A stretch of DNA of 40,454 bases from Nitrosopumilales archaeon (GTDB taxonomy: Archaea; Thermoproteota; Nitrososphaeria; Nitrososphaerales; Nitrosopumilaceae): positions 1 through 40,454 of the forward strand of contig JAEHKV010000161.1 of the NCBI GenBank assembly GCA_016838845.1, in the 5' to 3' direction. The notes beneath the pieces were generated by a model, which saw nothing but the letters and a program-made list of their open reading frames with translations, did no database searches and was not told the DNA's origin. A program made the translations under genes and the position numbers. Of this stretch, positions 1-40,454 are shown in pieces. Every line of letters starts with the position of its first letter. Position 1 is the stretch's first letter.

Positions 1-396
1 AGTAATTAAAACGTCAGGAGGAGATTTAGTTATTTTTCTTCTCTGTGATTGAGATGTATCACCATGTCTAATTTCTATTGTTAAACCATCATTTTTTGCA
101 TAACGAATAATTCTTCTGAATATATCTCGGTTAAGTGCTCTTAATGGAGTGATGTAAAGCGCTTTAATCTTACCATTTCTTTTTGATTGTTTAATAAGAG
201 AAAAAATTGGGATGACTGAACTTTCTGTTTTTCCAGAACCTGTAGGGGCTATTACAAGTGAATCTCTTTTTTGAAAAATAATTGGGATGGCTTTTTTTTG
301 AATTTTAGTTAAATGTTTGAATCCAAAGGAGTCAAACTTTGTAAGAAATGGATCAAGAAGTTGATTCTTCTGTTTGCTTAGACCTTGATTTTTCAT
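1..396 (-). CDS. Lhr-type DEAD/DEAH-box helicase, N-terminal part (cut by window edge)
   Basis: This is the first 132 codons of a superfamily 2 helicase; the rest lies beyond position 1. The reading starts at an ATG (rc of 394-396) with an in-frame stop two codons upstream. A Q-motif-like segment (FGFKHLTKIQKKAIP) is followed by Walker A in VIAPTGSGKTES (motif I), then motif Ia-like ALYITPLRALNRD, and an RHGDTSQSQRRK stretch typical of Lhr-family proteins. These proteins are large ATP-dependent DNA/RNA helicases thought to act in repair or RNA handling. The assignment to Lhr rather than another SF2 helicase rests on the PLRALNRD and HGDT motifs. The first 44 bases overlap the end of a tiny upstream membrane-protein ORF on the same strand, which suggests translational coupling. 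Confidence 0.82.
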   Translation of the reverse strand, partial: MKNQGLSKQKNQLLDPFLTKFDSFGFKHLTKIQKKAIPIIFQKRDSLVIAPTGSGKTESSVIPIFSLIKQSKRNGKIKALYITPLRALNRDIFRRIIRYAKNDGLTIEIRHGDTSQSQRRKITKSPPDVLIT

Positions 397-472
397 ATAC
401 TATTACACCAACAAGCCCAATTGCAAATAAAATAACTACAATAATTGGAATAGAATCGAAAATTCCTGCCAT
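353..472 (-). CDS. 39-residue single-span membrane protein
   Basis: This short ORF starts at ATG (rc of 470-472) and ends at TGA (rc of 353-355). After a short start (MAGIFDSIP) it has one strongly hydrophobic helix of about 18 residues (IIVVILFAIGLVGVIVY) and then a polar, charged tail (EKSRSKQTEESTS). The layout suggests a single-span protein with the tail in the cytoplasm. It overlaps the helicase start by 44 bases in another frame and begins 33 bases after the RecA-like gene on the same strand, so the three probably share a transcript. I do not recognise a family. It could be a chance ORF, but a clean helix followed by a hydrophilic tail is unlikely at random. Confidence 0.5.
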   Translation of the reverse strand: MAGIFDSIPIIVVILFAIGLVGVIVYEKSRSKQTEESTS

Positions 473-504
473 ATTTTTCTTTCAAATAACCGTGGTTAAA
501 TAGC

Positions 505-1155
505 TTAAGACTGATCATGTAATCCAATCTCAGAGATTACAAAATAAAATTTGTTTTCTTCAAAGGGTGAATACACATTTCCTGTGAATTTGTTACCTTC
601 TTTTGAGAGTCTGATTTTAATATGTGTAAACATGTCGATAGAATTTTTCAAGTTTTCAATTTCTTTGTTGTCGATAGTTCTGATCATATTTGTTATTAGA
701 ATAGGAACCTTGTTTTGTATAGAAAATAGTGATAGAGTACGCATGTACTTCATGAAAGAAATATTTTTTTCTAATGATAGCTTATCTTTGGAGTATTCAA
801 ACGAAAACAAGTCAGTAATATTATCGATTACGATTAAAGCAAAATTAGAGTCTTTAATTTTTGATAGATAGTGAATTTGTTCTGAAGTATTAGTTACTCT
901 AGCCACCTGAACATTTTCCAATAAAGACACATCTAATTGGCGTTCATGAATAACTTTGTGCATTCTTTCTGGTCTAAATTTTCCTGTTGTATCTTGAAAA
1001 AAGACTTTACCACCACTAAGTAGAGAGTTTATTGCTATCTGCATCGCCAATTCTGTTTTGCCTGTTCCACGAGCACCGAAAATATCTATGATAAGACCAT
1101 CCTTAATACCTCCACCAAGAATCTGATCTAATTTTTTGATGGACGTTGAAATCAT
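505..1155 (-). CDS. RecA/RadA-superfamily ATPase (RadB- or KaiC-like)
   Basis: A 216-residue single-domain P-loop ATPase. It begins MISTSIKKLDQILGGGI, the usual entry to RadA/KaiC ATPase domains, followed by Walker A in GARGTGKTE (about residues 27-35). A Walker B-type strand ends in ALIVIDNITDLF (about residues 106-117). It lacks the N-terminal helix-hairpin-helix domain of full RadA, and its length matches archaeal RadB. Such proteins bind ATP and DNA and are linked to recombinational repair. I cannot separate RadB from a single-domain KaiC-like protein by eye. It is transcribed away from LSm and sits at the head of a minus-strand group with the small membrane protein and the helicase, which supports a DNA-metabolism role. 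Confidence 0.75.
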   Translation of the reverse strand: MISTSIKKLDQILGGGIKDGLIIDIFGARGTGKTELAMQIAINSLLSGGKVFFQDTTGKFRPERMHKVIHERQLDVSLLENVQVARVTNTSEQIHYLSKIKDSNFALIVIDNITDLFSFEYSKDKLSLEKNISFMKYMRTLSLFSIQNKVPILITNMIRTIDNKEIENLKNSIDMFTHIKIRLSKEGNKFTGNVYSPFEENKFYFVISEIGLHDQS

Positions 1156-1264
1156 TATTATGTATATGATTATGAAATGTAAAAACTAAAGGAATTATTT
1201 TGAAATCTAAATAGGCAAGGCTTTTATTCTGGAGAACATCGAAAGCATGACAAGTGAAAAATAA

Positions 1265-1507
1265 GTGTCACAATCAATTGCTAAAAGACCTCTTACAACA
1301 CTCCAGAAGAGTACAAAGAAAAATGTCATTGTTAGACTAAAGAATGAAGTAGAATACAAAGGAAAAATGGAAAATGTAGATTCCTATATGAATTTGATTA
1401 TGACCGACGCTGAAGAGCTTCATGATAGCAAGGTCATTGCAAATTATGGTCGAGTTATTTTAAGAGGAAATAATGTATTATTTATCAAATTAGAAAATGA
1501 ACTCTAA
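1265..1507 (+). CDS. LSm/Sm-like archaeal RNA-binding protein
   Basis: An 80-residue Sm-fold protein that should form a ring (usually a heptamer) binding U-rich RNA. The Sm1 motif covers NVIVRLKNEVEYKGKMENVD with the following SYMNLIMTDAEE, and Sm2 is YGRVILRGNNVLFI near the C-terminus. Length is normal for archaeal LSm. The apparent start is the GTG at 1265, giving MSQSIAKRPL. An upstream ATG at 1247 is in the same frame but is separated from the GTG by an in-frame TAA at 1262-1264. The gene is 15 bases before metK on the same strand, so the two are probably co-transcribed. Confidence 0.9.
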   Translation: MSQSIAKRPLTTLQKSTKKNVIVRLKNEVEYKGKMENVDSYMNLIMTDAEELHDSKVIANYGRVILRGNNVLFIKLENEL

Positions 1508-1522
1508 AAATTAGAGATTTTT

Positions 1523-2689
1523 ATGGCAAAAAATTTCCTTTTTACTTCTGAATCTGTTACTGAAGGGCACCCCGATAAGCTCTGTGATCAGATTTCAGAC
1601 GCTATTTTAGATGAGTATCTAAGACAGGATCCGAAATCACGAGTGGCAATTGAAACCATGACGACCACTGGCTTTGTAGCAATTGCAGGAGAAGTTACAT
1701 CTAAGGCAAATTTTGATAAACAGGAACAAGAAAAATTGGTCAGACAAACAATTAGAGAGATTGGTTACGATGATCCGGAATTACTTTTTGATGCTGATTC
1801 ATGTGAAGTAATGTTAAGATTGCATGCTCAGAGTCAGGATATTAGTCAAGGTGTAACTGCCACGGATGAAAAAAAACTTGGGGCAGGAGACCAAGGACTG
1901 ATGTTTGGTTATGCAACAAATGAAACTAAGGAACTAATGCCTATGCCTATATTATTAGCCCATAAACTGACCAAAAAACTTGCAGATGTTAGAAAGACAG
2001 GAGAACTATCATGGTTGAGACCTGATGGGAAATCTCAAGTTTCTATTCTCTACGAAGATGATAAACCAAAAAAAATCGAGACTATTGTAATTTCAACTCA
2101 ACATGATCCAAGTGTTTCAAACGATGAGTTGACCAATGCAATCACTGAAAAGGTAATCAAACCTGTATGTGCTGAACTATGGAGTGATGATATCAAGATT
2201 CATGTTAATCCCACAGGAAAATTTGTGATTGGAGGTCCTCATGGTGATGCAGGACTCACTGGAAGAAAAATTATTGTAGACACCTATGGAGGTTACGGAA
2301 GACATGGTGGAGGAGCTTTTTCTGGGAAGGATCCATCAAAGGTGGATAGATCTGCATCTTACATGTGTAGATATATAGCAAAAAATATTGTTGCAGCTGG
2401 TTTAGCCGATAAATGTGAAGTACAGGTTGCGTATGCAATAGGAGTTGCAGAACCCCTTTCTCTTATGGTTAATACATTTGGAACTGGTAAGATACCCGAA
2501 GAAGATATTGAAAATTTGACTAGAAAACATTTTGAAATGACGCCTGCAGCAATAATATCTCATTTGGATTTGAACAAACCGATCTATAAAAAAACGGCAG
2601 CCTATGGTCATTTTGGTAGAAACGAACCGGAATTCAAATGGGAAAAAACTGATAAAGCAGATGTTTTACGACAAGCTGCTGGACTTTAA
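1523..2689 (+). CDS. metK: S-adenosylmethionine synthetase, bacterial type
   Basis: This 388-residue enzyme makes S-adenosylmethionine from methionine and ATP. Hallmarks of the bacterial/eukaryotic MAT family are [13 protein letters not shown] near residues 6-18, [12 protein letters not shown] in the middle, [13 protein letters not shown] near residue 240 and [16 protein letters not shown] near residue 265. Full length, with the normal start [11 protein letters not shown]. Many archaea use a very different archaeal MAT, so this type is worth noting. SAM made here feeds the corrin methyltransferases encoded nearby (CbiD, CbiF, CbiL, CbiT). The 3' end overlaps the convergent short-chain dehydrogenase gene by 24 bases. 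Confidence 0.96.
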
Positions 2690-3535
2690 AATTTCCTTAT
2701 ATGATTTTAATTTCAAACCTGAAGCTTTTTCCAAAGTTCTAAAATTTCCTGTATAGCTGCCCAACATAATATTTAGATCATCCACACTGTAGATGCTTCT
2801 TGGATTATAAAGTGCATCAAAGTAAGCATCATCTAGGTTTATTTTCTTAATTTTAATTTTGTTTAAATTGGAAAATCTTTTCACAAAATTTTCAAAACTA
2901 ACAGTTTCAGGTCCAACTAGATCAATTATTTTTTTAGAAAATTTTTTTGAAGTAGTTGCTTGCAGAATTATTTCTGCAACATCATTCACAGAAATTGGTT
3001 GTAGTTTATAATTTCCAGAACCAGGAATTATAATAGAGCCTTTTTTGATTTGTTTCTTCAGATTTTGAGAAAGAAGATCATCTTTACCAAGAATATATGA
3101 TGGTCTAAAAATTGTGTAATCTAAGCCAGAATTGATTATTAATTGTTCAGCTTTTAACTTAGAGCTAAAATAACTCGAAGCAGTTTCTTTTGAAACGCCG
3201 AGTCCACTGTTATAAATAATTTTTTTTATTTTTGCTTTTTTACATAGTCTAATAATTTTTTTAGTTAATTCAATATTAGTAGATTGGTAACTATTTTCAG
3301 GGGTTTCCTTTCCGATTCCAATTAGATGGATTAACGAATTCGAGTTTTTTAATTTAGAAATTGGTATATGCGAAAATTCAGTAGAAATAATTTTAGTTTC
3401 AGATTTATAATTTCTAAAATTTCTCCTAGCAATACAAATTGTAGCGATTTTCTTTTCATTCAAAAATCTGCGAAGATTCCTTGCTATGAAGCCATTGGCA
3501 CCAGTTATAACAATCCGAGAGGTAAGTTTCTTCAT
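2666..3535 (-). CDS. NAD(P)-binding epimerase/dehydratase-like protein (atypical SDR)
   Basis: A 289-residue extended or atypical short-chain dehydrogenase. The nucleotide-binding start is [15 protein letters not shown], a GxxGxxG-type loop in which the third glycine is alanine. The active-site-like YFSSK (YxxxK) lies near residue 122, followed by [13 protein letters not shown], typical of the NDUFA9/complex I 39-kDa and NmrA-like groups. A late segment ([14 protein letters not shown]) also fits these families. The substrate is unknown. The gene is divergent from cbiD across about 40 bases and convergent with metK. The start is the ATG at rc 3533-3535. I am confident of the fold, not the reaction. 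Confidence 0.8.
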
Positions 3536-3577
3536 AAGGGAAATTCTATAACATTTAATTTTAAAGGTACTCTTGAT

Positions 3578-4675
3578 TTGACGTTGGAAGAACTACAAAA
3601 ACAAAAACTCAGAAAGGGTTTTACAACTGGTACTTGTGCCACTGCATCATCAAAAGCTGCAATATTATCAATAATTGAACAACAAAAAATTGAAAGTGTT
3701 GACGTCACTTTACCAAAAGGCAATTCAATAAAAATAAAAATTCATAGTTGTGAATTTACTGAAAATTCAGCACGCTGTTCAGTCATTAAAGATGCAGGAG
3801 ATGATCCTGATGTTACACATAGAGCTGAAATTTTTGTAAATTTATCATTGACAGATAATATTGCTCAGATTGAAATTGATGGTGGAGAAGGAGTTGGAGT
3901 TGTTACAAAACCAGGTCTTGGATTAGAGATTAACAAACCTGCAATTAATCCAGTTCCAAAACAAATGATTAATGAAAATTTGAAAGAAATTGCTCAAGAT
4001 ATACTTTCAAAAAGTGGAATTAGGGTTGTAATTTCAGTTCCCAAAGGTAAAGAGCTTGCTTTGAAAACTGATAATCCTAGATTGGGAATTATTGGTGGCA
4101 TATCAATTCTTGGAACATCTGGTATTGTATTTCCATATTCGACCGCATCATTTGCTGCATCCATAAGACAAAACCTAGATGTTGCATTAGCATTAGGTGA
4201 TGATACGACAGTATTAACTACTGGTGGAAGAAGCGAAGAATTCTCAAAAACACTGGTGGATTTGCCAGAACATTGTTTTGTGAAAATGGGAGATTTCTCA
4301 AGTTATACAATTCAACAGTGTGCAAAAAAAGGAATCAAAAAAGCTTATGTTGTTGGATTTATTGGAAAGCTTTCAAAAATGGCAAAGGGCGTTAAACAGA
4401 CCCATGTTAAAGGCTCAAAAGTTGATATGAGTTTTCTTGCAGATTTAGCAAAAAATTGTGGTGCACATGAGGCACTAGTAAATCAAATAAAAAAAGCCAA
4501 TTCAGCTAGACATGTTCAGGAAATAATTCAAGGGAATAAATTGCACGAATTTTTTAAAAAAATTTGTTCCAAGGTTTATGACCACATGAAAGAACAATCT
4601 GAGAATAAAGTTGTGCTTGAGGTAGTCCTATTTGATTTTGATGGATCTGTATTATCTAGATATCCTGAAAAGTAA
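3578..4675 (+). CDS. cbiD: Cobalt-precorrin-5B C1-methyltransferase
   Basis: CbiD methylates C1 of the corrin ring with SAM in the cobalt-early (anaerobic) pathway. The family signature KLRKGFTTGTCATASSKAA is close to the N-terminus, followed by DDPDVTHRAEI, DGGEGVGVVTKPGLGL and NPVPKQMI. The frame is open back to 3368, but that part overlaps the divergent dehydrogenase and does not look like CbiD. I therefore place the start at TTG 3578 (alternative TTG 3584), which gives about 365 residues, the usual family length. An AT-rich TATA-like stretch lies at about 3553-3565. It leads the cbiD-cbiG-cbiX-cbiC series. A short tail after LEVVLFDFDG fills the last residues. Confidence 0.9.
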   Translation: MTLEELQKQKLRKGFTTGTCATASSKAAILSIIEQQKIESVDVTLPKGNSIKIKIHSCEFTENSARCSVIKDAGDDPDVTHRAEIFVNLSLTDNIAQIEIDGGEGVGVVTKPGLGLEINKPAINPVPKQMINENLKEIAQDILSKSGIRVVISVPKGKELALKTDNPRLGIIGGISILGTSGIVFPYSTASFAASIRQNLDVALALGDDTTVLTTGGRSEEFSKTLVDLPEHCFVKMGDFSSYTIQQCAKKGIKKAYVVGFIGKLSKMAKGVKQTHVKGSKVDMSFLADLAKNCGAHEALVNQIKKANSARHVQEIIQGNKLHEFFKKICSKVYDHMKEQSENKVVLEVVLFDFDGSVLSRYPEK

Positions 4676-4706
4676 GATATTTTATTAAATCAAAAAGGAT
4701 CGTATT

Positions 4707-5762
4707 GTGGAAAAAATTTCAGTTCTTGCAATTACAAAAAATGGCATAAAAATTGGCTTGTCATTAAAAGAAAAATATCCTTCATGGAGGATTTTTGCTC
4801 CAGCTAAATTTTCTGATAATAGCGCGGAAATAGAGTGGTATTCAGAACCTACTGGTGAAAAAATTTCTGAACTTTTCAAAACAAATGATGCAATGATTTG
4901 TTTATTCTCACTTGGTGCCGTAATACGACTGATATCTCCTCATATCAAAGACAAAAAGACTGATCCTGCTGTTCTTGTTATAGATGATAAGACAAATTTT
5001 GTGATAAGTGCTCTTTCAGGCCACCTTGGTGGCGCAAATGAATTAGCTGAGCAAATTGCCAAAAAACTAGGTGCGACATCTGTAATCACTACTGCTGCCG
5101 ATGTAAACAAAACGATACCAGTTGATCTTGTAGGAAAAGAATTTGGGTGGAGGATTGATGACGACTCTACTGTAACTAAAATCAGTGCATTAATGGTTAA
5201 TGAGGAAAAAATTGGAGTGTATCAAGATGCTGGAAACAAAAATTGGTGGAAAGCTGATTTGCCAAAAAATGTTAAAATTTATTCTTCATTTGATGAATTA
5301 AAAAATTCGAAATCAAAAGGATTTTTAATTATTTCAGACAAAATTTTTGAATCAGAAGTTTTGAAAGATGCTGTTGTATATAGACCGCCTAATCTTGTTG
5401 TAGGAGTTGGATTGCATTGGGATACATCAAAAGAAACAATCAAGGAAGGATTGCAATCATGTTTTGAAAAAAACAACCTTAGTCCTTTATCAATTGCAAA
5501 GTTTGTTTCATTAAAAAAACCACAAGACGTTACAGGTTTAATTGAAATTGGTAAGGAAATGAATGTTCCAATTGAATATTTTGAAAAAGATGATCTAACA
5601 AATATTCAAGTACCAAACCCATCTCAAACTGTCAAAGATTTTGAAGGAACGCCTAGTGTTTCAGAGGCTTCGGCGATTAAATCGTCTGGAGGACAATTGG
5701 TTGTGCAAAAGCAGAAATTTCCTCCAAATTTGACTATTGCAATAGCGAGGATTCCAAATTGA
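4707..5762 (+). CDS. cbiG: Cobalt-precorrin-5A hydrolase
   Basis: CbiG opens the delta-lactone of cobalt-precorrin-5A and releases acetaldehyde, allowing ring contraction to proceed. The 351 residues show the family parts in order: an N-terminal domain with LFSLGAVIRLISP, the central ALSGHLGGANELAEQIA and VITTAADV segments, and a C-terminal domain beginning VVGVGLHWDTSKETI and ending with SVSEASAIKSSGG. Start is GTG at 4707, 31 bases after cbiD. The stop TGA overlaps the TTG start of cbiX by four bases, an arrangement that supports one operon with translational coupling. Confidence 0.93.
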   Translation: MEKISVLAITKNGIKIGLSLKEKYPSWRIFAPAKFSDNSAEIEWYSEPTGEKISELFKTNDAMICLFSLGAVIRLISPHIKDKKTDPAVLVIDDKTNFVISALSGHLGGANELAEQIAKKLGATSVITTAADVNKTIPVDLVGKEFGWRIDDDSTVTKISALMVNEEKIGVYQDAGNKNWWKADLPKNVKIYSSFDELKNSKSKGFLIISDKIFESEVLKDAVVYRPPNLVVGVGLHWDTSKETIKEGLQSCFEKNNLSPLSIAKFVSLKKPQDVTGLIEIGKEMNVPIEYFEKDDLTNIQVPNPSQTVKDFEGTPSVSEASAIKSSGGQLVVQKQKFPPNLTIAIARIPN

Positions 5763-6511
5763 AAAGAGGATTACTCCTGATTGATAGAGGTAGTAGAGAA
5801 AATGAGGTCAAGGATGAACTTGAGCTGATCTGTCAAAGGGTAAAAGAAAAAGGAAATTATGAATTTTCTAACTATTGTTTTTTAGAAGTTATACCTCCAT
5901 TTATCGAAGAAGGTATTAAAAAATCTCTAACAAGTGAGATTGATTCCTTAACTATTGTTCCTTATTTCCTTTATCCTGGCAAGAAAGTTAAAGCAGCTGT
6001 AAATGAGGCAATAAAATTTCAGGCTAAAACTGATGTAAAATTCGTTGTTACAAAGCCAATGACCATGCACAAAACAATGATTAATTTGGTAGACAGTAGA
6101 GTGACAACATCGCTTGAAACTAACGGAGTTAAAATAGCAAAAAAAAATGTTGATGTTTTAATCATTGGACATGGCAGCAAAGATCCAAATGCTCAATTAT
6201 CGATCAAATATGTTGTTGATGGATTAAGATCGACTTATCGAAACGTAAGTCATTGTTTCTTAGAAATTGAACAACCAAATATTTTAGAGGGAGTTTTAAA
6301 ATGTGAGAAAGAAAATCCTCAAGTTCTAGTAATTGTTTTTTATTTTCTTCACGAAGGTGCACATGTAAAACGAGATATTTATGAGGATCTTAATCCTGTT
6401 CTTGAAAAATCCAAATTAAACAAGGTGTTGATAACAAAACATATTGGTACAGATGAGAAAATGATTGATTTAATCATAGAAAGAGCTAAAGAGGTAGAAA
6501 ATGCAAACTAG
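5759..6511 (+). CDS. cbiX: Two-domain sirohydrochlorin cobaltochelatase, CbiX type, with a degenerate first half
   Basis: CbiX inserts cobalt into sirohydrochlorin at the start of the cobalt-early cobalamin pathway. The 250 residues are two tandem chelatase halves. The second (about 131-250) has the expected histidines: IIGHGSKD (H138) and FYFLHEGAHVKRD (H198, H202). The matching positions in the first half are LLIDRGSRE (R10) and PYFLYPGKKVKA (Y72, K76), so all three histidines are missing. The protein probably works through its C-terminal half, with the first half structural. It could alternatively be a ferrochelatase (SirB-like), but its place between cbiG and cbiC argues for cobalt. The start is TTG 5759, overlapping cbiG; the 3' end overlaps cbiC by 11 bases. 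Confidence 0.88.
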   Translation: MKRGLLLIDRGSRENEVKDELELICQRVKEKGNYEFSNYCFLEVIPPFIEEGIKKSLTSEIDSLTIVPYFLYPGKKVKAAVNEAIKFQAKTDVKFVVTKPMTMHKTMINLVDSRVTTSLETNGVKIAKKNVDVLIIGHGSKDPNAQLSIKYVVDGLRSTYRNVSHCFLEIEQPNILEGVLKCEKENPQVLVIVFYFLHEGAHVKRDIYEDLNPVLEKSKLNKVLITKHIGTDEKMIDLIIERAKEVENAN

Positions 6512-7124
6512 GAAAGGGCAATCAATTGAAGATGCCAGTATGCAGGTAATTGAGCGTGAAATTGGTTCCCATTCGTATAGTGGGAAAGAATGGCCCATAG
6601 TTAGAAGAGTTATTCATTCTACTGCAGATTTTGATTTTGCTAGAGAAAATGCAATAATCTTCCACAAAGATGCTATTGAAAGCGGATTAAATGCGCTAAA
6701 AGCTGGTTGTAGTATAGTTGTAGATGTGAATGGAGTTGCAGGTCTGTTGAACAAACAAAATTCTAAAAATTTTGATAATAATATTGTCTGTAAGATATCT
6801 GATCCTGAGATAATGCAACAAGCTCAGAAAGAAAACAAAACCAAATCACAAATGTCAATGAGAATTGCTTCATCTGATATTGATGGAGGAATAGTAGTGA
6901 TTGGTAATGCGCCAACTGCTCTGCTTGAAATAATTCAAATGATTAAAGAAAATGTTGTCAAACCAGCTTTAGTAATAGGAATGCCTGTGGGTTTTATTTC
7001 TGCATCTGAATCTAAAGACGAATTACATAAAATTGATGTTCCATTTATCACAAATAAAGGACGTAAAGGTGGAAGCTCATCAGCTGCAGCTATTGTTAAT
7101 GCACTTTACAAGTTAATTAATTAA
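6501..7124 (+). CDS. cbiC: Precorrin-8X / cobalt-precorrin-8 methylmutase
   Basis: CbiC moves the methyl group from C11 to C12, giving (cobalt-)cobyrinate. The 207-residue protein has the family start IEDASMQVIEREIG, the catalytic-histidine segment RRVIHSTADFDFA, the DVNGVAGLLN stretch and the C-terminal VIGMPVGFISASESK and NKGRKGGSSSAAAIVNAL motifs. Length is typical. ATG start at 6501 lies within the end of cbiX, and the stop is followed by 30 bases before the convergent cbiA. It is the last gene of the plus-strand cobalamin operon. Confidence 0.95.
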   Translation: MQTRKGQSIEDASMQVIEREIGSHSYSGKEWPIVRRVIHSTADFDFARENAIIFHKDAIESGLNALKAGCSIVVDVNGVAGLLNKQNSKNFDNNIVCKISDPEIMQQAQKENKTKSQMSMRIASSDIDGGIVVIGNAPTALLEIIQMIKENVVKPALVIGMPVGFISASESKDELHKIDVPFITNKGRKGGSSSAAAIVNALYKLIN

Positions 7125-7154
7125 ATCGTCTTTTAGTTCTGTCAAGTTATAGGT

Positions 7155-8510
7155 TCATCTTTTAGATGCATTTACACAACTTTCAACAAATCTATGAGCA
7201 TAATCAGAATTGTCAAAATAAAGATGGCCATACGAGGCTAAAGTATTGTATTCTATTAATCCATCTTGTTTGTTTTTTATTCCATCACCTAGAGATAGTT
7301 GATATACAAATTTAGAGTCAGATGAAATGGAATTAAGTTCAGAATAATGAAATTCATGACCACGAAGATTTTTTGATTTAGGTGAAATAATACAATTAGA
7401 TTTGATTTTTCCTTTAGTATAGTTAAGTTTCATTCTTTTGGTCATTTTTGTTTCTGCATCAAATAAGCCAACCATATTGAATTTTTTACTTCCATAATTA
7501 ATCGATCTAGTAAGATACATCAATCCTCCACATTCAGCATAAATTGGAATTTCTTTTTCAGCTAAATTTTTTATTGTTTTTTTCATTTTATGATTTTTAT
7601 GTAGTAAATTTCCAAGAATTTCTGGAAACCCACCACCGATATAGATTCCATTACAACTAGGAACTTTTGAATCTGATATTGGACTAAAAAATTTAATTTT
7701 AGCTCCTTCTCTTCTTAATGCATCTATATTGTCTCGATAATAAAAATTGAAAGAATTATCAAGAGCAACTGCAATTATTGTTTTTGTTTTTTTTATTTTT
7801 TTATTTTTTTGTTTTGGAATCGAAGTTGTGTTATTGCTAATAGCAATTAATTTATCAATTTCAATAAAATCAACAATTTTTTTCGCTACTGAGTGAATCT
7901 TTTTTCTCATTGATGTGTTTTCACTAACAGGAATTAATCCTAGATGTCGTGAAGCTAGTGATAGTTCAAGATCCTTTGGAATAGAACCTAAAACTGTAAT
8001 CTTCAATGACTGCAGAGCCTGTTTGCATAAAATTTCATGCTTTTTACTTCCAATTTTGTTTAAAATTACACCTACAATTCGTGAATTCTTGTGGAATTTT
8101 TTGAATCCAAGTGCTGTGGCGGCAATAGATCTTGCAGTTTTACTAGCATCTAACACTAGAATCACAGGCGATTTGAGAAGACATGCCACATGGTGCGTGC
8201 TTGAATAATTTGATAACCCAGAGAAACCATCGTAATATCCCATAACACCTTCAATAATGGAACAGTTTGATTTGGAATTTTTAGTAAAAGAGCTAAGTAG
8301 TTCTTGATTTCCCATTAACCAAGCATCAAGATTTCTTGCATTATTTTGTGAAATTGAGGAAAGGTAGCTTGGATCAATATAATCTGGTCCTACTTTAAAC
8401 GGTTGAACGGAATAACCATTTTTTTTCATTCCGTGTATGATCGCACATGTGATCGCTGTTTTACCAACTCCACTCGTTGTTCCTGCAATAACTAATCGAG
8501 GAATCTTCAA
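7155..8510 (-). CDS. cbiA: Cobyrinate a,c-diamide synthase
   Basis: CbiA amidates the a and c side chains of cobyrinate using ATP and glutamine. The 451 residues have an N-terminal P-loop domain with VIAGTTSGVGKTAI (about 8-21), the FKVGPDYIDP motif, EGVMGYYDG, and a C-terminal glutamine amidotransferase domain with the nucleophile in YAECGGLMYL and the late GHEFHYSE motif. Full length. ATG start at rc 8508-8510. The gene points toward cbiC and away from the adenosyltransferase gene. A lysine-rich linker (KQKNKKIKKTKT) separates the two domains. Confidence 0.95.
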   Translation of the reverse strand: MKIPRLVIAGTTSGVGKTAITCAIIHGMKKNGYSVQPFKVGPDYIDPSYLSSISQNNARNLDAWLMGNQELLSSFTKNSKSNCSIIEGVMGYYDGFSGLSNYSSTHHVACLLKSPVILVLDASKTARSIAATALGFKKFHKNSRIVGVILNKIGSKKHEILCKQALQSLKITVLGSIPKDLELSLASRHLGLIPVSENTSMRKKIHSVAKKIVDFIEIDKLIAISNNTTSIPKQKNKKIKKTKTIIAVALDNSFNFYYRDNIDALRREGAKIKFFSPISDSKVPSCNGIYIGGGFPEILGNLLHKNHKMKKTIKNLAEKEIPIYAECGGLMYLTRSINYGSKKFNMVGLFDAETKMTKRMKLNYTKGKIKSNCIISPKSKNLRGHEFHYSELNSISSDSKFVYQLSLGDGIKNKQDGLIEYNTLASYGHLYFDNSDYAHRFVESCVNASKR

Positions 8511-8606
8511 TTCGCATTAATAGATTGGTTTTTTATTTAAATTATGGCGGAATAAAACAAAATTTACTTCTCAATCTTTTTAGTTGGTATTTTTAGAACT
8601 AAAATC

Positions 8607-9140
8607 ATGGAAAAAGATGGATTAGTAATAGTTTACACTGGAAATGGGAAAGGTAAAACTACTGCAGCCTTGGGGATGGTATTAAGAGCAGTTGGATATA
8701 ATCTAAAAATTTGTATGATTCAATTCATCAAGGGGTCATGGCACTATGGAGAATTAGATTCTTCAAAAAGATTGGAGCCGGAATTTGAATTAATTACAGC
8801 TGGAAAAGGCTTTGTTGGCATTATAGATGATAAGAGTCCACGCGAAGAGCACGAAAGAATGGCACAGGAAGCACTTCGTATTAGTAAGGAGAAAATCCAA
8901 TCTGGAAAGTATGATATTATTATTCTTGATGAAGTAAATTATGCAATAAATCTTGATTTAATTGATGTTAATGATGTTCTTGATTTGATTAATTCAAAAC
9001 CATCTAATCTTAATCTTGTACTTACAGGAAATTATGTAAAACCAAAGATAGTTGAGGCTTCGGATCTTGTTACCGAAATGAATGAAATTAAACATCCTTT
9101 CAAATCAGGTATCAAGGCAAAAAGAGGAATTGATTTCTAA
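8607..9140 (+). CDS. cobA: Cob(I)alamin adenosyltransferase, CobA/CobO/BtuR type
   Basis: Transfers the 5'-deoxyadenosyl group of ATP to cobalt of the corrinoid. This 177-residue enzyme shows the P-loop YTGNGKGKTTAALGM near the start, the MIQFIKGSWHYGE stretch typical of the CobA family, and the Walker B-like IIILDEVNYAI near residue 110. It belongs to the CobA/BtuR family and not to PduO or EutT. It lies divergent from cbiA and completes the first cobalamin block. The gene ends with a KAKRGIDF tail, as in many family members. Confidence 0.94.
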   Translation: MEKDGLVIVYTGNGKGKTTAALGMVLRAVGYNLKICMIQFIKGSWHYGELDSSKRLEPEFELITAGKGFVGIIDDKSPREEHERMAQEALRISKEKIQSGKYDIIILDEVNYAINLDLIDVNDVLDLINSKPSNLNLVLTGNYVKPKIVEASDLVTEMNEIKHPFKSGIKAKRGIDF

Positions 9141-9178
9141 CCAGCAACATTAAATTACACATTAGAAAATTTGTGGCA

Positions 9179-9982
9179 ATGTCAACAGAAGTACAAGAAT
9201 TACCGGAACAAGGAGAGATTGTGCTTGGAACAATTACAAAAATTATGGATCATGGTGCTTATGTAACCCTTGATGAATACGATGGTTTACAAGGATTTTT
9301 GCATATTTCAGAGATTGCTCCAGGTTGGATTAGATCTGTTAGCAGATTTGTAAAAAATGGTGAAAAAAAAGTTCTTCTTGTAAAGAGAGTGCGTGCAGAA
9401 AGATCAGATATTGATCTATCACTAAAGCAGATTTCTATTGATCAAAAAAAGAAAAAACTTTTAGAAGTGAAAAGACATGAAAAAGGAAATACCTTAATCT
9501 TAAAAGTACAAGAAAAAGCTAAACTGTCAAAAAGTGATTTAACGAAACTGGAAGATAATTTCTATTCAAAATATGATTCTATTTACGATGCTTTTATGGA
9601 TATTGCCAGACATGGTATCTCTGTTCTTGATGATCTAAAAATTCCTAAAAAAACTCTAGATGTAATAAATCAAGTCAGTTCCAAAATTAAATTACCCTCT
9701 GTTGAAATTAGAGGCATTTTAGAAATTTCTAGTCATAGACCGGATGGGGTTGAAGTTATCAAAAATACTCTTCTTAACTTTACAACTGGGGATAAAGGAA
9801 AAAATATTCAAATTACTTACTTGGGCGCACCAAAATATCGGTTAGCAGTAACTGCGCAGGAGTTCAAACCTGCAGAAAAAAAATTAAAACCAATACTTGA
9901 AGAAATTCAAAAAGAGATAGAGAGTAAAAAAGGCGCCTTTAAATTTACTAGAGAAGAATCAAAAAAAATTCGTGAGGGATGA
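9179..9982 (+). CDS. Translation initiation factor aIF2, alpha subunit
   Basis: The alpha subunit of the archaeal aIF2 trimer, which brings initiator tRNA to the ribosome. The N-terminal S1 (OB) domain reads GEIVLGTITKIMDHGAYV, then GFLHISEIAPGWI and RSDIDLSLKQIS. A helical middle domain and an alpha-beta C-terminal domain (YLGAPKYRLAVTAQEF) follow. About 267 residues. I use ATG 9179 because an AT-rich TATA-like box at about 9150-9157 lies 25 bases upstream; GTG 9173 would add two residues. The nop10 gene starts one base after the stop, a pairing conserved in archaea. The gamma subunit is about 3.3 kb away on the other strand. Confidence 0.94.
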   Translation: MSTEVQELPEQGEIVLGTITKIMDHGAYVTLDEYDGLQGFLHISEIAPGWIRSVSRFVKNGEKKVLLVKRVRAERSDIDLSLKQISIDQKKKKLLEVKRHEKGNTLILKVQEKAKLSKSDLTKLEDNFYSKYDSIYDAFMDIARHGISVLDDLKIPKKTLDVINQVSSKIKLPSVEIRGILEISSHRPDGVEVIKNTLLNFTTGDKGKNIQITYLGAPKYRLAVTAQEFKPAEKKLKPILEEIQKEIESKKGAFKFTREESKKIREG

Positions 9983-9983
9983 G

Positions 9984-10145
9984 ATGCGTTTCCAACTGAG
10001 AAAATGTGTAAAGTGTGAAAAATATACATTAAAAACCAAATGTGTGGAATGTAAACACGATACAGTTTCTGTGCATCCTGCAAAATTTTCTCCTGATGAT
10101 AAATATATTCGATATAGACTTGCTGAACGTTATAACAATTCTTAA
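9984..10145 (+). CDS. nop10: H/ACA RNP protein Nop10
   Basis: A 53-residue zinc-ribbon protein of the H/ACA pseudouridylation complex, where it binds Cbf5 and the guide RNA. Two CxxC pairs are visible (KCVKCEK and KCVECKHD), and the C-terminal half has the family-typical VHPAKFSPDDKYIRYR. The ATG at 9984 follows the aIF2 alpha stop with a single base between, so the two are co-translated. The last four bases overlap the end of the convergent aglB gene. Confidence 0.93.
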   Translation: MRFQLRKCVKCEKYTLKTKCVECKHDTVSVHPAKFSPDDKYIRYRLAERYNNS

Positions 10146-12313
10146 TTTTCTATTTTTGGTTTATAATCCTGATTTATTTCATAAATAAAAACTCCTATAA
10201 TAGGACCATTATCTGTTCTATCAAAAGAAGGGGAAGAGTAGACTAGACGTATTGGACCATTACTATCGTTTGGAAATTTAATATCTTTAACAAAAATTTC
10301 CGTAAAGCCAATTTGAAAATTTTCAGATTGAATATTGGTAACCAAGTTGGCATAGGTTAAAACTGAAAATGGAATCATTTTCCCAAATAATGTATTTTGC
10401 CAAAATAAATCTGTCCCACTAACTCCATCCGGATGCAGATATTTACCAAGAGGCTCTTCTGCAATTAGCATAAACCATTGTTTTTTACTTTCATCACCAC
10501 CACCACCACGGAGAAGATATATCCCATTGGCATCATTTCCTACTTTTTGAGCTGCAATGAATATCAAAATATAATCAGCATCTAGCTCCTGAAGCATTTC
10601 CCACGCTTCATCAGGTGGGGAAAGTAGAGTTTTAGCAATTTGTTGTATTCTATATGTTGATAATGTTGCATTGTCGGCTAGAGATGCTCTCTCGCTTAAT
10701 GTTGTAATCCAATAACCATAATCCCACCATGAAGCTATCACAGCGTCTTCAGGTGTGTTTTTGTTTAACCATTCCATTGCATTATGCCAATCATCAGTAG
10801 CAATATTGAAGGTTGATCCTCCATTAAGAATTGTTGGGGGAGCTTTAGAAGCAATAACCCAGTTTCCATTTTCAGGTATTGTTAATGGTAAAATAAGTAA
10901 AATAATTATTATAGAAAAAAAGGAAATTCTGGTTATAATTCTTGGGTTGTTAGAAATTTTTTTATCTTTAATTTTATCTTTAATTTTTTTATTAATTAAA
11001 ATCACCGAAGTTAATACAGACAAACCAATTGATGATAAAATAATTATTGAAATAGAAGCAAACAATTCTAATCTAATAAAAGCGGAGCTGACATAAACAC
11101 CCGCAAGACCAATAATCAGAGCAAACACAATCATATCATTTCTCAATTTAGAGAAAGGGTGTATTGGATCTTTATTTTTTAGAATAAGCCAGATCCCAAT
11201 GCCTGCAAAAATCATCAGAATTGATGAAAAGTAAAAAGATTGTGCCAAAGTAGTTGTTGCGTGCTCAGCGACAGAATCAACCAAGGGGTCTTGAGTTGTT
11301 AGAAAGGGATTCACAGCGTTAAGATACCGAAATGAAGGTAATCTCAAGAATGCTGAGCTAGTATTTATCGTAATTAGTGTAATACCTGAGAGAACTGTTC
11401 CAATAAGGAAGTATAGACCATTACGTAATTTTTTTTCTTCTTTACTAAACTTTTGGATCATAGTACAAATAACAAGAAAAACTGTTGATCCTATTATCAA
11501 AAATCCTTGTATACCAAAAACAAAATTGATTCCTGGTCTCTCAAAAACCAATGCTGTTAACAAAAATGAAATTGTAAAAACTGGTATGGCCCATCTAATG
11601 AAATCATGATCCTTTCTCAAAAATGGGAGCGCTAAGAAGAATAATCCTAAGGGAATTATGAAGAATTGGATTCCCCCCCAAGCTGAAATGCCAAATGTAA
11701 AAAATATTCCAGCCCCTATGAGTTTGGCAAATGAAATCTTGTAATTTCTAGAACTTAAAGCACTTAGAAGCAAATACATTGCTAATAATCCAAAAAATAA
11801 ACCAAGAGGTTCTGATTTAAACCAGCCAATTGAACCTCTAATAATAATTGGCAATGAAACTGAATAAAACAGACATGCGAAAAGACCTGCTGTTGTTCCA
11901 GCAATTACTCTGACAAAAGCAAATAATATGATTGCTGTTAAAGAACCAAAAACTACTGGAAAAATTATTGTGAAATCATAAAGAGAGGAATTGCCACCAA
12001 AAATTGGATATAGTGACGCTGCAGTAATATGAAGGATTACTTGAGAATTTGAAGAAACGTCTCTCCCTTCAGGATACCAACTCATATCATCATGCCAATT
12101 AAAATATTCTACAATTCCGTTTTCTACAATGAATTGTGTTGCTCTATAATTAAAAAAAGGATCAAATTCATTCAGTTCAAACCCATAATCAGCCGCTTGG
12201 GATCTAATCATAAATGAAATTGAGAATGAAATAGCAAGAATTCCAATAATTAAAAGGTGATGGAATCTAAAATTAAAATTTCCAATTGTAAATAAATTAG
12301 AATTAGATAACAA
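10142..12313 (-). CDS. aglB: Oligosaccharyltransferase STT3/AglB
   Basis: The catalytic subunit that moves a lipid-linked glycan to asparagine in N-x-S/T sequons on the outer face of the membrane. The 723 residues start with a signal-anchor helix, then an acidic metal-site loop ELNEFDPFFNYRAT (about 46-59), about a dozen further membrane spans, a second acidic loop with DSVAEHATTT, and a soluble C-terminal domain with the invariant WWDYG in ASWWDYGYW (about 529-533). All expected motifs are intact. It stands alone on the minus strand, convergent with nop10. A GT2-GtrA enzyme and a sequon-rich secreted protein elsewhere in the window could belong to the same pathway (inference). Confidence 0.95.
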   Translation of the reverse strand: MLSNSNLFTIGNFNFRFHHLLIIGILAISFSISFMIRSQAADYGFELNEFDPFFNYRATQFIVENGIVEYFNWHDDMSWYPEGRDVSSNSQVILHITAASLYPIFGGNSSLYDFTIIFPVVFGSLTAIILFAFVRVIAGTTAGLFACLFYSVSLPIIIRGSIGWFKSEPLGLFFGLLAMYLLLSALSSRNYKISFAKLIGAGIFFTFGISAWGGIQFFIIPLGLFFLALPFLRKDHDFIRWAIPVFTISFLLTALVFERPGINFVFGIQGFLIIGSTVFLVICTMIQKFSKEEKKLRNGLYFLIGTVLSGITLITINTSSAFLRLPSFRYLNAVNPFLTTQDPLVDSVAEHATTTLAQSFYFSSILMIFAGIGIWLILKNKDPIHPFSKLRNDMIVFALIIGLAGVYVSSAFIRLELFASISIIILSSIGLSVLTSVILINKKIKDKIKDKKISNNPRIITRISFFSIIIILLILPLTIPENGNWVIASKAPPTILNGGSTFNIATDDWHNAMEWLNKNTPEDAVIASWWDYGYWITTLSERASLADNATLSTYRIQQIAKTLLSPPDEAWEMLQELDADYILIFIAAQKVGNDANGIYLLRGGGGDESKKQWFMLIAEEPLGKYLHPDGVSGTDLFWQNTLFGKMIPFSVLTYANLVTNIQSENFQIGFTEIFVKDIKFPNDSNGPIRLVYSSPSFDRTDNGPIIGVFIYEINQDYKPKIEN

Positions 12314-12408
12314 TAATGATGCTTGGCCTGAACATAACTTATTACTCTTTTGAAAAATTTATGCACTCAAATTTTTTAGGTTCTTGATTAGCAAAATATC
12401 CAAGTTTT

Positions 12409-12864
12409 CTATGGTGCATATGTACCCTTGAGGACTGTTTCTGCTAAGATATAATTTTCTATAGCATTTTCGACATCTGTTTTATTGGAGTTTTGTGGCA
12501 AGTCTAATTTTGTGTTTAGTGCATAAAGCCTAAAGACATAGGTATGTCTTTTATCTGGAGGGGCAGGTCCACCATAGTGATTTTCCCCAAAATCTGTTTG
12601 ACCTTCAATTGCACCAATAGGTACTGATGATTCTGGTATATCAGTAGTGTTTGGAAGAATATTCCAAATGACCCAGTGAACCCAAAGTTTTCCTACAGCA
12701 GCCTGTGCATCTGGATCATCCATTATAATAACAAGTGATTCGGTTTCTGAAGGAACTCCACTAATTTTTAGAGGCGGACTAACATTACCATTTTTGTATC
12801 CATATTTTCTAGGAATTTCTTCTCCATCAGAGAAGGTAGTGCTTTCGAGTTTTAATTCCCCCAT
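12409..12864 (-). CDS. PEBP-family protein (YbhB/YbcL type)
   Basis: A 151-residue phosphatidylethanolamine-binding-protein family member. It shows the conserved ligand-site segments MDDPDAQ and LWVHWVIWNI, then GENHYGGPAPPDKRHTYVF with the GxxHY and HxY motifs of the bacterial/archaeal branch, and ends VLKGTYAP. The cellular role of archaeal PEBP proteins is not established; they may bind anionic ligands. No signal peptide. It is between aglB and the aIF2 gamma operon on the same strand, with AT-rich gaps of 95 and 36 bases, so it may have its own promoter. Confidence 0.9.
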   Translation of the reverse strand: MGELKLESTTFSDGEEIPRKYGYKNGNVSPPLKISGVPSETESLVIIMDDPDAQAAVGKLWVHWVIWNILPNTTDIPESSVPIGAIEGQTDFGENHYGGPAPPDKRHTYVFRLYALNTKLDLPQNSNKTDVENAIENYILAETVLKGTYAP

Positions 12865-12900
12865 GTATGAATATTTGATTTTTACTCAAGTTAAATTTTT

Positions 12901-13269
12901 CTAAGATTCTAAAACAATTCTATCATTAGATAATGAAATTATGGATCCGCCTAATTCTTTCACTTTATTTTTCAATTCTTTATCAACAGTAGCAATAATC
13001 CCGCCATTCTCTCTTACATATGAAACCAAAGACTCATCAGCATAATTTCCTGAAATTTGGAGAATTTTTAATTTTTTTATAAAATCTAAAGTTAACAAAA
13101 CTGCTTGTCTTTTAGACTTATTTTCACAAAGCTGTTGTAATTCCTTTCTAACAACATCAGGTACAATAAATTGGATTTGCCCAATTTCTGTATCTAAATT
13201 ATCCATATTTTTTATCTTTTTAGTAGCTAAATGTATTAGAAAACTCGAATCACAAATAACCTCAACCAA
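12901..13269 (-). CDS. PIN-domain RNase-like protein (Fcf1-related)
   Basis: A 122-residue PIN-domain protein. The acidic residues expected for a metal-dependent RNase are present: D in VICDSSFLIHL, D and E in VPDVVRKELQQL, and D in YADESLVSY and in IIATVDKELKNK. The small archaeal PIN proteins encoded next to aIF2 gamma resemble eukaryotic Fcf1/Utp24, which act on rRNA, and this neighbourhood supports that relationship rather than a VapC toxin. No antitoxin is visible. Its GTG-less start (ATG, rc 13267-13269) overlaps the end of the aIF2 gamma gene by eight bases, indicating translational coupling. Confidence 0.84.
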   Translation of the reverse strand: MVEVICDSSFLIHLATKKIKNMDNLDTEIGQIQFIVPDVVRKELQQLCENKSKRQAVLLTLDFIKKLKILQISGNYADESLVSYVRENGGIIATVDKELKNKVKELGGSIISLSNDRIVLES

Positions 13270-14524
13270 TTATTCCTGCTCCAATTAATCGCCATCTATC
13301 ATCTATTCTTCTGCTTATTGCTACATTACCTTCACTGAAAAGACAAACAGGTCTTCTAAATTCTACTTCAATTTGTTCAGATTTCACTTGAGTTACTTTG
13401 GTAAGAACGGGGGCGGTACCAACGTTTAGCCTTAATGATTCGCCTTTTTGAATAGGCAATACTTTAGTTCCATCTGCTATTCCAACTGTTGAATCAAACA
13501 AACTTGTAGCTATTTTTGCATTGGAGGAGCTTTCGGGAAGTGTTCCTGGTTTTCCAACTACTGAACCAATCAGTGAGTCACTTCTAGACATTGATGGATC
13601 AAGTTTAGTACCTATAGCGACAAGACCTCCTGGTTTTACTGTATCAACAATCCCTGCACCTGTACCTAAAGAAACTATTTCAGTTTGTATTGTTTCATAG
13701 ACTTTCTTTTTTTCATTTAATATTCCAGGCTTAATTTCAATTTCGTCTCCAGTTTTTAAAATTCCATGAGTTAAACTTCCTCCAATAACTCCACCTTTGA
13801 TGTCTTTAATTTTTGCACCTGGTTTATTCACATCAAAAGATCTTAAAACATGCATTACAGCATTTTTAGTTTCATCTCTAGTAGGTGTTTTAATAGTTGA
13901 TTCAATTGCTCCAATTAGTGCATCAATGTTAAGATCAGATTGAGCTGAAACTGGAATTATGGGGGATTTGGTGATTTTGTTTTCTTTTAAAAATTTTGAT
14001 ATATCAGAATGATTTGTCATCGCATCTTTGTATGTAATAAGATCAACTTTGTTTTGAACAACAACAATTTGTTTTATTCCTAAGGTTTGAAGCGCAAGAA
14101 GATGCTCTTTTGTTTGTGGTTTGGGAACTTTTTCATTTGCTGCAACTATTAGTAAAGCTCCATCCATTAAAGCGGAGCCTGAAAGCATATTTGCCATTAA
14201 ACTTTCATGCCCAGGACTATCTACAAAACTAACAACTCTTAACAATTCACTTTCCTTACCACAGTTAGGGCATTTTGGAATAGTAGAATATCCTAAAGGC
14301 TCTTCACAGTTTTTACATTTGTAAAATGCAGCATCAGAGTATCCTACACGAATAGTTATTCCTCTTTTCAGCTCTTGACTATGAACACTTGTCCAAACTC
14401 CTGTTAGTGCTTGGACTAGAGTTGTTTTACCATGATCTACATGCCCCGCGGTTCCAATATTTACACAAGGCTGATATCCATATTTTTTGATATAACTTTC
14501 GGGTAAGGTTTCTTTCCAGTGCAA
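13262..14524 (-). CDS. Translation initiation factor aIF2, gamma subunit
   Basis: The GTPase subunit of aIF2; binds Met-tRNAi and the alpha and beta subunits. In 420 residues I see G1 GHVDHGKTT (about 27-35), the effector loop KRGITIRVGY, a zinc knuckle with C70, C73, C85 and C88, G3 DSPGHE (about 102-107) and G4 NKVD (about 158-161). EF-Tu-like domains II and III follow. Full length. It lies between S6e upstream and the PIN gene downstream on the same strand, an arrangement conserved in archaea. Confidence 0.96.
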   Translation of the reverse strand: MHWKETLPESYIKKYGYQPCVNIGTAGHVDHGKTTLVQALTGVWTSVHSQELKRGITIRVGYSDAAFYKCKNCEEPLGYSTIPKCPNCGKESELLRVVSFVDSPGHESLMANMLSGSALMDGALLIVAANEKVPKPQTKEHLLALQTLGIKQIVVVQNKVDLITYKDAMTNHSDISKFLKENKITKSPIIPVSAQSDLNIDALIGAIESTIKTPTRDETKNAVMHVLRSFDVNKPGAKIKDIKGGVIGGSLTHGILKTGDEIEIKPGILNEKKKVYETIQTEIVSLGTGAGIVDTVKPGGLVAIGTKLDPSMSRSDSLIGSVVGKPGTLPESSSNAKIATSLFDSTVGIADGTKVLPIQKGESLRLNVGTAPVLTKVTQVKSEQIEVEFRRPVCLFSEGNVAISRRIDDRWRLIGAGIIG

Positions 14525-14555
14525 TGGTCAAAATGTTAAATTGGGTTATGTTAAC

Positions 14556-14651
14556 TTATTCCTTTTTTGGTTCTTTTTCATCTTTTTTATCTGATTCAGA
14601 TTTTTCTTTTTTTGGTTCTTTTTCATCTTTTTTATCTGATTCAGGTTTTTC
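14556..14651 (-). repeat. 45-base tandem duplication in the S6e tail
   Basis: The 3' end of rps6e holds two nearly identical 45-base units (offset 45, for example at 14569 and 14614), encoding two copies of an ESDKKDEKEPKKE tail. The few differences are at the unit junctions. This suggests a recent duplication in a low-complexity tail that is free to vary in length. Confidence 0.85.
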
Positions 14652-15023
14652 AGTTTTAGTTGTTTCCTCTGGTAGAATTCCATCAAATTTACAGTTGACC
14701 TGATAGATTTCTTCAGAGATAGAATTTCCTCGAGTTAGTTTTCGTACTCGTTGTCCTTTTTCAGCATCTTGGAGTCCAACTCCTTTTGATAATAAAACAT
14801 ATTTTCTAGATGCACCATGAATATCAGGACGCATTGGAACTCCAGACTTGTCACTTCCTCCAGTTATCTTTAATTTTCCAGGTAGTCCAATAATTGTGGC
14901 ATCTGTTTCATTACCTAATTGTAGACCTAGTAATGGATTTGCTTCTACATCTTTCAATTCTTTTGTAATGGATTTTCCTTTGCTATCAGATATGGTTAGC
15001 TTGAAGTTGGCCAAGTATTTCAA
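14556..15023 (-). CDS. rps6e: Ribosomal protein S6e
   Basis: A small-subunit ribosomal protein of archaea and eukaryotes. The 155-residue sequence has the S6e core: FKLTISDSKGKS, the family motif KITGGSDKSGVPMRPD, and KGQRVRKLTRGNSI. The core ends near residue 125. The remaining tail is a lysine/glutamate-rich 15-residue unit present twice, probably disordered. The gene is 31 bases upstream of aIF2 gamma on the same strand and likely heads that operon. Confidence 0.95.
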   Translation of the reverse strand: MKYLANFKLTISDSKGKSITKELKDVEANPLLGLQLGNETDATIIGLPGKLKITGGSDKSGVPMRPDIHGASRKYVLLSKGVGLQDAEKGQRVRKLTRGNSISEEIYQVNCKFDGILPEETTKTEKPESDKKDEKEPKKEKSESDKKDEKEPKKE

Positions 15024-15088
15024 AAAAAATTTGAACTACTAATTAACGTTTGGACATTATTTTTAAACTAAAATGTAACAAAGATGGT

Positions 15089-15211
15089 ATGATTCAAGAC
15101 ATTAAATGTCCTCGATGTGACAATAAGATGATACAAATGCAACCTTGTCATATGTTATGCCCAAACTGTGGAGCTCACTTAGATTGTTCTGATAAAGGAA
15201 ATTACTGGTAG
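15089..15211 (+). CDS. 40-residue zinc-ribbon protein
   Basis: A tiny ORF dense in metal-binding residues: KCPRCD, then QPCHMLCPNCGAHLDC. The two CxxC pairs plus extra C and H form one or two zinc sites. ATG start at 15089. A TTG at 15050 in the same frame would add 13 residues, including another cysteine (FKLKCNKDG), and could be the true start. Function is unknown; such proteins are often RNA-polymerase, ribosome or thiol-redox accessories. Its stop codon abuts the stop of the convergent zinc-ribbon gene with no bases between. Confidence 0.72.
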   Translation: MIQDIKCPRCDNKMIQMQPCHMLCPNCGAHLDCSDKGNYW

Positions 15212-15385
15212 TTAAAATCCTGGTCTGTCTGGAATATAGTCAGCAGTCATATTAATCGCCTGATCTTTCATTATTTCAAGATAATTTTCATAGTCAGATT
15301 CAAAATTACAATGAGGGCATTTTACAGATTTCATCTCGTCATCTAAAATTGCAACTTTTTCGCATCTGGGACACTTTGCATCCAT
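15212..15385 (-). CDS. 57-residue zinc-ribbon protein
   Basis: This short protein begins MDAKCPRCEKVAI and continues VKCPHCNFES, giving two CxxC pairs that make one classic zinc ribbon, followed by an acidic helix (DYENYLEIMKDQ) and IPDRPGF at the end. The start is the ATG at rc 15383-15385, about 25 bases from the TATA-like centre at 15406-15415, which fits leaderless transcription. Function unknown. The tRNA-Gly gene is divergent from it across 50 bases. Confidence 0.75.
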   Translation of the reverse strand: MDAKCPRCEKVAILDDEMKSVKCPHCNFESDYENYLEIMKDQAINMTADYIPDRPGF

Positions 15386-15405
15386 GAAAACAATATCTCA
15401 TCAAT

Positions 15406-15415
15406 CTATATAATA
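15406..15415. promoter_or_regulatory. TATA box shared by tRNA-Gly and the minus-strand zinc-ribbon gene
   Basis: The CTATATAATA stretch contains a palindromic TATATA whose centre is about 26 bases before the first base of tRNA-Gly (15436) and about 25 bases before the start codon of the minus-strand zinc-ribbon gene (15385). Both distances match the archaeal TATA-to-start spacing. No other TATA-like box is seen in the 50 bases between the genes. Confidence 0.6.
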
Positions 15416-15435
15416 CTAATTCAAATGGCTCGTGC

Positions 15436-15509
15436 GCGGAGTTAGTCTAGACTGGTATGACGTCAGCTTCCCAAGCTGAAGGTCGCGGGTTCAAATCTCG
15501 CACTCCGCA
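15436..15509 (+). tRNA. tRNA-Gly (anticodon CCC)
   Basis: A full cloverleaf can be drawn. The acceptor stem is GCGGAGT pairing with ACTCCGC at 15502-15508, with A as discriminator base. The anticodon stem TCAGC/GCTGA closes the loop TTCCCAA, giving anticodon CCC (glycine, GGG codons). The T arm is GCGGG-TTCAAAT-CTCGC. No intron is visible and CCA is not encoded. The glycyl-tRNA synthetase gene is about 9.5 kb downstream. Confidence 0.95.
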
Positions 15510-15565
15510 TTTGAGATATTATTTATGACAAAAATAAAATCAAATTCAAATAATTCAACAAAAAA

Positions 15566-15685
15566 CTAATCTTTTTGTTGATTACTTTTTTCAATTAATT
15601 CGTTAATTTTCGATACAAGTTCCGGATAAGATGGAGAAACAATTTCTCCTTTTTCGTTTACTTTAATTTCTAATTTTTTAATCAA
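15566..15685 (-). CDS. Possible 39-residue basic protein
   Basis: An open frame from TTG (rc 15683-15685) to TAG (rc 15566-15568) encodes a lysine-rich peptide beginning MIKKLEIKVNEKGEIVSP and ending in a charged tail. The frame is open somewhat further upstream but contains no ATG. A TATA-like CTATATTT at 15706-15713 (read on the minus strand) lies about 25 bases before the TTG, as for other leaderless genes here. I do not recognise a family and it may be non-coding. Confidence 0.3.
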   Translation of the reverse strand: MIKKLEIKVNEKGEIVSPSYPELVSKINELIEKSNQQKD

Positions 15686-15732
15686 TTTTCTAAGCTCGTT
15701 TTTTACTATATTTCAACTTATGTAGGAAAAAT

Positions 15733-16275
15733 CTATTTTAAATTGCAAAATTTTTCAATTAGGTTTTTTCCATCAAGAGTCATTTCAGGATGGAATTGAG
15801 TTCCAAAAATATTAGAATTACCATATCTTATGATTTCATTTTTACAGGAATCTGAATTGGCTATGCTCACTAGGGAATCTGCAAGTCTTGAAATTTCATA
15901 AGTGTGGCTTTCAAATGCGTCAATTTTTTCCTTACAAAGTGGATTTTTTTTGGTAATAGCAACCTTTTGGTTGCCTTTTTGTGGTGAAACAGATTTCTTT
16001 ATTGTTCCTCCTAAAGTTAAAGTTAAGATTTCTGCTCCATAACAAATTCCCAAAAGAGGTTTTTTTTTGATAATTGCGTGTTTGACAATTTGTGAATTCA
16101 ACGCATTTATTTTTTGAACATTTTTGCGTCTTCCAGATAGAATAAAAGAATTGTATTTGTTTATGGATGATAGATTAATTTTATTATATGGTATACTTTC
16201 AAATTCTATTTTACTAGTAAGAAAGTCAATGAGATTTTTTGTATATACAGAGCCATTATCAACAATTAATAACAA
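15733..16275 (-). CDS. Class I glutamine amidotransferase (GMP synthase glutaminase-like)
   Basis: A 180-residue free-standing glutaminase domain. The nucleophile elbow is LLGICYGAEIL (about residues 74-84), and the His-Glu of the triad are in FGTQFHPEM near the end. Its length and the start LLIVDNGSVYTKNL match GuaAa, the separate glutaminase subunit of archaeal GMP synthase, but the usual oxyanion strand GGP is replaced by LSGRRKN, so another amidotransferase role remains possible. It would supply ammonia to a partner synthetase that is not in this window. Confidence 0.72.
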   Translation of the reverse strand: MLLIVDNGSVYTKNLIDFLTSKIEFESIPYNKINLSSINKYNSFILSGRRKNVQKINALNSQIVKHAIIKKKPLLGICYGAEILTLTLGGTIKKSVSPQKGNQKVAITKKNPLCKEKIDAFESHTYEISRLADSLVSIANSDSCKNEIIRYGNSNIFGTQFHPEMTLDGKNLIEKFCNLK

Positions 16276-16422
16276 TTATTTATAAAAAAATGTCCAGCTA
16301 ATTTAATTTTTTGAAAACCATTCTTCTTGTTACAAAAGTCATTCAAACGGCCAACTTGGCTGTGCTGTTCTTGCCTAAGGTGTATGAATACTTAAAAGCT
16401 GTTTCCAAATATTGTATTATAT
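16276..16422. promoter_or_regulatory. Divergent promoter region with an 11-base palindrome
   Basis: This 147-base gap separates the amidotransferase (minus) from the hypothetical gene at 16423 (plus). For the latter, CTTAAAAG at 16391-16398 lies about 28 bases before the ATG and is a likely TATA box. GCCAACTTGGC at 16350-16360 is a perfect palindrome around a central base, and CCTAAGG (16374-16380) is a shorter one. Either could be a repressor site for one of the two genes. No ORF is seen. Confidence 0.4.
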
Positions 16423-16731
16423 ATGACAGAAAATTTTGATGAGGAAGGTCTACTTAAGGATATACAAGTTTCTGAATTGGCTGTAAAAATTACAAAACTT
16501 ACTTTCAAGTGGAATGGTTATTCAGCTCCTGTTAAAGAAGCACATGGACTTATGGATAATGTTCGAAAACTTTCTCTAGAAATTTCAGAGTATGAGCATA
16601 GAATGGGTTCTAAACTTGGTGAGTATCAGAGAAATATAATTTATAATTCAATGGAAGATTTAGGAAAACTTATTCCTTATTTGAAAAACAAAATCAAACA
16701 TTATGAAAGTTTAGAAAATATAGTTGATTAA
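16423..16731 (+). CDS. Conserved-looking helical protein of unknown function
   Basis: A 102-residue protein I do not recognise. It is predicted mostly helical, with a mixed-charge make-up and no signal peptide, membrane span or cysteine pair. The middle reads KEAHGLMDNVRKLSLEISEYEHRMGSK and the C-terminus is basic (PYLKNKIKHYES). The good TATA box about 28 bases upstream of ATG 16423 supports it being a real leaderless gene. It could be a small lineage-specific regulator or an assembly helper, but nothing in the sequence decides this. Confidence 0.7.
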   Translation: MTENFDEEGLLKDIQVSELAVKITKLTFKWNGYSAPVKEAHGLMDNVRKLSLEISEYEHRMGSKLGEYQRNIIYNSMEDLGKLIPYLKNKIKHYESLENIVD

Positions 16732-16793
16732 ACAAATGTCATTTAATTCCTAAATTTCGAGATTTAACCATAACTTAGAAATTAAAATAACAA

Positions 16794-19655
16794 TTAGATG
16801 CCTACTTCAATGGCGATATAATGTATCTCTGGTACACCATCTCTTACAATTATTGTTCCAAAATTCAGAACATTGTCATCTTCCCATAAGAATATTCTAT
16901 CACTTCGGGGCTTTACAAAGTCATCAATGAATTCAGAAATTAGTTTTTCAGTATCTTCTTGTTCCCTTTCAGTGAAGAAGACGATCTCTCCCTCTTTGAA
17001 TGATAATGGAATCTGAATACTAGTTGGCTCTAAGATTTCTATCTCATGTTCGATAAAAATGGATTTTATAGTTTCAATTCGATCTGCTTTGCTTAGCTCA
17101 GTAATTTCTCCATTAGTTGTAGTTGGGGTAGTAGCTACACCTGAAAGTTTTTGAAGATAAGCTTCAAAGGCTTCCTCTTGTGTATCACCAAGACCTACGT
17201 AATATTCGCCTGTAAAGGCAGCACCGACAGCAGCGATAGTACCTAGTTGGGCAACAACTCCTCCAGCACCTGCAGTATACACCGGAATAAAGTAGGTATC
17301 ATGTCCACCAACCTGATACAAAATGTTGTCACCAATTCTAGGATTTCTTAATAGGGTTTTTAGTTGTGCAAAGTCTGGATCCCTATCAAGTGCTTCACGA
17401 ACTGCCGTAGGACCAATTAATTTGGTAGTTGAGTTTAGAGGAACTTCATAGAACTGAAGCTTTCCTAGATTTGGAAGATCGTTTTCTACAATCATAAATC
17501 CAGCCAAGTTTCGTCCTTGAGATCCTCTAAGTTCCAATGAGAGCAGTCCGATGTATTCCGTTTGATCAAATCCAGGGGGCTTTGCTTCGATAAAGTAAGT
17601 TTCTAATCCTCTTGGAATCTCATAGAATTGATTTGCTTGAATAAATGTATCAACATCAGTTACATGATAGATGTTGTACATCTCAGTCCTCCAATCAAAT
17701 AGCTCGGCCGGGTATCGAATTTGTTCTTCAAGCCACGTAGGCATTGGTATAAATTGATCAGAATATTGAGAGACAAACATTTCAGTAAAGAAATCATCTC
17801 CTACTTGAAGTAACGTTATGCTGCCATCGTAGGTATCAAGTAGAGCATATCCAACCAATCTAATATACGGATTACCAGCTGACCATGGTACGTCACTTGT
17901 ATCAAAACCAGCCATAAGTGGCATTAACCAATAGGAATTTTTTCCATCAGTAACAGGAAGCGAGTCTAATTCACTTCCAAATAAATGATATAGAAAGTAT
18001 GGATAGAGTATTTGCATTCTTTCCTCGATATCCTTGTATCGCATTACATGGACAGGTTCTGTTGGAAACGACAACATAAAGTTTGGTTCAAAAACCCAGC
18101 TTATTGGTGGTGACAGAGTTAACCCTCCCTCACCGTTGTAGAAGGCTTCCAACAACTCGTCACTTTCATCTCCTCGGTTTACGGGATATCCTGACCAAGT
18201 CTGTTCAAGCAGACCACCTTCTCCATAATAGATCGCTCTTTGTTTGAAAAACTTACTACTGTCTACAATCAGACCATCAGTTGCTTCTAAGATTAGAAAA
18301 CCATTTGGAACGTGAGTATAGACAAGATGTTCATTATACCATCTATCTCCTGTAGCTACAGAAGATGGCAATACTGGTTTCATAGAAGCTGTCCAATACA
18401 AGGTATTATTGAAACGAAGTATATCATTATCCTCAAAATCAACATAAGGAATCAAACCGATTTCTGGTTTTAATTTTGCAAATGCAGCCTCCCAATCCCA
18501 CACTCGTATGACATCGAGCACATCATTATTTTGTTTAATAAAATTTTCTATATTATTTGGAGAAATTGATTGTAATTTTACATTATGAGTATTTTCAACA
18601 ATTTTATCTAGTTCACCTAAATATCGATTTACTCCAATTTGCTGTGCAGTGTATGGTCCAAGATACTCTATCTTTCGTGCATCAGCAATGCTGTCATTTA
18701 CTGACATTAATCCGCCTACAATTATTGCTATTGCAATAACTGTCAAAATTCTAATGTAGACATCTCTTTTGAGCATGTGTGTAAGTATACGAGCTCTAAT
18801 TCTATCCACAAATGAAAATGCAATTAAAGCAAATCCTATTACAAGTGTTCCTGCAATTGCATATCTTGTATTGTAATCAATGTCAGCGGTAAAGAAGAAA
18901 GTAAAGGCGCCCCAAAGAACACCAATACCAATTACTGCTTCCATAGTTGAAACATAATTTAGATATCTTGGCTTTCCTTCAGATGAATCATGGATGTACG
19001 ATGTTACAACCTTAATTACAGAATGTAATCCAACATACAAAGCAAGACGTAGTCCAATAGCTGCAAGAAGTGGCGGTATTAGAATTAGTAGAGCTGGAAT
19101 CATTGGTACTACCTTTTCTGTTGCATAAGAAGGATCGGTGGGTGGAGTTACAAATGGTAATGTAAACAATGTTGGAAGATTTTCTACACCAAAATCGTTT
19201 CCATCAAAGAACGCTACTGCTGCAAAACCAAACATAACGTTTGAGAAAAATGCACCAAAAAGTAGAATTTTTGTAATTTGCCAGATTACAAATTGTGGAG
19301 AACTTAGTTTGTAATCTTGAAAACGTGAAATGTTGTTTGCAATAGGATCTCTGCCTCCTTTGTTGAGGAATGAAATTGCTGTGTTAACGCCATACCAAAA
19401 AATTGAGGAACGGCCAACTATATTCACTCGAACTAGTACTATTGCACAAAGAATAATGGCTGAAATAACTGAATAGTATAATGGCTTTGTAAATTTGTCC
19501 TCAAATTCAGTGAAATTCATTGATAAGATGACGCCCTGGCTTCCAACTATAGCAAAAATTACTAGACCGATGGCTACAACTATGCCTAATCTAAGGTACT
19601 TTGCAGTATCAGGCGGTGGAGCATTCTCAGTAGTACTGTTACTATACAAAATCAA
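16794..19655 (-). CDS. UPF0182-family large membrane protein
   Basis: A 953-residue protein with about seven hydrophobic spans in the first 330 residues and a long extracytoplasmic part. It resembles UPF0182 (COG1615): YLGPYTAQQIGVNRYLG corresponds to the family's post-membrane segment, and QIRYPAELFDWRTEMYNIYH followed by HVTDVDTFIQANQFYEIP is a strong family match. The function is unknown; UPF0182 proteins occur in cyanobacteria, actinobacteria and some archaea. Start TTG at 19655 with a TATA-like stretch about 24 bases upstream (about 19672-19682). The last 150 residues include a TTPTTTNGE linker and an ATP-independent, acidic C-terminal domain. Confidence 0.85.
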   Translation of the reverse strand: MILYSNSTTENAPPPDTAKYLRLGIVVAIGLVIFAIVGSQGVILSMNFTEFEDKFTKPLYYSVISAIILCAIVLVRVNIVGRSSIFWYGVNTAISFLNKGGRDPIANNISRFQDYKLSSPQFVIWQITKILLFGAFFSNVMFGFAAVAFFDGNDFGVENLPTLFTLPFVTPPTDPSYATEKVVPMIPALLILIPPLLAAIGLRLALYVGLHSVIKVVTSYIHDSSEGKPRYLNYVSTMEAVIGIGVLWGAFTFFFTADIDYNTRYAIAGTLVIGFALIAFSFVDRIRARILTHMLKRDVYIRILTVIAIAIIVGGLMSVNDSIADARKIEYLGPYTAQQIGVNRYLGELDKIVENTHNVKLQSISPNNIENFIKQNNDVLDVIRVWDWEAAFAKLKPEIGLIPYVDFEDNDILRFNNTLYWTASMKPVLPSSVATGDRWYNEHLVYTHVPNGFLILEATDGLIVDSSKFFKQRAIYYGEGGLLEQTWSGYPVNRGDESDELLEAFYNGEGGLTLSPPISWVFEPNFMLSFPTEPVHVMRYKDIEERMQILYPYFLYHLFGSELDSLPVTDGKNSYWLMPLMAGFDTSDVPWSAGNPYIRLVGYALLDTYDGSITLLQVGDDFFTEMFVSQYSDQFIPMPTWLEEQIRYPAELFDWRTEMYNIYHVTDVDTFIQANQFYEIPRGLETYFIEAKPPGFDQTEYIGLLSLELRGSQGRNLAGFMIVENDLPNLGKLQFYEVPLNSTTKLIGPTAVREALDRDPDFAQLKTLLRNPRIGDNILYQVGGHDTYFIPVYTAGAGGVVAQLGTIAAVGAAFTGEYYVGLGDTQEEAFEAYLQKLSGVATTPTTTNGEITELSKADRIETIKSIFIEHEIEILEPTSIQIPLSFKEGEIVFFTEREQEDTEKLISEFIDDFVKPRSDRIFLWEDDNVLNFGTIIVRDGVPEIHYIAIEVGI

Positions 19656-19771
19656 ATTTGCTTATTGAATCATAAATTAATGTCTTGCCAACTCTAGAGA
19701 GAAAGACGTTCTAGACAAAAAATCATTGATTATCATAATTTTCTTTAAGAATTTGTTAACTAGTGAAAATT

Positions 19772-20893
19772 CTATGCTGATGTAGCTAATCCTTTACAAA
19801 TCATATAGACTGCAGCAAATTTTGGTATCGTGATTTTTTCCTTATTATATGGTCCAAATTTTTTGTTTTTTAAATTGAAAACTAATGGACAGTTTGCCAA
19901 GACTTCAGTTGTAGAATCATCAATGAAACAAGCATCTGTAAAGGGATTGAATTCTTCAATATTGTCACATTTTTGCTTTACAAGTCCACTCTTGCTGTTC
20001 AACGAGCCAGGGAGTCTAAAAATTCTATGAATATCCATAGTTACATTAGGATCTATTACAACGCCAATTTCATTTTTAGCTTCATCAAGTTGATTTTGAA
20101 ATGATGAATAGCCATTTGTTAAAATTTGTGAAATTATTTTTGATCTTTTTGATTTAGAACTAAAGATATGTTTTGAAAGTCTTCCACGCCATCCTTCCTC
20201 ATTAAGATCAGAGAAAGATGATCTATCCGGTTTATATCTATTAAAACCAAAAGTTTCTGGAATGGCACCACGAAACATTAGATAGTCTGCTAATTCGGAT
20301 CTTTCCCTGGATCCTAATTTTTGGTATTGTGAATCATATACGTATACATGAAATCCTTCATTCCCGGAAAAATAAACTTGAATATTTTTTCGCTCAATAT
20401 TAAAATCATCAGCTAGAAGACCAGTTAGTTTTTTTATTTCTTGTTTTGCTATATCAATACAGTTTTTGCAAGTTACAGACTTTTGCTCAAGCTTGGAAGA
20501 TTGACATTTAGGGCAATTAGGAGAATTTACAGACACTTCACCACATGATTGGCATTTATTACAAGTGTGATCTTTTCTACAATCTAATTTTAGATCCTTT
20601 GCATCTATATCGAATATTAGATCTGCTTCCTTCCAATCTTTTTCTCGCATAGGTAGATTTGGAAAGGAATAACATGCATTAGAACAATAGACGTCTGAGG
20701 GAATATTATTCATTAACATCAAGTGCAGTTCTTTATCGTCCTTTATGGCAAGATGCCTGGTCATACCAGAATCAAATCTTTGAAAGCCAAATTCTCTTTC
20801 TGAAGGTCGATTTGGAACATGAATTAAATCAAAATGATCAAAATAATATTTTTTGAAAGATTCTTCTAATAATTTTAAATCATTTTCATGCAT
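19772..20893 (-). CDS. priS: DNA primase small (catalytic) subunit
   Basis: PriS makes the RNA/DNA primers for replication. In 373 residues the catalytic DxD is in DLIFDIDAKD (D95, D97), a zinc knuckle rich in cysteines follows (CNKCQSCGEVSVNSPNCPKC and CKNC, about 115-160), then the SGNEGFHVYV motif with its histidine, and a later aspartate region near VVIDPNVTMDIHRIFRLPGS. All are standard for archaeal/eukaryotic primase. Its ATG overlaps the 3' end of priL by eight bases, so the two subunits are translationally coupled. Confidence 0.95.
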   Translation of the reverse strand: MHENDLKLLEESFKKYYFDHFDLIHVPNRPSEREFGFQRFDSGMTRHLAIKDDKELHLMLMNNIPSDVYCSNACYSFPNLPMREKDWKEADLIFDIDAKDLKLDCRKDHTCNKCQSCGEVSVNSPNCPKCQSSKLEQKSVTCKNCIDIAKQEIKKLTGLLADDFNIERKNIQVYFSGNEGFHVYVYDSQYQKLGSRERSELADYLMFRGAIPETFGFNRYKPDRSSFSDLNEEGWRGRLSKHIFSSKSKRSKIISQILTNGYSSFQNQLDEAKNEIGVVIDPNVTMDIHRIFRLPGSLNSKSGLVKQKCDNIEEFNPFTDACFIDDSTTEVLANCPLVFNLKNKKFGPYNKEKITIPKFAAVYMICKGLATSA

Positions 20894-21914
20894 TTACAAT
20901 CTTTTTCTTTCCAAATTGAAGTGGATTTATTATTCCATCACATTCAGGTATGATAAAACAAAGATCTTGGCTTTTCAGTTTTTCACAAGATGGACAAATG
21001 TATTTTGTTCCGCTACCTGAACTGCCAGCTAGATGATTGAGTTGGTATAATGTTACTTTTTCATTATAATCAGGAGCATTTTTGAATAATGGGGCAATCT
21101 GTTCAACAGACTGTCCTTTACTTAACAGATATGTGCCAAGCATAAATCTTCCAGAATGAGGCAAGTTTTCTCCCTTTTCAAGAACCTCTATAGCATGTTT
21201 TATGCATGGAGGATATTCAGTTGAAGAAACAACTATGGTTGGAAATTTCTTCGCTAAGGACTCTAATCTCTTTACTGGCTCTTTAAATGAATCAGACATT
21301 GTTGGAACATTTGCGTTCTGGATTTTAGAATTAATGTAACTTCCAAGCTCTTTTCTTACTAGTCTAACTGTTTCATGAGAAGTTAGGAAAACAAGTCCAG
21401 CATCTACTCGTCTATTAACAAGCTTCCATTCTCTTTCGTGAAAACTGATTGAATGTTCAAGATAATCAGAAACAGAAATTACAAAATAATTATTTTGTTT
21501 TTTCACTTGAATGGAAAAAAGATCTTCTAGTATTCTAATTGCTAAATCTTCTTTATTTTTCTCAGAGAACTTGGACAAATCCCTTTCAAGAAATTTTTCG
21601 GCTCGTCTAGATTCAGCGAGGGAAAATCTTCTGATCAGTGTCTGCATACCACTTAATTTCAGAAGAACCACAGCTAATAGAAATGAAAATACCTCTCGGG
21701 GCAACATTGCGTCTTTGGCATGTTCATCGATATCTGAACGATAGATTTTGCCTTCAGCTGCCGCCTCAATTCTGTGATAAGCCTTATCCACAATTAGTTT
21801 CAGGTCTGGATCTGTCCCAAATTGTTCTAGGGTGAATCCCTTATCCTTAAGATATTGTCCTGAATCAGCAAGGAATGGGTATTTTGCCATCTCATCTTGG
21901 CCCAAATTTATCAT
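20886..21914 (-). CDS. priL: DNA primase large subunit
   Basis: PriL is the regulatory, iron-sulphur subunit of primase. The four cluster cysteines can be placed in PPCIKHAIEVL, KYICPSCEKL, and the terminal SQDLCFIIPECDG. The HSGRFMLGTYLLSKG motif between them is also diagnostic. 342 residues, full length. The start at 21914 faces the nfo start across 99 bases, and priL-priS form one minus-strand operon. Confidence 0.94.
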   Translation of the reverse strand: MINLGQDEMAKYPFLADSGQYLKDKGFTLEQFGTDPDLKLIVDKAYHRIEAAAEGKIYRSDIDEHAKDAMLPREVFSFLLAVVLLKLSGMQTLIRRFSLAESRRAEKFLERDLSKFSEKNKEDLAIRILEDLFSIQVKKQNNYFVISVSDYLEHSISFHEREWKLVNRRVDAGLVFLTSHETVRLVRKELGSYINSKIQNANVPTMSDSFKEPVKRLESLAKKFPTIVVSSTEYPPCIKHAIEVLEKGENLPHSGRFMLGTYLLSKGQSVEQIAPLFKNAPDYNEKVTLYQLNHLAGSSGSGTKYICPSCEKLKSQDLCFIIPECDGIINPLQFGKKKIVNA

Positions 21915-21985
21915 ATAGACTATTCTGAATCTCTCCTTAAAAATCTGGTTTGATGTAAGATCTCAACTGTTTCTAAAATTGTGAT

Positions 21986-22080
21986 TTAAATTATGTTTTT
22001 TTGAGTTTTCAATATGCAGATCGGCTGTCATGTTTCAATATCTGGTTCTGTAGATAAAGCCGTAGATAATGCTACAGAAC
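21986..22080 (+). repeat. Left copy of the 95-base nfo 5'-end repeat (attachment-like)
   Basis: Matches 24136-24230 at 88 of 95 positions. It starts with TTAAATTA, the nfo TATA box, and ends at codon 22. Six of the seven mismatches lie in the coding part (22046, 22052, 22058, 22061, 22064, 22075); five are silent third positions and the last changes Thr to Ile. The longest identical run is 22010-22045, a good candidate crossover core. Confidence 0.85.
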
Positions 22081-22400
22081 CGTTATCGTACAGGCGTGTA
22101 GCAGACCTTCTTGTTGAGATTAAAAATTCTGGCCTTGTGGAATCAAGAACCATATCAAAAGGAAGGGGTGGATATGGAACCGAGTACAAGCTGAAAATTT
22201 CACCTGATATGGTTGGGCCACAAGTAAATGAGAAATGGTGGAATGAACTAGTTTCTAACAAAAAGGCCCACGAGGCAGATGTCAAATATAGAAAGTCACT
22301 TTCGGATTTGTCATCAAGTAGCGGCTATAAACTTTTGAGAAAAAGTTTGGATAGGCACTCAGAAGAAAACTGGAATAAAAAACTTGGTCTTGATATCTAA
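22014..22400 (+). pseudogene. Truncated nfo start fused in frame to an Orc1/Cdc6-like winged-helix fragment
   Basis: A 128-residue ORF with two origins. Residues 1-20 (MQIGCHVSISGSVDKAVDNA) are the start of endonuclease IV. From about residue 22 the sequence is EPLSYRRVADLLVEIKNSGL, then VESRTISKGRGGYGTEYKL, which looks like the C-terminal winged-helix domain of archaeal Orc1/Cdc6 initiators. A polar tail of about 65 residues (WWNELVSNKK and onward) ends at 22400. The AAA+ domain is absent. The nfo TATA box at 21985-21992, about 25 bases before the ATG, may still drive it. It could be a broken replication gene or a working small DNA-binding protein. The Orc1/Cdc6 call is by eye; another winged-helix family is possible. 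Confidence 0.62.
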
Positions 22401-22670
22401 ATCATTATATTGTAACCATGGTTTCAAACTTTGTAATCTGTACTAGGATTACGTAATAAGTATCTTAAATCTCGTTTTAAGCTATAATTTTTTCTCTTGA
22501 GTATAGGATTAACAAAAAGAGATTAACTGATTAACATTTGATACGGACTGTTAACTGGGTCTAAAATAAGACCAAACTACGTACTTGGTCCCTCTAATGC
22601 CGATGTTAAATTACTCATGATTATTTTTTGAAACATCGGGTCTGGTTATGCCAAGCCTGTCTGGTTTTCC
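22401..22670. other. Origin-like segment with GATTAAC repeats and three hairpins
   Basis: This gap has no ORF but is full of repeats. GATTAAC occurs three times in 29 bases (22507-22513, 22521-22527, 22529-22535), with TGTTAAC at 22549-22555. Inverted repeats follow: GGTCT/AGACC (22558-22562 with 22569-22573), GACCAA/TTGGTC (22570-22575 with 22585-22590) and CCGATGTT/AACATCGG (22600-22607 with 22632-22639). Clustered short repeats beside an initiator-like fragment resemble a plasmid replication origin, but this is inference. Confidence 0.4.
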
Positions 22671-22722
22671 TTACCCCTACATTTTCAATAAAAATGAAAA
22701 TTATATAAATATGTAGGGGTAA
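22671..22722 (+). promoter_or_regulatory. fic promoter with TATA box between perfect 12-base inverted repeats
   Basis: TTACCCCTACAT (22671-22682) and its exact reverse complement ATGTAGGGGTAA (22711-22722) flank TTATATAAAT (22701-22710). The TATA centre is about 26 bases before the fic ATG at 22731, so transcription is probably leaderless. The right arm lies between the TATA box and the start, where a bound protein would block initiation. It looks like an operator; the DNA could also form a hairpin. Confidence 0.6.
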
Positions 22723-22730
22723 CTAATATT

Positions 22731-23615
22731 ATGGCTACCATAAAAAAGAAGATACTCAAGAAAAAGACTTACTACTATCTAGAACATAGCACAAGGGACG
22801 GCAAGAAAGTGCAGAAGAAGGAGCTCTACCTAGGCACAAAAATCCCAAAAAGCATTGACGAGATCAAGAAAAAATTCCTTGATGAGATATACCAAGAAAA
22901 ATGGTACGTTGACATTGACATAATCAAAAAGCGTTTCTACAAAGAGCAAAGGACAGTACCAAAATCTGTCAAAGAAAAGGAGCTGCAGAGCTTTGCTACT
23001 AGATTCACATATGATACCCAAAGGATAGAAGGATCAACTCTAACCAGGAGGGAAACGGCAGACCTTCTGGAAAGGGGCATTGCACCAAAAAGCAAACCAA
23101 TGAGGGATGTGCAAGAAGCTGAGGCACACAGGGATCTGTTCTATAAAATTCTAAAACAGAAGAAAGACTTGTCATTACAGGAAATACTGGACTGGCACTG
23201 GGAGCTTTTCCATCTGACAAAACCCGACATAGCAGGGAAGATAAGAAAATATCAGGTAGCAATTAGCGGTAGCAAGTTTGTGCCCCCCGTACCAGTAGAA
23301 GTATATCCTATGATGACAGATTTTTTCAAATGGTACCACAAAAGCAAGAATAAGCTTCATCCAGTTGAGCTTGCCGCACTGGCACATCTAAAATTCGTTA
23401 CAATACATCCATTCGGTGATGGAAATGGTAGGATCACTAGACTTGTCATGAACTTTGTCCTTAACAGGAAAAACTATCCAATGCTTGATATTCCATATGA
23501 GGGAAGAAATAGCTATTACAATGCCTTGGAAAGATCACAGGTGAAAAACGAAGAAAGAATATTTCTTCAGTGGTTCGTAAAGAGATACATCAAGGAATAC
23601 AAAAAATATCTTTGA
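22731..23615 (+). CDS. Fic-domain protein (probable AMPylase or related transferase)
   Basis: Fic proteins usually transfer AMP from ATP to a protein hydroxyl. The 294 residues carry the full catalytic motif HPFGDGNGRITR (H226 to R237). An inhibitory-helix motif of the [S/T]xxxE[G/N] type, TQRIEG (96-101), lies before it, as in self-inhibited class II Fic proteins. The flap is near KYQVAISGSKFVPP (173-186). Residues 1-40 (TYYYLEHS, KVQKKELYLG) match a basic N-terminal module seen in archaeal Fic proteins. The gene has higher G+C and more AGG codons than its neighbours, supporting transfer. It is flanked by element repeats, with no antitoxin gene beside it. Target unknown; it may serve the element in stability or host control. 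Confidence 0.9.
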   Translation: MATIKKKILKKKTYYYLEHSTRDGKKVQKKELYLGTKIPKSIDEIKKKFLDEIYQEKWYVDIDIIKKRFYKEQRTVPKSVKEKELQSFATRFTYDTQRIEGSTLTRRETADLLERGIAPKSKPMRDVQEAEAHRDLFYKILKQKKDLSLQEILDWHWELFHLTKPDIAGKIRKYQVAISGSKFVPPVPVEVYPMMTDFFKWYHKSKNKLHPVELAALAHLKFVTIHPFGDGNGRITRLVMNFVLNRKNYPMLDIPYEGRNSYYNALERSQVKNEERIFLQWFVKRYIKEYKKYL

Positions 23616-23885
23616 TTTTTGGGTCTAAACTAATCCCAAAAACGGGTTGGGTCTTGGTAGTTCCGTTTACAGTTGTTATGAAATGTAAAAGAGATAGGGA
23701 AGAATAAAGCTGGCAAAAATGCATTGGGTTTGGGGCATATGTGCCATCTTTGCTTTATTCTCTAAATACAGTATAACACAGCCTAAAACATAAGAAGACT
23801 GGAAAAATTGCTTCAAAAATAGATCCAAAATGGATCGGACAATATCAAAATTAACATTTAATGTGAAATATAAAATGATGAAAAG

Positions 23886-23895
23886 TTTTATAAAC
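23886..23895 (+). promoter_or_regulatory. TATA box of the candidate small RNA
   Basis: TTTTATAAAC is a strong TATA-like box centred near 23890. The expected start about 26 bases downstream falls at 23914-23917, which is where the closing stem of the candidate RNA begins. Confidence 0.45.
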
Positions 23896-23914
23896 TAAAT
23901 TTTTGATATTGTAA

Positions 23915-23981
23915 TGAAACCGAGGTCCTGGCACTCATGCATCCCCAATGCCCAACTGTCATCGGACTGGTTTCAATTTTT
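23915..23981 (+). ncRNA. Candidate structured small RNA of about 60 nt
   Basis: The ends pair: TGAAACC (23915-23921) with GGTTTCA (23969-23975). Inside, GTCC (23925-23928) pairs with GGAC (23964-23967), and GGCA (23930-23933) can pair with TGCC (23949-23952) around a C-rich loop. A T-run (23976-23981, with one preceding A) follows as a possible terminator, and a TATA box lies at the right distance upstream. It is not a tRNA and has no clear C/D boxes. In a plasmid-like element it might be an antisense or copy-control RNA, but that is a guess. Confidence 0.42.
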
Positions 23982-24095
23982 AAATTACATTTGATACAAA
24001 CGGAACTTGTAGTTTCTTAATACTAGTATTATAGCATTGGATTGAAGATAATCTTGGCTAAAATGTTTGGTTATTATGATATGGCTCGCTCTCAT

Positions 24096-24122
24096 CCCAC
24101 CCTCTAAAGGATGTGGGTTTTT
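24096..24122 (+). terminator. Hairpin with T-run ahead of nfo
   Basis: CCCAC (24096-24100) pairs with GTGGG (24113-24117), with CCT/AGG extending the stem, and five T follow at 24118-24122. It reads in the plus direction and would stop element transcripts just before the TATA box of nfo. Confidence 0.45.
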
Positions 24123-24135
24123 CCACTCACAGCGG

Positions 24136-24230
24136 TTAAATTATGTTTTTTTGAGTTTCCAATATGCAGATCGGCTGTCATGTTTCAATATCTGGCTCTG
24201 TTGATAAGGCAGTTGATAATGCTATAGAAC
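24136..24230 (+). repeat. Right copy of the 95-base nfo repeat, part of the working nfo
   Basis: Second copy of the attachment-like repeat. It starts at TTAAATTA about 25 bases before the nfo ATG and runs through codon 22, so whatever lies to its left, the promoter core and start of nfo are preserved. The exact match to the left copy is interrupted at seven positions. Confidence 0.85.
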
Positions 24231-25003
24231 GAGATTGTACTGCATTTCAGATTTTTACACGAAGCCCTAGAAGTTGGCATGCTAAAGAACTCGTAGATGC
24301 AGATGTAAAAAGGTACAAAGAAAAACTTGATCAGAGCCAAATAGATAGATTTGCAACTGTAGTTCATATGCCATACCTGCCAAATCTTGCAACACCAAAT
24401 CAAGATGTCTATACAAAATCGGTGAATACATTGGTTAAAGAAGTGGAAAGATGTGGTAAGCTTGGGATACCATATCTGGTAACTCACTTGGGGAGTCATT
24501 TAGGTACGGGAGAGGAAAATGGAATCAAAAGAATTGTAAAAGGATTAGAAAAGGCAGTGACTCTAAAGAATGATGTAATGATTCTACTGGAAAATACTGC
24601 TGGACAAAAAAATTCTGTTGGTTCAGATTTTATTCAGCTTGGTTCTATATTTTCTAAATTGAAACCAGCAAATAGGTTTGGAGTCTGTTTTGATACTTGC
24701 CATACATTTGTTGCAGGATATGATCTTAGAACAGAGAATGATGTAAAGAAAACCTTTAGAAAATTTGATGATTCTGTTGGTCTTGAACATTTGAAGATTT
24801 TACATCTTAATGATTCTAAAGGAGAATTAGGTTCAAACCTGGATCGTCACTATCACATTGGACTTGGAGGAATTGGTGTAAAGGGGATGTCTGCAGTAAT
24901 TAAATTAATGAATAAAAAGAAAATTCCAATAATTTTGGAAACACCGATTGATGATACATGTGATGATTTTGCAAATATCAAAAAAGCAAAGGAGCTTGCA
25001 TGA
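24164..25003 (+). CDS. nfo: Endonuclease IV (AP endonuclease)
   Basis: Cuts the DNA backbone 5' to abasic sites in base-excision repair, using three zinc ions. The 279 residues carry the metal-binding segments in order: GCHVSISGS, VVHMPYLPNLA, THLGSHLG, LLENTAGQ, FDTCHTFVAGYD, LHLNDSKGELGS with RHYHIGLGGIG, and LETPIDD. Full length and apparently active. Its first 22 codons lie in the element-bounding repeat, so the present promoter and start may derive from the element. The glycyl-tRNA synthetase gene follows after 35 bases on the same strand. Confidence 0.95.
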   Translation: MQIGCHVSISGSVDKAVDNAIERDCTAFQIFTRSPRSWHAKELVDADVKRYKEKLDQSQIDRFATVVHMPYLPNLATPNQDVYTKSVNTLVKEVERCGKLGIPYLVTHLGSHLGTGEENGIKRIVKGLEKAVTLKNDVMILLENTAGQKNSVGSDFIQLGSIFSKLKPANRFGVCFDTCHTFVAGYDLRTENDVKKTFRKFDDSVGLEHLKILHLNDSKGELGSNLDRHYHIGLGGIGVKGMSAVIKLMNKKKIPIILETPIDDTCDDFANIKKAKELA

Positions 25004-25038
25004 CTAAGAATTTATTTCATTAAACTAGTCGATCTGGT

Positions 25039-26493
25039 ATGAATTACGATGATGTAATGAAACTTGCATTGGAGCGTGGATTCTACTTTCCAAGCTGTGA
25101 GATATATGCGGATGCACAGGCTGGATTTTGGGAATATGGACCTTCTGGAGTAGGTTTGAAAAACAAGTTTTTGGAATTATGGAGAAGAGAACTTGTAAGG
25201 CGAGACAACATGTTGGAGATTGATGGCTCGCAAATAATGTCACAGTCTGTTTTTGAGGCATCAGGACATCTTACAAGCTTTGCAGATCCAATTATACAAT
25301 GCAAAAATTGCAAGTCAACGTTTAGAGCTGATAAATTAATTGTTGAATCTACAAAGATTGAGATTCCAGAAAGTGCTGACTTGACAGACTTTGATAAAGC
25401 AATTTCCGAAAACAATCTAAAGTGTCCAAACTGTAAAGGGGGTTTTGAAGCCACGAGGAAATTTAACATGATGTTTAAGGTAGGGATAGGGCCTGATGGT
25501 GAGCCTGCTTATCTTAGACCTGAAACCTGTCAATCAATCTTTGTTGATTTTCCCAGACTTTACAAAACAATGCGGGGAAAACTACCATTTGGGATTTCTC
25601 AAGTTGGTAAAAGTTTTCGAAATGAAATTTCGCCAAGACAGAGTCTTCTTAGATTACGAGAATTCTACCAGGCAGAGATTGAGGTTTTTTGTAATCCAAA
25701 TAAATTAAATGATTTAGAAAAATTTTCTGAGGTTCAAGACACTGTAATTAGGTTTCAGCTAGATAAACTCAAAGAGATGACGTGTAAAGAAGCTGTCAAT
25801 TCTGGAACAATTCCAAACAAGTTTGTTGCATACTACTTAGGAATCCTTGCGGAATTTTATGAAAAAACTGGCATAGACATGTCTAGGAGTAGATTTAGAA
25901 AACTAGGGGAAAAGGAAAAGGCGTTTTATGCAGAAGTGGCTTTTGACTTTGAAGTAGAGACAACAACTGGTTGGCTTGAACTTGTTGCGTGTAATTATAG
26001 ATCTGACTATGATTTAGGAAGCCATGCAAAAAAGAGTAAGGAAAAGTTTGAGGTGATGGATGATGATGTTAAGGTTTTACCTCACGTGTTTGAGATCTCT
26101 ATGGGAATAGACCGAAGCTTGTATTCTATCTTAGAACACTGTTTACAAAATGATAAAGAGAATGATAGAATTGTGTTATCATTAAAACCCTACCTTGCTC
26201 CAGTTCAGGTTGGAATATTATCTCTAGTAAAGAAGGATGGTTTGAAAGAAAAGACGGACGAGATATATCAATTAATCAAAAGAAAATACGATTCATTTTT
26301 GGATCATTCTGGTGCAATTGGACGGAGATATAGAAGATTGGATGAGGTTGGTACACCTTTTGCCATTACAGTTGATCATCAAACTTTACAAGATGATACT
26401 GTTACGTTAAGGGATCGTGATTCCATGGAACAAAATAGAATTAAAATTTCTGAAATAGATTCTGTTCTTTACAAAAAAACTGCGTTTCCATGA
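25039..26493 (+). CDS. glyS: Glycyl-tRNA synthetase (alpha2, class II)
   Basis: Charges tRNA-Gly with glycine. In 484 residues I see the archaeal/eukaryotic-type start ALERGFYFPSCEIYADAQAGF, class II motif 1-like GSQIMSQSVFEASGH, a zinc-like CKNCKSTF and CPNCKGGFE insert, motif 2 around FGISQVGKSFRNEISPRQ, and motif 3 in FEISMGIDRSLYSIL. A C-terminal anticodon-binding domain (APVQVGILSLVKKD onward) completes it. It is 35 bases after nfo. Its stop TGA overlaps the ATG of a 39-codon ORF. Confidence 0.96.
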   Translation: MNYDDVMKLALERGFYFPSCEIYADAQAGFWEYGPSGVGLKNKFLELWRRELVRRDNMLEIDGSQIMSQSVFEASGHLTSFADPIIQCKNCKSTFRADKLIVESTKIEIPESADLTDFDKAISENNLKCPNCKGGFEATRKFNMMFKVGIGPDGEPAYLRPETCQSIFVDFPRLYKTMRGKLPFGISQVGKSFRNEISPRQSLLRLREFYQAEIEVFCNPNKLNDLEKFSEVQDTVIRFQLDKLKEMTCKEAVNSGTIPNKFVAYYLGILAEFYEKTGIDMSRSRFRKLGEKEKAFYAEVAFDFEVETTTGWLELVACNYRSDYDLGSHAKKSKEKFEVMDDDVKVLPHVFEISMGIDRSLYSILEHCLQNDKENDRIVLSLKPYLAPVQVGILSLVKKDGLKEKTDEIYQLIKRKYDSFLDHSGAIGRRYRRLDEVGTPFAITVDHQTLQDDTVTLRDRDSMEQNRIKISEIDSVLYKKTAFP

Positions 26494-26609
26494 TATCTAT
26501 ATCACATGAAGAAATGTATGGAAATTCTGTGATCATTCTAGGGCCATCAGATCAGACACTATTCCAATATTTCCAATCAGATCATCCCGTTAGAGTATTT
26601 GCCTTCTAG
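26490..26609 (+). CDS. Possible 39-residue protein coupled to glyS
   Basis: An ORF begins with the ATGA overlap at the glyS stop and ends at TAG 26607-26609. It starts MISISHEEMYGNSVIILGPS and ends PVRVFAF. No recognised motif or membrane span. The four-base overlap is the usual mark of coupling, but the ORF is short and may be chance. The remaining 44 bases to 26653 show nothing else. Confidence 0.3.
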   Translation: MISISHEEMYGNSVIILGPSDQTLFQYFQSDHPVRVFAF

Positions 26610-26653
26610 GATAGGAGCACATAAAAAATGGTGTTTATACCTAAATGATTCTA

Positions 26654-27442
26654 TTATCTAGTGTCTTTAAAGAATTCATGTTTTCTAAGTCTGTTAATCA
26701 GTATGATCGAAATAAAAGCTGGTAATAGTGTCAATAATGGAAATCCAAATTCAGGGAGAGATTTGTCTGGCGATATTATCTCTCCCCAGTCTGCAGGAAC
26801 TGGAATTTGATTTGGTCTCATTATTTCTAATCCTTGGGGCCAAGTGAATGTCTTTTTAGAATTCTGTTCATAATATGAAAAATAAAATCCATAAACATCA
26901 CTTCTTCCCAATAATTCGATTGGAATTCTCATTTCATAAATCATATGTGGAGTTTTAGAATATCTATTATTTTCTCCAGAAATAGTTCCTACTGCAATAA
27001 AGTCGGGGTGATTCTGGATTGATTGAAAATTATTGTTAAAACCAATTTTTGATCCTCCTTGAACTACTACGCCTCTATTTGCACCAACAGTGATCATAAA
27101 ACAAAAGTCGTCAGAGTCTGCTACCGCTGATTTGTTATTTTTGGAGTCAAAACACACAGTAACTTTATCTTGTTTATGATCATATGTCCTATCCAAAATG
27201 ACGTCTGCTAAAATGTAAATAAACTCACCTTGGTGGGCAGTTCTGAGATGAATGAACTCATCATTATATTTCAGTTCATCCCAAGAGGTGTGTTTCCATT
27301 CTTGGTCTGTAGTCCATTTTCCATCAAAGATTATTTCATTCATGTTATGTGATTTTGTAATCAAAATAGATTCTGATGCATACGAACTTGGTAATAATAA
27401 AAATAAAATTATAACACACACACAAATTGCCAATCTTTTCAT
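26654..27442 (-). CDS. Secreted, membrane-anchored protein with a CBM9/DOMON-like domain
   Basis: A 262-residue protein with an N-terminal signal peptide (ICVCVIILFLLLPSSYASES) and a C-terminal membrane helix (FPLLTLLPAFISIILIN) followed by a basic tail, so the bulk faces outside. The middle looks like a beta-sandwich: IIFDGKWTTDQEWKHTSW, GEFIYILADV, KVTVCFDSKNN and MIYEMRIPIELLG are the usual landmarks of CBM9-like or haem-binding DOMON-type domains. The ligand is unknown. Two cysteines (in TVCFD and DFCFM) may form a disulphide. It may bind sugar, haem or a protein partner at the surface. Confidence 0.66.
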   Translation of the reverse strand: MKRLAICVCVIILFLLLPSSYASESILITKSHNMNEIIFDGKWTTDQEWKHTSWDELKYNDEFIHLRTAHQGEFIYILADVILDRTYDHKQDKVTVCFDSKNNKSAVADSDDFCFMITVGANRGVVVQGGSKIGFNNNFQSIQNHPDFIAVGTISGENNRYSKTPHMIYEMRIPIELLGRSDVYGFYFSYYEQNSKKTFTWPQGLEIMRPNQIPVPADWGEIISPDKSLPEFGFPLLTLLPAFISIILINRLRKHEFFKDTR

Positions 27443-27528
27443 GGTTATCGAAATTTAACTAAATCTTCCTTCTTTTTATTACTAGTCATATTTATATCAG
27501 TAAATTTCATTAAAATTTAGATTAATTA

Positions 27529-27717
27529 TTGGATAAAAAAAAGATTGGAATTATTATTGCGGGAATTCTTATAGCCATTGGAATAGGAATTGCAGTTTCT
27601 TCTACCATATCAGATTCTTCACCTGAATTAGTTGAACTTGAAGAGGCTGAGCCTACAGAGCCCAAGCATTTTTCGGTTGAGTTACAAGAGTCTCTCGATG
27701 TGGTTCAAAGGCCTTGA
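27529..27717 (+). CDS. Small secreted or membrane-anchored protein
   Basis: A 62-residue ORF from TTG 27529. Residues 2-6 are basic (DKKKI), then one hydrophobic helix GIIIAGILIAIGIGIAV, then a strongly acidic and proline-containing segment (ELVELEEAEPTEPK). It would be an N-terminally anchored protein with the acidic part outside. No family recognised. Its TTG start makes the exact 5' end uncertain. Confidence 0.55.
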   Translation: MDKKKIGIIIAGILIAIGIGIAVSSTISDSSPELVELEEAEPTEPKHFSVELQESLDVVQRP

Positions 27718-27794
27718 TTTGTAGCATAAATTGCCAAAATGGAACTTGTGAAGTTATGCAAATTCCACAATGTTAATAGGTCATAATCGGATCA

Positions 27795-28457
27795 ATGCCT
27801 ATAATGAAGACAAAATATGCCCTAATGGGAATACTCGTAGCTGGACTCGTAGGTGCTGGTTTAGCATCTGCTAGTTTGACAACTCCACTATTTCTGGCCT
27901 CTACACAAACCAGTAATGTGGAATATAGTCCAATGATGGGTCACATTACGGTGATCGCATATGATGCTAATGGAGACATCAAGAGCTATCTACAAACTGA
28001 CAACCAGATTGTGAATGTTGGTGAAAACTGTACTGCAGAAGTTCTGTTTAACATAGCTTCAGGTGGTTCACAACCATGTGCTGGAATTGGCGGAAGTCAT
28101 GGTGGACATGGACCCGCTACTGGCGGATTCACTTGGCTTGGAATTGGAGAAACTGCCACAGCAGCTGATTCAGACCAGACAGCCTTAGTACTTGAAGCAT
28201 CAGAAACTAGATTAAACGCAACCGCAAACGGTGGTGTTACCGTAACACAAGATGCTACAGGTGCAGGCGCAGGTACAAAATCCATAATCTCAATAGTGGA
28301 TCAGTTCACAATGGGTGGCCCTAAAACCATAAATGAATTTGGTTTGTTCGATGCTGTTACTGGTGGAAACATGTTTGCAAGACAAACAACTGGCGGAACA
28401 GCTCTTAGTGGATCAGATACACTCCAAGTCACTTGGACTATTGATGTTGGAGCTTAG
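27795..28457 (+). CDS. Secreted glycine/threonine-rich protein with a phage-fibre-like C-terminus
   Basis: A 220-residue protein with a signal peptide (ALMGILVAGLVGAGLASAS); a second ATG at 27804 could be the start. The mature part is glycine-, alanine- and threonine-rich with few charges. The C-terminal region INEFGLFDAVTGGNMFARQ then SGSDTLQVTWTIDVG resembles, by eye, the GLFD...MFAR pattern of tailed-phage tail-fibre or collar proteins. It may be a surface or filament protein, or a domesticated viral module. Two cysteines (ENCTAEV and QPCAGIG) may pair. I cannot name a family with confidence. Confidence 0.65.
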   Translation: MPIMKTKYALMGILVAGLVGAGLASASLTTPLFLASTQTSNVEYSPMMGHITVIAYDANGDIKSYLQTDNQIVNVGENCTAEVLFNIASGGSQPCAGIGGSHGGHGPATGGFTWLGIGETATAADSDQTALVLEASETRLNATANGGVTVTQDATGAGAGTKSIISIVDQFTMGGPKTINEFGLFDAVTGGNMFARQTTGGTALSGSDTLQVTWTIDVGA

Positions 28458-28597
28458 TAGGTTTCAACACACTAATTTTTTTAATTAAATATACTAGATC
28501 AAAATTATAAAATAAATTAAATTCTAAACGAATAAAATCTAATCATTATTAAATTTTTATCAGTTCTATTAATCGCTTTTTACACAGCAGTTAAGAT

Positions 28598-28834
28598 CTA
28601 AAACTCTTTGATTTTTTTTAATAAATCAGGTTCTGTGATAATTAACCATTCTGGATAGCAATTTAGCATAAATCCGTTATCTATTTCATAAAATTCCTAG
28701 TTAAGACATTTCCAGTATTTGTGTTAGGATATCCAAGTCCTCCGATTAATGTGATATAGCCTCATTTTCCTCGTTATATTTTACCTCAGCATATAAGGAT
28801 TTTCTGGCTGGACAAATTCAATTATAGAGCACGA
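28598..28834 (-). pseudogene. Decayed protein gene with several frameshifts
   Basis: On the minus strand, protein-like pieces lie end to end in different frames: IIEFVQPENPYMLR (about 28784-28825), EVKYNEENEAISH (about 28748-28790), YITLIGGLGYPNTNTGNVL (about 28700-28760), and a 33-codon stretch with NGFMLNCYPEWLI ending EPDLLKKIKEF at a TAG (28598-28600). Joined, they read like the C-terminal part of one globular protein. The pieces have no single working frame. I do not recognise the parent family. The rest of the gap 28458-28859 is AT-rich and featureless apart from a T-run after 28457 and the promoter of the next gene. Confidence 0.45.
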
Positions 28835-28871
28835 ATTAAAAATTTTATAACACCATATTTTGTTGAAATAT

Positions 28872-30044
28872 ATGAATCCTAATATGAAGAATCACAGGAA
28901 TCAAACTCAAGTTTCAATCATCATTCCAACATATAATGAATCTCAAAATATTTTGAAGATACTCAAATCAATAGGTGAAAATCTGCTGCCAAATGTTTCG
29001 ACAGAAGCAATAGTTATTGATGATAATTCGCCTGATGGTACTGGAAAAATTGTAGAGGACTACGTAACTAATGTTAAAAAAATTGCTAATTACACGATCG
29101 ATGTAATACATAGAACTGCAAAAAAAGGACTTAGTTCTGCAATTTTAAAAGGTGTTCAATACGCTAAAGGTGATACAATAATAGTAATGGATAGTGATTT
29201 TTCACATCCTCCACAAATTATTCCACGATTGTTAGATGCTCTAAAGAAATACCAATGTGATATTGTTGTTGCATCAAGATATGTTAAAGGAGGTAACATA
29301 CATGGTTGGCCTTTGAAGAGAAAACTAATGAGTAAATTAGCAACAGTAATTGCCAAAAAAGGTTTGGGGGTACGAACTTCTGATCCAATGTCAGGCTTTT
29401 TTGCTTTTAATCGTGCTGTAATCAAAGGTCTCAAGTTTGATGCAATTGGTTACAAGATGCTTCTTGAAATTTTAGTAAAAACAAAAGGAACAACCATTAA
29501 GGAAATTCCTTACACATTTACTGACAGAAAGTTTGGCTCAAGTAAGGTTTCTACATCAACTGTAATTGATTATATCAAATCAGTTTGGAAATTATATCGA
29601 TATGATAAATCGCTACAAAAGGAAGAAAAACGTTCCTCAGTGAGGTTTCTTTCAAAAGCAGGTAGGTTCTACACGGTTGGAGCCTCTGGTTTAGGCATCA
29701 ATTACTTAATCTCATTTCTGTTTGCTAGTGGATCATCAGATCTATGGTATCTACATGCAAATATGATTGGGATTGTTGTTTCAATGACTACAAACTTTAT
29801 ACTAAATAAAATTTGGACATTTAAGGACAAAGATTTCTCAACTAAAAATACACTTGAACAATATGGAAAATTTGTAGGATTTAGCTCACTTGGAGCATTG
29901 ATTCAATTATCTTTAGTATTTTCTTTGGTAGAGATTCATCAAATAACTTATCCGTTAGCATTAATGCTTGCAGTATTTACGGCAGCATTTAGTAACTTTA
30001 TTTTAAATAAAAAGTGGACATTCAAAGAAAAACTTTGGGGTTAA
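28872..30044 (+). CDS. GT2 dolichyl-phosphate-sugar synthase fused to a GtrA-like membrane domain
   Basis: About 390 residues. The first 230 are a family 2 glycosyltransferase of the DPM1 type: VSIIIPTYNESQN, VIDDNSPDGTGK, the DxD segment MDSDFSHPPQII and DRKFGSSKVS. This half would load mannose or glucose onto a polyprenyl phosphate. The last 130 residues hold four membrane spans of the GtrA kind (YTVGASGLGINYLISFLF, MTTNFILNKIWTFKD and a similar repeat). ATG 28872 is preferred over TTG 28860 because of the TATA-like TTTTATAA about 27 bases before it. It may feed AglB with a lipid-linked sugar (inference). Confidence 0.88.
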   Translation: MNPNMKNHRNQTQVSIIIPTYNESQNILKILKSIGENLLPNVSTEAIVIDDNSPDGTGKIVEDYVTNVKKIANYTIDVIHRTAKKGLSSAILKGVQYAKGDTIIVMDSDFSHPPQIIPRLLDALKKYQCDIVVASRYVKGGNIHGWPLKRKLMSKLATVIAKKGLGVRTSDPMSGFFAFNRAVIKGLKFDAIGYKMLLEILVKTKGTTIKEIPYTFTDRKFGSSKVSTSTVIDYIKSVWKLYRYDKSLQKEEKRSSVRFLSKAGRFYTVGASGLGINYLISFLFASGSSDLWYLHANMIGIVVSMTTNFILNKIWTFKDKDFSTKNTLEQYGKFVGFSSLGALIQLSLVFSLVEIHQITYPLALMLAVFTAAFSNFILNKKWTFKEKLWG

Positions 30045-30079
30045 ATTAAAAGAAAAGGGATGGCTTTCGTCCTTGCTAT

Positions 30080-30733
30080 CTACTCAAAGGTAGATGTAGA
30101 TGTGGTTGGAGACGAAAGACCTGGTGCGGATGGCACAGATGGGAATTTGTCTCCGATCTGTTGTTCAGCTACTGCAGATGCTTCTTGTAGAATCTTTTCT
30201 GTTTCTTCACTTGAAGTATCTGATTCTATGTTGAATGAATCGCCTGCAAGTGAATCCATCATAAGACCATTCAATGTCTGTGTCATAGAGTTTAATTCTG
30301 CATCTGCCTCTGGCATGAATCGTCCTAGTGATGATTTCAAGCCTTTCATTGTTGACATTGCGGGTCCGATTGCTATCATAGCATCGCCCAAGTCATGAAT
30401 GGTTGTCAATCGTAATTGTACTTGTTCTAATGACATCCTTGCATTGCCTAGCGTCCTAGTAACCTTTCTAATTTCCGCCAATTCGTTTGACAAAACTCTG
30501 CTTGTAGTAGTATCATGTTGTTGCATTGCAGTAACAACTCTTTGGAAGAGTTGTGCGTCTCTCTCACGTAGTTTTGTTAACATCGAATCCATCTTGGAAG
30601 TTTGGATTTGAAGTTTGTTCACTGCGTTTTGGATTCGTGGCTTCAATGCACCTTGAGGTTTACATACATCACGAATTTTGCTCGTAACACTTGGAGTCTC
30701 TTGACGAGACCAAGTCTTTTCGAATTTTGGCAT
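30080..30733 (-). CDS. cdvB: ESCRT-III-like cell-division protein (CdvB paralogue)
   Basis: A 217-residue Snf7-fold protein of the archaeal Cdv system, which forms membrane-constricting filaments in crenarchaeal-type division. The basic N-terminus (KPRIQNAVNKLQIQTSKMD) and long helical core rich in Q, M, L and T (FQRVVTAMQQHDTTTSRVL, then ELAEIRKVTRTL) match ESCRT-III. The last 50 residues are acidic then serine/proline-rich, lacking an obvious winged helix of canonical CdvB, so this is probably a CdvB paralogue. A TATA-like stretch lies at about 30749-30759 on the minus strand. Standing alone, it is not next to cdvA or cdvC in this window. Confidence 0.85.
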   Translation of the reverse strand: MPKFEKTWSRQETPSVTSKIRDVCKPQGALKPRIQNAVNKLQIQTSKMDSMLTKLRERDAQLFQRVVTAMQQHDTTTSRVLSNELAEIRKVTRTLGNARMSLEQVQLRLTTIHDLGDAMIAIGPAMSTMKGLKSSLGRFMPEADAELNSMTQTLNGLMMDSLAGDSFNIESDTSSEETEKILQEASAVAEQQIGDKFPSVPSAPGLSSPTTSTSTFE

Positions 30734-30831
30734 GCGTGCTACTTTTGGATTATACTCTTAATGGAGGGTGTATATTTAGATCAACTTGAGACTAAATTTA
30801 GCTAACAAATACGAATGGATGATGCACAGAA

Positions 30832-31602
30832 ATGGTAAAAATAGCAGTTTTTGATTCAGGTTTTGGCTCGCTTCCAATAATAAGAGCTATTCAAAAAACA
30901 ACAAAGTCTGAAATAATCTATTTTGCTGATCAAAAGAATTTTCCCTATGGCAAAAAGACAAAATCTCAACTTTATACTATTGTAAAACAAACTATTGATT
31001 TGTTAAAAAATAAATTTAATCCAGACTTGATAATTGTCGGATCAAACACTCCAACACTTCTTTTAGACAAAGTTTTTACATCAAACATTATAGGAGTTTT
31101 GCCACCATTAAAAGAAGCATCAAAAATATCAAAGACAAAAAACATTGCTATACTAGCAACAAAGACTGCAACAAAAAGTAAAGAACTATCAAATTATATT
31201 AAAAAAAATCAATTATCTGTTAAGACTAATGTAATTAAAGTCAATGCGTCGCCTTTGGTTGAGCTAGTAGAATCTGGAAAATTTATTACTAACAAGAAAT
31301 TATGTAGAAAGATTATAAAACAAACTCTTCATAATATTTTTTTTCAAAATAATATTGATGTTGTGACTTTGTCTAGCACACATTTACCATTACTAAAATC
31401 GATATTACAAGTAGAATTTCCAAGAATTACCTTCTTGGATCCTGCTCAAGAAGTAGCTAATAAAGTGAAAAAACTAACAATAAAAAAAAGATCCAAAAAA
31501 AATTCGCTAAAAATTTTTACATCTGGTAACACACAAACTTTTCAAAGACAATTAAGGAAAATTGGAATTAAAAACAAGATTAATTTTTTGTCTTTATCTT
31601 AA
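30832..31602 (+). CDS. Glutamate-racemase-family protein lacking both catalytic cysteines
   Basis: A 256-residue protein of the aspartate/glutamate racemase fold, close to MurI. FDSGFGSLPIIRAI and FADQKNFPYGKKT are family landmarks. In working MurI two cysteines act as acid/base, in xCNT and GCTH. Here these positions read IIVGSNTPTLLL (S71) and TLSSTHLPLL (S182), so both are serine. The protein probably does not racemise glutamate, and archaea of this group have no murein. It may have a different reaction or a binding role. The 3' end overlaps the convergent cbiF by 23 bases. I am sure of the family, not the function. Confidence 0.85.
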   Translation: MVKIAVFDSGFGSLPIIRAIQKTTKSEIIYFADQKNFPYGKKTKSQLYTIVKQTIDLLKNKFNPDLIIVGSNTPTLLLDKVFTSNIIGVLPPLKEASKISKTKNIAILATKTATKSKELSNYIKKNQLSVKTNVIKVNASPLVELVESGKFITNKKLCRKIIKQTLHNIFFQNNIDVVTLSSTHLPLLKSILQVEFPRITFLDPAQEVANKVKKLTIKKRSKKNSLKIFTSGNTQTFQRQLRKIGIKNKINFLSLS

Positions 31603-32359
31603 TCTTTGCTTTCCTAAAACCATGACTGAATGTTTTATCGTATAATCGTGAAAATTCATAGGACTTTGGTTTTATAACGTCTCCAATTATTACAATAGCA
31701 GTACGTGCGATCTTTTCTTTTCGAACTTTTTTTGCAATATCCATGATAGTGCCAATGAGAATTTTTTGATTTTTCCAACTTGCACGATAAACTACTGCGA
31801 CCGGAGTTGATTTCTTGTACCCTCCCTCAATTGCTTGCTTTACAATATCAGGTAGCAAATGAACACTCAAGTAAAATACCATTGTAGCCTTGTGTTTTGC
31901 TAACTCTGAAATCTGTTCTTGTTTTGGAACTTTAGTTCTATGTTCTGCCCTCGTTACGATAATTGTTTGTGTTACGCCTGGAAGAGTTAGCTGTGTACCC
32001 AAGGCTGCAGCAGAAGCCAAAAAAGATGTCACCCCTGGAATTATAACTGATTCAATCCCTTCATCATCTAGTTTATCAATTTGTTCTTTGATTGCTCCAA
32101 AGATTGTAGGATCTCCATCATGAAGTCTTACAACAAGTTTTCCTTTTTTTGCATTCTTTCTTAGCAGATCAAAAATTTCTTCGCGTACAAGTTTTGCTGC
32201 ATCATGTTTTTCGCCTTTCTTACAAAGGTTTACAATTGATGATGGAATTAATGAACCAGAATAAACTAGAACGCCGGCTTTCTGAATAAGTTTTTTAGCT
32301 TTTATAGTTAGTAGTTCAGGATCTCCTGGTCCACATCCCACAAAGTAAACTTTAGACAC
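31580..32359 (-). CDS. cbiF: Cobalt-precorrin-4 C11-methyltransferase
   Basis: Methylates C11 in the corrin pathway. In 259 residues: VYFVGCGPGDPELLTIKA, the CbiF/CobM-typical VLVYSGSLIPSSIV, VVRLHDGDPTIFGAI, the VIIPGVTSFLASAA loop, LTLPGVTQTIIVTR, and PVAVVYRASWKNQKIL. The tetrapyrrole methylase fold is complete. Its start overlaps the end of cbiL by eight bases, so cbiT, cbiL and cbiF are one operon. Last gene of that operon. Confidence 0.95.
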   Translation of the reverse strand: MSKVYFVGCGPGDPELLTIKAKKLIQKAGVLVYSGSLIPSSIVNLCKKGEKHDAAKLVREEIFDLLRKNAKKGKLVVRLHDGDPTIFGAIKEQIDKLDDEGIESVIIPGVTSFLASAAALGTQLTLPGVTQTIIVTRAEHRTKVPKQEQISELAKHKATMVFYLSVHLLPDIVKQAIEGGYKKSTPVAVVYRASWKNQKILIGTIMDIAKKVRKEKIARTAIVIIGDVIKPKSYEFSRLYDKTFSHGFRKAKIKIKTKN

Positions 32360-33074
32360 GCTTTACCACCATTATGGAAAAATATTTTGTAGTTAAGGTA
32401 TCCTTAGTAACCTGACCCAGTGTAAGTTTCCTTACGATTTCATTTTCGGTGTCAAGATCTTGTCCAATTGCAAAAATTGAGTTATCTGGAAAACCAGCCT
32501 CCTTCAATAGCTCTATTACTTGATCAAAATATTTACCGTCTTTTAGAAAGACCATTGTGTCTGAATTTTTTGCTAGTTCTTTGACTTTAGAAAGATCATA
32601 ACAAGATGGAATGACAGAAATTTTTTCTGCGCCTTCTCCTAAACTGATGCCAACTTTAGATGCAAAGGTAAACATGGAAACTATTCCAGGAATAACTGTG
32701 ATTTTGATTTCTGGGTATTTGGTTTCAAGTTCTCTGTGTAAGTAGATCCATGTGCTGTAAAGATATGGATCGCCAACTGTTAGATATACAACTTTTTTCC
32801 CAGAAAGGACACTTTCTGCGAGAATTCGTGAATTTTTTTCCCAAGTTGTTTCAAGAATGTCCTTATCTTTAGTCATTGGAAAAATCAAGTTTGTGATTTC
32901 TTGGTTCTTTGTTTTGTCAAGTATTGGAGAAACAACTGATAATGCAAAACTAGGTTTGCCTTCTTTAGATGTAGGACACATTATTACATCTGCATTTTGA
33001 ATAGCCTTAACAGCTTTAACTGTTAAAAGATCTGGATCGCCCGGACCACAACCAACAGCAATTAATTCAGGCAT
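32352..33074 (-). CDS. cbiL: Precorrin-2 / cobalt-precorrin-2 C20-methyltransferase
   Basis: Methylates C20, the first ring-modifying methylation after cobalt insertion. 240 residues with LIAVGCGPGDPDLLTVKA at the start, VIMCPTSKEGKPS (typical of CbiL/CobI), YLTVGDPYLYSTW, VIPGIVSMFTFASKVGI, and MVFLKDGKYFDQVI. The gene lies between cbiT and cbiF on the minus strand with an eight-base overlap with cbiF. Confidence 0.94.
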   Translation of the reverse strand: MPELIAVGCGPGDPDLLTVKAVKAIQNADVIMCPTSKEGKPSFALSVVSPILDKTKNQEITNLIFPMTKDKDILETTWEKNSRILAESVLSGKKVVYLTVGDPYLYSTWIYLHRELETKYPEIKITVIPGIVSMFTFASKVGISLGEGAEKISVIPSCYDLSKVKELAKNSDTMVFLKDGKYFDQVIELLKEAGFPDNSIFAIGQDLDTENEIVRKLTLGQVTKDTLTTKYFSIMVVKRV

Positions 33075-33116
33075 AAAAAATCTGTCTTTCTCCTAAATTA
33101 AAATCTAGACTTGGTG

Positions 33117-33719
33117 TTAAATTTTTGTTGCAGAAATAATAGTTACTGGATTTCGTGCAAGCATCATCGTTCCAGTCGAAGTTTTTCGACTTTTAGAAAT
33201 AGTAACTTGAGTAATATCTACAGACGTAAACTTGAGTTTATTAATTACTTCTAGAACTGAAAACAAAGTTTCAATTAAGATCGTTCCAATGACAATACGT
33301 CCTTCAGGCTTTAATTTAGAATTGCATATCTCTACTATATCTTTAGTATCACCTCCTGTTCCACCAATAAAGATAGTATCTGCCTGGGGTAGTTTTGAGA
33401 TCTTTTCTTTTGCATCACCCAAAATTACAGTTACGTTTGAAATACCGAATTTCTCAAGATTTTTCTTAGTAAGTTCAATTGCCTTAGGATCAATATCAAT
33501 AGAATAAACCGTTCCTGAAGGTTCTATCTGAAGCGCAGTCTCAACAGAAATTGATCCACTACCACAACCAATATCGTAAACTGTGTATCCTGGTTCTAGT
33601 CTTCCTTTTGCGATTTGTACAACTCGTACCTCTTCTTTGGTAATTGGAACTTGATCTGTTCTCTCAAAGTCCTCATCGGGTATACCAGGAGTTTTGTATT
33701 TCCACATTTGACTAGTCAC
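33117..33719 (-). CDS. cbiT: Cobalt-precorrin-6B C15-methyltransferase (decarboxylating)
   Basis: A 200-residue class I SAM methyltransferase. The start GIPDEDFERTDQVPITKEEVR is the CbiT signature; YDIGCGSGSISVETAL is motif I, followed by YSIDIDPKAIELT, and DTIFIGGTGGDTKDI. It methylates C15 and decarboxylates the C12 acetate. CbiE (C5 methylation), which is often fused to or next to CbiT, is not visible in the window. The gene follows the membrane-protein ORF by nine bases. Confidence 0.94.
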   Translation of the reverse strand: MTSQMWKYKTPGIPDEDFERTDQVPITKEEVRVVQIAKGRLEPGYTVYDIGCGSGSISVETALQIEPSGTVYSIDIDPKAIELTKKNLEKFGISNVTVILGDAKEKISKLPQADTIFIGGTGGDTKDIVEICNSKLKPEGRIVIGTILIETLFSVLEVINKLKFTSVDITQVTISKSRKTSTGTMMLARNPVTIISATKI

Positions 33720-33728
33720 AACTCAAAA

Positions 33729-34202
33729 CTAAGGAAATGGTATTGCAACACCACTTTCGTTTCCTGTGATATTCACAAGGGTATACGATACAATCCATGA
33801 GAAAAGATAGAGAAATACAAAACTACCAATAGCTGTTGTAACAAGTTTTTTCCTATCAGAGCGAGGTAGTTGCATTTTCATCCCTTTAGCGATTCCGACA
33901 GAAACAATGAAAATAATAATCATGAATGCAACCGAAGCCCAACGTCTATCTTCGCCTTCAATAGAATCGAAAATGAAGGTGGCTGCAGTTCCAGCAATTA
34001 GTGCAAGTGCAATACGTAGCCAAAACAACTTGTTTATCATGTATTTGTTACGGCTTGTCTCATACTCACTAGCTACAGGTCCTGTTGGAGGAATGTCTTT
34101 TTCTGTAGGTGGGGTTTGTTCCTCATCTGGTTCAGGTTCGGACTTTTTTTCATCCTCTGGGTCTGGTGTCGGTGGTGATTTTTTCTTCTTATACTTAGCC
34201 AA
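33729..34202 (-). CDS. Three-span membrane protein leading the cbiT-cbiL-cbiF operon
   Basis: A 157-residue protein. The first 55 residues are charged and proline-rich (PPTPDPEDEKKSEPEPDEEQ) and probably disordered in the cytoplasm. Three hydrophobic helices follow: RIALALIAGTAATFIFDSI, VAFMIIIFIVSVGIAKG and GSFVFLYLFSWIVSYTLV. It ends near a possible sequon (NITGNES). No metal-ligand pattern is seen. The position nine bases before cbiT suggests a link to cobalamin synthesis, for example a cobalt or precursor transport partner, but the sequence does not show it. Confidence 0.68.
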   Translation of the reverse strand: MAKYKKKKSPPTPDPEDEKKSEPEPDEEQTPPTEKDIPPTGPVASEYETSRNKYMINKLFWLRIALALIAGTAATFIFDSIEGEDRRWASVAFMIIIFIVSVGIAKGMKMQLPRSDRKKLVTTAIGSFVFLYLFSWIVSYTLVNITGNESGVAIPFP

Positions 34203-34307
34203 TGAAATTTCTAGCTTGACTGAGAATTTGCCTCGTTTAAAATCTTTGGCTGAGAGGCTCGGATGAAGTAGTAAGAATATAATTTCAGACTTTGTGCATG
34301 TTTTGGT

Positions 34308-36230
34308 ATGACACTTTCAGGAATTGAGTTGAGATATCTGATAAATGAAATTTCCAAGAGTACGGGAGGCTACTATGTAAGTAATATCTATGGTATTACA
34401 AAGGACAGTTTACTTTTCAAGTTACATCATCCAGAAGAACACGACATACTGCTAATGGTTTCAACGTTTGGATTGTGGATTAGTTCTGTAAAAATAGATA
34501 AAATTGAACAGAATAAACTACTCAAACGTTTTAGAAATGATCTGTTACGACTAAAAATTACAAAGATAGAACAGCTAGGAGATGAAAGGATTGCTTATCT
34601 AACCTTTTCGGGTTTTGATAAGGAGTTTGTTCTTGTTGGAGAATTTTTTGGTGATGGCAATATTATCCTGTGTAACAAAGAAATGAAAATTCTTGCATTA
34701 TTACATTCTATTGATGTTCGGCATAGAAAATTAGGAGTGGGTTTACAATATACGCCACCCCCACAAAAAGGGTACAACATTTTTGATATTACTGAGAAAG
34801 AAATTGCAGAGATCAAAACATCATCAATTCCTGCAGCCAACTGGATTGGTAGAACTTTGGGATTACCAAAGAGATTCGTGGAAGAAATTTTTCATATGTC
34901 AAATGTTGATCCGAAGACTAAAGGGCCTGAACTTGCTAATGATGATATAAAACAAATCTATGAATCAACAATGTTACTAGTAAATAAAATTGTGAAGGGA
35001 CAACATAATCCAATTATTATACATGGTGAAAAAACCTCAGACATATCTCCTGTAACACTAGGAGGCATCAAGAACTATTCAGAGGTGTCTAGTTTTATGG
35101 AGGGCTTGGATACAGTCTTTACTGAAAATATTGTTGTTGCCGGAAAAACTATTCAATCAAGCTCTGTAACTAAAAAAATTAATGATCTTGAAACAAAATT
35201 AGAAGAACAATTAAAAGCAATTGATCAAGTTAGAGAAAAATCCCGAGCAATTGTTACTGTTGCAAAATCAATATCAGACATGAACACGAAGGGAATTACA
35301 TCTATTGAAGATACCAAAGCCAAACAGACTCTTGAAAAAAATCATGCTCAATTAATCAAAGAGAAAGGCATTTTTGCCCTCAAGATTCTTGATGAAAAAA
35401 TAAAGATTGATACCAAGTCCTCACTCCTTGCAATAGCATCTATTCTGTTTGATGAATCCAAAAAACAATCAGCAGCAACAAACTCTATACAAAAACTAAT
35501 GAAAAAAACAGAGAAGGACATTACAAAACTTTCAAGTCAAGCCAAAGTTGCTGAAGAATCAGTTACGTTTTCAGAAGTAAGAAAGAAAAACTGGTTTGAG
35601 AGATATAGATGGTTCTACACATCTGATGGACTTTTAGCAATAGGTGGTCGTGACTCTTCTTCTAATTCTGCTTTAGTTAGAAAACATTTAGAAAAAAACG
35701 ACAAAGTTTTTCATGCTGAAGTTTTTGGTTCACCCTTTTTTATTTTAAAAGATAACAGTGATCCACCCCTTTCAAGTCTGAACGAAGTTGCACATGCAAC
35801 TGTTTGTTTTAGTAGAGCGTGGAGGGAAGCAATGTATGGAATGAGTGCTTATTGGATTAATCCAGAACAAGTTAAAAAATCGGCGCCAAGTGGACAATAT
35901 CTTCCAAAGGGTTCTTTTACAATTGATGGTAAAAGAAATTTTGTAAAGATTTCCTCGTTAAAACTTGCTGTGGGTATTTTGCAAAAAGATGAAAATTTTT
36001 TGTTGACTTGTGGACCAATAAAACCAATTAAAGAGAATTGTGTTTGTTATAGTATCATTGAACCTGGTAGTTTAGAAATGACTGATGTTGCTAAAAAAAT
36101 TAGAAAAGAATTTTTGGGAAGGAAGGAAGACATTGTAAAATTAATGAGTATAGATGAGTTTACGAGAATTTTACCTGCAGGAAAAAGTCACGTTGTTGAA
36201 TCAAGCATAGGTAAAGTATCCATTGAGTAG
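34308..36230 (+). CDS. rqcH: Ribosome quality-control factor RqcH (NEMF/Rqc2/FbpA family)
   Basis: RqcH binds large ribosomal subunits carrying stalled peptidyl-tRNA and adds C-terminal tails (alanine in bacteria). The 640 residues include the NFACT-N domain with the conserved D-x-R near LLHSIDVRHRKLG, a long coiled-coil middle (about residues 285-410), and an NFACT-R domain with TSDGLLAIGGRDSSSNS and FHAEVFGSPFFILK. A HATVCFSRAWREAMYGM segment and PSGQYLPKGSFTI follow. ATG 34308 is about 27 bases after a TATA-like AATATAATTT, so it is probably leaderless. It leads a tight three-gene plus-strand run. Confidence 0.93.
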   Translation: MTLSGIELRYLINEISKSTGGYYVSNIYGITKDSLLFKLHHPEEHDILLMVSTFGLWISSVKIDKIEQNKLLKRFRNDLLRLKITKIEQLGDERIAYLTFSGFDKEFVLVGEFFGDGNIILCNKEMKILALLHSIDVRHRKLGVGLQYTPPPQKGYNIFDITEKEIAEIKTSSIPAANWIGRTLGLPKRFVEEIFHMSNVDPKTKGPELANDDIKQIYESTMLLVNKIVKGQHNPIIIHGEKTSDISPVTLGGIKNYSEVSSFMEGLDTVFTENIVVAGKTIQSSSVTKKINDLETKLEEQLKAIDQVREKSRAIVTVAKSISDMNTKGITSIEDTKAKQTLEKNHAQLIKEKGIFALKILDEKIKIDTKSSLLAIASILFDESKKQSAATNSIQKLMKKTEKDITKLSSQAKVAEESVTFSEVRKKNWFERYRWFYTSDGLLAIGGRDSSSNSALVRKHLEKNDKVFHAEVFGSPFFILKDNSDPPLSSLNEVAHATVCFSRAWREAMYGMSAYWINPEQVKKSAPSGQYLPKGSFTIDGKRNFVKISSLKLAVGILQKDENFLLTCGPIKPIKENCVCYSIIEPGSLEMTDVAKKIRKEFLGRKEDIVKLMSIDEFTRILPAGKSHVVESSIGKVSIE

Positions 36231-36708
36231 TAAACAACCAATGTTTTTAGTAGATGCAATGCTTGGAAATATAGCTAAAAAACTAAGATTGTTGGGATAT
36301 GATTCTGAATATTCATCTAACATGAATGATGATGAACTAGTCTTGAGAGCCAAGAAAGAAAATCGTATTATAATTACAAAAGATGAACTGCTTTCACACC
36401 AAGCCAGAAAAAAGAATGTGCCACTTATTCATGTAACAAAAAATGATGAAGTTGGGCAGATAGTACAAATCTATAAAAATTTAGAATTTACCAAGTCTGT
36501 AATCAGTAGTGCCAAGACAAGATGTACTATCTGTAATGGTCAATTAGATTCAATAGATAAAGACCAAGTTACAACCAAAGTCCCAGATGGTGTTCTAGAA
36601 CAGACAGATCATTTTTGGAAATGCAGTGAATGTGATAAAATCTATTGGGAAGGAAGCCACATTAAGAATTTACAAAAATTTGTGATAGGATTAAATGAAA
36701 AATTATAA
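36223..36708 (+). CDS. Mut7-C RNase-domain protein with zinc ribbon
   Basis: A 161-residue protein with the PIN-like Mut7-C fold: FLVDAMLGNIAKKLRLLGYD, then RIIITKDELL with conserved acidic residues, and VIHVTKNDE-type strand (LIHVTKNDEV). A zinc ribbon closes it (RCTICNGQ and KCSECDKIYW). These are predicted RNases of unknown target. The start is TTG 36223 (eight-base overlap with rqcH) or ATG 36241; I list the longer. The coupling to RqcH suggests work in the same process, such as handling stalled mRNA or tRNA, but this is inferred. Confidence 0.85.
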   Translation: MSSKQPMFLVDAMLGNIAKKLRLLGYDSEYSSNMNDDELVLRAKKENRIIITKDELLSHQARKKNVPLIHVTKNDEVGQIVQIYKNLEFTKSVISSAKTRCTICNGQLDSIDKDQVTTKVPDGVLEQTDHFWKCSECDKIYWEGSHIKNLQKFVIGLNEKL

Positions 36709-37300
36709 TCAGATTTCTAAAGAAGATGGAGAAATACTCGTCAAAACTGCAAGACGTGTGGTTACAGAATATCTTAATTCAAGAACAAAAGCTAAACTTG
36801 ATGAAAAATTTGAAGCTAGTTTTTCGTTCAATTCTGGCGTATTTGTAACTCTCAACAATCAGATGGGGTTACGTGGTTGTGTTGGCTATCCTCTTCCTGA
36901 TAAAAAATTGTACAATGCACTTGTAGATGCTGCTATATCTTCAGCGACTGAGGATCCTAGATTTCCATCAGTGAACGCTCAAGAACTTGAAGAAATTACA
37001 TTTGAGGTAACAGTTCTTACTCCTCCTGAAGTAATTCATGTGTCAGATACGAAAGAGTATCCCTCTCAGATTAAAGTGGGAAGGGATGGTTTGATAGTAA
37101 AATGTGGCTTTAATTCTGGTATACTACTTCCTCAAGTTCCAATAGAGTATCGATGGACAGAGGAAGAATTTCTAAGTCATACATGTGAAAAGGCTGGACT
37201 GCCCAAGGATTGTTGGAGAGATAAAGAAACTCAAGTACAAAAATTTGAAGGTGTTGTTTTCAAGGAAGAGGCGCCTAAAGGCAAAGTTGTGAGAGAATAA
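36695..37300 (+). CDS. AMMECR1-family protein
   Basis: A 201-residue protein with the family signature LRGCVGYP, followed by ALVDAAISSATEDPRFPSV and EITFEVTVLTPPE, and the late WTEEEFLSHTCEKAGLPKD. The fold is conserved from archaea to humans and its reaction is unknown. The ATG lies inside the last 14 bases of the Mut7-C gene, so translation is coupled. The three genes 34308-37300 look like one transcript. Confidence 0.93.
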   Translation: MKNYNQISKEDGEILVKTARRVVTEYLNSRTKAKLDEKFEASFSFNSGVFVTLNNQMGLRGCVGYPLPDKKLYNALVDAAISSATEDPRFPSVNAQELEEITFEVTVLTPPEVIHVSDTKEYPSQIKVGRDGLIVKCGFNSGILLPQVPIEYRWTEEEFLSHTCEKAGLPKDCWRDKETQVQKFEGVVFKEEAPKGKVVRE

Positions 37301-37306
37301 CTATAG

Positions 37307-37684
37307 TTATTTTATCAAGTCATTGTCAATTGTTATTTCATTACCATTTACTAATGAGTCATATTCTTCTTTTGTGACAACCACAAGTGGAATGTTTGCA
37401 AGTGCACAACCTGAGGCTACGGTAAGATCAGCCTTTTGACAAATCATTGCACGCGGAGCTGAATTATTTGCCTTTAACGAATAAATTGTATATGCACCAA
37501 CACTACTACCTATTCCATGTGGAAAAACCAGAACAACATCTCTAACAGACTTTTGATAAAGATCATGGCTTTGATCTCTGATGATTCCTGTTTTTTTATC
37601 TACTGCGCCAAGAAAATTAATTGGATTATTTGATTTTAGTATGATTCCTTTGGCAGTTCCTTGAACAATAGTCTTCATTGTCAC
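37307..37684 (-). CDS. Phosphomevalonate dehydratase, small subunit (aconitase X swivel, DUF126)
   Basis: A 125-residue swivel-domain protein. VQGTAKGIILKSNNPINFLGAVDKK and VLVFPHGIGSSVGAYTIYSL are typical of DUF126. With the large subunit it dehydrates mevalonate 5-phosphate to trans-anhydromevalonate 5-phosphate in the archaeal modified mevalonate pathway. Its start overlaps the large-subunit stop by four bases, as expected for a two-subunit enzyme. It is convergent with the AMMECR1 gene across six bases. Confidence 0.93.
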   Translation of the reverse strand: MTMKTIVQGTAKGIILKSNNPINFLGAVDKKTGIIRDQSHDLYQKSVRDVVLVFPHGIGSSVGAYTIYSLKANNSAPRAMICQKADLTVASGCALANIPLVVVTKEEYDSLVNGNEITIDNDLIK

Positions 37685-38838
37685 TTGGTTTCATCCCTAA
37701 CAATTTCTGAAAGTGGCTTTAGATTTACTTCTACACCATTTGAATTCTTTAGATAATAAGCTCCTTTAATGCTATTTGTTGTAACAGAATCAACGTCTTT
37801 CTTGTCTATAAGAGGAGTTAAGCAAGTACAACAATCAGAATAAATTTCACACCCAGCTTTCTCCAAATTGTTTATGTGACCTAATTTTCTTGCTTGTTGT
37901 TGAACAGCTCTTGGGCAAAAGACCATACATCGTTTTTTGAATGATTTATTCTGTAACATTAAAGCCAAGTCAGAAACTTCCTCTAGACCTAATTGTGGAC
38001 TACCAAGTGTAATCAAATCACCTTTGTCTGTTGTGTTTAGTTCATCATGGATCTTTTGCATTTCTTGTTCATCAAAATCTATTTTTTCTGTTTGATCATT
38101 ATCATCGCCAAGAATAAACTTACCACAAGTTCCTGATGTACCCATACCAGCGCAAAGTGATTTACAACTACGTTTGTCTAGTTCGTTTACACCAGAAATT
38201 TTCACAGAGTTATCAGCAACTTTTCCTGCAAAGAAACCAAGCATTCCATAAGTTAATTCGTTTGGATTATCAACTTTCATTTGTATTGTAACGTTATGTG
38301 TGTCCTGATCTTTTCTAAGATCAGAGTATGGACTTTTGCCAGTTAATGCACTAGCTAATGCACTAAATGCACTTTCTTTGTTTGTTTTAAGATTAGCAAT
38401 AGAATTTGCATATATTGCTGCATTAGTTTCTGCAAATGATACTTGTGTGTTTTTTTCAGGAAGATCAAATATTTCATATGGTATACAAGAGAATGATAGT
38501 GTCACACCCATTCGTTCATAAGATTTTCTAATGCTTTGTTGCTTTTCAATAAAGTCTTCATCAAGATCAAACTTAGAAACACTATCAATATCAAATCCCA
38601 TAGGATTCAATGTTGTTTTAACTTTAACACGAGCAGTTTGACTTAGCTTTGATAGAAACTCTTCACCTGCATCTCCTATAGTGTTATAGTTAACGCCAGA
38701 AAGATGTGACCATTCAATCGGAATTAATCTTTCTGCGTTTGTAGCTTCACCAGTAGCTACTAAGATTCTGTACGCAAGTTCTAATGTTTCTCCTTGTTCT
38801 CCTTTAAGTGCTGCTTCTTCATCTTTGGTTAATTCCAT
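37681..38838 (-). CDS. Phosphomevalonate dehydratase, large subunit (aconitase X, DUF521)
   Basis: A 385-residue aconitase-X catalytic subunit. Landmarks are MELTKDEEAALKGEQGE at the start, IPIEWSHLSGVNYNTIGDAG, the cysteines in GMGTSGTCGKFIL, and the CPRAVQQQARKLGH and CTCLTPLI segments, where cluster-binding cysteines are expected. It uses an iron-sulphur cluster to dehydrate mevalonate 5-phosphate for isoprenoid lipid synthesis, the membrane lipids of archaea. It is translated just before the small subunit. Confidence 0.93.
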   Translation of the reverse strand: MELTKDEEAALKGEQGETLELAYRILVATGEATNAERLIPIEWSHLSGVNYNTIGDAGEEFLSKLSQTARVKVKTTLNPMGFDIDSVSKFDLDEDFIEKQQSIRKSYERMGVTLSFSCIPYEIFDLPEKNTQVSFAETNAAIYANSIANLKTNKESAFSALASALTGKSPYSDLRKDQDTHNVTIQMKVDNPNELTYGMLGFFAGKVADNSVKISGVNELDKRSCKSLCAGMGTSGTCGKFILGDDNDQTEKIDFDEQEMQKIHDELNTTDKGDLITLGSPQLGLEEVSDLALMLQNKSFKKRCMVFCPRAVQQQARKLGHINNLEKAGCEIYSDCCTCLTPLIDKKDVDSVTTNSIKGAYYLKNSNGVEVNLKPLSEIVRDETK

Positions 38839-39259
38839 TAGCTGTCTTCATTATGACAAGTATAATAATTGTGATTAAAGATGTATCATGAAAAAATTCC
38901 TTCGTTACAATCTTATGTTATAGAATTGTTTTACTAAAAATTATTTTTTTCTTGTCTATGTTAAAATGGTATTTCTTAGATATTCTAGAATTTTAGAATT
39001 GATAAATTGTAAAAAGTTTGTCCAAAAATATGGTTCCGATTTGGAATCAAACATAGTCTTGATTTCCGCATTGGATCCTAGTCTTTAGGAATAATTCCGT
39101 GGGTCTTATGGGTATTTTTCGCACAAGTATTGTCATGGTGAAATCAAACGAAAATGTGATTATAGAGTACTGTATAGTCCTATCTTCATACTATCATATG
39201 ATATTAATTTTTGATCAAAACCATAAAAACATTTTGAATTTAGCTGGAGGTTTTCATTT
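38839..39259. promoter_or_regulatory. 421-base gap with two adjacent 12-base palindromes before the surface-protein gene
   Basis: No ORF. TATCATATGATA (39192-39203) and TTTTGATCAAAA (39209-39220) are both perfect palindromes, centres 17 bases apart. ATATTAATTT at 39201-39210 is a TATA candidate, which would place both palindromes over and just after it. A Shine-Dalgarno-like GGAGG at 39246-39250 lies ten bases before the TTG start, unusual for this window and consistent with a leadered transcript. The left part of the gap is plain AT-rich sequence with a small TTCC/GGAA hairpin near 39032-39044. Confidence 0.45.
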
Positions 39260-40454
39260 TTGAAAAATTTTAAGCTTGTAACATTATTTTTGATTTTTGT
39301 AATTACAACATCACCAACAATGTTTGTTGATCAAAAAGCTTTTGCAATTGATCTTGAACAACAAACAATTTTAGAAAACAAACAAATCATTGAACAAAAA
39401 GATCTAACACAAAAACCAAAACATCATTTCATTACATTACATGAATCTATTTCAATTCAAATAAATGATGAAAAGAAAAATTCAGAGCTACAAAATCCAC
39501 AACATGTTGTTGTTGACTTACATGAAATAATTTCAATTTCAGATGTTACAGCTGATGATTCAGTAATTATTATGATAAAAACAAATGCTGATAGAAAAAC
39601 TATGATGGAAAGAATCTTTGATAGAACAAAACTCAACAATGTTATTTTAAATTCCAACATGTATTCTGTTGAAGATGGACTAACATTAGCTTCTTTAGCT
39701 GACACACCTCAATCTGAAACTTACAATGGTTTAGAATTACAGATTGAACAAAGTCTTCCAATATTTTTAATTGACTTTTCTGTTTCAGAAAAACAATTAG
39801 ATGTACTTTATGAAAGTGTTGATGAAGTAGCTGATCAAATAATCATTACAACAACTTCGTTGTTTGATGTAAACAGTCCAATCTTTTTGTTAATGTTGCC
39901 TCTTGCTGGTTTTGTCCTAATTCGTATTGAAAATGATAAATTAGATTTTAATAGTTTGAAACGTGTTTTCTGTTTTGTTTTTGTTACAATTTTAATTTCA
40001 TCTGCTGTCATAACACCATTATCTATTTCATCAGCTTATTGGGGCGTTGCATATGCAGAAGAATTAACTGATGCACAGCCAACATCCGAAGATGAATCTA
40101 CAATAGATTCTTCAAGTCCTACAGAGACTAAGTCACAAGGAGCAGAGAAGGCTGCAGAGGCTCAAACAAAAGCAGCAGAGGTAGCTGTAGAAGCTCAAGC
40201 AGAAGCAGCAGAGCCAGTTGATGATATAATTCTAACAAATTTCCAAAGTCTTGGTGGTTCTATAACAACTGAATCAGTAGAGCCAGTAAACGTAACATCA
40301 GTAGAACCAGTTAATGCTACTTCAGTAGAGCCAGTAGTAGAAGAAGTAGTAGAGCCAGTTAACGCTACAACAGTTGAGCCAGTAGTAGAAGAAGTAGTAG
40401 AGCCAGTTAACGCAACATCAGTTGAGCCAGTTAATGCTACTTCAGTAGAGCCAG
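39260..40454 (+). CDS. Large secreted surface protein with sequon-rich repeats (cut by window edge)
   Basis: An open frame of 398 codons from TTG 39260 to the window end, with no stop. A signal peptide (LVTLFLIFVITTSPTMFVDQ, cleavage likely after KAFA, about residue 29) is followed by a globular region of about 170 residues (VVVDLHEIISIS, DGLTLASLADTP). Two hydrophobic stretches come next (SPIFLLMLPLAGFVLI near 207-222, and FCFVFVTILISSAVITPLSI near 234-253), then an alanine/glutamate-rich helix (EKAAEAQTKAAEVAVEAQAE). The tail is a perfect eight-residue repeat, EPV-x-x-x-x-V, with N-A-T or N-V-T sequons in many units. The function is unknown; a glycosylated stalk or S-layer-linked protein is plausible. 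GGAGG at 39246-39250 supports the start. Confidence 0.8.
   Translation, partial: MKNFKLVTLFLIFVITTSPTMFVDQKAFAIDLEQQTILENKQIIEQKDLTQKPKHHFITLHESISIQINDEKKNSELQNPQHVVVDLHEIISISDVTADDSVIIMIKTNADRKTMMERIFDRTKLNNVILNSNMYSVEDGLTLASLADTPQSETYNGLELQIEQSLPIFLIDFSVSEKQLDVLYESVDEVADQIIITTTSLFDVNSPIFLLMLPLAGFVLIRIENDKLDFNSLKRVFCFVFVTILISSAVITPLSISSAYWGVAYAEELTDAQPTSEDESTIDSSSPTETKSQGAEKAAEAQTKAAEVAVEAQAEAAEPVDDIILTNFQSLGGSITTESVEPVNVTSVEPVNATSVEPVVEEVVEPVNATTVEPVVEEVVEPVNATSVEPVNATSVEP
40280..40454 (+). repeat. 24-base tandem repeat, at least 7.3 units
   Basis: Starting at codon GAG 40280 the DNA repeats every 24 bases to the window end. Units encode EPVNVTSV, EPVNATSV, EPVVEEVV, EPVNATTV, EPVVEEVV, EPVNATSV, EPVNATSV and the start of another. 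Two unit types alternate: a sequon unit and an acidic unit. Five N-x-T sites appear in about 58 residues. Confidence 0.92.

Follow-up and report, generated by a model that had tools for sequence, protein, structure and literature searches.

The closest described relatives of the protein analysed here are the glutamate racemases MurI and RacE, whose mechanism relies on two catalytic cysteines. In the Asp/Glu racemase superfamily, changes of active-site cysteines can accompany new chemistry, as in arylmalonate decarboxylase and maleate isomerase, which are remote from MurI in sequence and retain at least one catalytic cysteine. For H. pylori MurI, the residues D7, S8, C70, T72 and E150, C181, T182, H183 are listed for the deprotonation of D-/L-glutamate (PMC6927343). 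According to the same paper, a Cys to Ser change in L. fermenti MurI lowers activity ~1000-fold (citing Glavas and Tanner 1999), and a Cys to alanine change abolishes MurI activity. In related cofactor-independent racemases a single cysteine change can alter the reaction, and Cys-to-Thr changes give one-way racemases or dehydratases (PMC8142540).

A homologue from ammonia-oxidising archaea (AOA) has been described under the name ‘GLUR’ (A9A551) in mSystems in 2025 (PMC12363236). In the passages of that paper covered here, the gene is called a glutamate racemase that is ubiquitous in AOA, virtually absent from non-AOA Nitrososphaeria and of bacterial origin; the necessary catalytic residues are said to be present, AOA are said to be able to use D-glutamate, and a structural match to 2gzm and a correlation with amoA are reported. 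Here we analyse a gene that very probably belongs to the same orthologous family, located in a stretch of 40,454 nucleotides from a Nitrosopumilales archaeon (the window). An initial annotation had proposed that this gene product either catalyses a different reaction or serves in binding, and we regard that proposal as a reasonable inference from the sequence. The features of the locus are collected in Table 1.

Table 1. Positions in the window of the MurI-like gene, its active-site codons and its neighbours
Feature	Position	Strand	Remarks
MurI-fold homologue, Ser71/Ser182 at both catalytic Cys sites	30832..31602	+	ATG start, 256 aa
Asp8-Ser9 codons, N-terminal-side counterparts of reported MurI catalytic residues	30853..30858	+	1.00 conserved in 102 distinct archaeal sequences and 31 MurIs
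Ser71 codon TCA, first catalytic Cys position, in GSNTPT	31042..31044	+	TCN in 106/106 distinct archaeal sequences
Glu147 codon, counterpart of the MurI catalytic-site Glu	31270..31272	+	0.99 conserved
Ser182-Thr183-His184 codons; Ser182 AGC is the second catalytic Cys position, in LSSTHLP	31375..31383	+	AGY in 106/106 distinct archaeal sequences; Thr183 and His184 1.00 conserved
CdvB1/B2-like (ESCRT-III family) paralogue, head to head with the MurI-like gene	30080..30733	-	NCBIfam CdvB1/B2 E=2e-47, below cut-off
Divergent intergenic region, 98 bp, with a block conserved across Nitrosopumilaceae	30734..30831	.	most likely part of the cdvB-paralogue promoter
cbiF (precorrin-4 C11-methyltransferase), tail to tail, neighbour outside the system	31580..32359	-	TIGR01465 311.5 bits

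A MurI fold with serine at both catalytic cysteine positions

The homology of the window protein to MurI and the racemase superfamily is clear from its matches to TIGR00067 (glutamate racemase) and to the PDB. All of its sequence relatives in the PDB are MurI, and so are the top structure matches of its AlphaFold2 model (pLDDT 94.5, from an alignment of 66 sequences), with TM-scores up to 0.88. The best PDB match of the model is B. anthracis MurI (2gzm, TM-score 0.87), and the DSGxG, PYG and TH motifs are kept, in agreement with the early remark that the fold motifs stay. Ser71 and Ser182 pair with the two MurI cysteines in both the MurI profile alignment and the PDB alignments. The two serine codons named at the outset, TCA and AGC (31375-31377), are read directly from the DNA.

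The window protein scores 121.8 bits against TIGR00067, under the cut-off of 146.65, and 30.9 bits against PF01177 (Asp/Glu/hydantoin racemase superfamily), for which the gathering score is 31. The TIGR00067 cut-off is passed in 14 genomes of the class, all from family f8, so that with the window protein failing, the glutamate racemase label is unevenly applied. The warning that automatic labels of this kind would mislead is thus upheld, both by the score and by the fixed serine pair described below.

The serine pair is fixed in ammonia-oxidising archaea

Relatives were gathered from whole genomes and GTDB contigs. All 124 archaeal sequences that span both sites are Ser-Ser (~105 distinct after duplicate removal, from four families), and each of the 31 distinct comparison MurIs is Cys-Cys, 30 of them bacterial and one, L138, from another Thermoproteota genome. 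The joint change of both cysteines, first suspected from one gene, therefore extends to all AOA homologues readable at both sites. A search for cysteine-bearing relatives, which would have made the change a local mutation, found none inside the AOA clade, and the ~105 distinct Ser-Ser sequences rule out a local mutation or an assembly error.

Across 106 distinct archaeal sequences, Ser71 is encoded by all four TCN codons and never by AGY, while Ser182 is encoded by AGC or AGT and never by TCN. The residue preceding Ser182 varies (S, G, C or A), whereas Ser182 itself is invariant. This codon pattern suggests that the pair is most likely of one origin, with synonymous change left free. TCY and AGY are each one substitution away from Cys, and no one-step reversion to Cys was found among the ~105 distinct AOA sequences.

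In a tree built without the two Ser/Cys columns, the AOA sequences are monophyletic (SH-aLRT 99), with a single switch between Cys-Cys and Ser-Ser. Being unrooted, and with nearly all of its bacteria drawn from one phylum, the tree leaves a bacterial origin of the AOA gene undecided. These observations point to replacement of both cysteines in the AOA common ancestor, with the serines kept since under strong purifying selection. As a separate observation, L138 (genome G450, of another Thermoproteota family) is an archaeal Cys-Cys MurI that scores above the curated cut-off and is nested among bacterial sequences in the tree.

The acid/base surroundings are kept while other pocket positions drift

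We compared 102 archaeal and 31 MurI sequences position by position. Common to both sets are D8, S9, G10, G12, Y30, D33, P38-Y39-G40, T73, E147, T183 and H184; the acid/base neighbours among them, Asp8, Ser9, Thr73, Glu147, Thr183 and His184, are 0.99-1.00 conserved in the archaeal sequences. Within the AOA family, whose members diverge down to ~30% identity, residues of the MurI catalytic site and the PYG motif are among the near-invariant positions. Fixed differences between the archaeal set and MurI are G to S13, T to S15, C to S71, C to S182 and Y/F to L185, and Pro74 occurs in the archaeal set only.

Other positions have loosened. Position 113 is Thr in 0.97 of the comparison MurIs and V, T or A in the archaeal set, and Asn72, which hardly varies among the comparison MurIs, is replaced by Ile in 9% of archaeal sequences. 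Both positions are assumed to be substrate contacts. Their drift beside a fixed acid/base network favours catalysis on a changed substrate over plain glutamate binding. Set against the H. pylori residue list (PMC6927343), we infer that only the two cysteines are altered in the window protein.

The gene tracks amoA and is missing or broken in several AOA

Archaeal amoA (PF12942) was found in 36 of 54 genomes tested, all in Nitrosopumilaceae (f1) and families f2, f3 and f8. The MurI-like gene is missing from all 18 tested genomes that lack amoA; two amoA-negative genomes of the class (G289 and G302) give weak partial family matches. By our own count, the 36 amoA-positive genomes comprise 25 with an intact copy, seven without and four with a broken or partial one, although an absence from a fragmented assembly may reflect a gap in the sequence. 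Order-wide, 187 of 275 genomes match, all within the same four families. The MurI-like gene is thus restricted to AOA among the genomes searched, and its distribution follows that of archaeal amoA rather than that of cobalamin genes. A search of AOA genomes for a separate canonical MurI gave no second strong TIGR00067 match.

Several AOA have lost the gene or carry a broken copy, which indicates that its role is dispensable for some. Two of these losses are firm. In the single-contig genome G004, presumably Cenarchaeum symbiosum, it is cleanly deleted between cdvB and cbiF. In G157 (L196) the gene, as read from the DNA, is broken after ~32 codons and followed by transposase-looking sequence. 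Frameshifts occur in the single-contig genomes G158 and G197, part of which may be sequencing error.

The cdvB paralogue is the more constant neighbour

As the initial annotation stated, the gene lies tail to tail with cbiF, which is on the minus strand and is overlapped by 23 bp at the 3′ end. The usual order in Nitrosopumilaceae is cdvB paralogue (-), MurI-like gene (+) and cbiF-cbiL-cbiT (-). In f2 and f3, cdvB adjoins the MurI-like gene and the cbi genes lie beyond cdvB; most f8 loci have neither. The cdvB paralogue, adjoining the gene in f1, f2 and f3, is therefore a more constant neighbour than cbiF. Two non-polymerising CdvB paralogues have been described in N. maritimus (PMC3684127), and by position and identity the neighbouring gene corresponds to one of them.

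The noncoding region between the two divergent genes contains the block TCTTAAT..GTGTATATTTAGATCAACTT.AGACTAAATTTAGCTAAC, with TTTAG repeats spaced 11-12 bp and the palindrome CTAAATTTAG. The block is conserved in most Nitrosopumilaceae loci aligned, where the flanking MurI-like proteins are only ~50-60% identical, and constitutes a candidate regulatory element. It is retained 5′ of cdvB both in G004, which has lost the MurI-like gene by deletion, and in G157, which has a broken copy. Since the block survives without an intact MurI-like gene, it most likely serves cdvB, and the head-to-head pairing is weak evidence for a division-gene link; the idea of such a link through a shared promoter is weakened accordingly.

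Discussion

We propose that the gene encodes an AOA-specific enzyme that uses the MurI fold for altered chemistry and does not racemise glutamate efficiently, a reading that we hold with roughly even confidence. The two-thiol proton transfer would be gone. The pocket would still be catalytic, its substrate being an amino acid or a dicarboxylate-like compound that is bound in a different way, where Ser71 may be held or activated by Asp8, and Ser182 by His184/Glu147. The putative reaction would then be a one-base elimination, cyclisation, isomerisation or hydrolysis instead of a racemisation. A bolder form of this proposal, in which a near-core AOA enzyme, acquired together with ammonia oxidation when the lineage arose, would run a new reaction through a Ser/Ser acid/base pair, is tentative and in our judgement slightly more doubtful than probable.

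The conservation of the active site is compatible also with a ligand sensor, in which the Cys-to-Ser pair, of the type also used to slow racemases for crystallography, would make a protein that binds glutamate or a similar acid without turnover and perhaps regulates the division gene next to it or nitrogen metabolism. In a cofactor-independent racemase, Cys-to-Ser mutants keep a normal fold but show much reduced turnover (PMC11602996). The pocket residues and fold are conserved, and in f1, f2 and f3 the head-to-head neighbour is of the CdvB family. However, the invariance of Asp8, Glu147 and His184 alongside drift at position 113, and in part at Asn72, is opposite to the pattern expected of a protein that only binds glutamate; the promoter block stays at cdvB where the MurI-like gene is deleted and so implies no regulatory link, and no output domain is fused to the protein. 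We regard a purely binding role as unlikely, though it is the strongest of the alternatives.

The published reading is that of a slow but genuine glutamate racemase, with D-glutamate as a carbon or nitrogen source for AOA. The non-cysteine catalytic residues are indeed conserved. The parts of PMC12363236 covered here report presence across AOA, the 2gzm match and the amoA correlation, and Ser mutants of a bacterial MurI are reported to keep ~0.1% activity. The copy in G134, which we take to be N. maritimus SCM1, reads ASNTP and LSSTH with Leu185 and is thus Ser-Ser, at odds with the catalytic residues claimed. Moreover, if a change to serine costs ~1000-fold, the two changes together should cost no less, and selection for D-glutamate racemisation should favour the one-step return to Cys that is missing from the AOA sequences. 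A slow racemase is for these reasons improbable. Because both catalytic cysteines appear to have been serine since the AOA ancestor, the usual glutamate racemase label and the D-glutamate use claimed in 2025 (PMC12363236) are probably wrong.

By analogy with hydantoin racemases, the protein might act with a hydantoinase/oxoprolinase-like (HyuA-like) partner, whose gene follows immediately, in the same orientation, in 9 of 20 f8 loci. The two genes show no co-occurrence in f1: by our own count a HyuA-like gene is found in 38 of 138 f1 genomes with the MurI-like gene and 9 of ~30 without. The f2 and f3 genomes searched have none, which makes the partnership very improbable, and we rejected it. 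The AOA-type HyuA-like protein, ~700 aa long at L032 and other f8 loci, has no close curated family (its best NCBIfam matches are far under cut-off) and occurs in part of AOA and in G046 (f11). Least credible of all is a role in the cobalamin pathway, which had been raised from the cbiF-cbiL-cbiT neighbours: the gene adjoins cbiF in most Nitrosopumilaceae loci and lies near it, past cdvB, in f2 and f3, but the two are convergent rather than co-directional, cbiF occurs without the MurI-like gene in G048 (f13) and in G004, G006, G014 and G224 (f1), and among the 27 f8 loci spanning 7 kb or more, 20 hold no cbi gene in the stretch read, so that co-occurrence mostly refutes the link and we discarded it.

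The serine pair removes the sequence basis of the published ecological claim that AOA racemise D-glutamate, and it shows that most genomes of an abundant microbial group have a gene with a wrong automatic label. It also raises the question of what a MurI pocket with two serines does; if the pocket is catalytic, a racemase family that has been studied well would include an unusual acid/base pair, Ser/Ser.

The AOA protein resembles MurI/RacE (EC 5.1.1.3, TIGR00067) in fold, length, DSGxG, PYG and TH motifs, and equivalents of Asp8/Ser9/Thr73/Glu147/Thr183/His184. It differs in that both catalytic cysteines are serine, Ser13, Ser15, Pro74 and Leu185 are fixed and Thr at 113 is not kept; its AOA hosts are not known to make murein, and the window protein falls under the curated cut-off. 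The ‘GLUR’ of PMC12363236 is treated there as a complete glutamate racemase, and the serine replacements are not mentioned in the passages covered. E. coli EcL-DER (an L-aspartate/glutamate racemase) and M. maripaludis MMP0739 (PMC8142540), from a related racemase family, likewise have a catalytic cysteine replaced, but in these a single cysteine has become Thr and the other is kept, whereas in the AOA protein both have become Ser. Arylmalonate decarboxylase and maleate isomerase share the superfamily with the AOA protein, which differs from them in keeping neither cysteine.
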